NCBI GenBank assembly: GCA_000733355.1
Contig: JNVV01000004.1
Span: forward strand, 1,892,355 to 1,956,354
Direction of reading: 5' to 3'
DNA: 64,000 nt
Source of the DNA: Falciphora oryzae
Taxonomy: Eukaryota > Ascomycota > Sordariomycetes > Magnaporthales > Magnaporthaceae
Positions 1-64,000 of this stretch are shown piece after piece; positions within the stretch are counted from its first letter, which is position 1; each line of letters begins with the position of its first letter. The position numbers were made by a program, and so were the translations under genes. The notes under the pieces are model-generated. The model was not told the DNA's origin and did not search any database. It saw only the letters and a program-made list of their open reading frames with translations.

Positions 1-863
1 TCCCAGGCCATTGTCCCCCGTAGTTTCTCTGAATGCCACCAGACCCAACTTTCGGGACTGTCGCGCCTGCAATCCGACCCTGCCGCACGCCCCGCATGCA
101 CATGCCGCCTCATCTGGCAGATGGGTTGGAATGCCAATGCTAATTGCTGCTCGTAATATGTTATATGCAATGTCTGGGAAAGTTCGGATGTTTACCCTCA
201 AGCACCCGCGACCAACGACAGTGACGCTCAGGATGCAGCCAGTGCCAATTGAGGCAAGCGCGGCAGCATCACCGGCTTCAACGCGACTCACCGTCACCTG
301 CTGGCGGTTACGGGCAGGCAGCCAGCCAGTGAGGGGAAGTCCAGAGAGCCCACGCCTGCGTCCAATCCAGGGTCGGGTGGCTTCTTCCATGTTTTCGAGG
401 CTGGAGCACCCGCCCCCTCAATCAAATCAGCTGGCTGACAGGCTTGACGGGATGCCGCAGACCGCCGTCGGGCTGTTTCTCCCGAATTGTCAGGGTCTCG
501 TCAATGCATGGAGTCCACCGGCGCTGGGCTCACATCAAAACAGAACCTCTGCTGCTTCAGCTCCCGCCGCCCTGACCCTGCATCGCGCGGGCTTGCGCGC
601 CGCGATGCCACCGTCGCCGAAATCTAGCAGTTGAGACAGCTCCTACACATAGACGCCCGGTTTGGCGGTCTTCCTATCCATCCTCAAACCTGATCTGCGC
701 TTCTGGTTGCGAGACACGCGACATCGCCCGCTTTTTCTAGTGCCTGTTTCCTGTGCCCATTTGCTGTCTCGATATTTCGCCTCTTGGTGCAACAACCCGC
801 AACGCAAATGACCACCCCAGCTCGCTTTGCCGCCCACGCCGCCGAGCAACCAAAGATCCGAAG
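1..863. other. Upstream region, no supported gene
   Basis: An open frame crosses 11-634 but has no family motif, no good ATG context and lies in GC-rich DNA where chance open frames are common. It is probably the promoter side of the gene starting at 864. Confidence 0.4.
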
Positions 864-2078
864 ATGGCCTGCATAGCCATATCCTTCTGCGCGCTTGGCA
901 CATCAACAAGCCGCAAGCCCAGCAGCAGTAGCAGCAAAAACAACAAGAGCAACACCAACAAGCAGGGGAGCAAAAACATCTGGCACCGCTCCGTCTGCGG
1001 CGCCGCTGTTGATGAGCTACAGAAGCCGCCGCGGCCGGCGCCCTCGCGCCGCTACCTGCTCTCGGCGCTGCCACGCCCGCCGCCGCCGGAGCCCAGCCGC
1101 AGCGTCATCGCCGCGCCGGGTGCTGCCGCCGCCGACGCCGCGCGCTTCTCGGTCGTCGACGCCGCCACCCACGAGCTCACCTACACGCTGCTGACCGAGT
1201 TCGGCCACGGTAGGGCCCGCCGGAGGAGCGTCGCCGTCGGGAGCGTGCGCCGCAGCGTGCGCGTCTACGACTTTGACGAGGTCGCCCAGCTCTTCACGGC
1301 CGGCCGCCATGCCAGCATCGGCAGGTTCGCACACGGTGGTGTAGGTCTTCCCTGTCGGACCACGCGTGCCTCTTTCCGTCGTAACTTCTTCTTTTCTTCT
1401 GCTAACGACTCAACTGCCCTGGGTACTTCTCGCACACAGGAGCCCTCCCCAGCCGCCGTCCTGAGCGCCTCGGATACGGCCTGGCGGGTCTGGCTCTGCG
1501 AGCCCATGGGCACCGCGACTGCCTACTTCCCGCCGCGCACCGTCTCCCGCATCGGCACCATCGACTTGCCGCAGTCCAAGCGGCGGCTCCGCTGGCGCAC
1601 GACAAGCCCGCTCGGCATGGTGGACGACGACGATAGCACTAACGATGTCAATGATGATGTTGCTGCTGCCAGTGATAATGATAATGATGACGATGATGCA
1701 GCTGCTGCCGCAGCTCCTGCCACCACCACCACCACCGCCACCATCCTCCAGCCGGCCGCACCAGGCAAGTTCACCGGCCCGAGGCCCACCAACAGTCACA
1801 GCGCCTTCAAGCTCGTCTCGGTCGACGAGCGTGCCGCCAGCGGCAGCGGGCCCGCCCCTCCCGTGGTGGCCAGGTTCGACCGCGTCGGCGATGTTGGGTG
1901 CGCGCGCATGGAGGGCCAGCTGCGCGTGTACAACGTGGAGGACTACGAGCGCGAGGTCGGCGGGAGGGAGGTCCTGGACGTGCTGATGCTCCTGTCTCTG
2001 TCCTCCGTCGTCCGTCCCCTGAGCCTCCGCCAGGATAAGGCCAGGGACAAGGACAGTGGAGAGAGGTCACCTGCATAG
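864..2078 (+). CDS. Hypothetical protein, two exons, acidic/Ala-rich insert
   Basis: Not confidently recognised. Exons 864-1340 and 1440-2078 give 371 aa. The intron (1341-1439) has donor GTAGGT, branch GCTAACGAC and acceptor CACACAG. It is 99 nt long and stop-free, so the frame also stays open if it is retained. The ATG at 864 (AAGATGG) is preferred over upstream non-ATG starts. An N-terminal Ser/Asn/Lys-rich stretch precedes a beta-rich part. A low-complexity insert of Asp/Asn then Ala/Thr is coded around 1621-1745. The C-terminal part ends in a hydrophobic helix (LDVLMLLSLSSVV). The order of short strands and a final helix is loosely like the tubby/LURP-one (phospholipid scramblase-like) fold, but this is only an impression. 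The gene model is more certain than any function. Confidence 0.6.
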   Translation: MACIAISFCALGTSTSRKPSSSSSKNNKSNTNKQGSKNIWHRSVCGAAVDELQKPPRPAPSRRYLLSALPRPPPPEPSRSVIAAPGAAAADAARFSVVDAATHELTYTLLTEFGHGRARRRSVAVGSVRRSVRVYDFDEVAQLFTAGRHASIGRFAHGGVGLPCRTTRASFRRNFFFSSANDSTALGTSRTQEPSPAAVLSASDTAWRVWLCEPMGTATAYFPPRTVSRIGTIDLPQSKRRLRWRTTSPLGMVDDDDSTNDVNDDVAAASDNDNDDDDAAAAAAPATTTTTATILQPAAPGKFTGPRPTNSHSAFKLVSVDERAASGSGPAPPVVARFDRVGDVGCARMEGQLRVYNVEDYEREVGGREVLDVLMLLSLSSVVRPLSLRQDKARDKDSGERSPA

Positions 2079-2763
2079 TTGGCTTGGAAGGGTGGGAAAG
2101 GTTGCGAATGTGGATTCCACCAGTTGTTCTATGGGTATCAAACACGTCTATCTATATCTACAAATTGGCGTTAATCGAAGGCGGCCGTGCTGTGGTGCCT
2201 GCTTCCCTGCTCATCATGGGAAAAAAAAGGGGGGGACTCCCCCATCCGAAATCCTGCCCAGTAACCGACATAATATACCAACCAGTTCCCTTTTTTTTTT
2301 TTTTTTTTTGTTCTTTTTTACCGCTGCGCCTCATAGGCCTCCACCCATTTCACCAGCTTTGCGACTGTGGCCTTTAGGGCCTTGATCTTAGCCGCCTGCT
2401 GTTTGGTCTTGGCCGCCTGCTTATCGGCCAAGGCCGCGAGACGAGCGGTGCTGCTTCATAGCTTTTTTCGGCTCGTCCTTTCGCCATAGTTGTGGCTTTT
2501 TTCCCCCACTGTCGCCAGCTTGCGGCTAGCGCTTTATGCTGGGACGTCTTTCAAAGTTTGTTGCTCTATACTGCCTGCTGGCTTCGTCGCGCATTCACCA
2601 CCCGCCAGGCCTGCGTCTGGGCAAAGCCAGGGATGATCTGCGGAGCTGGGTTGGAGGGAGGGAATATTGGAATCATGACTTTTATGACCTGGTTTATAAA
2701 GTATTAAATATTTTGCAGATTGGGGTCCGTTTAGGGCGGCGGTGTTGTGTGCCTGCTCGCCCG
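2079..2763. repeat. Duplicated repeat block, degenerate copies of the 4.3-4.8 kb region
   Basis: Two kinds of sequence recur here and near 4330-4800. A module ending in a CGTTTA-GGCGGC-like stretch before GCCTGCTC appears partly at about 2160-2215, more fully at about 2560-2763, and again at about 4370-4556. Bases about 2316-2460 (minus strand) are a diverged copy of the last exon of the coiled-coil gene at 4646-6443: both end in ..ALKATVAKL..EAxEAQR and a stop. A/T homopolymers separate the two modules in both copies. This is a segmental or transposon-borne duplication, cut by the N gap that follows. Confidence 0.6.
2316..2460 (-). pseudogene. 3' fragment of a coiled-coil gene copy
   Basis: The minus strand reads as the last about 40 residues of a paralogue of the protein coded at 4646-6443. 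It shares KQQAAKIKALKATVAKL and the terminal EAYEAQR with its stop. There is no start and no upstream exons, so it is a truncated copy. It is directly followed on its own strand by a long A-run, in the place where the intact copy has a pyrimidine-rich tract. Confidence 0.55.
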
Positions 2764-3188
2764 NNNNNNNNNNNNNNNNNNNNNNNNNNNNNNNNNNNNN
2801 NNNNNNNNNNNNNNNNNNNNNNNNNNNNNNNNNNNNNNNNNNNNNNNNNNNNNNNNNNNNNNNNNNNNNNNNNNNNNNNNNNNNNNNNNNNNNNNNNNNN
2901 NNNNNNNNNNNNNNNNNNNNNNNNNNNNNNNNNNNNNNNNNNNNNNNNNNNNNNNNNNNNNNNNNNNNNNNNNNNNNNNNNNNNNNNNNNNNNNNNNNNN
3001 NNNNNNNNNNNNNNNNNNNNNNNNNNNNNNNNNNNNNNNNNNNNNNNNNNNNNNNNNNNNNNNNNNNNNNNNNNNNNNNNNNNNNNNNNNNNNNNNNNNN
3101 NNNNNNNNNNNNNNNNNNNNNNNNNNNNNNNNNNNNNNNNNNNNNNNNNNNNNNNNNNNNNNNNNNNNNNNNNNNNNNNNNNNNNNNN
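2764..3188. other. Assembly gap (425 N)
   Basis: A run of undefined bases immediately before a 51-bp tandem array. The gap most likely hides more copies of that array, so true length and copy number are unknown. Confidence 0.95.
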
Positions 3189-3832
3189 AAGCCCAGAGCC
3201 TTTCGGCACACACAAAACCCCGAGCCTCTGGGCACGCACAAAGCCCAGAGCCTTTCGGCACACACAAAACCCCGAGCCTCTGGGCACGCACAAAGCCCAG
3301 AGCCTTTCGGCACACACAAAACCCCGAGCCTCTGGGCACGCACAAAGCCCAGAGCCTTTCGGCACACACAAAACCCCGAGCCTCTGGGCACGCACAAAGC
3401 CCAGAGCCTTTCGGCACACACAAAACCCCGAGCCTCTGGGCACGCACAAAGCCCAGAGCCTTTCGGCACACACAAAACCCCGAGCCTCTGGGCACGCACA
3501 AAGCCCAGAGCCTTTCGGCACACACAAAACCCCGAGCCTCTGGGCACGCACAAAGCCCAGAGCCTTTCGGCACACACAAAACCCCGAGCCTCTGGGCACG
3601 CACAAAGCCCAGAGCCTTTCGGCACACACAAAACCCCGAGCCTCTGGGCACGCACAAAGCCCAGAGCCTTTCGGCACACACAAAACCCCGAGCCTCTGGG
3701 CACGCACAAAGCCCAGAGCCTTTCGGCACACACAAAACCCCGAGCCTCTGGGCACGCACAAAGCCCAGAGCCTTTCGGCACACACAAAACCCCGAGCCTC
3801 TGGGCACGCACAAAGCCCAGAGCCTTTCGGCA
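3189..3832. repeat. 51-bp minisatellite, about 12.6 visible copies
   Basis: Near-identical head-to-tail 51-bp units continue directly from the N gap. Each unit is itself two related halves (25 and 26 bp), each containing a GAGCCT core and ending in GGCAC followed by ACAC or GCAC, so the 51-mer is a dimeric higher-order repeat. Because 51 is a multiple of three and the unit lacks stops in most frames, long false open frames run through it on both strands. No coding function is claimed. Confidence 0.92.
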
Positions 3833-4023
3833 CGCCAATGGCCGTTTTCGAGATCCTCGCGATCACCCCGGCACGCATAAGACTTTGAGCCTCTGGGCAC
3901 GCATAAGAGCCCCAGAGCCTCCGATACGCCAATGGCCGTTTTCGAGATCCCCGCGATCACCCCGGCCGATACCCGATCACGAGGATATAAGCCGTGCATG
4001 CGTATAAAAGAAAAAGTTGCCAG
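3833..4023. repeat. Degenerate repeat edge with a duplicated 40-bp segment
   Basis: After the last clean 51-bp unit, diverged half-units alternate with a roughly 40-bp segment (core GGCCGTTTTCGAGATCC) present at about 3839 and again about 95 bp later. This looks like the mutating edge of the tandem array. No gene is seen. Confidence 0.6.
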
Positions 4024-4317
4024 TGTTGGATCATAATTCCAGCATAATTGCATCATTATGCTGGCGCATGCACTTGAGGGATCTGGAGGCCTGGAGGGCC
4101 TGGGAGGCCCTGGCCTACGGGGTCCTACGGACCCCGTGACCTGGAGGGCCAAGCTCTACAAGCAATGTATATAAGGGCTTGGTTGCCCTCCCTCTCTGGC
4201 AGATAGATCCATTTCTTCTTCGTGCACAATAGATTATGATTCCTCTGATATAAGGGATCATTGTTCACCCTGTTTTGGAGATCTCCGAGCCCACAGGAGT
4301 ACATACTCCTACCAACA
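4024..4317. mobile_element. LTR (solo or orphan), TGTTGG...CCAACA
   Basis: A 294-bp segment starts TGTTGG and ends CCAACA, the inverted terminal bases of many fungal LTRs. Its right half is nearly identical to 53232-53531, which has the same ends. A TATA-like TGTATATAAG lies before the conserved half, as expected for a U3 promoter followed by R-U5. The flanking five bases (GCCAG and GAAAG) do not match, so no target-site duplication is visible. No internal retroelement genes adjoin it. Confidence 0.75.
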
Positions 4318-4645
4318 GAAAGAGAGAAAAATAGCAATAAAAAAAGAAAATTGTTAGTTTTTGCTGCTGCTAGCTTTATCGCACATTCACCATCCGCTAA
4401 GCTTAAAGCTTGCGCTAGAGCAAAGCCAAGAATGATCTGGGTTAAAAGGAGGGAAAATTGGAATCGTGGCTTTATGACCTGGTTTATAGGGTATCAAATA
4501 TTTTACAAGTTGGAATCCGTTTAAGGCGGCCGTGCTGTGGGCCTGCTCGCCCGTATGTCGTGTAAAAAAAAAGAAAAAAGAGGAGAGAAAAAAAAGAAAA
4601 GAACAGGAGAAAAAGAAATAAAAAACTCCTCCATCCCCTTCTTTC
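4318..4645. other. Spacer with repeat module, no gene
   Basis: Holds the second copy of the module also found near 2560-2763, then an A-rich tract and a pyrimidine-rich tract leading to the stop codon of the minus-strand coiled-coil gene. No coding signal of its own. Confidence 0.55.
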
Positions 4646-6443
4646 CTACCGTTGCGCCTCATGGGCCTCCAACAGCTTCGCGACCGTGGCCTTCAAGGCC
4701 TCGATCTCGGACGCCTGCTGTTTGATCGTGGCGTCCTGCTTCTGGATGATCTCGTCGTGCTGCTTCAGCTTCGCGTAATCTCTCTTGATATCCTGCGTCA
4801 CCTTCTCAATCTGGTTCTGCTGCGCTCTGAGCTTGCGACTTAAAGGGTCTGATTTCGGCGCCGCGGCAGAGCTTTTACCGTGATTCTCGTCACAGGCCTT
4901 CTTGAGCTCCTGAACTTGGTGGTGAAGGTTGAATGCGCCCCTCTTGATGCCACTGAACTCGTCCTTTACAGACTGGATCTGCTTGGTGGTCGTTTGCGAA
5001 GTGGCTTCCTGGCCGTGTGCGTGGAGTGTCAGGTTCCGGAGGCTGGTTTTGATTTGATCAACGCCCATAGTCTGGAACGTTGCGTCGTACTCCTCGTCAA
5101 GCTGTAAAGATTTTCCACCCAGTCAGCAAAAGAGCTTTGCTGAGTAAGTCCTCGCTGCCGCCACCACTCCTCGGGTTTCAAAGTGAAGGCTTCGAAAAGG
5201 CGGCTCGATCCGTCCTTTCCCTGGCAAGGAAGGAATGGATTTTGCTGGCCTGATGGAAATGCAAAACCAGTCCGCACATCAGACTGGGCCTCAAGGGAAA
5301 GAAAGCTGGCCAGGACGAATTTCCACAACAGCAAGGCTGGGTGTCCCCAAGGTTTGCCAAGGGCCAGCACTGAGTGAAAAAAAAGTTCCTGGCCAGCTCG
5401 CTGTCGTCCAAGCTGGAACAGTGGATGTGCGCCCCCCTGGCAGTGCGTAAACCACGGCGCGTCCAACCCCGATTCGTGTAGACCCGAAGGTCAGAAGCCC
5501 GTGCTTCGATGAACCAGGGTGTGTCGGCGCCGTGGGTGAGGAGTGTTGGGTGTGGCGGGTGCAGTCAGTGGTGTCCGTAGAGCCTTCCCCCCCTTGGCCG
5601 CCCCAGAGGAACGACCAAGGAACACGCGGACAAAGTACCCGAACGCTCAAAGCGATCTCATGCTACCACGGATCAGAGGTGCCCGCCCAAGCAGCCGAAG
5701 CCACGAAAGGGTGAAGCCCTACACCTCATCTCCTCCCGCTTGTGTGCCTCCTTTGCCAAAGGAGCGAGGAAGACGCTGGCTCTAGACGCATGGTTACCGA
5801 GGAATGGTGGGGATGGGGATGGAGCACCCATCGCGACCAAGCCAAGGCCAGTTCCCCCGCCAGTGAACATCGAATGCCCGGGCCTGGAAAGTTGTCGTCC
5901 GCGGGAACTGTGCACCAAGCTGGGCCAAACACGGAACCATCATAGGTGATGGATCACGACTGACTGCGAAAAGCCTGGGGTGCAGACGGAATGAAATTCT
6001 GGCTGGGACTTACCTCGAGCTCCAAGATCTGGAGCTGGCCGTCGATCTCGATCTCGGCTCTTGCGGGCTGTTTTATATATGTGCGTAATGTTGTGCGCGC
6101 TGGTCAGTGTCAAGCTTCGGTCCAGGATATGACTAGGTAGGTGGAAAGTGAAGGGTGTTTAACTTACAAGCTCGGGTGCTACGATCTCGTTGGTGCCGGT
6201 CAGGAATGAATCCCTGAGCCGCGCCGAGTGCGCATAATCGTCGTCTTCGGGAATCGCCAGCTCCAGGGAGGCGGCGGGTGGCGGCAGTGGGCGAGACTAT
6301 CATCAAATGGCAGTCAGATTTAGTCGAGATAATGGGTGATGGTGGAGTTGGGCTTGACAGGGAGGACTTACCCGGATTACGAGCCGGGTGTCGCTGCACG
6401 AAGCGACACCCGGCTCCTCCGCGGCTGGGGCATCGGCCGACAT
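4646..6443 (-). CDS. Coiled-coil protein, four exons, unusually long third intron
   Basis: No named family recognised. Exons on the minus strand are 6443-6372, 6296-6168, 6067-6014 and 5101-4646, all joined in phase 0, giving 236 aa. Donors are GTAAGT in all three introns. Acceptors are GATAG, AACAG and TACAG, the last two preceded by CTGAC-type branch sites. The start is MSADAPAAEEPG, inside good context. Residues about 86-100 (LDEEYDATFQTMGVD) lead into a long predicted coiled coil rich in Gln, Lys and Glu to the C-terminus. Introns 1 and 2 are 75 and 100 nt but intron 3 is 912 nt (6013-5102). The 3' end of this gene and its downstream flank are duplicated near 2.3 kb, so it may belong to a dispersed family or be carried by a repeat. 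An extra exon inside the long intron cannot be excluded. Confidence 0.68.
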
Positions 6444-7471
6444 GGTGATGGTGGCGGCGGTGGTGGCCGTGGTAGTGGTGGTGATGGCGGTGATGGAAGA
6501 GCTTCTGTTGTCGATGGAAGTTAGCAACTATCTGGCCAGGTAGTGATGCGGAAATGTGATGGAAAAATGTGTAATGGAAAAAAGGAAGTGTGATGGAGAT
6601 GAAGAAGCCAAAGGGAAGACCATGGTTGTGGATGCGAGTTGCTAGGGATCTGGTGGTGGGAGCTGGTAATTTGGGTTGGGTTGGGAGTACTTGCGTTGGT
6701 TGAAGTTGTTGGTGTCGGAAAAAAAAGAGAAGAGAGAAGAGAAGAGGTGGCAGAGAGGGAGGGAGGGGGGAGGGAGGGACTTTATATCCGCGGGAAGACA
6801 GGAAATCGAGGCAAATCAGTAACGGAATCAAAAAGAATCAGGAAAAGATTTTTGCTGCCTGGAAGCAAACTCGGGAAGGAACCCACAAAAGAAAGCAGCA
6901 GTGGGCTGCAAAGAGATCAGACGGAATCAACGACGGGAGGGGTGTATGGGCGTGTAGGGGCGTGTAGGTGTGCGTGGTTGCTTTCGGGGGGTGGTGTTGA
7001 CGGCTGGCGAGATCTGAGGTTGAACTGAGGTTGATCTGAGTTGAGAACTGGGTTGAGGAAAGATCACGTCGAACTTGCTCCAGGAAGTGGGGCGGGAGTG
7101 CACGACAAGCACTTCAGCCTAGAGCCTGGCATCAGATGGTGCGTTGGTGGGCAAGAACACACATGTTAGCAGAATGTGGCCAGGGGGAGCCAAACAATGG
7201 CCTTATTAGGCCATTGCCTCTGTGGCAGTCCGCATTGTCCGGCTGGGGGACAAAGAAGTCGAGGAAACTTTTTGCGCCCATTGCTGGACTTATATATTGA
7301 CCTGCGGCAGGAAACTTGACTCCTTTTCCCAAATGTCATCTTAGTGTTAGTCAACGGCCGCGTCGATCTGGGACAGTCCATCAAACTGTCCCCAAGACAG
7401 TCAGCAGTAGAACCAGCTTTGCTAGGGCAGCATACACAACCTTGCAAACGCCCCTGCGTATCACGTTCAAG
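6444..7471. other. Intergenic region between divergent genes
   Basis: About 1 kb between the start of the minus-strand coiled-coil gene and the start of the plus-strand gene at 7472. It contains purine-rich tracts (GGGAGGG near 6760) and TATA-like TATATATTGA near 7290. No gene is supported. Confidence 0.5.
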
Positions 7472-8782
7472 ATGAGCGGACTGGGCTCCAGCAATGACCA
7501 AGGCGTCCCGCCGGTCGTGCCTCCAATGTCGTCTTGGGGCGTGGACATGCGTGAGGAGGTGAGCAATCCCCAAGCAACCGAAACCGACAATCACTTGATC
7601 GGCTACCTGGCCATGGCTGAAATGATTAGCGAGTCTAGGATGTGTGAATACTGCCAGACGACTCTCTCCAAGTGCCTCATCAACGAGGACATGATCATCC
7701 GCCGACCCACCCAGTCCGGGGGCTTTTACGACACCAATCGACCCCCCAACGAGCATTGGACGACGAGCACAAGAATCGCTACATTCTTGGGGCCTCACAT
7801 GGTCGACACCCCGCCGCGGAGCCACCTGCCGGACGCCTTCGACATCCAAACCAACCAGAACGCCCTGTGGGCCGCCCAGAACCTCGTCCTCTTCCGGCGC
7901 AGGTGGCTCGCCGACCCGGCCTGGCGGCAGCGCAAGCTGCGCGGCTGGCTCTCCCGGCTCTCCCGCCCTTGCACGTTCCGGCCCGCCCCCGTGGAGGGGC
8001 TGCCTCCTGCCCACAACGTCTGGGAGCTGAAGCTCTGGTCCGCCTGCGCGGGCCCGTACGACATGGTCGACCTCTCCCAGGGCCGCGACCTCGGCGAGTG
8101 GATGCGCATGACCCGCATGCACCTCCTCGCGTGCGAGAGCGCGGACCTCCGGGGCCGCTGCCAGTGCAGGGACGTCGACGGCCACATGTTCCAGGACCCC
8201 GGCCGCCTCGCGTGGTACCAGGGCTCGGGCGACAAGGTCGTCAAGGCGTGGCTGGCCCACGAGACCAGGACGCTGCAGGCCTGCATGCACCCCCTCCTGG
8301 TCGAGACCATCAACCGCCAGTCCGGGCGGCGCCGGCTGCTGACGGCGAAGACTGCCGCCAAGCGAGAAGACGCAGCGATGGAAGATGCCTCCATGATGGT
8401 CTCGGGGCTTAGCATTTCCGAGCCACCGAGTTCCGCCGGAGGCACTGTGCAGGCCGACCGGCTTGCGGGTGGCGTGGCGGAGGATTCGGTTGAGAGAGTG
8501 CTCGTCCCTGCCACGGAGCGGCTTGCCGTCAGCCCTATGCCCAGGGCCCGAGTGCCCACCGCGAGTGCTCCCCTGGCGCGCCAGCCTGAAAAGGTGAGCA
8601 AGGGCATCGAGTTTGAGCAGTGGCTCCTGGAGCTCTGGACAGACCCGGGCACACAGGCCCAGCTCGCCCTTCTGAAGCCAAAGGGCTTGGAGGCTCTGCA
8701 GGAGCTCGAGGCCAGGTTCGGCGCCAGAGAGAAGCAGTTGATCGAGGAGTCGCAGGCTTGTATGGAGGAGTCTGACGAGTAG
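7472..8782 (+). CDS. Hypothetical protein, 436 aa
   Basis: Single open frame. The ATG at 7472 (CAAGATGAGC) is chosen because the frame upstream opens only from a TTG. A CEYC...SKC cysteine pair occurs near residue 60, but no full zinc-finger pattern follows. The middle is rich in Trp, Arg and Leu with several predicted helices. The tail is Ser/Thr/Pro-rich, then a short acidic helix with ELEARFGAREKQLIEES and the ending EESDE. There is no signal peptide or membrane segment, so the protein is probably intracellular. Codon use is strongly GC3-biased, like the certain genes in this window, which supports real coding. No function proposed. Confidence 0.6.
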   Translation: MSGLGSSNDQGVPPVVPPMSSWGVDMREEVSNPQATETDNHLIGYLAMAEMISESRMCEYCQTTLSKCLINEDMIIRRPTQSGGFYDTNRPPNEHWTTSTRIATFLGPHMVDTPPRSHLPDAFDIQTNQNALWAAQNLVLFRRRWLADPAWRQRKLRGWLSRLSRPCTFRPAPVEGLPPAHNVWELKLWSACAGPYDMVDLSQGRDLGEWMRMTRMHLLACESADLRGRCQCRDVDGHMFQDPGRLAWYQGSGDKVVKAWLAHETRTLQACMHPLLVETINRQSGRRRLLTAKTAAKREDAAMEDASMMVSGLSISEPPSSAGGTVQADRLAGGVAEDSVERVLVPATERLAVSPMPRARVPTASAPLARQPEKVSKGIEFEQWLLELWTDPGTQAQLALLKPKGLEALQELEARFGAREKQLIEESQACMEESDE

Positions 8783-9497
8783 ATCTGATAGAGTCTAGAC
8801 TGTCACAAAGGATGTGGTTCTACGGAGGTATAAATCGATCTTCTAGGCCAGCTGCGTGCCCTCTACTCCGCAATGTAGATAACTACCGCTACTTCTGCAG
8901 AGAGAACTTCTTGGAACTATGTAGCCATTTCTAATCTAACAAAAACCGTCTGTGACCCTGGCGTCCTGCAGGACCAACAACTTCCATTGCGCGTGTTTGA
9001 GGATAACTTCTTGCTGCCCGCAAGTGCTGATGTGGGCGAGAGAGTCCGGACCTTTGTGTCCGGATTCAGTGACTGCCCAAGGCTTCGGGCAAGTGCTTGT
9101 GGGGACAAGAATCCGGAGCTTTCTGGCCGGATTGAGTGACTAGACACTTCCGGCAGGCAATCAAGCAAACAGACAAGCAGGCAGATCAGAGCCTCTTCAG
9201 GCAGAAAATCAAACAAACAGAAAATCAAGTAGAGAGATCTGAGTCACCTGGGTAGGCAGATAGAGAAGCAAATAGGAAATAGGGAGGCTGGGAGGTGGGG
9301 GCAGGCAGGAAGGCAAACAAAAAAAATAAGACCCCTGGTCTAGGGATCTGATTAGGCTGCCGCTGATTATTGGTCCAAAATTGTTCACGGCTAGTGATTG
9401 CGCGAGGTGGCGAGGGAATTATTTTTTTCTCTATTCAAAGAGTCCCATGGGGTGCACACCCCTCCTTCTCTATTTGCAGGGCGTGCTCTGAGTGAAT
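8783..9497. other. Intergenic, purine/CAAACA-rich
   Basis: No gene. Around 9150-9330 short imperfect repeats of the type GGCAGGCA / AATCAA / CAAACAGA recur, a simple-sequence-like tract. Confidence 0.4.
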
Positions 9498-9650
9498 AGA
9501 GAAAGGGGCGTGCAACAACTGAACAGAGAGAGGGGCGGACTCAATAGAGAGAGGGACGTGCAACAACTGAACAGAGAAAGGGGTGGACTCAATAAAAAGA
9601 GAGAGGGGCGTGCAACAACTGAACAGAGAAGAGGGGCGCGCAGAGATCAG
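9498..9650. repeat. Small minisatellite, about three 48-52-bp units
   Basis: Three successive units share GGGCGTGCAACAACTGAACA followed by GAGA-rich sequence and GGACTCAATA. Later partial copies (GAGGGGCG, GAGAGAGGGGTG) trail off to about 9720. The degenerate unit length and substitutions suggest an old array. Confidence 0.75.
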
Positions 9651-9897
9651 CGATTAGAGAAGGGGGTGGGCACTGATCAGTGAGTAGAGAGAGGGGTGTG
9701 TACCGAAGAGGCTCTTTGAGAGAGGAGCGGAGCCACCCCCACCAGCCTCGATTTTTCTCCAGCCACAGCCACCATCTTGACAGCCTCCCCACCCGAGATC
9801 TGTCTCTATCGTGCGTAGAGCTCTTGCTCTTCAATGCCAGAAGCCAGTTTGACTACTGATTACATAAGCATTGCTTGAGGAGGAGGCGGGGAGCTAC

Positions 9898-10497
9898 ACA
9901 AGTAAACTCAGCCGGCGCCTCGACAAGTTGAAGATTTGCAAAGATGCACAGCAACGGGCTCGCGACGCGGTCGAGTTAGTGCAAGGGCAGGCGGTTTAGG
10001 ACAGCCTTGTGGACCTTCTCGGTTAGAGCCTCCACGATCACGTCACGATACAAGGTGGCGCCGCCTCAAAATACATCCAGGAGGACGGCAGCAAGGAGCG
10101 TGGCAGGGGTGTTATTGATATTATGGGTGATGCAGTAGCTGTGTTGGAGCCTCTTGGTGGATCCGCTGTATTTATGGCCAAGTTTCTCGGAGAGGCTCCT
10201 CAAAGTCTCGTGAAAACACCGGAATCAGGGATCAAGAGTGCCACACGGTAAAATAAGTGATGCTGGGGAACAGAGTTACGACGAGTGAAGCATTCTACAT
10301 CAAAGCCCCTGGCAGGCAACGTATCATCGTCGTGAAGGCGAGGCAAATGCTTGGAGGCAGCAGAGACTTACAAGGGAACTGGACGCCGGCATAGAATGCA
10401 AAAGAATGACGGAAGGTGTGGTAGGAGCTTCTCTCCTGTAGGCATGGAGATCTCCAAAGAGGACGAACAATTGATAGCTCGATCTGTAGAAGGGTAA
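9898..10497 (+). pseudogene. Decayed coding relic with in-frame TAG stops
   Basis: One frame from about 9901 reads as amphipathic protein-like sequence (RRLDKLKICKDAQQRARDAV), interrupted by TAG at 9997 and 10024, and runs on through DIMGDAVAVLEPLGG to a TAA at 10249. A second protein-like stretch (MEISKEDEQLIARSVEG) follows in another frame near 10445-10494. Both internal stops could come from CAG by a C-to-T change in a CpA context. I do not recognise the family. The helical, NLR-N-terminus-like look is an impression only. Confidence 0.4.
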
Positions 10498-11560
10498 CTA
10501 CGTATTGTGGACAGCGGACAGCGTTTCAGGCACATCTGGCGTGCACCTCCTGTTTTGTGCAACTATCGGGCCACGGAAGGTGAGGTTTATAAATACCTTG
10601 GAGGCGAGTCGAGGCGGGGGATGCTGCGGAGGTATATGATATTACCCGCTTGTAGTCAGATCCTAAGAGGCGGATTCACGACACTTTAAGATACGGAGCC
10701 TGTGTTTTTTCTGTGTATGCCACTGGAGAGCGCTCGCTATCGTTCCTGCCGTGCGTCAAGACAAAGGCCCGTGCAGGCTAGCGGCTTGAGTGTTGGGCCA
10801 TGAGTTTGGTCTGATAGATGCCAGAACTCTAATTCCACAGGCAGCATCCCAAAAGGCTTCCTAGTTGGTTTCAGGAAGGAAGCTTACAGCCTGGCATCCT
10901 CCCGCTTCCAGTCTAGATCGCCCAGCCGTGCCAGCCCACCACGACCTGACGCCTAGTACTGACACAAGGGCGTCGAGGTCCAAGCTCCTCTTGACAGTCC
11001 TTCTCGTGCATGCGTCTTTTTGGGAAACCACATCGCCAGGCAGGCATAAAGGCCGGGACCAGCGATCCGGCATGGTGTATTTTTCCAAAACTCAATTGGC
11101 ATCGTTAGCTCCATCTCGGAGGTGGGATGCCGCGCTCGATCAAGATGGATGCAGCCGGCCCTCTTCGGCCCAAGTTGCCCCTGGGTCCCGAGCATGACTT
11201 CAAGCGGTCCTTTCGCAGCTTGGCCGTCCCCTACTGCCGTCTTCCGTCAGGCTTCCCTACATTCGCAGCCTCATATCATCCCGTCCAACGGTCTAGCGTG
11301 GTTCCAATGCCGTGGTCGTTTTTTAGTCTGCTCTGAGTAGGGTCGCGATCCCGAGAGAGCCCTGCTTGACGATTCGATATTTAAGCTCATGGCACCTCCT
11401 GCATTGCTATGGAGATAAGGCTGTCCTTGCATCTCACCCTTCCTTGGCTGCATACCAACAAGTCTACACTCCAAGTTCCCCTGGGCCTAGCGTGGGCGAA
11501 ATCGTCACATCTACTTCTTGCAACTCACCTCGAGCTCACCCACCAGCCAGCCAAGCCACA
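10498..11560. other. Intergenic, promoter side of the HsbA-like gene
   Basis: No gene recognised in about 1 kb. A TATA-like GATATTTAAG lies near 11376, about 185 bp before the ATG at 11561. Confidence 0.45.
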
Positions 11561-12253
11561 ATGCAGATCTCATGTGCCATCCCCGTCATCCTCCTCTGGC
11601 TCCAGGCCGCCTGGGCAGCTCCAGCCCTCCTGAAGCCGCGCCAGGCCAGCGTGATCAAGGGCGCGCTCAGCAAGGTCACGGACTCGCTCAAGAGCCTCGA
11701 CATGGCTGTGCAGGGCCTCAACTCGGACCCCAACTCGGCCCTGCCGCTGCTGAACTCGGTCGAGGGCGCCCAGAAGTCGCTCAACGACGCCTCCACCACC
11801 ATCAAGGGCGCCAAGAACCTGGGGCTCTTCGAGGCCGCCGGCATAATGCAGCCGGCCAACGACCTGGTGGCGCAGGTGCAGAAGACGCTGGGCGACCTGA
11901 CGGCCAAGAAGACCGTCTTCGACCAGCTCGGCGTGTCCCCCGTCGTGGCCGACTCGCTCAGGCAGCAAAAGACCGCGTCGTCGGGCCTCGCCGACGCCAT
12001 GCTCAGCAAGCTGCCCGGAATCGCCCAGGGCCTGGCCGGCGGCACCACCGACAGCCTCAACAAGGCCGTCGACGACGCCATCAAGGCCTTCTCGGCCCCG
12101 CCTGCCGCCGCCCCGAAGCCCGCCACGCCTGCGCCCGCGGCTCCTGCGCCCGCTGTCCCGGCTGCTCCTGCCTCGTCTTCGGTCCCTAGCACCCCGAATC
12201 CGGCCCCCAAGGTCCCGGGCTCCGTGCCCCTGAGTCCCAAGCCGGCCGCCTGA
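11561..12253 (+). CDS. Secreted HsbA-like cell-wall protein
   Basis: A 230-aa single-exon protein. Its ATG (ACAATGCAG) begins a clear signal peptide with cleavage near AAWAAPA and a following KPRQ, a common Kex2-type site. The mature part is a helical domain rich in Ala, Leu, Ser, Asp and Lys, lacking cysteines after the signal peptide and without Trp. This pattern fits the hydrophobic surface-binding protein A family (PF12296), members of which coat hyphae or surfaces and can recruit enzymes. Residues from about 180 to the end are a Pro/Ala/Ser-rich tail, as in cell-wall-associated family members. No GPI signal is evident because there is no C-terminal hydrophobic segment. Family assignment rests on composition and architecture, not on a motif. 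Confidence 0.7.
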   Translation: MQISCAIPVILLWLQAAWAAPALLKPRQASVIKGALSKVTDSLKSLDMAVQGLNSDPNSALPLLNSVEGAQKSLNDASTTIKGAKNLGLFEAAGIMQPANDLVAQVQKTLGDLTAKKTVFDQLGVSPVVADSLRQQKTASSGLADAMLSKLPGIAQGLAGGTTDSLNKAVDDAIKAFSAPPAAAPKPATPAPAAPAPAVPAAPASSSVPSTPNPAPKVPGSVPLSPKPAA

Positions 12254-13154
12254 GCTCTCTCGGTGCGCAGCCCACATGCGCAGCTGGAGCAGGCTAGAGA
12301 GAGCCTGCCGGATCGGACGACACATCTCGATAAATCCTCGTCTCGACGAGTGGTTGTTCTCGCTTGGTACCGACCAAACTTTGCAGAGCGACACATAGAT
12401 TAAGAGAGGAAGCGTGGCTAGGAGAGGCGCCTTCATTATCACAGCGCAAACGACCTGAACGTGTACGAATAACGTGGTATCCGAGGTTTGTTTTTATCAT
12501 GTACTCCTCATTCGCTCAGTTGCCAACTTCCAAATAAAGGGCCCTTTGCGCCCGTTGCATTCACCAGGTCCTTGATTGTGCGCCATTGCATGCGCGCCAG
12601 CGTTTCTTTAGTCGTGAGGTTTGCATGGGAAAATAAAACAAAACTACGCGCCGTGCGTGGTAGGTTCCCTCTGGAAATACCCAGAAGACGGGGGAACCAG
12701 CTCCCTATGTGCATGTTTCGGGCGCAGAACAGATGAAACATTCGGTGATGGTTCGGATGGCCCGTTGGACAGCAGGTGCCACGCCGCGCTGCCGCTTTGC
12801 ACAATGCATCGGATGGGGCTGCTTATTTGGGGACCTTGTTTCGCTGGTCAGACCTCGCCAACAGTCGTGACTGGTCTGCCGCAGTACTTGAATGCCTCGA
12901 GGCGCCGCCGACCCAAAAAAAAAGAGGCGGCCAAGAGCTGCACCTTCGTCTCTCCTTTGCGGCCTTTCCAGATTCGATAGCCAAGACCTCGCAATAGCCG
13001 GCGTCGCTTCGAATTGGTGAAACCAGCTCCGGATGCTGGATGCCACTGGCAAGCTTCCTTTGTCGCAGGATCCTTTGACAAGCCGTGGGATTTTCCAACA
13101 AAGGTTGGGTGTCGGGAGAAGGCGCCTAGGTCGTCCATCATTGACCCGGAAAAT
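12254..13154. other. Intergenic, no gene seen
   Basis: Contains only short open frames without motifs on either strand. It serves as 3' flank of the HsbA-like gene and promoter of the small secreted protein at 13155. Confidence 0.45.
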
Positions 13155-13769
13155 ATGGATTGGCCATACACATTTCTCCAACTATTCCTTTCTCTGTTCT
13201 GCCTGGCGGCCCTTTCTTCACCCTTGGCTCGCAGGGACTCCGTATTCGCCATCGCCAACCTCTCCGTCGAAGCCGTGCCGCTCAGCCATCGAGTGCAGTG
13301 CGTCCGTCCCATGCTGTTCCCTCCTCCCGATCCTTTCTCTCTCTCCCCAACAAAACTACCTGCTCTCCCCATCTGACAGTCCCCTGCTCACAACAAAAAC
13401 GACAACAGATACTTCTTCCTCGTCCGACCCGACTCGGCAGGAGGCGCGGACGCGGACATGGCGCAGTGCAGCGCGCTGGTGACGAGCCTCAACGAGTCGG
13501 TGTGCAGCGTGCCGCTGACGACGTGCGGCAGCGCCGGGCTGGCCTTTGAGTGGCGCCAGCTCGACGACGGCGGCGCCGAGCTGCGCGTCGTGCGCAACCT
13601 GTCTTCTGCTGCAGTCGCGGCGTGGGCGCCGCTGCTGGAGGCGGGCGACCGTCGCATCGGCAGGGGCGAGATCGTCGTTGTGGCCGCCGGTACCGAGTTC
13701 GAGCACCAGGCGTATGTCGGCCCGGCCAACTTCTCCATGCCCGTGACGGTGTTGGCTGGAGTATATTGA
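13155..13769 (+). CDS. Small secreted protein, two exons, 167 aa
   Basis: Exons 13155-13297 and 13409-13769. The intron (111 nt) has donor GTGCGT and acceptor CAACAG and splits a Gln codon, giving ..RVQYFFLVRP.. across the junction. The start is MDWPYTFLQLFLSLFCLAAL, a signal peptide with cleavage near SSPLARR. The mature protein has a few cysteines (QCSALV, SVCSV, TTCGS), a beta-rich pattern, several NxS/T glycosylation sites and no membrane segment. No named family recognised. It looks like one of the many lineage-specific secreted proteins of filamentous ascomycetes, next to two other secreted-protein genes (11561, 15874). Confidence 0.65.
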
Positions 13770-15873
13770 GGCCGGGGGTGCAATTTAATTATCAACGTGT
13801 ATGCAAGCTTGTGATGCTGCGGTAGCATTCATTGGCTGCCCGGTTTTTGTCTGCTCAGATGGGGCTTCTTCTGGCCGCTGCTATTTTTGTGAGCTGGAGC
13901 AAGCTGCAACCGGCGACCATCAGTGTATTAATTATCGCTATTAATAGCCGCGATTGCGTCGTCGAGTGCTTGTTGGATAGTCCGCGGCGGTGGCCAAGCG
14001 CCTCTTTATTCGAGCGATCGCCGCTGCGAGGCGATATATGACCTGTGGGTTTGGGTAGCACGACCTCGAGGTTGTATGTGAGGCAGGGTTCTTTACGAGA
14101 TCACGCATATACAACTATCACTGGTGCCAACAAGACAGCAAATCAGATGATACGGCGACATCGGAGGCCGGTGTGGACCGAGCAACGGGAAGTTGCTCGG
14201 GGTCCGGGCTCACCGGTGCGCATCAGTCGACGGCGGCTTCGTCGACGGCAATATCGAAACACGACGCCACGTTCTCCAGCCCAGATCGGAAGAGATGCCA
14301 ACGCCAGCAGCCCTCCCACGTGTGGTTTTTACAAGTACTTCGCCATCGCCCGTGCAGCATGCAAACGGAGTGCTTACTAGCGGACTGGTCTCGCCTCCCG
14401 CTGGCTGTGGCACTTGGTAGTCGTCGCCGTTTTATCCTTGATCCCGGGCGCGCGCCCAGCCGGTCCAGACCCATGGCGCACACATGGCTGAACCAGGGGT
14501 TCGCCAGCCCGGGGTTGCTTCCCCGATATTAGCTGGGTTCTCGCAGTGCCAGCAGATGCAGGTGGTGCGATATCATGGTTGAGTGGTTGCCTGGTTGGTT
14601 CATATACGCACGTATGCAGCTATGTATACGCTTGCGTCTCTACGCCGACACCCTTCTGGCGATGTCTTCGTTTGGCACAGCCGGCTCCATTCGGTATCCA
14701 TCTCGCCAGCAGCCGGAGTGGTGGCTGAGTTCTTGATTTGGGGGAGCGAGCGGAGGGAGGGAGTGAGGGCTGCGCGGGAACAGCAGGTTCGAGAAAAAAA
14801 AAAGCAAGCACCATAACAAGCCAACACAACCCGCTCGTCAAACCGGGTGAATGCCTCTTGGGATCTTTCCCCGCCCATAGCCGAACCAGATCACCAAAGG
14901 CCCGGCGACCTTCGAATCGTGGGGTCACCTCGGCTCCACCCGGCCTGGGCCGCCCAAACTTTTTTGTGGCAGCGCCCCCCTCTCGGTCCCATGCAGTCAT
15001 TTTGCCGGATAGTGGCCTATGTGGGCCAGCAGCCGGAAGCCGGCCGGATCTTCGGAAACGTCAGGCACCAGAAATGGTGTGTTTTGACGCCAAGTTGACG
15101 GCTTCGGAGAGTTACCCCGGCTCAGCAGGGCTGGAAAAGCAAGCGTCGTCGAATGGAACTTGGCTTCTGTCCCTGTTTCTGTTCGAGATCGACACGCGCC
15201 CCCGCGGGACCATCACTCGGCTTTCTCGTCCCTCGCAACCGGGACCCCACCCCCGTCGGGCCCGGACCGGCCTCCGGCCCATTCAACCATGGTCGACCAC
15301 TGAGGGCAGCCCGGTTAAGCGGGCTCATATACGGACGTGCCTCGCTACCTGAAGTCGTCGACGGCTGGCTTTGGGGCCCACCCGGCGGCGACTGCTTGGA
15401 GGATGTGGGATGCGAGGGCGGTATGATATGACTGGCGAGCCGTTGATATGTCAAGCCGCATTGCTTGACTGCTGTACGAGATCTCTTGGTTTCTGCAGGA
15501 GCAGCCCGACTCCTCCCGGGACGCGGCGGTGGCTGTCCTGCGAGTGCGCCTTGTGATCAATCACGACGTCAGAGGAACCGAGGGGAACACATCTCTTCCA
15601 ATTGGCCAGAAACGTCGTGCAGCAGGTGGCAACATCCTTATCTCCATGGAATCGTGGGGACCTGTCGTCTGAACCGTCGGGTGGCCGACCCCGGCTAGAA
15701 CATCGGGGGTTGGTCAGGATCGAGGCAGGCCATGTCAGCAACACGGCTTTGGGTCCTATATCAAGGACGGCTGCCCGCACAAGGTGTCGATCGATCAACT
15801 CCCTGATGTGCACACATCCAGGATCCCTTGCAAGAACCATTCCAACCTACTCGCGCCTATCTTAATCCTCAAA
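13770..15873. other. Intergenic, about 2.1 kb without supported gene
   Basis: Several open frames of 60-200 codons occur but start at non-ATG codons, lack motifs and overlap on both strands in GC-rich DNA. I could not make a spliced model with sensible junctions. Confidence 0.45.
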
Positions 15874-16692
15874 ATGCTCAAGCAGAGCATCCTGTATCTG
15901 GCCCTGGCCATCACCACGCCCCTGGCCGAGGCCTGGCGCGGCGTCACCAAGACCAGCTGGGACTGGTACGGCATCCCTCACTCGGCTTCTTACTCTCCAG
16001 CAGAAACTCTACTGACAAAAACCCACCCAAAAACAGCTGCAAGCCCGGCTGCGCCTGGCCCGAGTCCCTCCAAACCGCCAAGGCCAAGGGCAACGTGCGC
16101 GTGTGCGACCGCCTGGACAAGGAGCTGTCCTTCGACCGGGGCCGGCTGGAGCAGTCGTCGTGCTTCAGCGGGACCCCCGGCAACGGCTTCCTGTGCTCGT
16201 CGTACCAGCCCCGCCCCGTCAGCAACGACCTGTCCATCGGCTTCGCCGTCGTGGGAGAGATCTGGGCCTGCTGCCGCTGCTTCGAGGTCCAGTGGCTCGA
16301 CGGCGGCGCCCGCGGGAAGCGCATGCAGGTCCAGGCCGTCAGCAACTCGGTCGGGTCCGGGACAGACATCATCATCCTCACGCCTGGTGGTGGTAGTGGG
16401 CCCAACCCACAGGGCTGTCTTCTCCAGCACGGGAGGACGACGTGAGTTTCTTGCGGCTCTTTTTTTCTCTTTGACGGGTCTGGGACTAATCGTTATTTAT
16501 GAACACAGCGGTCGCATGTACGGCGGCGTCTCGTCCGCGGCCGAGTGCGAGCTGCTGCCCGACCACCTGCGCGGCGGCTGCTACTGGCGCTTCAACTGGG
16601 CCCGCGACGACCTCAACGACAGGAACGTCGAGATCACCCAGATCGCCTGCCCGGCGTCCCTCAAGAACATCTCGGGATGCGAGGGCTCTTGA
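15874..16692 (+). CDS. GH45-like endoglucanase (secreted), catalytic acid apparently replaced
   Basis: Exons 15874-15965, 16037-16441 and 16509-16692 give 226 aa. Both introns (71 and 67 nt) split codons cleanly: the first restores SWDCCKPGCAW. Signal peptide MLKQSILYLALAITTPLAEA. The family marks of glycoside hydrolase 45 (beta-1,4-endoglucanase, double-psi barrel) are all present in order: WDCCKPxCxW, NDLSIGFA, WACCRCFEVQW, a TPGGG loop, GGVSSAAEC and GCYWRFNW. The nucleophile-side Asp of WDC (residue 30) is kept. The general acid normally lies four residues before the PGGG proline (FDLNIPGGG in classical members). Here the same place holds Ile (TDIIILTPGGG), with an Asp two residues earlier. 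It may therefore be non-catalytic or use a shifted acid. No cellulose-binding module is present. Confidence 0.88.
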   Translation: MLKQSILYLALAITTPLAEAWRGVTKTSWDWYGIPHSASYSPAETLLTKTHPKTAASPAAPGPSPSKPPRPRATCACATAWTRSCPSTGAGWSSRRASAGPPATASCARRTSPAPSATTCPSASPSWERSGPAAAASRSSGSTAAPAGSACRSRPSATRSGPGQTSSSSRLVVVVGPTHRAVFSSTGGRREFLAALFFSLTGLGLIVIYEHSGRMYGGVSSAAECELLPDHLRGGCYWRFNWARDDLNDRNVEITQIACPASLKNISGCEGS

Positions 16693-16984
16693 TCATGTTT
16701 CTCTCTGGGGAAAGGGGAAGGCAAAGCCCGCGAGCCTTTGGATCGTAGCGTGGTCGGATTCAGACTCGGCACAGCCGGCGATGCTTTAGGAGCGAAGACA
16801 GCGTGTAGTCACGACCATGAGCAGCCTAAATTGTATACCTTGTGAAAAGTACGTACTTAGGTACCTATATACTTGCGCTCTTTGGCAGCTATGCATTGGT
16901 GTCCAAGGAGGCCTTCGTCGTGACTGTCCCTCTACAACTGTAGAAGCTGTCTTGGCCACAGCGTCTCTACTCCAACTCTCCCTG

Positions 16985-19900
16985 TCACCATTGAGCTACC
17001 CACCCTCGCGAGTGAATCCTCTTCATGTCATCTTCCAGCCACCAGCCCTTCGCCCTTAACCCCTCGTTCCGGCACCCTTTGAGATATCGCACCAGCCCGC
17101 CTATCTCTTCCCGCTGCTCGTCATTAGCACTCGATAAGCTCTTGAGGGTGTTGACGGCTATCTCCAGTCGTAGGTAGACGGCCAACGGCGGGTGCTCGAG
17201 CGAGGCTGCCTCGTCGCCCACGTCCGCCAGCTTTTTCGAGAATCGGATACAGTCGCTCGGCATTCGAGTGGTGCCGGGGCTGGAAACCGCGCTGCGGAGG
17301 TCACCAATGTCCTCGTGGTACGGGATCTGGCGCCCAGGAGCAGCCAGGTCGCTCTTGATCAGTTCCACGACATCGGCTGCTAATGTGTCAACGTCCTCGG
17401 CCGATGCGGGGTCCTCGGGCCGAGAAAATGGCACAGGAAGAGCAGCCCTCCTGAGGCGGAACGTGTGCGGGAGCAGCACCGGGAGTTGGCCTGAGCTAGG
17501 TTCCCTCTCGGAGGCAGCACGTTCGGATTCGATCGCGGCAATGATGCGCTCCACGAGCGGGACGCAGTTGGACTTCCATACAGAGTAATGATCACGGCTG
17601 CGGAAGCGTTGACCGGACAAACTGTCCACGAGACTGTACAAGCCATCCCTGTCGCCGGTCCTGATCTGGGCTTTCGCAAACTCGAGAAGGAGGTCCTGCA
17701 GTTGCGCAACGCCAACCTCGCCGAGAGGCTGCGTCGCTTCCGGATCTGCGGGTGTACGCAGCAGCGCGTGGACGACCGCAGACCATCCCTGATTCCCGTC
17801 CCCGCCGAAATGGCGCAGCCAGTGCTTGCCAGCGTTGGAATTCTTGAGATCTCGGTCCGATGTGACGATCTCGGTGACAGATTTGATGGCCGGCGATGCA
17901 ACATATTTTGCCAGGACCACCTCGCGCACCATGGCGAATACCGACAGAGGAATGTGTCGAAGAAGGTCTTTGAAAATGCGCAGGAGGCTCTGGGTATCCA
18001 CGGGGCAGATGGGGAGCTGCTCATCCGGGTCGAGGATCACGTTGTGGCTGGCCAGGTAGGACTTCATCCAGCGGACGTTGTTGGTAGCTGAACGATGCAG
18101 CACGTCCATGACAAGATTCATAAGTCGTTCGTTGTCCTTCTTGTGCAGCTTGGGATTGCGGGCATGGCGAATGAGCAGGTCAAGGAGAGGCGTGTCTTCG
18201 CCGACCTCGGGTACGATAGCCTCAGCCCAGTCTGCCTCAGTGAGCTGGCGGCGCTGGCTGAGATCGGCAGCAGTAGGGACGACGTGCTGCTCCAGAGAGT
18301 CGAGTATACGCGTGCGCAGCTCTTCAGGACATGTCTGATCTTCCATGACACTGACCAAGCTATCAACGATGGCGATGCGAGCGTCGATGTGTCGGGCCTC
18401 GACGAGGAGCGAGATCAGTATTTCGCATGACGAGGATGCGTCGATGAAAGCGTTCTTGCGCAGGACAGTAGCCATCATCTTGATTGTCGTGACTTTAATC
18501 GCGGGCTTTTGGCCTTCGACCCAGGGAAGAGCCTTCTGTTTCCTCATCAGCTCTGCCATGCCATTGGCGATGCTGTGCAAAAACTCCTGGACCGTATCAG
18601 CCGGCAACTCCGAGAGAAAGCTGGTGGTCAATAGTTGACGGTGCCAGGAGCTGTTGTCACCGCCCTCCATAATCGCGGTCCGAATGAAGGGGCAAGCGAG
18701 CGATGGGTTATCGCATCGCGCGACCTTCATGATCGTGCGGACAACCATGCCCATGTGCGCGTCCAGGTCCTCAGGACCATGCACCTCCCGCAATCTATTG
18801 AAAGTGTATGCGACCAACTCAGCTAGCGCTGTCCCCGTGCATCTAGGCAGGCCCTGGACTAGCACACCGGGAGAGGGAACGGGGTCGGATGAGGAAAATC
18901 GATATACCACCCTTCCCCCCGGGGAACGATGGAGTTTCTCGGCATCGACGAGCAAGTCGACGGTTGGTTTCCAGACTGACTCCAGAAGCTCTAGGTCGAA
19001 ATTCTCCTGGGTATTCTCTGGCATCAATCTTTCTTTGAGTGATCGCACGTGGCGGGCGCGAGCATAGTAGACGTCGGCAGGCAGCAAACACACTTTTGTG
19101 TAGCCTCTCTGACTTTCCGCACCAGGCTCTAACGCTACCATGGTAGCATACTGTACCAGAGCAAGGAGAGCCTGGTTCGCCAGGATAATATTCTCTCTCA
19201 TCGAAGGTAGCGCTGCCGCCATGTTCGCCGCTTCATCCGCAGAGTCCGGCTTAGACAGGACGCAGAGTAAATCCTTGAGCTCGTCCGTCTCGGCCACGTC
19301 GAACAAGTCTTTGATAGCCAAGGAGTCCTTGGTGAAGCGCCGCGCCCAAACAATGCTGTCGTGCAAGAGGCCCAAGTCGCCGATAGCAACAGACAAGTTG
19401 AGAACTGAGAGAGCCCAGAAGGCACGAGGCGGTGCTTCACGTGATTGCTCCGCCGTTTTCTTCCGTTCTTGGATGACGGAATGGAGTCGTTGACGACAGG
19501 ACTCATTCTCGCCGCCCTTCAGCTCGCGGCAGAGCAGAGCTCTGACAATTTCCACGTCGCCCTGTACCGCACCAGGGCCGCTGGGTTGCCGCAGGACCGT
19601 TTTTCCCTTTTCAAGCTCAATAAACCCGTTGTTCGAATGCAGACTCTCGAGTTTCTCCAATAGATCAAGTCCATTCTTGCTTCCGATAGACAGAAAGAGC
19701 CTTGGTGGCCATTCGTCATATGGGTTGGGCGGCGCAAGTCGAGCGCTTTGGGCAGGGTCCGCGATATCGAAACGGAAGGCTTTGATGTGCAGGAGAAACA
19801 GCCGGATGAGTTTGAACCTGTCGTCCGGGCCCATTCTTTGGTGTGCCATGACAGCCTGATGCATGTCTTGGATGCCCGTCGTAGTATAGTCCCGATCAAC

Positions 19901-20764
19901 AAGACGCAGCAGCCGGACAAGATACGCCTCCAAAGTTTGCTCTCTGGCACCTCCTCGTGCAGCGCGCCAGCGCTTCACGACATAAGGAATGATGCCGTCC
20001 GAGATGGAGACCCGAGGAGCCCGGGATATGTGGTTTTTATCCCTGTCCATTCCCTGAATGACGAGATCGAGAAATCTGTCGCGCTTCTCGTCCGAGTAGC
20101 GGCGCCGCCCAAGAGTTGTGCGCAGGACCGGGGTAGCGAAGTCTGTCAAGAAGTTTGACGGCACCGAGGGCGTCTCAGCGTTGATCAGGGTCGCAAGAAC
20201 GCGTTCACAGAGCTGAATGTTCCCCCGGAAGAGCACCCGATTATGCGTGAACATCGAGTCATCGCCGGAAGAGAAGACTTTTTCGAGAAACCTGCTCTCA
20301 GCCAGCTCTCGATGGGCGAAAAACAGCCGTTTCTCCTGGCTGCGTGCCAACTCAATCCGATGCCTATTCTGGATGTCCACTATGACCTCGGCGTTACAGG
20401 CCGGAAGGATGAACTGGTAGAAGGCATGCAATGGTCTCTTGTCGCGCGGCTGGCTCGAGTCGTAGAGCAGGCCGACGAGCTCGTCCATGGCCGCGCGTCT
20501 CTCCTCTCTGGCTCCCTGGGCCGAGGCTGCGCGACCGAGCAGTCGACACAAGACTTGGACGTCGGAGACGCTGAGCCGGGCCATGATGTCGACGAGGCCG
20601 GGCGCCCCGCCGACTGCAGCCCAGGCCGGCGCGAAGAGGCCCCCGCGTCTCAGGTGCTTTCCGAGCCTCTGGACGCCCTCGGTGCGCTTGGAGGCGCTGT
20701 CGGTCTGCCGCAGCATCTCGACGACCTCGGCGGCATCGGGACGGTGAGACTTTTTGGGCGCCAT
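16985..20764 (-). CDS. Large helical (HEAT-like) hypothetical protein, 1259 aa
   Basis: Single uninterrupted frame from the ATG at 20764 (MAPKKSHRPD, context CACCATGG) to the TGA at 16985. The frame is open further upstream, but that part is low-complexity Lys/Thr-rich and probably 5' UTR. The protein is almost entirely predicted alpha-helix with repeated Leu-rich helix pairs, no signal peptide and no transmembrane segment, so a soluble solenoid scaffold (HEAT/ARM-like) is likely. I recognise no catalytic motif. It is long for an intronless fungal gene. The neighbouring GH45-like gene converges on its 3' end with about 290 bp between the stops. Confidence 0.75.
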   Translation of the reverse strand: MAPKKSHRPDAAEVVEMLRQTDSASKRTEGVQRLGKHLRRGGLFAPAWAAVGGAPGLVDIMARLSVSDVQVLCRLLGRAASAQGAREERRAAMDELVGLLYDSSQPRDKRPLHAFYQFILPACNAEVIVDIQNRHRIELARSQEKRLFFAHRELAESRFLEKVFSSGDDSMFTHNRVLFRGNIQLCERVLATLINAETPSVPSNFLTDFATPVLRTTLGRRRYSDEKRDRFLDLVIQGMDRDKNHISRAPRVSISDGIIPYVVKRWRAARGGAREQTLEAYLVRLLRLVDRDYTTTGIQDMHQAVMAHQRMGPDDRFKLIRLFLLHIKAFRFDIADPAQSARLAPPNPYDEWPPRLFLSIGSKNGLDLLEKLESLHSNNGFIELEKGKTVLRQPSGPGAVQGDVEIVRALLCRELKGGENESCRQRLHSVIQERKKTAEQSREAPPRAFWALSVLNLSVAIGDLGLLHDSIVWARRFTKDSLAIKDLFDVAETDELKDLLCVLSKPDSADEAANMAAALPSMRENIILANQALLALVQYATMVALEPGAESQRGYTKVCLLPADVYYARARHVRSLKERLMPENTQENFDLELLESVWKPTVDLLVDAEKLHRSPGGRVVYRFSSSDPVPSPGVLVQGLPRCTGTALAELVAYTFNRLREVHGPEDLDAHMGMVVRTIMKVARCDNPSLACPFIRTAIMEGGDNSSWHRQLLTTSFLSELPADTVQEFLHSIANGMAELMRKQKALPWVEGQKPAIKVTTIKMMATVLRKNAFIDASSSCEILISLLVEARHIDARIAIVDSLVSVMEDQTCPEELRTRILDSLEQHVVPTAADLSQRRQLTEADWAEAIVPEVGEDTPLLDLLIRHARNPKLHKKDNERLMNLVMDVLHRSATNNVRWMKSYLASHNVILDPDEQLPICPVDTQSLLRIFKDLLRHIPLSVFAMVREVVLAKYVASPAIKSVTEIVTSDRDLKNSNAGKHWLRHFGGDGNQGWSAVVHALLRTPADPEATQPLGEVGVAQLQDLLLEFAKAQIRTGDRDGLYSLVDSLSGQRFRSRDHYSVWKSNCVPLVERIIAAIESERAASEREPSSGQLPVLLPHTFRLRRAALPVPFSRPEDPASAEDVDTLAADVVELIKSDLAAPGRQIPYHEDIGDLRSAVSSPGTTRMPSDCIRFSKKLADVGDEAASLEHPPLAVYLRLEIAVNTLKSLSSANDEQREEIGGLVRYLKGCRNEGLRAKGWWLEDDMKRIHSRGWVAQW

Positions 20765-21472
20765 GGTGACGATGGTGCTGGTTTTGGTGGTGGTCTTGGT
20801 GGTGGTCTTGGTGGTGGGCTGTGTGGGTGGAAGGGAACATCCTGGCCACATAATCAGAACCGCGGCGTCCAAAGGGCAGCAGCCATCATTTATAGGCCGG
20901 CAGGGAGAGAGGCGCCCTAGCTCTGCGCCGGTCGCTTGGATGCATCTTGGATTGGCCACATCGGCAAGCTCCTTCGGACTGTTCGAGGCAGGCCCTGCAT
21001 ACCGCTTGTCCGCGCTGCCAGCCAACCAGATGGAAGACGTGTGCGTAGAGTCCCCTCTTGGGGAAGGCCAGCCGCATCTGAAGGGGATCTGCCGCGGACG
21101 GGGAAGCACGCCGCTAGGCAGCTCATCACCTGCTGTCTCACATCAGCAAGGATGAGCGCAACCAAGGATGGCTGGCTGGGATCTAGGCTGCAGGATTCAG
21201 CTGTTGTGGCGGCGAAGTCGCAAAGCGGGCAGTTGCATCCCACTAAGTTGAGGGTCTCCAGTGACCAGACGTTTTTTTTTTTGGCCACAGGGGCTCCCTG
21301 TTTGCAATTGGCGTGCGCCTGAGTCACTGAGACGCGGCGCGGTCGCACGAGCAATAGGCTACAAATTTCGCTGGCAACAGAGCCCAGTGTCAACTGCCAC
21401 GACCTTCAATTGAGGCAGTTGCCCATGCGTGAGAAAGCCTTCACTTTTGCGCCAAGTTTTCCTTCTGCAAAT
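20765..21472. other. Intergenic, promoter of the 1259-aa gene
   Basis: Starts with a GT/GGT-rich tract (repeated GGTGGT, about 20775-20815), the 5' UTR side of the large minus-strand gene. No other gene seen. Confidence 0.45.
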
Positions 21473-21763
21473 TCAAGGGACCTCATGGAGCAAGCGCTGG
21501 AAATTCCCAGTCCGCCAATTGATCAGCCATGCTTCCCTCCCCCATCCATTCCCGGGTGGGAATCTGCGATCCATCTTCTCAGCCCATCCAAACGCGTCTT
21601 TCACCTTGTGCACGACCGAAAACGGGTCCCAGCCAGGGTACTTGTAAGGCGCGTACTCGACCACGTTCACGATCGCCCGAAGCGTTGCGTCGTTTTTCCC
21701 ATATATATGGGAGAGAAAGGCGAACGTCATGTCCACCCCTGTGCCGGAATCGCTCCTCGGCAT
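21473..21763 (-). CDS. Short ORF of unknown origin downstream of the reductase pseudogene
   Basis: A 96-codon frame from an ATG at 21763 contains a well-formed, non-repetitive stretch (YAPYKYPGWDPFSVVHKVKD) unlike the GC-rich chance frames around it. It begins three bases after the last codon of the dead ferric reductase, in a different frame. It does not match the NAD-binding part of that family as I know it. It could be the end of another broken gene or a small real gene. Confidence 0.3.
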   Translation of the reverse strand: MPRSDSGTGVDMTFAFLSHIYGKNDATLRAIVNVVEYAPYKYPGWDPFSVVHKVKDAFGWAEKMDRRFPPGNGWGREAWLINWRTGNFQRLLHEVP

Positions 21764-21765
21764 GA

Positions 21766-22630
21766 TCACCACCAATACGCATACACCTCGAGTTCAAACA
21801 CCCTCCGCTCCTGCCTCCCTGCCTCCGCCTCGCGCACCAACAGCCCGCGCACGTCGATCCCGGACCCAATCTTGACCTCCTTCTCGGGCGCGCCGTCCAG
21901 GTCCACCGCCTTGGCCAGGCACCTCGCCGACTCGGCTACGCTCCAGGCGAGCTTGACGTTGGGTGATGGTACACCAGGGCAGCGTACCCGTGATGCCCAT
22001 GCCGCGTGCGAAGGGCAGGACACGGTCAAGGCCCAGTATGGCGGCGGCGAGGTAGAGCCAGATTTCGAAGCCCGAGGTGTAGGGCGGGTAGAACCCCATC
22101 TCGAGGTACCATCCGAACAGGTAGTACCAGCAGCCGACGACGACGAAAATGGCTAGCACGACGTGCTAGATCAGGAAGAGCCCGTGCTGCGGGGTGCGCA
22201 CATACAGAGCGCTCGCGAGGGTCACTGTCACCACGGCGCCCCAGATCCACCACGAGGTGGTAGCGTATTGTGTGTAGATCCGTAGGGTCTATAATGGGGT
22301 GCACGACGGCATAAAGCATGAAAGAGACGGCCGACCCAGTGGTGCGGCAGGATGAAGGTCGAGTAGGACCAGTTCGTCAGCCGGAGCAGGGCGTTGTTCC
22401 GAGGGGGGAAAAGCAGCAGCGGCAGCAGGACGAAGGCGAAAGCTCCGGTGCGGTAGAGGATACAGGCATTCACCTCTCGCCACTCAGACGCGAATCACAT
22501 GTTCGGTTGACGGGGCGAGTAGTCGACCGCTGACACAACAACGTTCAAGATGAAGAAGACTGCCAAGTACAAGCCCTGGCCGACTGCCGGCGCATTGCCT
22601 AGGTAGTACATGCATGGCCGTCACGTCAGC
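21766..22630 (-). pseudogene. Ferric/cupric reductase (FRE family) pseudogene
   Basis: Pieces in three minus-strand frames give the membrane core of a fungal ferric reductase: YYLGNAPAVGQGLYLAVFF, then RTGAFAFVLLPLLL with NNALLRLTNWSYSTFILPHH, then HVVLAIFVVVGCWYYLFGWY, then a C-terminal VKLAWSVAESA and the usual FELEV-type ending. In active enzymes this core binds two b-type haems and is followed by FAD and NAD(P)H domains. Here a TGA (22495-22497, where WREV-type sequence normally follows a Trp), a TAG (22165-22167) and several frameshifts break it. Most of the FAD/NAD region is missing between the last membrane segment and the terminus. It lies directly downstream of a copper transporter, the partner such reductases feed. 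Confidence 0.82.
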
Positions 22631-22948
22631 ATGGCTCTTTCAGCAGCCTGGATGCCGAAATTGGAGATCCGCTATCTACCTGTGTGCACGAAGTATCGTC
22701 ACGGGAGCATAGGTGGGTTTATCAGGAGAAGTGCTTTTATAAGAATTGCTTGGTGCGGTGTCATCAGTCGTGGCCGCCTCAAAGTATCGTCCCTTCGAAT
22801 CGACCAGCACGCAGAGCAGAGCACATAACCTACAGGGTAAGTCACGTAACCTACCCTGCACGTAACTGGCGGGCCTTACAAACAGCCCCGCCCACGCCGC
22901 GGGTGCTACGCGCCTCGCTCTCTCATCCACAGCTGCCTCTAAGTGCCG

Positions 22949-23773
22949 TCAACATTGGTGCCATCGGTCCCCGGCTGTGCTATCGTCGGCCGAGCTGCCC
23001 ACAAGGAACATGCCCAGGAAAACGCCGCTCATGACGGAGATGAAGTAGCCTGTGTTCATTGTCATTACCGCCAGCATTCTGCGGAGGTTTTTTTTTCCTT
23101 TGCGTCAGTGAGCCGTCTAGGTCCGGGATCTGGCATAGTCCAGCCAACAGGCAGCAAAACCAGATGCTCGGGGACATCAGCGTGAAACTCACAGAAAGTA
23201 CCCCAGACACACTAGCACCGCCTCGCAAGACGCTCTTAACAGCCGCTCGCCTACCGTCGCACTGCCCCACCACCTCGAAGCGATTCCGGTCACTCCTTTT
23301 GCCCCGGCGGGGGCGGCTGTTTCGGGGTCGGTCTCGTTCAAGCCGACCTTTTCATCGGCCGGCAGCAACTCATCGGTGGTGGCATTCTGCCGGTACATCG
23401 CCCGCTCGTCGTGCTGGAGGAGGCGGTGGTGGTGCCTATCGGCTGTTCCTGGGGAGCCCCTGTGGGCGTGGAGGAGGGGACGAACGGCGAACAGGATGCG
23501 CGTGACGGCAGCGAGGGCGATGAGGAAGACGCAGGTCGCCGCGTACTGCTGGGGCCCGCTCGGCCTCCACCAGTCCCAAAACAGCGGAGTCGAGGCTGAG
23601 TGGAAGAATGTCATGGACATGGCCGACATGCCCATCGTCATGTCGCTGCCGCCGCCGCCGCCGCCGGTCTGGTGGACACCCGAGCTTCCGTGCATAGTCA
23701 TTGTCGCCGCCGCGGTGGGCGCGCTGGCCGGAGCCATGCTTGTGGCCAGGGCGGTCATATCCATCGAGTCCAT
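22949..23773 (-). CDS. Ctr-type copper transporter
   Basis: High-affinity Cu(I) uptake protein, a trimeric channel of the plasma or vacuolar membrane. Exons 23773-23193 and 23078-22949 give 236 aa. The intron (114 nt) has donor GTGAGT and acceptor CCGCAG and splits a Leu codon. The N-terminal part is Met/His/Gly-rich with a Mets motif (DMTMGMSAMSMTFFHS) before membrane segment 1 (YAATCVFLIALAAV). A hydrophilic loop with a His cluster (DRHHHRLLQHDE) follows. Segment 2 carries the family MxxxM (LMLAVMTMNTGY) and segment 3 the GxxxG (SGVFLGMFLVG), encoded across the splice. The ATG at 23773 is chosen over an upstream GTG. The dead reductase downstream is on the same strand, about 0.3 kb away. 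Confidence 0.92.
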
Positions 23774-24747
23774 AGGTCTCAATCCCGCTTGAAGTGTCGG
23801 CCGAAGAGGGGCGGTGGTGTTGGACACTCGACTCTGTCTTGCTCGAGACCGCTAGGAGGTAACGGAGGGACTGGTGGTATCTCCTCAGCCTCTGAGATGA
23901 GCGAGGGAGCAGCCCTCAGGCTCTTTTAAACCCTCAAGACAGGTACCTCACCGACAGTAAGGTTGCCAACCCAGTCCCTGCCAGGTGATCAGGGTCGGAT
24001 TCGCGATGCGAAGAGCGGCCCCGTGGCCAACACTGCCGGGTTTCTCGCCCCGGGGAGGCTCGCAACAACGCAGCACACTGACTCATACAAGCAGCTCTGG
24101 TGTCCTCGGCTGGCTGCATTGCGCGCGGACAAGATAAGCAGGATTAGATGTCAATGCTGTGTGTGGAGGGCACGAGCTGGTAGTGTTCTCGACAGCCGGG
24201 GCATCCCACTCCACGACCAGACCGTTGGCACCATAACTGGTCGCAGAGCGTCTTTGAGCAAGTTAGGATCGTCATCTGCAGCGTCCCCCCACAAGCCCGG
24301 CGGGGGTGGCGGCCAGCGCATTCACTAGGCACGGAGTGCTAGCAGGGTCCATGCATCAAGCCGGGCGGGCGTCAGGTGCGATGCGTGTGTGTTCCGAAAA
24401 AGTCTCTCGATCTCGCTCACGAGAACCTCGTCTCCATCCTCTATCCGGATTGTGTTATTTTTCTGCGGCCGAGAACCTCCCGTTCTTCCCGTACTGGTGA
24501 GGCCGTCGTCCCACTGCCCGAGCAGCGTCGTCCCCACTGCACCAGCATCCGGGAGCATAGATACCAGCCGGCGCAGAATCCCGAGTCTCCAGCATGTTCT
24601 CCTCCTCTGCCATCCTAGCTATCCTCGCACCCTAGGGCCCGCCGGGCTAGATCTCGTCGGCGGCGGCTCTGGACCGGGAGTGCGTTTCCAAAACCCTTGG
24701 CTGGCTGCTCTCCCCCCAGGCCCCCTCACGACCCAGTCCAAGCAGCG
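23774..24747. other. Intergenic, promoter side of the copper transporter
   Basis: About 1 kb. A TATA-like TTTTAAA lies near 23925, about 150 bp before the transporter ATG on its strand. No gene recognised. Confidence 0.45.
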
Positions 24748-25349
24748 CTAGACTCCAGTCGTCGGATCTGGCTGGCCAAACTGGTCCACGACGAAGCCAA
24801 ACTTGGGAGGCCCCGCATACACCTGGATCTCGTACCCCCAATACGGCACCCAGCTCAGGTCGCGGGCGTGGATCATGTAGTTGCCAAACTTGACGCCCTT
24901 GAGGCCGGGCAGGTCCCAGAGCAGCCTCAGCTGGAAGGCGCCGCCGTCGCCCGCGCCGGCCAGGGCGAACTCGACCGAGGGCCCGAACCCGCCGCCGGTG
25001 TGGAGGCAGGTCGTGTAGTCGATGTCCTGCAGCGTCCCCTGCCTGTCCGTCGCATTGGCCGCCGACGTGCCGACGCACTCGTGCCAGCTCGTGTTGACGC
25101 CGCCGTTTGTGCGCCGGACGTAGAACGTGATGCTGGAGAAGCGGCTTGTCAGCAAGGCGGGGACGATGCAAGCTCTGGGGGAGCACAAAATGGAGGCTTC
25201 TGCACTTACTATTGCTGGAAATGTCCATCCGCGTCTGGCCTTTGTGGCGCGAACCCGGCTACAAAGTCCCTGACGTAGGCTTCTTCCAGCTGGCCAAGGA
25301 CAAGGACCAGGCAGTGCAGAAAGAAGAAGAGACTGGGTTTCCATGCCAT
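24748..25349 (-). CDS. Secreted hypothetical protein, 174 aa
   Basis: Exons 25349-25210 and 25132-24748. The intron (77 nt) has GTAAGT and TTCTCCAG and splits a Tyr codon (..FQQYITFYVRR..). The protein starts MAWKPSLFFFLHCLVLVLG, a strong signal peptide. The mature chain has two cysteines (HECVG, TTCLH), aromatic-rich beta strands (WDLPGLKGVKFGNYMI, WVPYWGYEIQVYA) and ends DPTTGV. It is probably a small extracellular beta protein held by one disulfide. No family recognised. Dropping the intron gives a much better N-terminus than reading through it, which supports the model. Confidence 0.65.
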
Positions 25350-25734
25350 TCTTGCAGTTATTGGTAATGTCAGGAACCGTTCATTTCGAGTGGAACAGGT
25401 GGTTAAAGTCGAAGGAGGTGCTGTGAAAGAATTAATCCAGTCGTGAAGTCAAGAGCGCTAGAACTCCAGATGGAAACGAAAGAAAAGTGGCGAAGAGATT
25501 ACATGCAACACTTATGTGTCCAGTAACACGTCTGGTCGCCCTGAGAAGTAGTCGGCAGATGCCTCGAAGTCGAACAAGATCGGGAGTCACAGAGTCACTA
25601 GAAGTGCTATCGCACACTTCGGCTAGAAAATTCGACTTTTGTATCCTTCCATGCAATTTACATGTAAATGGAGGCTAACAGCAAGGAAAGAACCTACTCG
25701 CCACCCAACGCGAAATCAACCCCACAGCTTCAAC
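25350..25734. other. Intergenic, no gene seen
   Basis: AT-richer than the flanking genes. It is the 3' side of RRB1 and the promoter of the secreted protein gene. Confidence 0.4.
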
Positions 25735-27300
25735 CTAGACGCTGATGGTCTTGAAGACGCTGAACTCGTTGCCCGTCGCGACAAGGGTTCCGGGTATCTG
25801 CGGGTGCCAGTGCAGCTCCTTTGCGTTCTCGTGGTAGTGCACAAACAGCAGCTGCGGCGGCACGTCCTGCACGCCCGCCGTGTCGCGGCTCTCCTCGTCG
25901 TCCAGCTCCACCGCCAGGTCCCACAGCGTGACCGTGTTGTCGCCCGCCGCCACGGCCATGATGCTGTCGTCGGTCGGGTGCCACTCGATGCTAGTGATCT
26001 GCTCCTTGTGGTACGAGAAGCTGGCGATGGGCGTCGACGAGGTCGATGCCGCCTTGCCGCCGCCCGCCGCCGCGGGCTTCCACTGCCGAAGGTCCCACAC
26101 GGCCCAGACGCCGTCGTCGGCGCCCGTGGCGAGCAGGTGCGTCGTCTGCCGTGACCAGCTGGCCACGTTGACGTCTGTGTCGCTGATCCTGACCGACAGT
26201 GCGGCGGCCCGGCTCTTGCTGCGGATATCCCAGACCCTGACGGTTCCGTCGCTAGACGCCGAGGCAAAGACGGAAGCTTCGGAGGGACTCCACTGGATGT
26301 CCTCGACGCTGCTGGTGTGACCTGCGAACGGCCTGGTGTCGGTAACGAAGCCGCCGCCGTCTGTCCTCGTTGTCATGTACATCAGGCCGTCGTTGTCGCC
26401 CGTCATGAGGCGACCCAAGGGGTGCAGGTTGCTCGGTTGCCAGTCCACCGCGTAGCCCTCTGACTTGTGTGCCCGGATCGTCGACAGCGGCTTGTTCTGC
26501 TGCGTTGTCACGACGCTGCCGGGGGTGTCAAATGAGGCGAGGTGGGGAGTGATGTCGTGGATGAACACCTTGGCCGATTCGGTCATGGTAGCCGTCAGGG
26601 TCGTAGGCGGCCGAGACGGCTCTGAGGAGGGTGACTGGTGGACGCGGATGCGGTTCGTCGTCGAGGTCAGGGGTATCGACTTGGACTCGAGAATGGGATC
26701 GGCGTCCTCGTCGTCGTCGTCATCGTCCGAGTCTGAGTCGCCGGCGCCTCCCTTGTCCATCTTGCTCAGGCCGCTAAACTTCATCACCATTATCTGGTTC
26801 TCGTTGGTCCTCGAGTTCTCGGCCTGGGTGCCGGCGACGGTATACATGGTGGCGGGGTAGACTTTGCGGTTGTTGCCCAGGGAGTCGCGCACGATATCAA
26901 AAGATAGACAGGGCCATGGGGTTGTGAGGCTGTGCAGCATGTCGTATGTGGTCGGATCTGGCGAGAGGATCTGGCCGGGCTCGAGTTTTGTGCGTCCGAC
27001 GATGAATGTGCCCGGGCCGCCGCCATCGACGTCCATTGCGCTCTTCTCCTCGGCTTCGCGCTCCGCGTCTGGACGCCCGTCGACTCCAGCTTCTATAATC
27101 TCGTCCTCGCTCTCGAACTCGTCCTCGAACTCGTCCTCAAACTCGCCCATGTCCGGCCTCGGCTGCTCGTCCACGTCCATGGCGTCGTCGGCCCCCGGCC
27201 GGCGCCCACTCTTGAGGGCACCGGCCGCGGCCTCTTCGCCGCCCAGCGGGCGCTTCGTTTTCGGGGACTTGACAGTGCTTGAAGGGTCTGAGGAACTCAT
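25735..27300 (-). CDS. RRB1: Ribosome assembly WD40 protein Rrb1/GRWD1
   Basis: A single-exon 521-aa protein beginning MSSSDPSSTVKSPKTKRPLG. An acidic N-terminal region (EFEDEFEDEFESEDEI, about residues 53-68) is followed by the family-specific segment with YDMLHSLTTPWPCLSFDIV (about 118-136). A seven-blade WD40 propeller follows, including GYAVDWQP, SSVEDIQWSPSE..FASASSDGTVRVWDIR, VASWSRQT..GADDGVWAVWDLR and ITSIEWHPTDDS..NTVTLWDLAVE. In yeast and human this protein is the dedicated chaperone of ribosomal protein uL3 (Rpl3) and acts in 60S subunit assembly in the nucleus. A second acidic run (DSDSDDDDDDEDAD) sits between blades, as in orthologues. Length and order match the family. An essential housekeeping gene. 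Confidence 0.95.
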   Translation of the reverse strand: MSSSDPSSTVKSPKTKRPLGGEEAAAGALKSGRRPGADDAMDVDEQPRPDMGEFEDEFEDEFESEDEIIEAGVDGRPDAEREAEEKSAMDVDGGGPGTFIVGRTKLEPGQILSPDPTTYDMLHSLTTPWPCLSFDIVRDSLGNNRKVYPATMYTVAGTQAENSRTNENQIMVMKFSGLSKMDKGGAGDSDSDDDDDDEDADPILESKSIPLTSTTNRIRVHQSPSSEPSRPPTTLTATMTESAKVFIHDITPHLASFDTPGSVVTTQQNKPLSTIRAHKSEGYAVDWQPSNLHPLGRLMTGDNDGLMYMTTRTDGGGFVTDTRPFAGHTSSVEDIQWSPSEASVFASASSDGTVRVWDIRSKSRAAALSVRISDTDVNVASWSRQTTHLLATGADDGVWAVWDLRQWKPAAAGGGKAASTSSTPIASFSYHKEQITSIEWHPTDDSIMAVAAGDNTVTLWDLAVELDDEESRDTAGVQDVPPQLLFVHYHENAKELHWHPQIPGTLVATGNEFSVFKTISV

Positions 27301-27668
27301 TGTGACTGTTTAAAACTTGGGATTTGGTTTTGCCTGTGGTAATTCTCCCTTGCGCGTCACCCCTCCAAGTTTTTTTTTTTTTTTCTTGCTCCCGCTTGCA
27401 GGGTCGCAACCCCGCGGCGCATCCCCAAACCCTGCACAATACGTTGCTCTGATTGGACAGATAAGCGATAACGATCGTCGTGTGGGGATCTGGCCGAAAT
27501 GGCCCACTCTTCATTTTGTCCCATGAAAATGTGACGTTATTTCATTCTCCCCCTGGTCTTTTCTTGTGTTACGACAATGGACACTCCGAACATGAAAATC
27601 CAAAACACCGCCATGCCGCTCCGTCATTCCTGACCTGAGCTATGCACACTCCGCTTCTGGCCCCAGCT
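27301..27668. other. Intergenic between RRB1 and the MFS gene
   Basis: Contains an 18-base pyrimidine tract near 27370 on the RRB1 promoter side. No gene. Confidence 0.4.
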
Positions 27669-29385
27669 TCAGTAGACGTACCTGAAGCCAACCGCCCGCC
27701 TGTCGATATCCCCGGCCACTTCTGCACCACCACCCTCCGCCTCGGCCTCCTCGAGCTTCTTGTTCTCCTTCTGGTGGATAAACCGCAGCGCCAACGCCAG
27801 CACCGCCACGACCAGGCAAATTGCCGTGTTCGCGCTTCCTCCCGGGATGTACCGCGGCGCGTGCGAGCTCGGGTACATGTACGAGCCGTAGATGGATGCC
27901 GTGTTTCCGATCATGTTGGAGATGGCGATGACGGCAGACCGCTTGACGAGCGGGCGCGGGAACGAATTGGCGACCCATGACACAACGATTTGATCTGCCT
28001 CGGGAGTCAGCTCTTGTCAAGTCTCTTTCCAGGGTTGCCCACTTCACAGACTTACAGGCTGAGAGGGCACCCATGGGCATAAGGAACATGGCGAAGAAGC
28101 GAGCCCCCAGCGATGTTGTTGCCGTCGCGATCGCGTTGCCAACAGCGCCGAGCAGCATAAGGCCGATGATGTGGAGAGACCGATCCTTTGTCTTTGCAGA
28201 TGTCCACGTCACGAGAATAGAGACGAGGAATGTTGCGAACTGAAAGGCAGGTAGTTGGCTGTTAGCCAGTTCAACAGGATTCAATGAGCAGCTAAGCCAG
28301 GGGATCCGGTACTTACCCAGACAGGCACCGTAAGCCAGAGAGTATTGATCGGGCTGTATCCCAGAGTACCGACGATACTGGGGAAGAAGTATTGGAACGT
28401 CAAGCTGAGGAGGTTGATGTGCTGGAGCAGGACGAAGACGTATAGCCGGTAGTCCTTGACAGCCAGCTTCAATCCCGTCCACACAGAACCCGCATGCTGG
28501 TCGTCCGCCTCGTTGATATCCTCCAGCAAGCGCCAGGCAGCAAATGACTTCTCCTCCTCGGTCAGCCACTTTGTGTTGTGGGGGTAGTCGGGAAGGATAA
28601 AGGCCGCGATGATGGCGACGCCGATGGTCATCACGCCCTCCTGTTTTCGCAGAGTGATTCCTGTCAGCTTCTGTTCATCACACCCTCGGATAGCCTACGA
28701 TTCAACTTACGACAATAAACAGCCACCGCCAGCCCGCAATCCCGTGCGCCCCCTCCAGCCCGCCGAGGATGGCTGCTCCGAGCAGCCCTCCAAACATGTT
28801 GGCCAGGGCATTGCCCGAGTAAAGCCAGGCCATGCGCCGCGTCAGCTCGGCCCGGGTGTACCACGAGCTCATGAGGAAGACGGCGCCGGGGAAGAAGGGC
28901 GCCTCGACGAAGCCGAGGAAGAAGCGCACGACGACCAGGCTGTGGAAGTCCTTGACGGCGGCGTTGCACGTGCTGACGGTGCCCCAGAGCAGCGTCGCCA
29001 GGCTCAGGTACAGGCTCGGCCGGACGCGGGTGATGAGCATGTTGGACGGCAGCTGCATCAGCAGGTAGCCGACGAAGAAGATGGACGTGGCCAGGTTGAA
29101 GTCGGTCCCCGTCATGGCGAGGTCCTTCTCCAGCGTGCCCTGGCGCGCCTGGGCCAGGTTGCTCCGGTCGAGGAAGTTGAGGAGGTACATGATGATGAGG
29201 CAGGGCAGCAGGCGCGCGTCGATCTTGCGGACGAGCCGCTTGTCGGCCTGCTGCCGCCACGACGCGTCCTGGCCCTCGAAGTGCTCGACGAAGGGCTGCT
29301 TTGTGCCATCGGGCTTTGTGGGCATCGGGGTCGTATCGGTGCCTTTGGAATTGGGCCTCTCGGCCTTTTCGTCGCTTGGGGCCAT
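27669..29385 (-). CDS. MFS transporter, anion:cation symporter (ACS/Dal5-like) family
   Basis: Four exons: 29385-28711, 28640-28317, 28239-28056 and 27994-27669, giving 502 aa. Three short introns have GTAAGT donors, and each acceptor restores the frame (WLFIV|EGVMTIG, LTVPVW|FATFLVS, ALSAY|QIVVSW). About twelve membrane segments are visible. Family marks are RKIDARLLPCLIIMYLLNFL with DRSNL right after it (about residues 53-77), GYLLMQLPSNMLITRVRPS, and RFFLGFVEAPFFPGAVFLMS ending in SSWY. Relatives carry allantoate, nicotinate, pantothenate, tartrate or other organic anions with protons across the plasma membrane. The substrate cannot be told from sequence. A hydrophilic Glu/Lys-rich C-terminal tail (ENKKLEEAEAEGGG) faces the cytosol. 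Confidence 0.93.
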
Positions 29386-30489
29386 CGTGTGCTTCCCAAT
29401 AGTGTCGTCCAGTTGGTTGTACTTGGAAGCACGAGCTTGGTTACAATCCTGTGGCTTTTATACGTGGCATTCGGGCTATGCAATGTTCGGGACCACGACA
29501 CGGCTGTTACCTAGGTATGCAAGTCACACAAGCTCCTTAACCGAGTTTCCCCCGGTTACCGACCTGTCAAGGGGTTTGTTTCTCAACGCTTTCTACGTGG
29601 TGTGCGACACGACGTCAGCAACCCTCTTGTTGGACCGAGCTCAGGATTCCCCGGCAGATGGTCGCGGGGGGAGTGAGAGTCCACATCCCCCGCAAAATCA
29701 TTGGTCTTTCCCCGCGCGTCAGCGTGCCGGCTTGATATGCCGTTGGTAAGGGATGGAGGAGGGTGATTACATGTATCCGCTGCGTCTTGCTGGAAACTGG
29801 CTGCCACGATTCCGCATGTCCCTTTACCGCCACCCATCCCAGCCCCATGGATGAGGTTCGTCGTGAGCCTGAGCGGCGCCTTTTACACCGCTGCTCCACA
29901 ATGCTAGAAACAATCTCTTTTGGCCCACACTGCCAAACTCGGATCAGGCCTCCTGATTCCTGTTGGACATCAACGCCCGGGTCCCACGCGGCGGCAGCCA
30001 AGTATTTGTCAACCCAGCCAAGGCGGCGCCACGTCGGCAAGAGAGTGGGGGCTGCCAGCGGAAAAGGAAACGCATCGCCCCCACGACGGGCGCTTCCCCG
30101 CGTCGGCACTAAACGCTCGTCGGCTCGGCTTTTATTGGGGTCGCCCAGCTTGGACAGAACCAAGATTGAGGGATCCAAGGTCACATCACCTAGGGGTTCG
30201 ACCTTATTTCAGCTGCAGCATGACAATATTTTGTTGATTTCCAACGAACCACCAATGCCTCACACCCTCGCATTCCGTCTTGGTCGCGCGAATAGCGCAC
30301 GACCAGTTGTCATCAATTCTAGCTACCTGTTTTCCCTTGCATTGCATGTCTCTCAGCACCAGTAAATGAGCGTCTCTTAGGCTCGAGCTCTTTTCGCGAG
30401 ATACCGCACGCGCAACCTCCACGTCTTTCTCTTTGGATTCGGCTGTGACGACCCTGAACCAAAGCCTCATCCCCCGCATTCGTCTCCGA
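29386..30489. other. Intergenic, 1.1 kb, no gene seen
   Basis: Promoter side of the MFS transporter and 3' flank of the next minus-strand gene. Open frames present lack motifs and proper starts. Confidence 0.45.
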
Positions 30490-31017
30490 TTACTCGGGAG
30501 TGCTGATGATGGTGACGGGGAACTCGAAGCTCATCCCCTGCTCGGGCACGATATCGGCGAGGCCCGTCGCGTTAACCCTGGTGCCGTCCTCCTGGGTGTA
30601 GACGTGCGCGGCGCCGAGGTACATGTGCGTGCTGTTCGGCCCGGCGGTCCAGATGGTCTCGACCGTGTTGTTCTCGGGCAGCTGCGACGGGTCCGGGTTC
30701 CAGCAGACGCGCCAGCCGGATTGGATATATACGCCGTTGCACACGACGTTGAAGCCGGGCGCGCCCTCGCGGTAGCCGGCAGGCGCCGTGAGGTTGAACG
30801 AGTTGCCGCAGCCGCCCGGCGAGCACCCCCACCGGTAGTTGGTGGCCTGGAACGCCGGCATGCCGGCCTCCGCATCCCGCTTGGCCCAGGTGGCTACGGC
30901 GGGGACGGAGGAGTCCTGCTGGTCCCAGCGCGGAGCCGAGGGAATGGCGGTTGCGGAGGCGATGCTGGCCAGGGCGGACGCCAGGAGGGTGGAGGTGAGG
31001 AAGCTGGAGGAGAACAT
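30490..31017 (-). CDS. Small secreted cysteine-containing protein, 175 aa
   Basis: Single exon, ATG at 31017 (MFSSSFLTSTLLASALASIA). The signal peptide ends near SATA. A short propeptide-like region follows, up to a dibasic KR (WAKRDAEAGM, about residues 45-54). The mature domain has four cysteines (WGCSPGGCGNSF, VVCNGVYI, WRVCWNP), two or three NxT sites (NLT, NNT, NST, NAT) and beta-rich sequence to the end (FEFPVTIISTP). The pattern fits a glycosylated, disulfide-stabilised secreted protein of the kind common in plant- or soil-associated Sordariomycetes. No named family recognised. Confidence 0.72.
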   Translation of the reverse strand: MFSSSFLTSTLLASALASIASATAIPSAPRWDQQDSSVPAVATWAKRDAEAGMPAFQATNYRWGCSPGGCGNSFNLTAPAGYREGAPGFNVVCNGVYIQSGWRVCWNPDPSQLPENNTVETIWTAGPNSTHMYLGAAHVYTQEDGTRVNATGLADIVPEQGMSFEFPVTIISTPE

Positions 31018-32896
31018 GGTTGCGATTGGGTATGTGTAGGTTGTCGAGTGACACAAAATGATGTTCTTGCTTGTTTCTTGGTGGCTGCTTACTCTTCCGG
31101 TGTCGAGCTGGTGAGATCGATGGGTCTCTGGGATCTCACGACTTACTGTGATCTCGGGGCGGCCGCATATTTATATCTTTCATGATGCTGCGTTCGTTTG
31201 TTCTGACTGGCGATCTTTCATGGTCGCGCAGAGGCGAAATCCTACCAATGCGAGCATACTAGTGGTCCCCAAAAACAATCCCCCGAAGTTCGTAACGGCC
31301 CGACACCAAATCTTCGTAAATTCCGGGGCGCTGAAGGCCGGGGTGCAGACCGTCAGCGCCTCGAGGGAAGACACCCAATGGGGGCAAGAGCGTCGTCGGG
31401 TTCATTCCGCAGATGGCCAGGTCGATGTCACGCCGTTTGCCGTGGGCGACGCTGTCATTGGACGCCGGGCTTGACAGCTGGCCCGCTAGCTGAGAGCAGG
31501 GCGTCGTAGCCGACAGGGCGGTTGGGCGGCGCTGCTTTGGTGGCTGCCTACCATCAACCAAAGATGGAGCCAGAATGGTTCTCGGGTTCGGCGGGCAGAC
31601 GCCATCCTTCAAACCTCGTGTTCTGCAATCGTGGTTGCGAGAACTAAACGCGTCCACGCAATCGGCCCTTTGAGGATTACTGAGAGCCAGCCAGTGCGAG
31701 CCAATTTAGGCCGTGCAAGAAGGCATCGCCGACGGATTCTAGAGAAAAAAAACAATAATAAAACTGATAATCGGCTTTTGGAATGTCTCCTGAATATCCA
31801 GGTAAGGACATCTAAGGTACACATTCTTGGAGAAAAAGATCGATCCTCGGCAGAATCGGGCGGGCTGGGGGCTGAACTCAATCGACGATCCAGCATTTGT
31901 GCCACTAAATTCTGACGTTACAGACGAGCCCAGCGACGTCATCGCCCCCCACGGCCGACAACTCGGCGAGACGCCGTCGGGGAAGCCGGTCCGATAGTTT
32001 CATCGTGGCCCAGTGCCGTCAGATGCATTCCAGTGTATGCGGCGAGACGGCGACTCCCGGCGAGGCACGCGACCGCCTCACATGATGGATGCCTCGTCGC
32101 GACGAAGGATCTTGACTACTCGACATTTTGTGCTTGCCGCACCAACGACTTGGTGAGTTATCTCCAGGTCCAAAGACACGATTTCATGCGGCGTGTCGTC
32201 TTCTGCCTCTGAAGTATTGAGGCCTTGGCTTCAAAACACGTGCCCAGCATTGTGCGCAAAGACCAGTCGAGCATTGTCAATTTCCCGTCGCAGGCTATCG
32301 GTGATCTCGGCAAGCCCTGCCGCACCCCACACCAGGCGGGGATGCCCCTGAACGAACTAGCATCAAACACCAAATCCTGCATCCGAAGCCCAACACGTGC
32401 TCCGCCAGGGGCAGCGCACCCTCTCGGAGAAAATCCCCCAAGCCACAGATGCACAAGCCATGGCGGTTTTTCATGCTGGGGGATCGCTCGTTTCGCTTGC
32501 ATCCCCCGGATTCGGGAGGTGGTCTGGCGCACGTGGGTGCGGAAACATCACGTTCGATTGTCGAGAGCTTTCCCAGCCTTCGCTGGGGAGTCGCCCAGGA
32601 CGTGAAAGGGGAGAGCTTGGCGCAATGCGAAATTACACGACGCCCAGGAGAGGGGCTGTCGACTTCTCCCTGTGGGGTCCGGGGATGGTCGGGCGAGGAC
32701 CAGGTTACAATACAAAAACATGGCCGAGAGACGTGCTTGACAACGACCGGCCCGCTCTCCATGTCCAGAGCACCGTGCCGCCTCGAGGGTTCCATCAGCC
32801 GCTAGTCGACATCAGTCCGTCTGCAGCCTGCGTCGTTGTCAACACCTAACACGACCTCGTTGAACCTGATCGTCTGACTCCCTCGGCCACAACGCC
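31018..32896. other. Intergenic, 1.9 kb, no supported gene
   Basis: Open frames of up to about 165 codons overlap on both strands near 32300-32850 but start at non-ATG codons or lack motifs. Regulatory DNA of the divergent secreted-protein and phosphatase genes is the likely content. Confidence 0.45.
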
Positions 32897-34489
32897 ATGA
32901 CTCTCGCCGCATCTCTGGGGGCCATCCTGGCCGGCGTGAGCCTCGTCCACGCCCAGGGCGCGGGCACGCGACTGGACCCCGTCCAGCCCGTCCGCCTGCC
33001 CGACGGCGCCTTCGCCAAGAACCCCCTCGCCCACCTGGGCGGCAACGGCCCCTGGACGGACGCCGGCAACGTCAACGGCATCTCGTCCGACGTGCCCGAG
33101 AACTGCCACGTCGACCAGGCCGCCTACGTGCTGCGCCACGGGTCGCGCTACCCGGACGCGGGCGCCCACGGCGGCTGGGTCGAGATGGCCCGCCGGTTCA
33201 GGGAGAGCAACTACACCGCGACCGGGCCGCTGGCCTTCCTCCACACCTGGGACACCCCCCTGACGCGCCCGGACATCCAGATCGCCCAGCTCAGCCAGAC
33301 AGGCTACAAGGAGCTGCACGATCTGGGCTACACCCTGCGGACCCGCTACCCGGACTTGTACCAGGAGGGCGACCCGTTCTACGTCTACGCCAACAACTAC
33401 ACGCGCGTCCTGCAGACGGCCCAGCTCTTCCTCAAGGGCTACTTGGGGCCCAACGCCACGGCCCTAGGCAACATCGTCGCCGTCACCAGCCGCGGCTTCC
33501 CGGACCAGCTGGCCAACACGCTCGCGCCCTCGGACATGTGCCCGACCTTTGTCGACGACTACGACAAGCAGCAGGCCGAGTGGCAGCCGCGCTGGCTTCC
33601 CGCCTTCAAGGCGCGCCTGTCGCAGTACATCACTGGCGACCTGCAGCTCGAGGACGGTCAGTGGAACGACTTCGCTTACATCTGCGGCTTCGAGTCCCAG
33701 ATCCGCGGCCGCCTCTCCCCCTTCTGCGACACCCTCACCGACGCCGACCTGGCCGCCTACGAGTACCAGCAGGACCTCCGCTACTGGTACGGCCATGGGC
33801 CCGGCGCCGCCGTGTCGTCGCGCATGATGGTGCCGTTCCTCGACGCCCTCGTGAGGCGCTTCGTCGAGGGCCCGGACGCCGACCGCGGCGTAGGTCCCGA
33901 CGGCACCGCCGGGTTCGCGGTCCCCAAGCTGCTCATGAATTTCCTGAACGACGGCCAGCTCAACCAGCTCGCGGCCGCGATCGGCGTCTTCGACGAGCAG
34001 GCGCCGCTGCCGACGGACCGCATGCCCGAGGACCGCCTGTGGCGCAGCTCGCGCATCTCGCCCATGCGCGGCACCATCGCCTTTGAGCGCCTCAACTGCC
34101 GCGTCTCGGGCGGCGGCGGTAGCGGCAACGGCACATCCCCCGCGCCCACCACCACCAGGCGGTCGTGCAAGGCTAGGCCCACTGGTGCTGCGGGCGCGGC
34201 GCAGAGGAAAAAGAGGCAGGCGACTGGGAGTGGCAGCGCCAGCCGCAGCGAGACCTATATCCGCATCCGGATCAACGAGGCCGTCTACCCGGTCCCTTCG
34301 TGCCAGGACGGACCAGGGAAGTCGTGCCGCGTGGCCGACTACGCAAAGTACGTGGGCGACAAGCTCGCCGCCATCGGCAGCTTTGCGCAGCTGTGCAACG
34401 CGACGGCCCCGGGCACGCCCAGCCAGGTCCAGGGCGCCAGCTTCCTGACGAACCTCAACCAGAACCATCTCAAGATCATCCACCCTTAG
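32897..34489 (+). CDS. Histidine acid phosphatase (phytase-like), secreted
   Basis: A single-exon 530-aa protein with signal peptide MTLAASLGAILAGVSLVHA. The clade-2 histidine phosphatase motif RHGSRYP is at residues 80-86, His81 being the phosphate-accepting nucleophile. The usual C-terminal HD motif (His-Asp proton donor) is replaced by Asn-Asp in MNFLNDGQLNQL (Asn351-Asp352). The flanking hydrophobic context is otherwise as in the family. Several NxT/S sites (NYT, NAT, NGT) suggest glycosylation. A Gly/Ser/Thr/Arg-rich insert, about residues 404-450, interrupts the C-terminal part before a conserved end with two disulfide-type cysteines (PSCQDGPGKSCRVADYAKYV). Activity would release phosphate from organic phosphates outside the cell. 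The Asn at the donor place may alter pH optimum or specificity. Convergent with the HNH nuclease gene. Confidence 0.93.
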   Translation: MTLAASLGAILAGVSLVHAQGAGTRLDPVQPVRLPDGAFAKNPLAHLGGNGPWTDAGNVNGISSDVPENCHVDQAAYVLRHGSRYPDAGAHGGWVEMARRFRESNYTATGPLAFLHTWDTPLTRPDIQIAQLSQTGYKELHDLGYTLRTRYPDLYQEGDPFYVYANNYTRVLQTAQLFLKGYLGPNATALGNIVAVTSRGFPDQLANTLAPSDMCPTFVDDYDKQQAEWQPRWLPAFKARLSQYITGDLQLEDGQWNDFAYICGFESQIRGRLSPFCDTLTDADLAAYEYQQDLRYWYGHGPGAAVSSRMMVPFLDALVRRFVEGPDADRGVGPDGTAGFAVPKLLMNFLNDGQLNQLAAAIGVFDEQAPLPTDRMPEDRLWRSSRISPMRGTIAFERLNCRVSGGGGSGNGTSPAPTTTRRSCKARPTGAAGAAQRKKRQATGSGSASRSETYIRIRINEAVYPVPSCQDGPGKSCRVADYAKYVGDKLAAIGSFAQLCNATAPGTPSQVQGASFLTNLNQNHLKIIHP

Positions 34490-34676
34490 ATGCGAGAGTT
34501 GAAACTTGAATGAAGTCGCATGATGTTATATGTACTTAATCCGTAATGAACTAATAAACATATATACAACGAATCCCTCTCCCGTTCACCCCTTTCCCAC
34601 CTTTCCAGGCTTGGGACAGCCCCAAGTCCCCGACCGCCATGACCAACCCACAAAACGCCTTTCCCCAGGAGCGCGA

Positions 34677-35442
34677 CTAGCACGTGTTCAGCATGCTGGT
34701 CAGCGCCGTCTTCTCGGCGCTGGTGACGGTCAGCTGCCAGAAGCTCTTGACCTGGACCCAGGACTTGGCGTAGGTGCAGTAGAAGGACGCCAGGGGCGGC
34801 TTCCACTTGTCGGGGCTGCTGTCGCTCTTGTTGTTGTTGACCTTGCCGGTTACGGCCCAGAGCTGGGGGCGGGTGATGTCGTTGGCGAACTGCTGGCGCT
34901 TGGCCGTGGTCCAGGAGGCGGCGCCGGACTGTACGATTTGTGTTGTGTTAGCTAGAAGCCCAACGAAACGTACGAAAGGCAGATAAGGGGGGAGAGGGGA
35001 AAGGCCACATACAATCCAGGCGTTCTTCAGAGGGACCATGTGGTCGATCTGGATGTCGGAGGCGCTGGTCCACCTGCCGCCGTCGTAGGGGCTCACCCAC
35101 GTGCCCGAGACGGCGTTACAGGCGGCGTTGGTCTCGACGTTGGTGCCGTCGCGCTGGAGCACAAACTCCCTGGTGTTGCAGGCGCCGGAGACGGTGGCCC
35201 AGGTGGGGAAGAGCTTCCTGCTGTACCCGTCGCCGCTGCCCGACGCGGCCACGGTGAGGCCGGCGAGCTGCGACTTGGCGTCCGAGGTGGACGGGATTCC
35301 CGGCTGTGATTTTGGTGGGTCAGTGCTCTGCTTCGCGCCAAGGTTTTTTCTTTTTGGTGAGGGGTTGGCTTACAGGCGCAGGCTCGGGAATAGGGGCCGC
35401 AACGGCCAAGGCAACGAACGACAGGAGCACCGAGAACTTCAT
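34677..35442 (-). CDS. Secreted HNH-type nuclease (DUF1524/GmrSD-like)
   Basis: Exons 35442-35374, 35303-35013 and 34928-34677, all phase 0, give 203 aa. Introns are 70 and 84 nt (GTAAGC..CACAG, GTATGT..TACAG). Signal peptide MKFSVLLSFVALAVAAP with a Pro-rich spacer. The mature domain holds the HNH core DIQIDHMVPLKNAW (Asp110-His111). It is followed by a Trp/Asn-rich part (RQQFANDITRPQLWAVTG, then VNNNKSD), which supplies the other metal and DNA-binding residues. Cysteine pairs (GACNTREF, NAACNAVSG, FYCTYAKSW, terminal NTC) suggest an extracellular disulfide-stabilised enzyme. Likely role: degradation of extracellular DNA for phosphate and nucleosides, which fits its acid-phosphatase neighbour. 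The exon junctions reproduce the domain without gaps. Confidence 0.88.
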
Positions 35443-37338
35443 GGCTGCAGACCTCGAGGTGGGGAGCTGGTATAGACAACAAAAGAGTGACTTGAGGCGA
35501 GGGCGGATGGGTTCAGTCGGGCTCGCTGTCGAACAGATCCATCGACTCGATAGACGATGAAGGGGGGAACGGCCAGGTTATGTACTAGCCCGCCCTCCTC
35601 CACTGCCACCCTCCATCGAGAATATGCCTCTCGGTGTCGGGGTCCCAATGCCGGTGAGGGGCCCTGCCCAGGCCGCCGGATCGTACACGCTTAGTCGATG
35701 TCTCTAGCGAGCGGGCTGGCGGGCGGCGCTGCGACGCGCAGCTGAATCGAAACACAAGGCCTCCATGGCTTGCACGACAGCCATTGACAGCGCGGATTGG
35801 CCCGCGGGCGCATCACCGAGCCACCACCACCCCGGCCTTCCCGAATTGAAGGGCCGCTACACGGACCAATGCCAAGTCTGGCAATGCTCGCCGAGGGGTG
35901 GAGGCGGAGGGAGGGAGCGCGGCGGGCACCAAAGGACGCCCCGCGCCGTTTTCTCGCGCGCCGCCCGAGAGCACGGATTTGGGCCACTGAGCTACACGTA
36001 AGCCGCTACGGTGCACACTGCTGAAAAGGCGCCCTCCCCGTGGTGGCTGTGGACCTGGTTGTCTTGCCCAGTCAGGGCCCCCAAAATTGAGGGGGTATCG
36101 CGAACTACCGAATCAGGGGTTCATCCCAGCCTGTCAGCTCGGGCGTCCCAGCTACCGCCAGCGACGGGCCAATCACGAGGCAGAGACGGGCCATGCCTTT
36201 CTCCGACAAGCCGAGTCAGGGGAACTGACCTTCCTGTTCTGGAAGAATTGCTAGATGTCTTGGTTTCCCCATGGAGAAGGAGATGAGGGCTGTTCATCCA
36301 CCCGCGATGCACGGTGAGGTGGAGGGATATGGAGGGATTTGTCCGTTTCAGTTAGAAGGTTATGTGCCATTCGCAATCTTGGGTTTTATGGTTCAAAACT
36401 TTCTTTCTATTATCATCTAGGGAAATTGTGCGAGGTCATGGTTCGCAAGATGTGGGTGATTTCGTTATGGCTTTACACGTCGGACCGGACTGACCCCAAA
36501 TTCCTCGCATCGAAATCACATCCATATGCGCTTCAATGCTCGAGGCCATGACAATCATATCCGCCGCGTCGCCAATGCGTGCATCTGGGCAACAGCTCCG
36601 CGTAGGGTATCACTCTCTTCCAACCCAAGGCCCAGGCACCGCTGCCTCCCGGAGGGGCGGCTGATATGCCAAAAGCATAAAAAGAGGGCGGCCGGTGGAG
36701 TGGAAGCGCCAACTTCCCCATGCCCCCGCCCCCTCGGCACGCGATTCTTCGTACAACGTATAATTGGGCGAGATATTGGAGTCGCTTGTTGACTTGTTGA
36801 CAAAGAGCCGCTTCCCTGAAATGTTGCTGATTTCGGTCAAGGTGATCGTTTGCGTTGTTATGGGTGGAACGTGTGTCGGCTCGAGATTGTCCGATCGCCA
36901 AGCCGGCAACCACGCAAATCTGGGGACCCCTTCGGCTGAGGGTAGCCAACGGACGGGCGGAAGCAAGGGGCTTGATTCACCCCTAGCCCCTGCCAGCGTT
37001 GTCTTCCCCTATGTTTGGTTGCAGACCAGAGCCTTATAGGCGAAATCAACTCATCTTTCATCTTAATTGCGCCAGGCGAGCCAGGGACATCGACAATACC
37101 CGTTATGCTTGGGGTCATTTGGCATTTCAAATCGGATGGCGCCAGATGGAGCATGGGCGGTGTCGTAACAACCAGGGCGAGACTGACTTCCTTGGAAAGA
37201 AACGGACGGAGCTGACAAGCCCCTAGAGACACTGGCAACTAGGATGGGCCCCACATCATCTCGACGTGTGACCCGGTACTCACACGCTGGCAACTAGCTC
37301 GTCTGTATTACAGGCAAGAATTATCTAGAGGTGGATAT
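35443..37338. other. Intergenic, 1.9 kb, no gene seen
   Basis: No convincing ORF on either strand. It is the promoter side of the nuclease gene and the 3' flank of kynureninase. Confidence 0.45.
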
Positions 37339-39072
37339 CTACGCCATAACAGCCGACCTAATCGCATTGACGCACCTCCACACGTCCTCGAACGTGTTGT
37401 ACATGGGCACCGGCGCCACGCGGATCACGTTGGGCTTCCGCTTGTCAAGCACAACTCCCGCCTCGCCCAGCTTCTCCACGACCGTGTCGAGCAGGCCCTC
37501 GCGCAACAGCACGCTCAGCTGCGCCCCGCGCTCCTCCTTGTTGGCCGGCGTGATGATGCGGAACGCGGACTCCCGCTTCTCCGTCTGCGCCCGACCCTCG
37601 TCCGCCACGACCTGGAGCAGCAGGTGCTCGGCGTACGCCGTCATGCGCAGCGACTTTGCGCGCAGCTCGGCCATGCTGGTGCGGCCAAAGACGGACAGGG
37701 CGCCGCCGAGGGCGGCGAGGTCGATGGCGCTGGGGTTGGACACGATCCAGCCCTGCGCGCCGGGCGTCGGGACGAACTCCTTGGCCATGTCGAAGCGCAC
37801 GCTCTTGTCGCCACCGTACCAGCCCGCCAGCCTGGGGTAGTACTGGGCCTGCCCGCCCTGGTCCTGGAGGCGGACGACCTCGCCGTGGCGGCGGTGCACA
37901 AAGGCGCCCGCGATGGCGCCCGGGCCGGCGTTGAGGTACTTGTAGGTGCACCAGACGGCAAAATCTACGCCCCAGTCGTGCAGCTGCAGCGGCACGTTGC
38001 CGGCCGCGTGCGCCAGGTCCCAGCCCACCACGATGCCCTTGGCGCGGGCGTGGGCTGTGATGCGCGCCATGTCGAAGAGCTGGCCGCTCCAGTACTGGAT
38101 GCCGGGCAGGAGAAGCAGGGCGGTGCTTTCGGCGTGCTCGTCGATGGTGCTCAGGATCTTCTCCGTCGAGATGTAGAAGTTCTCGTCCGGATGCAGCTCC
38201 ACCAGCGACTTTGTTGGGTCCAGGCCATGCCATTGGATCTGGGAAGCGATGGCGTACTGTTTTGCGGTTCTGTCAACACATTTTTGCTTTTCCAGGTGTG
38301 GCTAGGCGATGTGGAACAAGGAGGCAACGAGAACATACAGTGTCGCTGGGAAACGGCTTCCACTCAGCAATGATCTTGTGCCTCGTCGCCGTCGGCCGGT
38401 AGAAGCTTGCCATCATAAAGTGCAAGTTCGCCGTCAGCGTGTTCATGATGGCGACCTCGTCGGGACCCGCAGCACCGACTATGGGCACCGACTTGGCCGC
38501 GAGGTCGGCGGCCATGTCCTGCCAGCTGCCGCCCAGCGGCGAGTTGTCCAGCGCCGTGAAGTGGCCGTGCACGCCGACTGAGGCCCACGTCTCCAGCTGC
38601 GCGTTCAGGTGCTCCCGCACCGCCTTGGGCTGCAGCCCCAGCGAGTTGCCGCAGAAGTACACTGCGGGGTTGGTCTCGTCAGAGCTGGAGCCGGCTGCTG
38701 CCGCCGCGCTCCCTGTCGTCCCATTCTCCTGGGCCGGCTGCTGCGAAGACGGAGACTTGTGGTTTGGTGGGTAAGCTGTACGCCGAAACGCACACGGGGG
38801 GTGTTAGTCTATGCACACACGGCTGCAAGCGGACAAATCGAGTGGGCCGGCAGTTGGGATGGATATCAAGACACGCCACATCCGGATCGAGGCGAGTCGG
38901 TCCACTCACCAGGAATCTTGCCATCCAGCGCCTTCTTCTTCAGCGAGGCGACGGTGGGGAAGATGAAATGCTCCCGCAGGTGCCGCAAAGGATCCTGGGC
39001 GTCCTGCGAACGAGCGTATTCTAGCGTGCTCGCATTGGCAGGAAACTCGATGGGGTCCGAACTCGCAGGCAT
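37339..39072 (-). CDS. BNA5: Kynureninase
   Basis: PLP enzyme that cleaves 3-hydroxykynurenine (or kynurenine) to 3-hydroxyanthranilate (or anthranilate) and alanine in the cytosolic kynurenine/NAD pathway. Exons 39072-38910, 38775-38339 and 38256-37339 give 505 aa. Introns are 134 and 82 nt (GTGAGT..TACAG, GTATGT..ACAG). Family sequence is clear: EFPANASTLEYARSQDAQDP at the N-terminus, VYFCGNSLGLQPKAV, FPSDTYAIASQIQWHGLDP across the second junction, GWDLAHAAGNVPLQLHDWGV and the PLP-lysine region AVWCTYKYLNAGPG (Lys near residue 306). An Ala/Ser/Gly-rich insert before VYFCGNS, about residues 64-85, is longer than I expect for the family. It diverges from the IDO gene, the first pathway step, across about 1.1 kb. 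Confidence 0.96.
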
Positions 39073-40147
39073 GATCTCTGACTGACACAATGATCGATAG
39101 ATGAGACGGAAGTCAAGGGATGACGTGTAGGAGTGGGTAGTCCACCGTTGAGTGGGCAGGGGGCGGCGGAGGGAGGAGGCGGGTGGTAGGCTTGTCAGTA
39201 TAAAGTTGGTGGCTTTTCCTGTTTCTGTTCCACTTAGTCAAGCGGATCTGGCGTGTTCCCTCTCCGGTTGTGCACCTCTCTCTTTGGCTCTTGTCAGTTC
39301 GTCTAGGCCGAGTGAGGACGGCCGAACACACTTTGTAGACAGCGTTGCTGGCACGCAGTCTCTCGGCCTTCGCTCTCGGCGCGAGCAGCGGCTGGAGCGA
39401 TTCAGGGCTGCATGGCGGCTGCTACATTACCCCACGCGCTTCTCCGATGCCGCAGCGCGGGCGTCGCCGCGTTCCTACGTGTTCCAGGCCGCGCGAACGT
39501 CGTAGATGCTGACGCAGCAGCGAACAATTCCATGGGAGCTCCATGGATGACAGCCAACGGCACGCAATTGACCCACCACGTGAGCATTCCGCACCGGCCG
39601 CCCCCAGCCGCCGCTAGCCGAATTTCGCGATGGCCAACAGTGGATTCCACCAACCTCGTGTGCAAGGCCGACCTGGGTTCCTGCTCTTTCCAAGCGAAGC
39701 ATGCCTGCTAGCGCCGGAAGAAATAGGCACAGGATGGGTCATATGAGGCGATTACCGACGGTATCTTAGAGTACTTGATGTTTTGTCTCCATTTCGGTCC
39801 ATTTCTATGACAAATTGTCCACCTCACCGCTCGTATTCTGGCCGACCTCGGGATTTCGAGAGCTTTGGAGTTGCTGGTGGCAGGGTCAGGGGCCATGGCG
39901 CGACCGAGACGGTGTTTCCTTAAGGTGTCTTCGAGAGTCCTGGTCTGGCGAACTGGACGATGTGCCAGAGCATCGTGCCTTCCACTGTCTTCCACTGTCA
40001 GACTTGCTGTTTCCCGCTCTGTCCGAACCTTGTTGGCGGCGGAGTTAGCGCAAACCTTGAGTCGAATCTGAAATCCGTTCCATTCAACCGTCCGTCTTAG
40101 CTTGTCTTGCTGGGCCTTTGGCTCGTCTTTTCCTCCCCTGCTCCGCT
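39073..40147. promoter_or_regulatory. Shared divergent promoter region of kynureninase and IDO
   Basis: A 1075-bp spacer between the two start codons, with no gene of its own. The shared region could allow co-regulation of the two pathway enzymes. No specific operator could be assigned by eye. Confidence 0.5.
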
Positions 40148-41689
40148 ATGTCACCCCATGAAAAGACCCCCAAACAGCAACATGCTGCGCCTGAAGACCT
40201 CCTTGGCACGACCTTCTCTGTCACTAAAAATGGCTTCCTCCCGGCCCAGGCTCCGCTAGCACGCATACCGGATCCATACTACGAGCCATGGGAGACTCTG
40301 GCTAGGGACCTCCCCAGACTCCTGCGGGAAGGCAAACTGAGAAGCGCCGTCGAGGATCTGCCCATCCTCGACTGCTCTCGGCTCGGCCCGGAGCCCGAGT
40401 GGAGAAGGGCGTACATCATCTTGACTTTCTTCACGCACGCCTATGTCTGGGGTGGCGAGACTCCATCGGAACGCCTGCCGCCCCAGGTTGCAGTCCCCGT
40501 TTTGGCTGTGTCGAACCACCTTGATCTGCCCCCGGCTGTGACCTACGCAGCTGCGAATTTGTGGAACTTCCGCACTACCAGCCCCACGGAAGATGCCACT
40601 TCGTTCAGCGACCTGGAGTCGCTCGACTGCCTGCTCAGCTTCACCGGAACCCCCGACGAGTCGTGGTTCTACATGATCAGCGTGGCCATGGAGTGCGAGG
40701 GCGGCGAGATCATCCCGACCATGCTTTCCGCCATGGAGCGCATCTTGCCTCCGGGCGCCAACGGCACCGCCGAGTACGCCACCGTGACGGCCGCCATGGA
40801 GCAGCTCATGGCCTGCATCCGCCGCGTCGGCCGCGTCCTGGACCGCATGCACGAGCGCTGCGAGCCTGACGTCTTCTACCACGCCATCCGTCCCTTCCTT
40901 GCCGGCAGCAAAAACATGCAGGCCGCTGGCCTGCCGCGCGGTGTCTTCTACGAGCGCGGCGGGGGCGAGGGCGAGTGGCTGCGGCTCAGGGGCGGGAGCA
41001 ACGGGCAGTCGTCGCTGATCCAGTTCTTCGACGTTGTTTTGGGCGTCGAGCACACCGCGACTGAGAACCAGAACTCTGGTGCCGCCGGAAGTCGGCCCGT
41101 GTCGCCGGCTCTCCCCAAGACCAAGCAGCAGGGTCCTGTCGAGGAGGAGCCCGAGCTCCCCTTCCACGAGGAGGTGCGCGCTTACATGCCCGGCCCTCAC
41201 CGGCGGTTCCTCGCGCACGTCCGCGCCCTGCCCAGCATCCGCCGCTTTGCCCTCGAGCCGTTCAGCGCTTCCGACGACCCTCTATCGGCAGAGAAGCTGC
41301 TGCTCTGGGAGACGTTTGAGCGCGCCACCAAGGTCCTAGCCGAGTTCCGCAACAAGCACCTGCAGATTGTCACGCGGTACATCGTCGTGCCCTCCCGCAA
41401 GCACCAGCAGAACCAGCAGAAAGGGTCCATCGGTCTCGCCGGCGTTGGAACCAGCATCTGGCGCGAACCGCCGCAGAACCCCGTCGCCATGCCCAAGGAC
41501 GTTGGTCATGACACTGGAGGCTCGCTCGATGGCAAGGATGCAGGAGCTGCCAAGAGCGACGCTCGCGGTCGTCGCGTGTCGGAGACACAGCTCACCGGCA
41601 CCGGAGGCACTGCCCTGATGCCGTTTTTGAAGCAGGTCCGGGACGAGACCCTTCGTGCTGGCCGACCGGACTCGGCCCAGCTCGGCTAG
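40148..41689 (+). CDS. BNA2: Indoleamine 2,3-dioxygenase
   Basis: Haem dioxygenase opening the indole ring of tryptophan to N-formylkynurenine, the first step towards NAD. A single-exon 513-aa protein, ATG at 40148 (CTATGTCACC). Family marks: GFLPAQAPLARIPDPYYEPW at the N-terminus, AYVWGGETPSERLPPQVAVP, ESWFYMISVAMECEGGE, FYHAIRPFLAGSKN, GRSS-type loop as GGSNGQSSLIQFFDVVLGVEH, YMPGPHRRFLAHV, and the proximal haem ligand in EFRNKHLQIVTRYIV (His404). A low-complexity insert lies between the loop and YMPGPH, and a hydrophilic tail follows residue about 430, both typical of fungal enzymes. Divergent from kynureninase, it forms a small tryptophan-catabolism locus. Confidence 0.97.
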   Translation: MSPHEKTPKQQHAAPEDLLGTTFSVTKNGFLPAQAPLARIPDPYYEPWETLARDLPRLLREGKLRSAVEDLPILDCSRLGPEPEWRRAYIILTFFTHAYVWGGETPSERLPPQVAVPVLAVSNHLDLPPAVTYAAANLWNFRTTSPTEDATSFSDLESLDCLLSFTGTPDESWFYMISVAMECEGGEIIPTMLSAMERILPPGANGTAEYATVTAAMEQLMACIRRVGRVLDRMHERCEPDVFYHAIRPFLAGSKNMQAAGLPRGVFYERGGGEGEWLRLRGGSNGQSSLIQFFDVVLGVEHTATENQNSGAAGSRPVSPALPKTKQQGPVEEEPELPFHEEVRAYMPGPHRRFLAHVRALPSIRRFALEPFSASDDPLSAEKLLLWETFERATKVLAEFRNKHLQIVTRYIVVPSRKHQQNQQKGSIGLAGVGTSIWREPPQNPVAMPKDVGHDTGGSLDGKDAGAAKSDARGRRVSETQLTGTGGTALMPFLKQVRDETLRAGRPDSAQLG

Positions 41690-41893
41690 GTTACCTCGCA
41701 CCGGCTAGATTTCGTATCTATGTCATGTGTTTTTGTTACTCTTTTTCCTTTCATTGGGAGGCAACAGCGCTAGCCGTCGCCCTCTTCCATTTCTATTTCT
41801 TTTCCGTCTTCTGCATTTTCCTCGTCACCAGCATAAGCATAGCGTTTGGGAAACTGGGCAGGTCCGTGGAGATTGTTCGTTCTGGCCGCACAT

Positions 41894-41907
41894 ACCTCAG
41901 GAGTCCT
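41894..41907. repeat. Candidate attachment-type direct repeat, left copy 1
   Basis: ACCTCAGGAGTCCT, within a 71-bp unit repeated twice in tandem (both units begin CCGTGGAGATTGT at about 41866 and 41937). It differs at one base from the other two copies. Confidence 0.5.
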
Positions 41908-41969
41908 TTGTTTCATGTAACGTTGAGAATGTCGTCCGTGGAGATTGTCTTGGCTTCGCGGCCGGGCAT

Positions 41970-41983
41970 ACCTCAGGAGTTCT
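41970..41983. repeat. Candidate attachment-type direct repeat, left copy 2
   Basis: ACCTCAGGAGTTCT, identical over 14 bp to the right-hand copy 4.3 kb away, in the same orientation. Downstream bases GTGTAGAATAGTATC resemble GTGTCACAATAGATC after the right copy. Confidence 0.5.
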
Positions 41984-42001
41984 TGGTTTTTGTGTAGAAT
42001 A

Positions 42002-42643
42002 GTATCCGTGCTTTCGTACTTGTTGGTCACCCGGAGGATAAAACGGAGGCCCACACCTTCGGTCGACATTTTCATTAACTTTTTGCTCGCGCTGGGCCCG
42101 GCCTGGGTCGACCACGAGTACTAGAAGGAACTTGGTGGCCGCAAAGTGGGCGGGGTAGCCAAACCCATCCCCGACTTTCTTGACCGTGTGGCTGTCACAT
42201 GGCCCAGGATTCGCCTTGTGATGGGTTGGATGCAGGATTACGAGGCATACTACCGCGACCGCCCCTGGGTTCGCATGATTGGCGTGCCAGAGTCTTGGGC
42301 TGTACATAACCCGTTTATGCGAGACGCTCTGCAGGGTGACAGTGAATCAGCCGACCTGTACCCTCAGGAGTGGAAATTCCACGACCTGTCGGACTTGGGT
42401 GACGCCGTCAAGAAGGATAAGGCCCAGCCTCAGGGGAACACGTACGAGGAAGATCTCCGTCAGCACAAGGAGACGGTGGGTGAAATGGTCGGAAACGACG
42501 ACATGGACTAGGACGGGGAAGATCAGGGTCCCCCCACGCCCCTGAACAAGCGCCCTCGTCCCCTGTCAGGCAGCGACCTGAGTGCGCATGCGGCGAAGCG
42601 CCGCAGGCAGAGCAAGCAAGAGAATGCGGGCAAGAAGAATTGA
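42002..42643 (+). pseudogene. ORF of unknown function in the recombinase element
   Basis: One frame runs from about 42002 to the TGA at 42641, broken by TAG at 42122 and 42509. No ATG opens it, so the 5' end is missing or in another exon; TTTTTGTGTAG at 41986-41996 could be a splice acceptor. Protein-like stretches include GPAWVDHEY, KPIPDFLDRVAVTWPRI and RMIGVPESWAVHNPFM. The C-terminus is strongly basic with two clusters (NKRPRP and AAKRRRQSKQ), a likely bipartite nuclear localisation signal. Composition and decay match the recombinase gene downstream, so it may be a second element protein. No family recognised. Confidence 0.5.
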
Positions 42644-42689
42644 GGGTCGGTAAACACAAGGAGAAGGACATGACCGGAATCTTGGGGGC

Positions 42690-42727
42690 TTTTAACCTAT
42701 AGGCGCCGTTTTCGCCATAGGTTAAAA
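42690..42727. repeat. Hairpin-forming inverted repeat
   Basis: Arms TTTTAACCTATAGGCG and CGCCATAGGTTAAAA flank a short loop of a few T and C bases, one bulged base in the stem. It lies 47 bp after the stop of the first element ORF. It could be a transcript 3'-end structure or part of a recombination site. Confidence 0.7.
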
Positions 42728-43112
42728 TTCTAGTGGTTGTTACGGTTTGGTCTGTTTCCAGGGAGTACATTGTTGGAAAATTGAATCTTTGTTGGAGTTA
42801 AAAAGTCGTCGCCGGGATATTGGAATGGAATCTCGCCGGAGGAGGTTTTCCCCAGATTACCCCGACCAGATGGCGGCGGGGTCGAGGTGGGTTTGAAGCA
42901 ATCGAGGTGGGGCCGTGGCGACTTGGCGGGACACCGGCTCTGCACGCCCCACAGAGGCCCAGCCCTAGATAGTTTGCCTAATCACGAATTTCTGCCATTC
43001 CCCCAGGGTGCGGCTTTTCCTGCTGCCTGCATCCTGGGGGTCGAGATCCCACTCCACCTTGTGTGTTCGTCCGATCTCGACGATCTCGTTTCGGTCGACA
43101 ACGGAGGTCGAG

Positions 43113-45926
43113 ATGGCGCCCCCAGCTGCTAGTGCCACTCCCGGCACAAGGAGCGCACGGCAGTCGTCCCGCCTCGCTCAGGCTTCCCCTGCCTTGCAAA
43201 GCTCCCCTGGCAAGAAACGGAATCCGTCCCATTTCGACAAAGAGCCGTTCAACCCAGATACTGGTACAATTTGCGCGGCCCAGGCATGCCGGCCCCCTCT
43301 CGCGCCTTAGCCCTGCTCAGCATCCCCATTCGCTGAGACGACGGCGGAATTCTTCGCCTCTTTCAGGAGGGCTGGCGAGGAGGCGCCCACCACTCCGGCT
43401 CCTTTACCCGACGGGCATCATGCCAGCCCAGGATGTAAGTTGTATAGCCATTTATTTTCCCACACATTTTATAAACATCAATCAACTGTGGAAACAGCAG
43501 CCACTACGTCTGATCCAACATCGGCCTCCCCAGACACCTAGAGCTCTGTCCCGGGAGAGATCATCGGCACACCCGAGACCGTGTACTCGAACGAGGCCGG
43601 ATCTGGCGACGGCGGCTTTGACGATGAGAGCGACTGGGAGGACGAGGACGAGGACGACATCGACGACGGCGCATCTGACGCCTCCCGGGGCTCAGTGTCC
43701 TACCAGGACGGAGACGACATTTTGGAGTCGGAAAATCTCCAGCAGCTTCCAATCGACAAACCATGTGGCGGAAAAGTCGCCGGACGTATCCTGCTTTTTT
43801 TCGTGCGAGACTCCCAGGAGAACCCTGCCATTCCGCTCGACTCGTTCAGTCTGATTCACATTGACCAGTTATGGGTTCTCATTCATTTGGTTAATTACAT
43901 CGCTAGGCCAGTGGATTACACCGACGTTGTCATATTGGCGGAATCGGTGTCAAGCGCTCAGAACCCAGCAACCCAGCGAACAGCTATCCGAGCCATTTTG
44001 TCGATGTAGCATGTCGACATCGTGGTTAGGTCTCTGGACCGGCTGACCCGTCGTGCCGGGGAGCTCGATGACATCCTCGACGGTTTGGCTCAACGCGATT
44101 CACGTGTTTTCGCCTTGGGTCTAAGCTCGCGGACCCGCGACAATCCCTGGCCCTCCTATCTGATGTCCCCCGGGATATTCTCAAGTCGACACTTTACGAT
44201 GGTACGTGTTATTTATAATTTAAACCCTATGGTGTATTGTTCTTTTTCCACGCCTATAGGGTTCAAATCGGTTCGTTTTATTCCATGCACCATTCTCACT
44301 AACTTTATACTTAGATGAATGCTGCAAAGTATGGAGTCGTGCCCAGAGGATGCGGCTGTTGAGGACACGGATGCTGGCGGCTGGTCCCGATTTCCCTCAG
44401 GTGCAACGGCTTCGCACACTCGTTGCATCTGCCACCAAGGGCTACTCTCATATCGTCACTTTGGCTCGGACTTCCCCGCCTCGCGGCAGCCCTGAATCCC
44501 AGGCGTCGAGAACCGTATCAAACAACAAGTTGACTTCCTGTCCCTCCTTGCACCGGACGGACCAGTTCAGCACGTTGTTTTAGAGGGTGTGTCGGCCTTC
44601 AACACCAACGGCCAGACCGTGGCAAGCAGCATAAACAACCACCTGGTCACCAAACATGGTGACAGGATCATCATTCTGGTCTCTTCACTAAACCGATTGG
44701 TGCGTTCGACCAACGCTTTGAACGACATTGCGACATTTTGCAAGCAGCGACAGGTAACCATAGCCGTGCTTGCGATGTTCGACGGGGCGCATCTCTCGAA
44801 TAACGCATCGGAAGCCCTTCATTTGGACGATGCCGCAAGCTCCGACCTTTGGCGAAACGCGGTTTGCGCCCAAGAGTGTGTCCCCAATTCGGACAGGCCG
44901 GTGGTACAACCGCACTTGGTGCTTCATATCGGCAGGTGTGGCACGATCACATCTAACCCCTTTCGTCCCCGCGAACTCGAAGCATCCTTCGCAGGCTCTC
45001 TCGTCCACCTTGCAGAAGGTGGCAAATTGCCAATGTTTCAGAACCTTCGGCGCACGATCGCAATACCGACAATGAAGGGGCCCGTTACACGGGACCTTAT
45101 TCGGGACATTCTCGGTATCCGCCCATCGATATCTGTCCACCACGGCCGTACCGCCGTCTCGTGTCCTTGCTTAGAGCAAGCACATGATGACAGCTGTACT
45201 TGCGCCTGTATGGATTGTCGAGCCCGGCCTGTTTGTCGAAAAGAACCGAGCGACAAAGGAGTGCCTAGACATCCAGGCTTAATCGCCAACTGCCTTTTTG
45301 GCAAAGCCTGCCCGACCTGCGATGAGGAGCACACCGCCAAAACCAAGCTTTGCAAAGGCTGCTACAACGCATCACGCCCCAGGGCGTGTCCCGACTGCGG
45401 TGGGATGCACCGCAGTCGCACCCAGCGTTGCTATGCGTGTTACACGAAGTCACGCCCTATGTCCTGCATTGACTGCGGTCGGACACACTACGACAGTCGC
45501 CGTCACTGTCCTAGCTGTCGGTGGAAAAGGAGCATCAGAGTTTGCCGGGGTTGCAGAAGGACGCACCGCCGATCCACAATCCTTTGCGGTCGCTGCCACA
45601 AGAAACCACTTAAAACCTGCCCTGAGTGCCTCACGACGCACCGTGGTCAGTGCCGTCTCTGCGAACCCTGCCGCAAGAAACTCGGCCCAAAGGCGTGTCC
45701 GACCTGCCTAACAGCCCACAAAAGACGTGCCGATCTTTGCCGTTCCTGCTACCTGGAGGCAAACCCTAGGATTTGCCCAAAGTGCCAAAAGCTGAACAAG
45801 ACCGAGAACAGGTTCTGCAACCGCAGGTACAAGGAACGACGTCCAAGGAAGTGCTCGGGCTGCCACAGAATGCACAAAGGAACTAGTCTCTTTTGTTGGC
45901 GTTGCTACAAGCGGCCGAGGGAGTAG
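43113..45926 (+). pseudogene. Tandem serine recombinase with zinc-repeat array (broken)
   Basis: Proposed exons: 43113-43263, 43321-43434, 43498-44201, 44315-45926. Introns have GTACAA..CTCAG, GTAAGT..ACAG and GTACGT..CTAAC..TTAG. An acidic N-terminal region leads to catalytic domain 1: FFVRDSQE supplies the Arg and catalytic Ser of the R-x-S motif, EDxxS-like ESVSS follows, then RTAIRAIL and VDIVVRSLDRLTRRAGELDD, the DRLxR signature of resolvase/invertase recombinases. A linker (YDDECCKVWSRAQRMRL) leads to domain 2: VTLARTSPPRGS, NRIKQQVDFLSLLAP, LEGVSAF, and RIIILVSSLNRLVRS (Asp to Asn). The C-terminal third is a zinc-repeat array. TAG stops at 43539 and 44007 and frameshifts near 44120 and 44503 break it. 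The third intron only joins in frame after the first shift, which supports a once-intact gene. Confidence 0.68.
45306..45923 (+). other. Eight-copy C2-H-C2 zinc-binding repeat array
   Basis: Eight consecutive repeats of about 25-26 residues fit C-x2-C-x3-H-x6-C-x2-C followed by a basic spacer, often (Y/R)..RPR. Examples are CPTCDEEHTAKTKLCKGC, CPDCGGMHRSRTQRCYAC and CSGCHRMHKGTSLFCWRC. Repeat 5 has an extra Cys, and repeat 7 lost its His (Asn) and last Cys (Arg). Each unit could bind one zinc. The array is in the place where large serine recombinases carry a single zinc-ribbon DNA-binding domain. The basic spacers suggest nucleic-acid binding. Confidence 0.85.
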
Positions 45927-46298
45927 CTGGATATGAGAAATGAAGTTTTGTAGCCAGTGTCAATCAAATCGTCGAGGCACAACGGGGGTGAGGTTGGAGG
46001 GTTGGAGGTTGCTTTTTACCAATATTTTAGTCCATTTTGGCACCATGTCATATAGCGAGGCACAACGGACATGTGGCCCGACCCTAGCACCATTCTATTA
46101 GCGCTCTAGCTGCATTGCTTTCAAATCACTATCGCTATTTCAGATTTTAAGCCTATAAGCACAATATCCGTCGGCTCCCACAAAACCATTCCACCCCTCC
46201 GGAAGGTCCATTGTACTCGAAGTGAGTGGGCGATATAACGAGCCCCTCAAACAGGCGAGGGCTGTTCAATCTTGGTGGTCAGCTCGACAGCTAGACAC

Positions 46299-46312
46299 AC
46301 CTCAGGAGTTCT
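46299..46312. repeat. Candidate attachment-type direct repeat, right copy
   Basis: ACCTCAGGAGTTCT, matching 41970-41983 exactly and in the same orientation, 373 bp after the recombinase stop codon. Confidence 0.5.
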
Positions 46313-47328
46313 CATCCGGTGTCACAATAGATCAACTTCGTCTCGCAATCCTCATCGCACGAGCGTAACGGGCATAACCTTTGGCCGCTGGTGTCTTGGA
46401 GAAAACGATGCTCACGAGGTCTCTAGCTTGCTCGATCCTCTTGCGAGGCTGTTACAGGGCCTCCTTGGAGCCGTCTTGGTACCGGATGCAGTCTCTTCTC
46501 CTTCATGGTGGCGGGTTTTGAGCCAGAAGATGCAAGGGCAGGTCCATTATCCTCGCAAACCTGACTGACTTGGCCCTACACGTAAGACCATAAAAAGAAT
46601 AGCATGCTAAAGCGAGCACATACGGCATACCCACGGGGATATACGGGATCTCGTCCGCTTTCGCCTCGTTAAACCAATAAGGGCTACTTGAGGAGCCGCT
46701 CGTCGCGGCCGCATTCTTCGCTGCCAACACCAAAGCAGGCGAGATGGCCATCGCTCAGGGAGCATTGGCAGAGCGTTGGGAGTGTTGTCGACCATTCGAG
46801 TGTTGTCGTTAGGATTCCCTGAATATGCGACCAAAGGACTTTTGCCTGGTATGCGCAGCCTGCCGTACATATCAGAAACTTTCCAAGAAAAAAAGTGCCT
46901 GACGTCTGTTGGCCCAAAACATCCGTTTGCTTATCGGAAGGAATGACCTCGGATGTTCGCCCCGCTACCATACTTTATTTTCCCAGCTCCTCCCTCTCCA
47001 ATGCTACCTTCCATTTTGGAAAACCAACTACAGCTGAACAATCCAAGTCAGCGCGGGGAATCCCTGCATACCGTCCAACCTACAGCCAAGTTGGGGTTAA
47101 CCTACTGTTTTACCCATGATAGGGTGTGTCTGGCCCTTGGTTGAACTGATTGTGCGCCCCGCCGGTTCGGGTCGGAACCATCCTTATCTGTCCAGAGATC
47201 GAAGCCCTTGCGGAAACGTTGCATTTTGGGGCAGCACGTTGGCTTCTCGATAAAGTTCAAAATGTCCACCTCGGTCGGGTGAAGCTTGGGCTGGCCATTA
47301 CGGTCATGTAATCCCAACAGCCTCTACC
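46313..47328. other. Intergenic with a possible coding relic
   Basis: Promoter side of the OPT gene. On the minus strand between about 46500 and 46960 protein-like pieces occur in different frames (for example YIPVGMPYVLALACYSFYGL). They vaguely resemble the last helices of an MFS permease, but too little is left to name them. Confidence 0.35.
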
Positions 47329-49887
47329 ATGGACCCAGAACAGGTTCAGGCTGCCCCGAAGCAGCTACAAGTGAATTGCCGGGAGGGGAAGTCGGTTGGG
47401 AACGGCGACGATGACGTCGATAAATCACTCGAGAAGGTCGACGAGATCGCCATGGCGCTGCAGGCTGACGAGCCCAAGACGGTAGCCGAGGTCAGCAAGG
47501 AGATGGCCGATACGTCGCCGTACCAAGAGGTGCGGGCCGCCGTGCGCGAGATCGACGGCCAAGAGTACAGCAACACGCTGCGCGCCTGGATCATCGGTCT
47601 CATTTTCGTTACCGGCGTTTCTGCCGTCAACATGTTTCTCTCCATGCGCAGCCCCGCCATCACCATCCCGGCCGTCGTCGTCATCCTCGTCACCTACCCC
47701 GTCGGCACGCTGTGGGCAAAGGTCGTCCCGGCGCGCAAGTTTACCACCTTCGGCCTGGAGTGGAGCCTGAACCCGGGCCCGTTCAGCATCAAGGAGCACG
47801 CCGTCATCACGCTCATGGCCAAGATCACGGCCGACTACCCCTACTCGACCAACGCCCTCGAGGCCCTGCAGGCGCCGTCGCTGTACAACCGCAGCCTTGG
47901 CTGGGGCTTCGCGCTGGTCTTCACCCTCAGCAGCCAGCTGATCGGCGTCTCCATGTCGGGCATGTTCCGGCGCTTCCTGGTCTGGCCGTCGGCCATGGTG
48001 TGGCCCGGGCAGTTCGCCACCACCTCGCTGCTGTACACGCTGCACGACAAGCGCAAGGCGGGCGAGATCGCCGAGGAGGACTGCGTTGCTGGCGGCGACA
48101 GCACGTGGAAGATGTCGCCCTATCGCTGGTTCTGCTACATCGGCCTGGCGTCTTTTGCCTACTACTGGCTGCCCGGCGTCCTCTGGCAGGGCCTCTCCGT
48201 GTTCGCCTTCGCTACTTGGATCAAGCCCAACGACGTCGTGGTAAACCAGCTGTTCGGCGGCTTCACGGGGCTGTCGCTGATCCCCATCACGTTTGACTGG
48301 ACATATGTCGCGGCGTATCTGCAGAACCCTCTCCTATCTCCCTGGACCTCGCACCTGAACTGCCTCGTTGGGCTGGGCATCTTCATCATCATTCCGACCA
48401 TTGGAATCTCGTACACTGGGGCTCTGTTTTCCGACTACCTCCCCATCAACACCTCTCGGACGTTTGATAACACGGGTCACCGCTATGGTGTCGCGAGGAT
48501 CCTCAAGCCCGACTTCACGCTCGACGAAGACGCCTACCGCAAATACTCACCTCTGTTCCTCGCCCCGACCTTCTTCCTCAACTACGGCCTGTCCTTTGCG
48601 ACGCTGATGGCCTCGCTCGTGCACACGGTCCTCAACCACCACAGCGAGATCTGGTACCGCTTCAAGGCATCCCGGAACCAGGAGGCCGACGTCCACATGG
48701 CCATGATGAGCAAGTACAAGGAAGCCCCTGACTGGTGGTACGGCCTCGTATGGATGGGCGCCATGGCCTTTGGGCTGGCCACGGTCCTGGGCTTCCCCAC
48801 CCAGCTGCCCTGGTGGGGGTTTCTCGTCTCGTGCCTCATCGCCTTCGTTTTCATCATCCCGCTGAGCATGATATTCGGCATGACCAACATCCTCATCTCG
48901 CTGAACGTGCTCTCGCCGTTTCTCGGCGGCTTTATCTTTCCTGGCCGCCCGATCGCCAACATGCTGTTCAAGGTGTACAGCACTATTGTGCTCGGCCAGG
49001 CCCAGGTGTTTAGCGGAGACCTCAAGTTTGCGCTCTACATGAAGGTCCCTCCACGCACGACGTTCTCCAGCCAAATCGTCGCGGTTATCTGGTCGTGCTT
49101 TGTCCAGATTTCAGTTATGGTATGTATCATTCTCGCCATCCAATACCATCACGTCTTCCTGCACTCCTCCGAGCTGTAAGTGCCTGACTCTGAACAATTC
49201 TTGGTGGTACCAGAACTGGGCATTTGGCAACATCCCAGGTATCTGCAGGCCAGACCAGCCGAGCAACTTCACCTGCCCCAACGGCAGCACATTCTTCTCA
49301 TCTAGTATAGTCTGGGGTGTTATCGGCCCGCAGAAGTTCCTCGGCGTGGGCACCATGTACGAAAAGATCCACTTCTTCTGGCTCCTGGGCGCTCTCCTCC
49401 CCGTCGCCTTCTACCTCGCGGCACGCAGGTTCCCCAACTCTGTGGCAAGCCACTTGCACGCGCCAGTAATGTTGGGCGCCATGGGCTGGCTCCCGCCCGC
49501 GACGCCGCTCAACTTTTCGACCTGGGCGGTCGTTGGCCTGGTGTTCAACTGGTGGATCCGGAGACGCTGGATGGCCTGGTGGCAAAAGTTCAACTACATC
49601 ACCGCCGCCGGTCTGGATGTCGGACTTGTCATCTGCACGCTGGTCATCTTTTTCGCCTTCACGCTGCCGGGGACGCCGCTACCGCAGTGGTGGGGGAATG
49701 TCGATGTCTTTGAAACCGAGGTAAGCCCTCATCTCCTTGTTGTGTATCACCCGTCCTCTCTCGCTCTATCCGTGATCTCTCGATGCGGAGTGTCCAGGTA
49801 GTAACTGGTTTTTCACAGGACGCTCTCGGCACGGCTATTCGAAAGACTGTGCCCAAAGGCGAGACGTTCGGGCCTTCAGTCTGGTAG
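47329..49887 (+). CDS. Oligopeptide transporter (OPT family)
   Basis: Proton-coupled tetra/pentapeptide or glutathione-type transporter of the plasma membrane. Exons 47329-49119, 49214-49720 and 49819-49887, all phase 0, give 788 aa. Introns are 94 and 98 nt (GTATGT..ACCAG, GTAAGC..CACAG). The start context is TACCATGG. A hydrophilic N-terminus of about 80 residues is followed by about 14 membrane segments. Family signatures: NPGPFSIKEH (from residue 148), WPSAMVWPGQFATTSLLYTL, SHLNCLVGLG, KYKEAPDWWY, LSPFLGGFIFPGRPIANMLF, YMKVPPRTTF and YEKIHFFWLLGALLPVAFYL. The last short exon codes the hydrophilic end (DALGTAIRKTVPKGETFGPS). Relatives move small peptides for nitrogen and sulfur nutrition. 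Confidence 0.96.
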
Positions 49888-50086
49888 AGGGCTATGCGCT
49901 TGTGGAAGGGGTTGTCTTCCAATGTATCGGGGGCCAGGTCCTTGGCTGCGCCGAGCTGAAGGCAGAGCTGAAGCCTTGGCCGCGCTTGTTGTGTTCCCCT
50001 TTCTAGATGAACAGCCCGCCTTCGCCAAAACGCAGCAGATCCATGGCATCTCGAAATCAATCAATGATAACAATAGCGTGCCCTAG

Positions 50087-51438
50087 CTATCTCTGAGAAG
50101 TTTTTGGGGACGGGCAACTCTTTTCGAGAAGCTCAATCAGTGCTCTCCCGTCCTCCTCCTTGGCCGCGTCGTACCCAACGTTATGGGTGTCGCGTTCGAC
50201 CAGCTCGGGCACATTGCAGCGCTCGAACACCAAGCCAGGGTCGGCGCCGCACTCTTCGAGTAGGAAGCGGACAAACCCCAGCCGCTCCTCTCCGATGGCG
50301 TATTTGCGGATGCTCAACGGGGGTCCGGTCAGGTCCGTCGGGTGGTGGGACCAAGTCCCTCTGTTCATCTATTGACATATAATGTGCAGCACCGTCGGCC
50401 CGTACGCCTCACTGCCGTTATCTTTGTCGGGCTCCTGCATGGACGCCCACGACCACGTGGGAAAACCTTCAACCCTGGGGCCTCGCCCGGGAACAGTCGG
50501 TGTCTGCTCCCATAACAGTCCCCGGGCGTTGCCGTACCATAGCCCGCGAATGTACGGGTATTTGCTGGCCGCACTGCCAATTGACGTCGGCGCCCGCAGG
50601 TGACGGTGTTGTCGAGCATGGGGCACGCGCCCGTGCGGACGACGAAGGCGTAGAGCAGTTCGTTGAGCTTCCCCACGGCCGCAGAGTGTTCGATCACGGC
50701 GTCCACGAGGCCTTGCCACCCCGCGGCGAGGACGCGGGCCCCCGGTTGCGCGCAGGCCCTCGCGAGCATCATAGCGGCGCGGGCTACGGGCACGTTCGGG
50801 TGCGCGAGGAGCATTTTGACGGCGAGGGCAAACGCCGGGTTCGCGAGATGCTCTACCCCCCCAACGTCCAAAGAGTTTGTCGGCTGGGGGTCCGGTTGGA
50901 AACCACCGCGGCTCCTCTTCCGTCGGCTCCTCCTCGTAATAGCCGCTCGGGTCGTCAAAGACTAGGGAGATAAGCACATTGGGGTGGGAAGGTTGCAGGG
51001 GTCTGCGCCGTGGTCGAGCAGGAATTTAAGCCTTGTTATGAGCGCCGAGGCGGACACATCAGCAGCCCCGGCGGCCTCGGCCCACGCGCGCTCGTCGACG
51101 GCGTCGAGGAGCATCAGCAGAGGGGTCGTGAACGTGAGCTCCTTGGCGCCGACCGGGACGTTGAGGTTGATGTCGCCACCGTGCTCCAGACACGCACACA
51201 TGACTTCGACCGACTGATCCTGGGCGAGGCCGGCGCTCTTTCCCATGCACCGGGCAGCGGTGCAGATGGGAATGTACCACGGCTTCTTGTAGAGCGGCAA
51301 CCCTCGCTCGCGGAAAGGTGATGGTATTGCCCTGGTATGATACTCAGAGTCGACTCGTGCGCCCTCTGCGATTGCGGCCTTGACCCGCACCGGTGCCGCT
51401 ATTACTGGGGTTGGAGGGGCGCCGCAAACCACATGCAC
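50087..51438 (-). pseudogene. HET-domain/ankyrin mosaic pseudogene
   Basis: Minus-strand coding pieces in changing frames. 51438-50962: ankyrin-like (MCACLEHGGDINLNVPVGAK, TRLKFLLDHGADPCNLPT). About 50880-50600: another helical-repeat piece (AVKMLLAHPNVPVARAAMML). About 50590-50370: a piece with LLWEQ, then FPTWSWASM, which resembles the PSWSWAS signature near the end of fungal HET (heterokaryon incompatibility) domains. 50368-50087: ankyrin-like end (GFVRFLLEECGADPG, DGRALIELLEK). The pieces do not join by sensible introns and have stops between them. Intact relatives act in non-self recognition or are simple ankyrin scaffolds. The order is unusual (HET is normally N-terminal), so fragments of more than one gene may be mixed. 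Confidence 0.5.
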
Positions 51439-51646
51439 TCAATATTTGACCGTAAATCAACGGCGGAAAATTCAAGCGCAAGCGCCAACAGAAACCACCG
51501 CCATCAACTTTCCATGTCAATCTCGACCGATTATTCCAAGCACAGCATGATGTGCTTCAGCCAGGGGTAAATTACTACATATTATCATGAGGCATTTGAG
51601 TAATTGGGTACTTTGGTCGAACCAGGCTCCCTTCTGCAGGACGAGA

Positions 51647-52366
51647 TTACAAAACAGCCACGCAGGCGCACGTGTTGGCCCAGAGCCCGGTGCAGTCGGA
51701 GTTCGCGGCCGGGCTCCACCGGATAAAGGTCTGGACGCCGTACCGGTTCGCAATGTCCCAGCAGCCCTGACCCGGCGTGACGAAGTGGAAGCTTATGCAG
51801 TTGGGGGTTATGCTGGCCTGCCTGGGTGGGGGTCGGCGTCCGGACGCCGTTGCCCGGCTTGTCGGGCTGGGTAGGGGTGCTGCCGACGACCGAGACGCAG
51901 ACGTAGGTGTTGGCCCACATGCTCTGGCACCGGTCGCCGACGCCCGAGTTCTACTGGGTGAACTGTTGCAGGGACAAGCCGTTCTTGCTGACGATGCTGG
52001 AGCAGGTCTCGGCGGGGTTGACGAACGCGAACTTGTTGCAGTTGGCGACCATGCTCTCGCACTGGGCACCCGCGCCAGAGTTACACTCGGTAAGCCGCTC
52101 CAGGGTAATGCCGTTCTTGCTCACGATGGCCGAGCACGAATCGCCGGGGTCCACAAGGGCGAACTTCTCGCACTTATCAACCATGCCCGGCTGGGTCGGC
52201 TGCGGGGTCTGGACGGCGGGGGCGTTCCTCCCGAGCCGCCGATGACGCCGACGCAGACGTAAACGTTAGCCCAGAGGCCGGTGCAGTCGGCGTTGACGGG
52301 GGGATTCCAGGCGAAGAGCTGGGCCAGGGAGATACGGGCGATATATACAATTTTAAATAATCTATA
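51647..52366 (-). pseudogene. Multi-LysM (chitin-binding) gene, 5'-truncated and broken
   Basis: Minus-strand frames show four LysM-type segments with the usual Cys spacing: the end of one (LFAWNPPVNADCTGLWANVY), then CEKFALVDPGDSCSAIVSKN, then CNKFAFVNPAETCSSIVSKN, then CISFHFVTPGQGCWDIANRY ending in ..WANTCACVAV and a stop. Pro/Thr linkers separate some of them. LysM proteins of this kind are secreted and bind chitin, protecting hyphae or masking chitin fragments. Here a TAG (51951-51953, at the place of a conserved Trp in the W-NSG motif) and at least two frameshifts kill the frame. The 5' part, including the signal peptide, is lost at the edge of the palindromic element at 52367. Confidence 0.75.
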
Positions 52367-53229
52367 ACGTGGTTCACCACCGAGTGACGCACCCTCACCG
52401 AGTGACGCACTCCAAATCCCATACTAAACGGCGTTTTTTTCGATTAAATAACTCGCTCAATTTGAGGCTAAACTCCACCAAAATTAAAACAGTTATATTT
52501 AACTTTATAATAATTGTAATTTGAATTTTCCGCATTTTTATTATTACTCCTTTTGGGTTAATTGCGTATTGTACACAGTGTATTACACTGTGTTGCGAAC
52601 TAACCCAAAAGGAGTAATAATAAAAATGCGGAAAATTCAAATTACAATTATTATAAAGTTAAATATAACTGTTTTAATTTTGGTGGAGTTTAGCCTCAAA
52701 TTGAGCGAGTTATTTAATCGAAAAAAACGCCGTTTAGTATGGGATTTGGAGTGCGTCACTCGGTGAGGGTGCGTCACTCGGTGGTGANNNNNNNNNNNNN
52801 NNNNNNNNTCACCACCGAGTGACGCACCCTCACCGAGTGACGCACTCCAAATCCCATACTAAACGGCGTTTTTTTCGATTAAATAACTCGCTCAATTTGG
52901 GGCTAAACTCCACCAAAATTAAAGCAGTTATATTTAACTTTATAATAATTGTAATTTGAATTTTCCGCATTTTTATTATTACTCCTTTTGGGTTAGTTCG
53001 CAACACAGTGTAATACACTGTGTACAATACGCAATTAACCCAAAAGGAGTAATAATAAAAATGCGGAAAATTCAAATTACAATTATTATAAAGTTAAATA
53101 TAACTGTTTTAATTTTGGTGGAGTTTAGCCCCAAATTGAGCGAGTTATTTAATCGAAAAAAACGCCGTTTAGTATGGGATTTGGAGTGCGTCACTCGGTG
53201 AGGGTGCGTCACTCGGTGGTGAACCACGT
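52367..53229. mobile_element. Palindromic AT-rich MITE, two inverted copies around a gap
   Basis: Two 414-bp near-perfect palindromes (52374-52787 and 52809-53222) are separated by 21 N. Each has long complementary arms around an asymmetric centre of about 45 bp (CACAGTGTATTACACTGTG). The centre of the second copy is the reverse complement of the first. The outer ends extend to ACGTGGTTCACC and GGTGAACCACGT and are flanked by TA on both sides (52365-52366, 53230-53231). TA target sites and ACGT-beginning inverted repeats with inner CACCGAGTGACGCAC repeats fit a non-autonomous Tc1/mariner (pogo/Fot1-like) element. The 81-codon frames seen on both strands are a by-product of the palindrome. No transposase is present. 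Confidence 0.75.
52788..52808. other. Assembly gap (21 N) at the palindrome centre
   Basis: A short N run exactly between the two inverted MITE copies. The outer ACGT ends are missing on the gap side of both copies. This suggests that two contigs ending in the same palindromic repeat were joined here. Confidence 0.9.
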
Positions 53230-53231
53230 TA

Positions 53232-53531
53232 TGTTGGATTGCACTGGCCTGTGCAGGCAATCGGTAGAGCTCAGAGAGACCCGGATCCTCCGGTCTCGTG
53301 ATCCCTGATCACGGGACCCGAGGACCCGCAAGCCCGCGGAGGCTGGGAGCAGGGGAAGGGCCCTTTGGTGATCTGGATCGTGTATATATAGCCTCCCTCC
53401 TGCTCCCTCTCTGGCAGATAGATTCCTTTCTTCTTCGTGCACAATAGATTATGATTCCTCTGATATAAGGGATCATTGTTCACCTCTTTTGGAGATCTCC
53501 GAGCCAACAGGAGTACCAACTCCTACCAACA
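53232..53531. mobile_element. Second LTR, TGTTGG...CCAACA
   Basis: A 300-bp segment with the same ends as 4024-4317. The right 170 bp are nearly identical to that copy, including CTCTCTGGCAGATAGAT and TTCTTCGTGCACAATAGATT. The left part is unrelated, except for a TATA box (GTATATATAG) at the same distance. Flanking five-base sequences (CGTTA, CTATA) are not a clean duplication. It directly abuts the TA of the MITE. Confidence 0.72.
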
Positions 53532-54493
53532 CTATATGAGTTTCTAACGTTATTGAGTTGGGATTCGAATCGATTGTGCAAAGGCCGCGTATCGGTAATC
53601 CGCTCGCTTGTTTAATCTCTTCGCTTATAAACCACGTGTAACGGGGTTGCTTGCAGAGGCTCCGCGGCTTGATATACAGTGGTGCCGAAGGGTTCAATGA
53701 CGAGGTGATTGAACTGTTGGATCTTTTGGTCCATGTAGTCGAGTGAGTAAACTCTGGCACACTCCCTCACACCACGTTAGCGGTGTTTTTTTGTTGGATT
53801 GTAATTGGTCGAATTATCAATGTGGCTAGGAATGGAGAAAAAGTGATTTCTGTGACCTCCCGCCGTTCATGTAGCCTGAGCCTTTGAAACTAGTTGAAAT
53901 CTCGGCCCGGACTTCCCGGGGGGTCTGGAACAGGGCGTTCCGACTTAGCTAATGGGATCGAAGGCTTGAAATGTAAAAACAAGAGACGATTTGGACCGGC
54001 TCGATTGGCGCCGGTTTGGGGGCCGAAAACGAGTGAATGCAGCACTCCGAATTTGTGGCTCTGGCCCCCAAACCGCGGACGCGCCGAGCCGCCGAACCGT
54101 CTCTGTCTGGTCGCCACCTTCCATGGCATCTGCATAGCTTGAGATCCTCGCCAATTGCGGTGCGGAAAACTTTGTGGCGCGGCGCGTGAGGACCGAGCCT
54201 GTGCTTGCATTGGGCGAATCTCGTTGCAGACGCAGCCCTTCGGACGCATGTGGGTTCAGCCCCTACTTGTATTCTGCGCCAGTAGTGACGGGGCAGTGCT
54301 TCTCTTTGGTTTTGAGGGCGGAGATAATAAGAAGATCCCTTCCGACGGGCGATTCACTTGAACACGTTCCGGCAGGTTGGTCCATTCTTCCATCGACAAT
54401 AATCCTGGATCGGAATCTACGCACAACCCGATTCTTTATTCAAACCTGTTTTTGCTCCCTTCTCTTTTCGAGGCGCCGGCCCCTGGGGGCGCG
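53532..54493. other. Region after the LTR, no supported gene
   Basis: A protein-like minus-strand frame occurs at about 53540-53760 (YIKPRSLCKQPRYTWFISEE) but has no start, family match or continuation. The rest up to 54493 is promoter-like sequence of the membrane-protein gene. Confidence 0.4.
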
Positions 54494-55419
54494 ATGCTCT
54501 CCATGGAGTGCTGTAGTTCCTCTGCAAGTGATGCAAGGAAGCTCGAGGCATATGGCGATATTTCGGGGATAGGGGTAAGTGCCGCCCCTTTTCTCGCCCT
54601 ATTTCCCCATCACATGTTGATACGCAAGTGTTTAAGCTAACTTGGAGAGCGTCACCCCGCAAGGTCGTTGCCGCGTTCGTCGGAACCGCCTGTCTTGCAG
54701 TGCTTGTTCTGATTTGTAATTACTTCGCTTCGTTCGACCCAAAAGCGAATCCCTTCACGACCAAGGATGAGGGTGGAGAAGAATGGTGGCGCCCAAATCC
54801 AGTCGACTGCATGTTTCTCGGCTGGGCCCGTGACTCCCCCCGTCGGTGGCTCGCCTTGGCTCGTGAGCGGCTACCTGGCTCCGTGTCTCGGTTGCTAGGC
54901 TACAGCCTGAATGCTTCGTCCGTGGATATTGGGGAGGACTTCGTCAAGGTGGGACCCAAAGCGCCAGTGTATCCAAGCCGAGTTTCGCTTTTCCTGGCTA
55001 ATAAATGAGGTTGGAGAGTTACAGTGTATCATCTCTTTGAGCGACCTGCAGATGTTCACCGGCATTTCCATCCTCTGCAGCGGCTTTGCGTCCCTCAAAT
55101 GCCCGCCCGATGGTATTTCCGCGTATCATTGGGAGGGGTAGTGGAACTTGCGAGGCTTGCCACAGCCACGCACTTCGCGGCCCTTTCTGTGCTTCGCAGC
55201 CACTTTTGCCACCACCAATGGAAACGCATTTTCCGTTTCCTGTTGACATTTGTACTCCTAATACTTCTTATAGTCGCCATGGTGCCGACGGTCTTCTTCA
55301 ACTGGCGGGACTCGACTCTCTCTTCCAAATCAACAGCCGATTCTCAACCGATTCCTCGACCTTACACAATCAGCGCAGCAAACCTGTCCTCTCCTGCCGT
55401 CTGCTTTTACAATAGAAGT
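54494..55419 (+). pseudogene. Fungal integral membrane protein, frameshifted
   Basis: Exons 54494-54574 and 54664-54948 join in frame (..YGDISGIG|VVAAFVGTACLAVLVL..). A third starts at 55025 (IISLSDLQMFTGISILCSGF). These match a widespread but unnamed family of ascomycete membrane proteins in which DI-G-GV precedes helix 1, LSDxQxxTGxxIL forms helix 2, and SAYHW leads to a segment of the VVELARLATATHFAAL type and a final FFNW. Here the frame is lost in a GGGG run at 55135-55138: the conserved continuation VVELARLATATHFAALSVLR lies in another frame, reached by two extra or one missing base. Coding continues to RFLLTFVLLILLIVAMVPTV and FFNW, then to a GTAAGT at 55420. Whether the shift is genuine or a sequencing error is open. 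The 3' end is not resolved. Confidence 0.6.
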
Positions 55420-56683
55420 GTAAGTTCCACGGAAATTCGCCGCCGAATTTGGCTGGCACTGGTCGCCGATTCAGGCGGCAGTTTGCCCTGGATGCCAAGC
55501 CAAACCCCGCCAAGGATGATACGCGCACGCCCCACCGTCTCCCTATTGCAATTCTTACAATTCCACCTTCTTGCGGCGCAAGCTCGGGCCATCGGTCCTC
55601 AAAGTCAACGAGGTGCCGTTCAATATTTAAACTATATAAAGCCCACATCGGTCTCCTCCAGAAATTCATTCGTTCACAGGAAGCCGACCCCATCACATTT
55701 TCAAGCCATCGAACCTATTTTGCCTTTTTCACACCATCGAGATCGCACGTTGGCTTCTCTTTTGTCTACATTGCAGCCTCGCCTCTTTGCCCGACACGGA
55801 TATCGTGACAGACGTCTGCAAAAAGGGACGTCCGCATAGTATCACGGTGCCTCTGTTCTGCTCACTGTATCGAGCAAACAGGATCGGCCCTTTTCGCACC
55901 GCGTAATGGCGTGGAAGTGAGAGTGGCGGGACCAGCGTTCTGGTTCTTTTCCGCTGCGTCTGGTCCGGCCCTGTAGCTGAAGAGGCGCGACGCCTCGCCA
56001 ACTCTTCCCAACAACGCAGCATGATACGATTCGCCGGGCTGTATCAGGCCGCGACCGCCACTTTAAGCCATGGCCTAATCTTTGCATACACGCCCAGCCG
56101 CCGAATCGGAAAATGCAAAATTCCAGGTGCAGCATTGGTCCCCCCTTTTTTTTTCTTTTTTTTTTTTTCGTTTCAGGGGTTATTGGCTAGTGTTGCTCTC
56201 CACTTCCCCTGAGGGGGCGCAAGGGAAAACAAGGGGCGGGCGTTGGGATTCGGGGAACGGTGGACGGCAGCCACGATGACTAAAAATTAAATGAGAGTTG
56301 ACGCCCTTTTCTGGTGGCGGCGCCAACTCTCGTTTAATTTTTGGGTTGCCTGGGTAGTCGGCGAACGTCCCGGTCAATAGATCGTATGCCTGGAACGGCA
56401 GATGACCGATCGACATCGTTGGTCTGTCCCATCCATGTACTACCTACCCCGCGGGGAACTGCAACCTCTGGGCCGACAGTTTGTTGCAACGCATAGACAA
56501 TAGGTTATTTACCGGGGGGCTGCTGGGTTGCTGCGGGAGCGGGTATCCTCCTCTTGTGGGAAAGTGGTACAAAAGGGGCGAAGCGGCGCTGCAGATTTGA
56601 TGTTAGTTCCTCCCGGAATCGCGACAGCCGCTCCTCTTCCCTCCATCGTCCCCAACCGAGCAGCCGCATCACAACCGGTCACA
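55420..56683. other. Unresolved 3' end and intergenic region
   Basis: A GTAAGT at 55420 and CGGCAG near 55500 may be one more intron of the membrane-protein gene, but the frame beyond it has no family likeness. 55840-56683 holds an inverted repeat (see 56282-56342) and the promoter of the MFS gene. Confidence 0.4.
56282..56342. repeat. Inverted repeat, 19-bp arms
   Basis: AAAAATTAAATGAGAGTTG at 56282-56300 is complementary, with one mismatch, to CAACTCTCGTTTAATTTTT at 56324-56342. The GC-rich spacer (GACGCC..GGCGC) extends the stem. It could be a tiny MITE remnant or a transcription-end hairpin. Confidence 0.65.
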
Positions 56684-58353
56684 ATGGACAAGAACGATAC
56701 GGCGGAAGGATCGGGTCGCCATGTCGAGAAACCCGCACCGGACGGCCAGGATGCCGCCGCGGACCGGGCCAGCGCGGGCGAGATCAGCCTCAGCGTGCGC
56801 GAGGCCTTCCGGCTGTACTGGAAGGCCGTGGCCTGGTCCGTGTGCGTGTCCAACGCCACCATCATGGAGTCGTACATGCTGCTGCTGATCAGCTCGTTTT
56901 ACGCCCAGCCCCAGTTCCAGCAGCACTTTGGCGAGCCGCTCCCCGGCGGGCACGGAGAATACTCCATCCCGGCGCAGTGGCAGGTTGGCGTTTCCATGGC
57001 CGGGCTTGCCGGGCTGATCGCGGGCTCGTTTAGCAATGGGTATTTTGCTGACCGGTGGGGGCTGAGGAGGGTCATGATTGTAAGCCACCTGTCGCTCGCG
57101 GCGTTTGTGTTTATTCCGTTTTTCGCGCGGGATATTAAGACCATTATGATTGGGACTCTGTTCATGTGAGTGATCTTTTCCTCCTTTTGCTCCTTACCCA
57201 ACGATTATCACTACTGACTTTCTGACAACACCACGGCAACAGCGCCATCCCCTGCGGCTTCTTCGCGGCCGCAACCCCCACCTACGCCGCCGAGGTGACA
57301 CCGCTCCGGCTGCGCGGCTACCTGACCGTATACGTCAACCTGTGCTGGGTCATCGGCAGGCTCCTCGCCTACTCGGTCCTCGCCGGCACGCTCTCGATGC
57401 AGAGCGAGTGGGCGTACCGCGTCCCCTTTGCCATCCAGTGGGTGTGGCCGCTCCCGCTCGCCGTCGCCACCTGGCTCGCGCCCGAGTCGCCCTGGTGGCT
57501 GGTGCGCAAGGGCCGGCACGACGAGGCCCTGCGCTCGCTCGAGCGGCTGGTGGTGGTGGGCGCCAACGAAAAAGCCAACCCGCAAAACACGCTCGCCATG
57601 ATCCGGCGCACCGTCGACACCGAGCGCGCCACCCTGCTTCACAACCAGGGCGCGGGGGGCAGCTACCTCGACTGCTTCAGGGGCACCAACCTGCGCCGGA
57701 CCGAGATCGCCATGGTCAGCTGGGGGTGCCAGACCCTGCCAGGGTTCGTGGTGCAGCTCTACATCATCTACTTCTTCACCCTTGCCGGCCTGCCCACGGC
57801 CAGCTCCTTTTATCTGTCCATCGGCAACGCCGGGCTGTCCTTTGTCGGCACCGTGGCCTCGTGGTTCCTCATGACGCGCTGCGGCTGGCGCACCATATAC
57901 CTGGGCGGCCTGCTGGCCATGATCCCCGTCATGGGCCTCGTCGCCTTCCTCGGCCTGGCTGCTGGCGACAACGCCGTCCGCTGGGCCCAGTGCTCGCTGC
58001 TGCTGGTCTGGTTCTTTTGCTACGGCGCCAGTATCGGGCCCGTCCCGTACGGTATCGCCGCCAACGTGGGCGCCGCCAGCCTGCGGCCCAAAACCATTGC
58101 GCTCGCCCGGAACACGTATTACGTCCTAAACATTGCGAACAACATCGCCACGCCGTACATGCTCAACCCGGCAGAGCTCAACCTTAAAGGCAGGGCTGCG
58201 TTCCTGCCCTGGGTGCTGACGCTGCTGATGGTCGTGTGGACGTATTATCGGCTACCCGAGCTCAAGGGGCTGACGCAGGATACAATTAACCACCTGTTTG
58301 AAACGCGGGTGCCTGCGCGGAGATTTGCTGAGAAGGGGAGGGAGTATCAGTGA
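56684..58353 (+). CDS. MFS sugar-porter family transporter
   Basis: Exons 56684-57165 and 57243-58353 give 530 aa. The intron (77 nt) has GTGAGT and GCAACAG and splits an Ile codon. The start is MDKNDTAEGSGRHVEKPAPD. Twelve membrane segments are visible. Sugar-porter marks: NGYFADRWGLRRVMI after segment 2, AAEVTPLRLRGYLTVYVNLC, and PESPWWLVRKGRHDEAL after segment 6. A TPRLRG-like motif is present, and the end has LPELKGLTQDTINHLFE, equivalent to the PETKG motif. The substitution of Leu-Pro-Glu-Leu-Lys-Gly for PETKG and the pattern LMTRCGWRTIYLGG place it near the fungal alpha-glucoside (maltose) permease branch. Likely a plasma-membrane proton symporter for a sugar. Substrate not determinable. 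Confidence 0.93.
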
Positions 58354-58598
58354 TGGTGGGCGATAGATGGAATCTAGCTTTGTACGAAAGAAAGCAAAGA
58401 TGCACATGTCAACACTAACCGTACATCCTGGGCAAGCAACGCAGAAATAACGAGTTGCGAAACCCCTGTGTAGAATACGAGCTACTAGCATTAGGGTCAA
58501 TATAAACTTCTAGCTGATGGTAGGAAGCAAACAAGCGCCCTCCCGAGGGCAACAACAAAGACAGCAATCCAGGCAGAGACACCCCGACGCCTGGCACC
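58354..58598. other. Junction between MFS gene and retroelement
   Basis: No LTR with TG..CA ends could be recognised here, although the gag-like frame starts at 58599. Confidence 0.4.
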
Positions 58599-59528
58599 AT
58601 GCCACCCGACTCCTCGATCGTCGAGGGTGAAAGCCCTACGCCTCACCAAACGGCTACCAGGCTGGATCACAACGACAGCTTTTATATCGAGCGTGCCAAA
58701 CGCGGCCAAGAACGCGAGCCGGAGCGAGGCTCTAGGCAGCAGCCTCAGGGCATCAAGTTGCCCACCAAACCTCCGGCAGTCGCCTCAACCTTTGACCCTT
58801 CACATCACTTTAGCCAAAACTACGGCTTCGAGCTTCGCGCGAACCCTCGCTCAACGTCGGTCATCCGACACCCTCCTCGACGCGAGAGGGAGACGACCTC
58901 CCAGACCGTCACGGCTGAAGGCCCATCCTCGCGTCAAACGCGCCCAGGCTCCAACGGAGAGACAATTCGACGTCTCGGAGATGAGATCCAGCACCAGGAA
59001 GACCGTCTCTACCGAGCCCTGGAAACCATGACTGAGTTCCGAGAGATACGGAAGGAACAAGCAAAGACGCAGCAAAAGCAGACGAAGCTTCTCGGCCTGA
59101 TGATGACCAAGCTGAGCAGCATCGAGAACAGTCGCGAGCACTCTAGGCGCTCTAGATACGAGCGTCACTACAGCTCAAGTGCCAGCAGCAGTCGTGCTCG
59201 TCAGCCTTCACTGGATCTGCATGAGGCTAATCGTCGGCTCAGCGAGACCCGACGAGGCAAGCAGCCGGCCGTCGAGCCAGAAGTCGAGGACCTGATCACC
59301 ATGAGTAGGCCCGCTACGAGGGCCGATCGCTACAAAGAACCCGATCGCGATCGACACCGCCATCAAATGCCTGATCGTGATCGTGGCCGGACTTCCCGCA
59401 CGGCCACGGCCAATCGGGGTCGTGATGCACAGGCCCTCTCCGACTTTGACTCGGATTCTGGCGATAATCAGGGCGAAGCCCCGCTGAATTCCCAATCCGC
59501 CCAACCGGCTGGGAAGAGTCAACAGTGA
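58599..59528 (+). CDS. Gag-like protein of a retrotransposon remnant
   Basis: A 309-aa open frame with a good ATG. It is hydrophilic and rich in Arg, Ser, Glu and Gln. A central coiled coil (ETIRRLGDEIQHQEDRLYRA to about TKLLGLMMTKLSSIEN) is followed by a Ser/Arg-rich stretch with DRDRHRHQMPDRDRGR and an acidic end (DFDSDSGDN). No CCHC knuckle is visible. It is assigned to gag by position: a broken reading frame continues after its TGA into an aspartic protease and then an integrase zinc domain in the same direction. Structural (capsid-like) role inferred. Confidence 0.55.
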   Translation: MPPDSSIVEGESPTPHQTATRLDHNDSFYIERAKRGQEREPERGSRQQPQGIKLPTKPPAVASTFDPSHHFSQNYGFELRANPRSTSVIRHPPRRERETTSQTVTAEGPSSRQTRPGSNGETIRRLGDEIQHQEDRLYRALETMTEFREIRKEQAKTQQKQTKLLGLMMTKLSSIENSREHSRRSRYERHYSSSASSSRARQPSLDLHEANRRLSETRRGKQPAVEPEVEDLITMSRPATRADRYKEPDRDRHRHQMPDRDRGRTSRTATANRGRDAQALSDFDSDSGDNQGEAPLNSQSAQPAGKSQQ

Positions 59529-60358
59529 CCCCTCCGAGCCACGCCTGTCAACACCCCTCGACAGGATCCAGCCCGCGATCGCAACAACCCCTACGTTCCG
59601 GACCGTAAGGATCGCGATCAAGATAACCGTCGCCGACAAGACCGAGAGGAAGCCGATGATTTGGCAATCCGTGGTCGGCGCCAACAGACCGTCGATACCA
59701 ATGTGTCGACTCGACCCCAGGGAGATCGCTTCCCTCTCAAGCGAGAAATGATCGGCATCTTCGATCCCTACCAAGAGGATCCAGAGAATCAAGGCATTCT
59801 CTTTGACTCGGAGCTGAAAATCTTCACCAAGTTGATGAGAATTACACTCCCTACGTGTTTAAGGAAACTGACGTCGTCAAGGAAACCACCAAGGTTGGCA
59901 CCGAGACAGTCCCTCTGGGCGGATACTCATACGCCAAGATGACGATCCAGCCCTCTGTCAACGGTCAAGAGACTCAGGTCTGTGCTGATTCCGGCTCTGG
60001 CCGAGACCTCGTCGCCAAAGACTTCCTCCGCGACTACAAGCACAAGATCTTCGACGTCATAGATCCTGACGCACAGCCTATTCTCTCTTGCTGGAATTCT
60101 AAGCGACCCAAGCGTGCCAACAAATTCGCTCAAATCACGTTCTTTACTCCCGGATTCTCCCTTAATGGCACTCCCGGAGCACTTGAACAGACGGCCTACG
60201 CCTGGATTGTGGATCAACTAACAGCTGGCATGATCCTCGGAATCGCCTTCTTCAAGCCTCGAGGTGCATCTATCGACTTTGCGACCGACTTGATCAACCT
60301 CCCTTCGGACCATTTCCATGTGCCTATCACCTGCCTTGTAGAGTTCCAAGGGCCTTGA
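59529..60358 (+). pseudogene. Retroviral-type aspartic protease, broken
   Basis: After the gag stop, an Arg/Asp-rich linker (about 59570-59850) shifts frame near 59835 into a protease-like domain. It has CADSGSGRDLVAKDFLRD (the D-S/T-G active-site triad), a beta-rich middle and GMILGIAFFKPRGASIDF with the ILG motif of clan AA proteases. The frame ends with TGA at 60356-60358 without reverse transcriptase. The polyprotein was presumably gag-pol-like. Only described as a dead fragment. Confidence 0.65.
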
Positions 60359-60840
60359 CATATGCCATGGTCGATACCGGCGAACGATGTCGGGTGCGGA
60401 AGGGGGAATAGGAAATGCGTTAAATATCCAAGCTGGGCTAAGACATGGTTTGCCTGCCGCCAACTGCTCATTTATCAAACCAGTATAGACACACATCCCT
60501 CCCCGCCCTCCCGCCAAACGTGCACGATCCGGCGGCGCCTCGGAGTGGTTGCAGTGGGGAGGTGACTCAAGCCCACGGGAGGGGGGAGGCATCACGAGAT
60601 TGCAAGACTGTTGGCTATCAATTATGGTTGGCCGCCCTCTGCCAATGGGACTGACTAGCCTCAGCCAGGCGCCTCCACCGGTTGGGGGCTGGGGGCGGCC
60701 GGGCAGGTGCGATACGCATGGATGGGGACGGACCGGGACTACGGGCGCGCGCACAGGGAGTCGCTCCTTGCGTACCTCTTGCACATCGAGGAGGCCAGGG
60801 GGCCGATAAACCCAGCCGGGCGATATTATATCGCCCAATC
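60359..60840. other. GC-rich insertion or deletion scar inside the retroelement
   Basis: Where reverse transcriptase and RNase H should lie, only about 480 bp of unrelated, GC-rich sequence without coding signal is present. This implies a large internal deletion or replacement. Confidence 0.5.
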
Positions 60841-61137
60841 TGGAGTTTGCAGGCAAAGGACCAGGGGATCGTCGCGCTAAAAGCCGTGGCTAAGGACAGC
60901 GCCGGAGCCAAAAAGGGCTTTTATTTAAATAAGGACGACGTCCTGTATTACAAAGAGCGGATGGCCATTCCCACACAAGGGGTCTTGAGGGCCAAGATTC
61001 TGTCTCAACACTATGATGAACCCAGAGCCGGGCACTTTGGCATCCAAAAGACCGTAAAATTGATCAAAAGAAAGTTCCATTGGGAAAACATCGACAAAGA
61101 CATCGCGGCGTACGTCCGCTCCTGTTAAGCCTGTCAA
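60841..61137 (+). pseudogene. Integrase zinc-binding (H2C2) fragment of the retroelement
   Basis: Frame: KGFYLNKDDVLYYKERMAIP then LRAKILSQHYDEPRAGHFGI, VKLIKRKFHWENIDKDIAAY and VRSC-stop-ACQ. This is the HHCC domain that opens Ty3/gypsy integrases (H-x6-H and C-x2-C). The TAA at 61126 replaces what is normally a non-stop codon between the two cysteines; CAA to TAA would be a RIP-type change. The catalytic core (DDE) is absent. The sequence turns directly into pectate-lyase DNA. Confidence 0.75.
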
Positions 61138-61141
61138 GGCA

Positions 61142-61960
61142 CCGACACCTAGAAGCTCAGCGTCTGCCCGGCCGACGCGGTCACGGCGTCCTTGACGGCC
61201 GTGGACCCGAGCAGGCTGTACTAATAGGCGACCGCGGTCAGGTTGCCGGCTGGGGCGGTGTCCTGGCGGCCGCTAAGGGCCATGTCCTTGACGACGGTGC
61301 CGCCCTTGGCATCGCTGTCGAGCGAAGCGATGGGGTTTTAGCCGATCCGAAGACGGAGGACTTGACGAGCACCTGGGCGCTCATGCGCGTGTTGACGCCC
61401 GAACTTTCGACGTTGCTGAACAGGCTGTTGAAAACGTACACCGTGCCGAAGCGCACAGACGGTAGGCGCAAGCCCAGGTCGGCTCAGCGGTTGCTGGCGT
61501 CCGTGGCGTGCAGCTTGCCCGTGTCCTCGACGCCGTTGGTATCCGAATGCCCGACCAGTGAGACTTTAAAGTGGTCGTGGAAGTGCGTGTTGGATACGGT
61601 TACAAAATCGGCCGGGTGCGTGATTTCGAGCAGGCCGTCGTAAAAGTCCTTGCCGTGGTCCCGGTCCAACGACAGCTCGCAGGGGTCGACCCAAACGTTA
61701 GTCGATTTCTGGGTCGCGATAGCGTCGGCGCCGTCCGCGGAGACCTTGGAAATCTTTATGTTGCGGATAATGACGTTTTTTGCGCCGTTAAGCTGCAACC
61801 CAACGCCGGTCAGGGACGACCCGGCGGCGCCGACGATGGTCTTGTGATACGCCCACCGTCTGGTTGCCGGTGATACTCCCCTTAACCAGGATCACGCCGG
61901 GCCCGGCTTGCTTGGCCGCGGCACGGGTTGAAACCGCAGCCCGGCGAGACAGGATAACAT
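61142..61960 (-). pseudogene. Pectate lyase (PL1) pseudogene
   Basis: Minus-strand pieces rebuild most of a polysaccharide lyase family 1 protein (parallel beta-helix, Ca-dependent cleavage of polygalacturonate): KTIVGAAGSSLTGVG, LNGAKNVIIRNIKISKVSAD, DAIATQKSTNVWVD, DFYDGLLEITHPADFVTVSN, HDHFKVSLVGHSD, LPSVRFGTVYVFNSLF with GVNTRMSAQVLVKSS, and a C-terminal YSLLGSTAVKDAVTASAGQ ending TLSF. Breaks: TAG at 61221-61223, several frameshifts, and loss of the N-terminus including the signal peptide. The His that normally follows WVD is Pro here. The catalytic region LPSxRFG is kept. It abuts the retroelement fragment. Confidence 0.82.
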
Positions 61961-62757
61961 CTAGTCGTCAGAAACTTATAGCGCTTCTAGGTGTGTTTTA
62001 GTGGCCACCCAGAGAATTCCGCACATGCACTCCCCTAAAAATAGTGGGAGTGGGTCCTCAAAGCGGGGTGCGCTGCGCCTTCTCACGATCCTGGAAGGTG
62101 ATCGAGGGGACACGCAGTGGAAAGGAGAACATCATTTGGCGGGGTCATCTCGTCCATTTCGTCGGGCATTCTGCCCACAATAGGATCTGTAGCCACAGAT
62201 GAACCTAGGGCGCGGCTGGCTGAATCAACTGAGCGGATGACTAAACGATAACTTGCCGCTTTTTTCTCTTTAACGCGCATGCATCGGATCCGCCGTCCGG
62301 TGAAGCGAATAGATTGTTGCTGCACTTGAAGCCTGCGACCCGGATGCGGGACTGCGACCAAAGTCCTAATCACCACCTCACGTCCGTCCTACCGCCACGC
62401 AGTTTGCAGCGTGTTCGGGCGTGCTGGTAAATGTCGTGCCTTTTCCATAAAACGCATTCAGCCTGACTTCCGCAACCCTGTTATAAGGCCCAGGCCTGTA
62501 GCGACCAAAGTCAAAGCCAGCTTTCAGGATGCCCACATCCAAGCGTTCAAAATACCTAAACCAGGTCCCGGGTCCGGGCAGCATCCAGTACTGTTTTAAT
62601 GATAGGCCACGACTTCGAAAAGCTGATCAAGCATTTTGTCCCATAATGCTTTTTAGTGTTAGCGCTTTTGCTCCTTAGATCGCAGGGCAAAAAATCATTG
62701 TTGGGGGCATAGCACGCTCTCTGGACGAGGCCATCCTCGCACAAATACGCGCGAAAA
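61961..62757. other. No gene recognised
   Basis: Short frames only. On the minus strand 62584-62380 a proline/glycine-rich frame is open but motif-free. Confidence 0.35.
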
Positions 62758-63408
62758 ATGATAGAAGGATTCCGCAGCGACATGTCGTTACCTCAAAACA
62801 TAAAGCGCCGAAGCTCGATCTATCGTCCGAAAGATCTATTAACAAAACCAAAAAAGGGTCGTAAAACACGGCGGAAAAGACAAACTATCCCCCTCTCTAG
62901 TAATCTCATCGGCTCCGATCCAATCAACTTATTCGCCGACAACTGCGAGAAAATCCTTTCACAATAGGTTTTGTTACTCCGCGAAACAACGCCGCCGGCT
63001 AACATCACGGGTTCGGATCCTCGTTTCGCGACTGCATTCCGATTCCTGGACAAGTTTTTATATGGGGGTAAGGGCTATCTGCTTCAACGGCTGGCTTATG
63101 TCCAGTTTTTACGGCTATCGAATTTTCTTGAAGCCGTTATAAAAACTGAAAGAGAAAACGGAATCCGCCGCAAGTCTGGTTGTCGCGACGTAAGCATCGC
63201 AATGGACATATACGAAAGTGCCCAGGAAAGCCGTTCGGATACGACAGCACTTAGGAGTGCGCTTCGTAAACGCAGACGAACTAGCAGCCGCTGGATAACG
63301 CTTGCAGGACCATCACCGCTCTTTCTTCTCGTGTACCCGAAAGTAGCTGAAACAGTCGTATATGTACTTCCACTCGATGGGCAACTATTAAAGCTTACAA
63401 TCAAATAG
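62758..63408 (+). pseudogene. ORF of unknown function with in-frame TAG
   Basis: One frame runs from the ATG at 62758 to 63408, interrupted only by TAG at 62965-62967 (..ILSQ-stop-VLLLRE..). The N-terminal part is very basic (KPKKGRKTRRKRQ, nuclear-signal-like). The second half has IKTERENGIRRKSGCRDVSI, SALRKRRRTSSRWITLAGPS and PLFLLVYPKVAE. The WITLAGPSPLFL type of motif is one I have seen in uncharacterised fungal proteins, but no function is known to me. AT-richer codons than the housekeeping genes suggest a different history. Either a pseudogene, two genes, or a gene with an unrecognised intron over the stop. Confidence 0.45.
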
Positions 63409-63439
63409 GCGCAGGTCCTCTGGCATCAACAAAACCGCC

Positions 63440-63673
63440 ATGGCAACCCTGGCGGCCGACGTCCGGCAAAATGCTCCGTCTAGGCTTGTGGACGTCTGTG
63501 CTCACATTACGGGAATGGCCGAGGGGGCAAGCAGATCTAAGGATTTAACGGAATTGCGGAATGCTATCACAAGGATTAAAGCTTCTCTGCTTTCTCAAAG
63601 GAATAGGAATGAAAATGCGGACAAAATGGATTTGGCTTTAGCCGAGGAAAACGGACTTGTAAGGCTAATCTAA
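63440..63673 (+). CDS. Short hypothetical protein, 77 aa
   Basis: ATG in a strong context (CCGCCATGGC). The sequence is helical and amphipathic (ELRNAITRIKASLLSQRN) with no membrane segment or cysteine pattern. It starts 31 bp after the stop of the ORF before it, so it could be a further exon of that locus in another frame. No family recognised. Confidence 0.4.
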   Translation: MATLAADVRQNAPSRLVDVCAHITGMAEGASRSKDLTELRNAITRIKASLLSQRNRNENADKMDLALAEENGLVRLI

Positions 63674-64000
63674 ACCCTTCACGCATCCTCAATAGGGTAT
63701 TTATTTGTATAAATTCGTAATTCTACTTATTACATGCCCGTTTGTACTTCATTGCATCTCCGGTGCCAGTGTACACCTTCCTTGTATTTATCAATTCTTG
63801 GCATTGCGCTGTTAGTGCACACTGCCAAGTTGCATACAATTCCTTAACATTTGCCAATTAGCGACCAAACACCAATAACCACGCCCGCCAACGGCGTTGG
63901 CGACGGCAACATGCCGCTGCCATCAGCCCCCCCCTCGGCCAATGGGGTAGCGCGCGCCTTCCTCGCCGGCTCGTCGGCCCGGAGGAACGCGTTATCGCCA
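63674..64000. other. Window end, no gene recognised
   Basis: The AT-rich first half gives way to GC-rich sequence at about 63890. The last 100 bp may belong to a gene running out of the window. Confidence 0.35.

Follow-up and report, generated by a model that had tools for sequence, protein, structure and literature searches.

A broken Falciphora oryzae gene with two tandem serine-recombinase-like domains and a zinc-ribbon array, possibly from a new type of fungal jumping gene

The stretch of DNA analyzed here (the window) comprises 64,000 nucleotides of a Falciphora oryzae contig; the host genome scanned was 50 Mb. On the plus strand, positions 43113–45926 are occupied by a broken gene for two serine-recombinase-like domains in tandem, followed by a zinc-ribbon array (Table 1). 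This copy was designated locus C4. The motifs cited in the original prediction (FVRDS, DRLTR, LARTSP, NRLVR, and the eight-unit zinc array) were all located in the window, and their positions were checked. The gene is interrupted by TAG codons at 43539 and 44007, and also at 43308 between two compensating indels; the frame changes near 43257, 43325, 44150, and 44497.

Table 1. Features of the locus, in window coordinates
Feature	Position	Strand	Remarks
17-bp repeat CATACCTCAGGAGTCCT, left outer	41891–41907	+	
17-bp repeat CATACCTCAGGAGTTCT, left inner; candidate left boundary/attachment site	41967–41983	+	16/17 identical to 46296–46312
C-terminal relic of SNF2-helicase gene	42005–42562	+	In-frame TAGs at 42122 and 42509; 35% amino-acid identity to C45 SNF2 tail
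Block with DNA similarity to C45:125k copy (5' leader, gene, 3' flank)	42966–46110	+	Ends approximate
N-terminal Ser/Pro/Arg-rich coding stretch	43113–43434	+	Frame-shifted near 43257 and 43325, with TAG at 43308 between
Candidate intron, GTAAGT...ACAG	43435–43497	+	Canonical signals; outside stretch covered by P0003/P0004
In-frame TAG stop	43539–43541	+	TAA at same place in C45 copy
Serine-recombinase-like domain 1	43779–44150	+	Limits approximate; PF00239 match, shuffle control, motifs
In-frame TAG inside domain 1	44007–44009	+	TAG in C2:638k, TAA in C45, TGG in C2:1927k copy
End of exon VPRDILKSTLYD before supported intron	44165–44201	+	Matches first residues of P0003 (MPRDSLKSKLH)
Intron, 113 nt, GTACGT...CACTAAC...TTAG	44202–44314	+	P0003 continuous across junction
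Linker and start of domain 2 (LARTSP; catalytic-type Arg 44467, Ser 44473)	44315–44493	+	51–57% identical to P0003
Rest of serine-recombinase-like domain 2 (KQQVDFL, EGVSAF, NRLVR 44691–44705, Asn at 44691)	44496–44950	+	Frame shift ~44497; right limit approximate
Middle region conserved in relatives (RPVVQPH, RTIA, VTRDL) and Cys-rich stretch	44951–45302	+	
Array of eight C-x2-C-x3-H-x6-C-x2-C zinc-ribbon units	45303–45923	+	Pfam DZR E 3.7e-9, 7 stretches
Stop codon TAG, gene end	45924–45926	+	
3' flank motif GGACATGTGGCCC(G/A)AC(C/A)CT(A/G)GC(A/T)CCAT	46067–46093	+	Common to window and C45 copy
17-bp repeat CACACCTCAGGAGTTCT, right; candidate right boundary/attachment site	46296–46312	+	

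Pieces of the gene were found at seven loci on four contigs of the same genome, and several were truncated. Both domains occur in the same order at three of these loci: the window, C2:638k, and C45:125k (the C45 copy). P0003 and P0004, relatives found in other samples, are unbroken and 43–47% identical to the window sequence. The original prediction had looked to intact homologs for one continuous frame; these relatives confirm domain 2 and the zinc array and, in the case of P0003, also the linker and one intron. No intact gene carrying both domains was seen, so the fused two-domain protein was deduced from broken copies. Among the introns originally proposed, that at 44202–44314 is supported, as P0003 reads across it; the one at ~43257–43330 is doubtful because the C45 copy aligns there as coding DNA with small indels. 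Translated searches of viral_contigs, prokaryote genome_contigs, and phage records returned no relative. A phage or viral origin was rejected: 14 phage records matched only at E-values of 2 or worse, over query residues 259–446 (mostly the Cys-rich tail).

Domain 1 features FVRDS at 43800–43814 (IERDS in the C2:1927k copy), the Q of IDQLW, ESVSS, an Arg at 43977–43979, and DRLTR at 44037–44051. The Arg, situated between the VS element and DRLxR, is kept in all four copies in which it can be read; the eight bacterial and phage enzymes compared all have RP there. The (D/E)-R-L-x-R signature is also present in four of four copies, with D in two and E in two (in the C45 copy, after a frame change). 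The D is not to be taken as invariant, since phiC31 reads VSRFSR at that place. For domain 2, the R-x-S motif is ARTSP in the window, P0003, and P0004, and both relatives retain R-T-S, Q, and D-R-L-x-R (IDRLVR/IDRLFR). The original prediction had set an Asp in domain 1 against an Asn in domain 2. The Asn is present in the window, but it is peculiar to this copy rather than a family trait, because Asp occupies that place in P0003, in P0004, and in the C45:47.9k copy. Between VS and DRLxR of domain 2, no Arg is conserved across the window, P0003, and P0004; thus domain 1, which alone keeps this residue, is the more canonical of the two. The hhalign match between the profiles of the two domains was weak (probability 4.5%, E 0.0091, 32 columns) and does not establish an internal duplication as their source. 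The eight zinc units span 45309–45905; in unit 7, which is degenerate, N replaces H and CNRR replaces the last CxxC. Their number varies, from eight in the window to five in P0003 and four in P0004.

Protein-level constraint was detected in domain 1 (pN/pS 0.38–0.39) and in domain 2 with the tail (pN/pS 0.32–0.60), with all intervals below 1. In one alternative, there are two genes and no fusion: domain 1 on the one hand, and domain 2 with the zinc array on the other, would each have its own transcript or would depend on recoding, and the recombinase proper would be limited to the second of these parts. Codon 44007–44009 is a stop in three of the four copies in which it is readable (TAG in the window, TAG in C2:638k, TAA in C45), as this alternative would have it; however, the C2:1927k copy has TGG there, and the sequence downstream of the shared stop is constrained (window versus C2, 45 codons, pN/pS 0.38). 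RIP was rejected as the cause of the decay; the indices of the window copy (TpA/ApT, 0.63; the other index, 1.13) are without a RIP signature, and the shared stops are therefore not explained by strong RIP. The frame change near 44150, located between domain 1 and the linker, and the fact that P0003 and P0004 begin at or past the linker also favor separate genes. Yet the start of P0003 falls in the exon stretch that precedes the intron at 44202–44314, and the P0003 Met could simply be the first ATG left in a truncated ORF. Further, at three loci domain 2 follows domain 1 closely and in the same orientation. Separate genes were judged unlikely.

Similarity to the C45 copy sets in abruptly near 42966, its left edge being ~150 bp upstream of the start codon, and fades beyond ~46110. 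The 3' flank motif, derived from these two copies, had no third match with three or fewer mismatches (reversed-pattern control, 0). Farther out, the pair of 17-bp repeats at 41967–41983 and 46296–46312 was equaled in none of 60 flank shuffles. Elsewhere in the 50-Mb genome, the pattern CAYACCTCAGGAGTYCT, derived from the three 17-bp sites, is never matched with fewer than 2 mismatches; 11 further matches have 2 each. Only the window locus showed these repeats; around the C45 copy, no direct repeat scored better than shuffles. The right flank at 46237–46278 was rejected as an element end; its 42-bp, 88% partner at C45 resembles, by eye, the 3' end of a host gene. A second alternative is a duplicated and decayed host gene family (e.g. 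a DNA-binding regulator with recombinase-derived domains) instead of a mobile element; it would account for the low copy number, the lack of an inverted repeat pair in 39000–50000, and the lack of a proven target duplication. It is nonetheless improbable, given that a single genome carries the gene or pieces of it at seven loci across four contigs, several of them truncated, and given the sharp similarity edge ahead of the start codon, and the domain-2 catalytic residues kept in the relatives.

An SNF2 relic lies ~400 bp upstream on the same strand at both loci with a detectable 5' part of the gene (the window and C45). The helicase upstream of the C45 copy matches PF00271 (E 2.7e-10), with PF00176 below cut-off. 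With the window as reference, SNF2 similarity amounts to 109 bits for C45 and 43–56 bits for five others; with C45 as reference, the window is not clearly the nearest (109 vs. 88–109 bits, at differing lengths). No recombinase was detectable beside the five other SNF2 copies in the downstream stretches covered (~3–8 kb), and synonymous divergence between window and C45 is greater in the SNF2 tails (dS 1.66) than in domain 1 (dS 0.67). Both observations speak against one co-inherited unit. SNF2 as an integral gene of the element has support at these two loci and is, overall, a weakly supported proposal.

The catalytic assignment was examined with the Pfam Resolvase model PF00239 (curated cut-off, 23.3 bits). 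Scores were 20.3 bits for domain 1, 19.4 for domain 2 (22.0 in the genome scan), 18.9 for P0003, and 13.7 for P0004; because all fall below the cut-off, the domains are termed serine-recombinase-like, i.e. a divergent relative. For domain 1, positions 44010–44199 alone gave E 0.0056, and 43734–44202 with the TAG read as Q gave E 6.5e-4. Domain 2 matched independently and without overlap (E 1.2e-3). P0003 also matched (E 0.0017), and P0004 did so weakly (E 0.066). PF07508, the other profile named in the original prediction, was not matched: this and the recombinase zinc-ribbon Pfam models yielded nothing for P0002 (E ≤ 1) or for P0003 and P0004 (E ≤ 10). When the 50-Mb genome was scanned in six frames with PF00239, the sole match at E ≤ 1 was domain 2 of the window locus (22 bits); this is a test of specificity and not of sensitivity, since domain 1 and the other copies were not picked up. 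A search of the protein collection with domain 1 returned nothing. In a shuffle control using a profile built from eight bacterial and phage enzymes and 2000 shuffles per query, domain 1 (stop as X) outscored 2000 of 2000 and domain 2 1999; with the first 190 residues, P0004 outscored 1999 and P0003 1964, such that P0003 alone is unexceptional (36/2000 as good). Two AlphaFold runs (mean pLDDT 45 and 50) were too uncertain for use, and a Foldseek search gave no significant match (E 1.3 for gamma-delta resolvase 1gdt, ranked 22nd). A large ORF of the window, looked up in the PDB, likewise had no match there. Although sub-threshold scores, low-confidence models, and the P0003 shuffles would suit convergent motifs in domains unrelated to serine recombinases, this is very improbable, as two non-overlapping stretches and two relatives match one profile and show R-x-S, Q, and DRLxR in their proper sequence, and the family was proposed from sequence before any search.

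In Mu Gin, one of the small serine recombinases (resolvase/invertase), R-x-S, Q, the SG/VS element, Arg, and DRLxR follow the same order as here. Gin has 193 residues and one catalytic domain, whereas the window gene is fungal, contains an intron, and has two such domains, a ~55-residue linker, and a zinc array. In the large serine recombinases, or phage integrases (phiC31, TP901-1, Bxb1), the catalytic domain comes first and zinc-ribbon DNA binding lies towards the C-terminus. The window family shares this order but differs in its two catalytic domains and its four to eight ribbons. Membership of the phage integrases was rejected for want of matching domains, the sole PHROGs integrase match of P0002 being at E 0.56.

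In the excerpts consulted, the serine-recombinase transposons of eukaryotes and their viruses are IS607-like, including the Fanzor2 elements (PMC3627910, PMC6188088), and IS607 TnpA is described there as an N-terminal DNA-binding domain with one catalytic domain, usually with a TnpB partner (PMC4058570, PMC6188088). Compared with IS607 as so described, the window family would likewise represent eukaryotic serine-recombinase elements, but its candidate DNA-binding part is C-terminal and its catalytic domains number two. IS607 membership was rejected, as there was no N-terminal MerR-like domain and no TnpB/Fanzor match among the 17 window proteins scanned. Starship captains and Cryptons are also fungal mobile elements with a transposase of the site-specific-recombinase type, but these are tyrosine recombinases; Pfam scans of the window proteins, P0003, and P0004 gave no tyrosine-recombinase or DUF3435 match (Starship/Crypton type). 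The excerpt of a 2017 review states that serine transposases (IS607-like) might possess eukaryotic homologs and goes no further (PMC5718144). Among the titles and abstracts listed by literature searches, none describes a tandem serine recombinase combined with zinc repeats. The original prediction of a decayed serine-recombinase element family with no published description is supported by the sub-threshold PF00239 matches of the two domains, by the two relatives with continuous frames, and by the repeated copies in the same genome.

The window gene probably represents a fungal mobile element with several copies, this one being inactive. The recombinase of the element would be a single long protein that carries two catalytic domains of the serine-recombinase type and a C-terminal zinc-ribbon array. 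More tentatively, the family could be a transposon class of eukaryotic origin. Its serine recombinase would be a covalent pseudo-dimer of two catalytic domains, with an expandable zinc-ribbon array for recognizing the element ends. An SNF2 remodeller may travel with it, and it may rely on regulated readthrough of the stop at the fixed domain-1 codon.

In the proposed mechanism, the zinc array would bind a specific sequence at the element ends. The two linked domains would act as a built-in pair, such that two chains would supply the four active sites needed for a serine-recombinase synaptic complex. Judging from the residues present, domain 1 is catalytically complete and probably cuts; domain 2, with the nucleophile motif and DRLxR but without the third Arg, may cut or may mainly assemble the complex. 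Cleavage would form 5' phosphoserine links, and the DNA would travel as a circle; terminal inverted repeats would be absent, and a short direct repeat might remain at each side, for which the 17-bp repeats are candidates. The upstream SNF2-type helicase might be a second element gene that opens chromatin at the donor or target, although the case for it is weak.

The family may represent a new kind of fungal jumping gene. If so, the mobile elements of fungi would gain serine chemistry in a new layout, through a family that has a tandem serine recombinase of its own. Such a family would raise the question of whether a single chain bearing two active domains can stand in for the dimer, and it might yield integrases with expandable zinc arrays.

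Kinship of both domains with serine recombinases is well supported. The resolvase similarity suspected in the original prediction was borne out, all Pfam Resolvase (PF00239) scores of the two domains lying below the Pfam cut-off: E was 6.5e-4 for the whole of domain 1 with its single stop read as Q, 0.0056 for its second half alone, and 0.0012 for domain 2. The remaining Pfam matches of the domain-2 protein were zinc ribbons. A custom profile was built from eight bacterial and phage enzymes and tested against 2000 shuffles per sequence; domain 1 exceeded all 2000 and domain 2 exceeded 1999. For two unbroken protein relatives from other samples, the first 190 residues exceeded 1999 (P0004) and 1964 (P0003). 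When the genome was searched in six frames with PF00239, the single match at E<=1 was domain 2 of the window locus, with domain 1 and the other family copies absent at that threshold; the same search gave matches in 10 of 14 control genomes. PHROGs yielded one integrase match (E 0.56), NCBIfam no match of integrase or recombinase type, and a PDB sequence search with P0003 weak matches only, all within its Cys-rich second half. The mean pLDDT values of two AlphaFold predictions (45 and 50) were too low for a fold claim, and most of the zinc array lay at about 70-86. Foldseek ranked mainly zinc-finger proteins on top; gamma-delta resolvase was placed 22nd (E 1.3, not significant).

All motifs of the original prediction were found where it had placed them. 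Domain 1 features FVRDS, a Q (IDQLW), ESVSS, an Arg in ATQRTAI, and LDRLTR. The Arg that precedes DRLxR sits in RP in all eight bacterial and phage enzymes compared, and the domain-1 Arg is preserved in the four copies readable there. Domain 2 has R-T-S, Q and VS, plus DRLVR or DRLFR in relatives; no conserved Arg was found at the place preceding DRLxR in the window, P0003 or P0004. The roles ascribed here to these residues are those generally known for the serine-recombinase family. Because domain 1 has every motif including the Arg, and domain 2 lacks a conserved Arg, the catalytic residue set looks, from sequence, complete in domain 1 and nearly so in domain 2. The Asp of domain 1 and the Asn of window domain 2 (SLNRLVR) were correctly read. 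The Asn is peculiar to the window copy and not a family trait, since P0003 and P0004 follow ARTSP ... Q ... (S/C)IDRL(V/F)R and another same-genome copy (C45:47.9k) reads SSIDRLVRST.

Of the proposed introns, one was upheld by protein comparison. At the exon junction P0003 reads PRDSLKSKLHTDADLLIFSRAQM; the window reads PRDILKSTLYD, then GTACGT...CACTAAC...TTAG, then DECCKVWSRAQRM, a comparison that supports the intron 44202-44314. At about 43257-43330, the alignment to the same-genome copy at C45:125.8k (the C45 copy) is that of coding DNA interrupted by small indels, and therefore an intron there is unnecessary. The gene is decayed, as had been proposed, with three stops and four frame changes.

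Features of the locus and its immediate flanks (window coordinates)
Feature	Position	Strand	Remarks
Indoleamine 2,3-dioxygenase	40061-41689		flanks locus
SNF2 helicase tail	42005-42562	recombinase-gene strand	upstream of gene
Frame changes	near 43257, 43325, 44150, 44497		
Stop TAG	43308		flanked by two compensating indels
Candidate intron	43435-43497		canonical signals
Stop TAG	43539		lesion; TAA in C45 copy
Stop TAG	44007-44009		lesion in domain 1
Intron	44202-44314		GTACGT...CACTAAC...TTAG; P0003 comparison
OPT transporter	47254-49179		flanks locus

The domain-1 codon at 44007 can be read in four diverged copies and is a stop in three of them (TAG in the window and C2:638k, TAA in the C45 copy, TGG in C2:1927k). 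Parallel TGG-to-stop changes, as RIP makes, are the plain explanation; the copies measured had no overall RIP signature. Regulated readthrough, or a separate domain-1 product, is possible, and the sequence 3' of the stop is constrained between the window and C2.

Two relatives were found among 5.77 billion proteins: P0003 (466 aa, 2942-base contig, E 1.1e-90) and P0004 (412 aa, 1829-base contig). One protein search scored just the 8000 candidates with most shared words. The two are 64% identical (61% by BLAST) and share the ending SRKKT; P0003 carries the linker. Both run without stops across domain 2, the middle region and the zinc array (5 and 4 units, respectively). A domain-1 query of the protein collection returned 250 candidates, none at E<=10. 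Searches of viral contigs, prokaryote genomes and phage records yielded no relative.

The genome comprises 50.2 Mb in 123 contigs, and the window is the final 64 kb of contig C4; its genes appear fungal. The window also contains a tandem array of a 52-bp unit (3189-3833; 12.4 copies, 100% matches) and, in an AT-richer stretch, a 435-bp direct tandem duplication (52374-53222; 95% matches). Family pieces occur at at least seven loci, copy counts being lower bounds: C4 (window), C2:638k, C2:1927k, C6:1458k, C45:47.9k, C45:115.9k and C45:125.8k. All seven are broken or partial. A weak domain-1 match with one TAG (C7:45164-45370, E 0.013) is a possible eighth. Domains 1 and 2 share order and strand at C4, C2:638k and C45:125.8k; at C6 (fetched stretch L020, 2690-4650) two zinc-array pieces face opposite ways within a 2-kb stretch. 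Between the window and other copies, Nei-Gojobori pN/pS was 0.39 over 63 codons of domain 1 and 0.38 over the 45 codons of its second half, with three pieces from domain 2 and the tail at 0.32-0.60; every bootstrap interval stayed below 1, and the values are rough because synonymous sites were saturated or nearly so in several comparisons. Rough as they are, these ratios show the proteins to have been under constraint during divergence of the copies.

DNA similarity between the window and the C45 copy starts sharply near 42966 and fades past ~46110. A 27-base 3' flank motif derived from these two copies had no third match in the genome. The repeat CAYACCTCAGGAGTYCT, derived from sites 41891, 41967 and 46296, had no other genomic match with fewer than 2 mismatches and 11 with 2 (reversed control, 12 matches). 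A direct repeat as good as that of the window flanks arose in 0/60 shuffles; the C45 flanks had none above shuffles (21/60 equally good). The repeat is a candidate element boundary, since it was found at the window locus only and the C45 flanks were no better than shuffles.

At the C45 copy, a larger SNF2 relic lies ~400 bp before the recombinase block; it matches PF00271 (E 2.7e-10) and, below cut-off, PF00176 (E 0.0015), and a Walker A motif can be made out by eye. That the C45 tail is far the closest to the window tail (109 bits; five other copies, 43-56 bits) speaks for co-inheritance of SNF2 and recombinase. Against it speak the higher dS between window and C45 for the SNF2 tails (1.66, compared with 0.67 for domain 1) and the absence of a recombinase from the stretches examined around the five other SNF2 copies. 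The recombinase gene's 5' part was detected at no locus besides the window and C45, and at C2:638k an ORF judged WD-repeat-like by eye occupies that place instead. The SNF2-helicase repeat family has at least seven members including the window relic, two of them upstream of a recombinase (fetched stretches L027 751-3999, L046-L050). Its C30 and C35 copies are ~92% identical. Inspection by eye recognized other transposons within or next to the repeated unit, of Harbinger-like type in C35 and of pogo-like type in C30.

Among the top-ranked titles and abstract openings listed, whose scope excludes most subscription papers and Repbase, none described a fungal element of this architecture or one with serine recombinases in tandem. 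Comparison with IS607 was drawn from PMC3627910, PMC6188088, PMC4058570, PMC5718144, PMC6431247 and PMC10799480; according to PMC5718144, serine transposases might have eukaryotic homologues.

The locus belongs to a real, worn and unusual fungal repeat family that unites two serine-recombinase-like domains with a zinc array. One protein chain with both domains would act as a recombinase, its activity predicted and the element ends putative, and the family is likely mobile.
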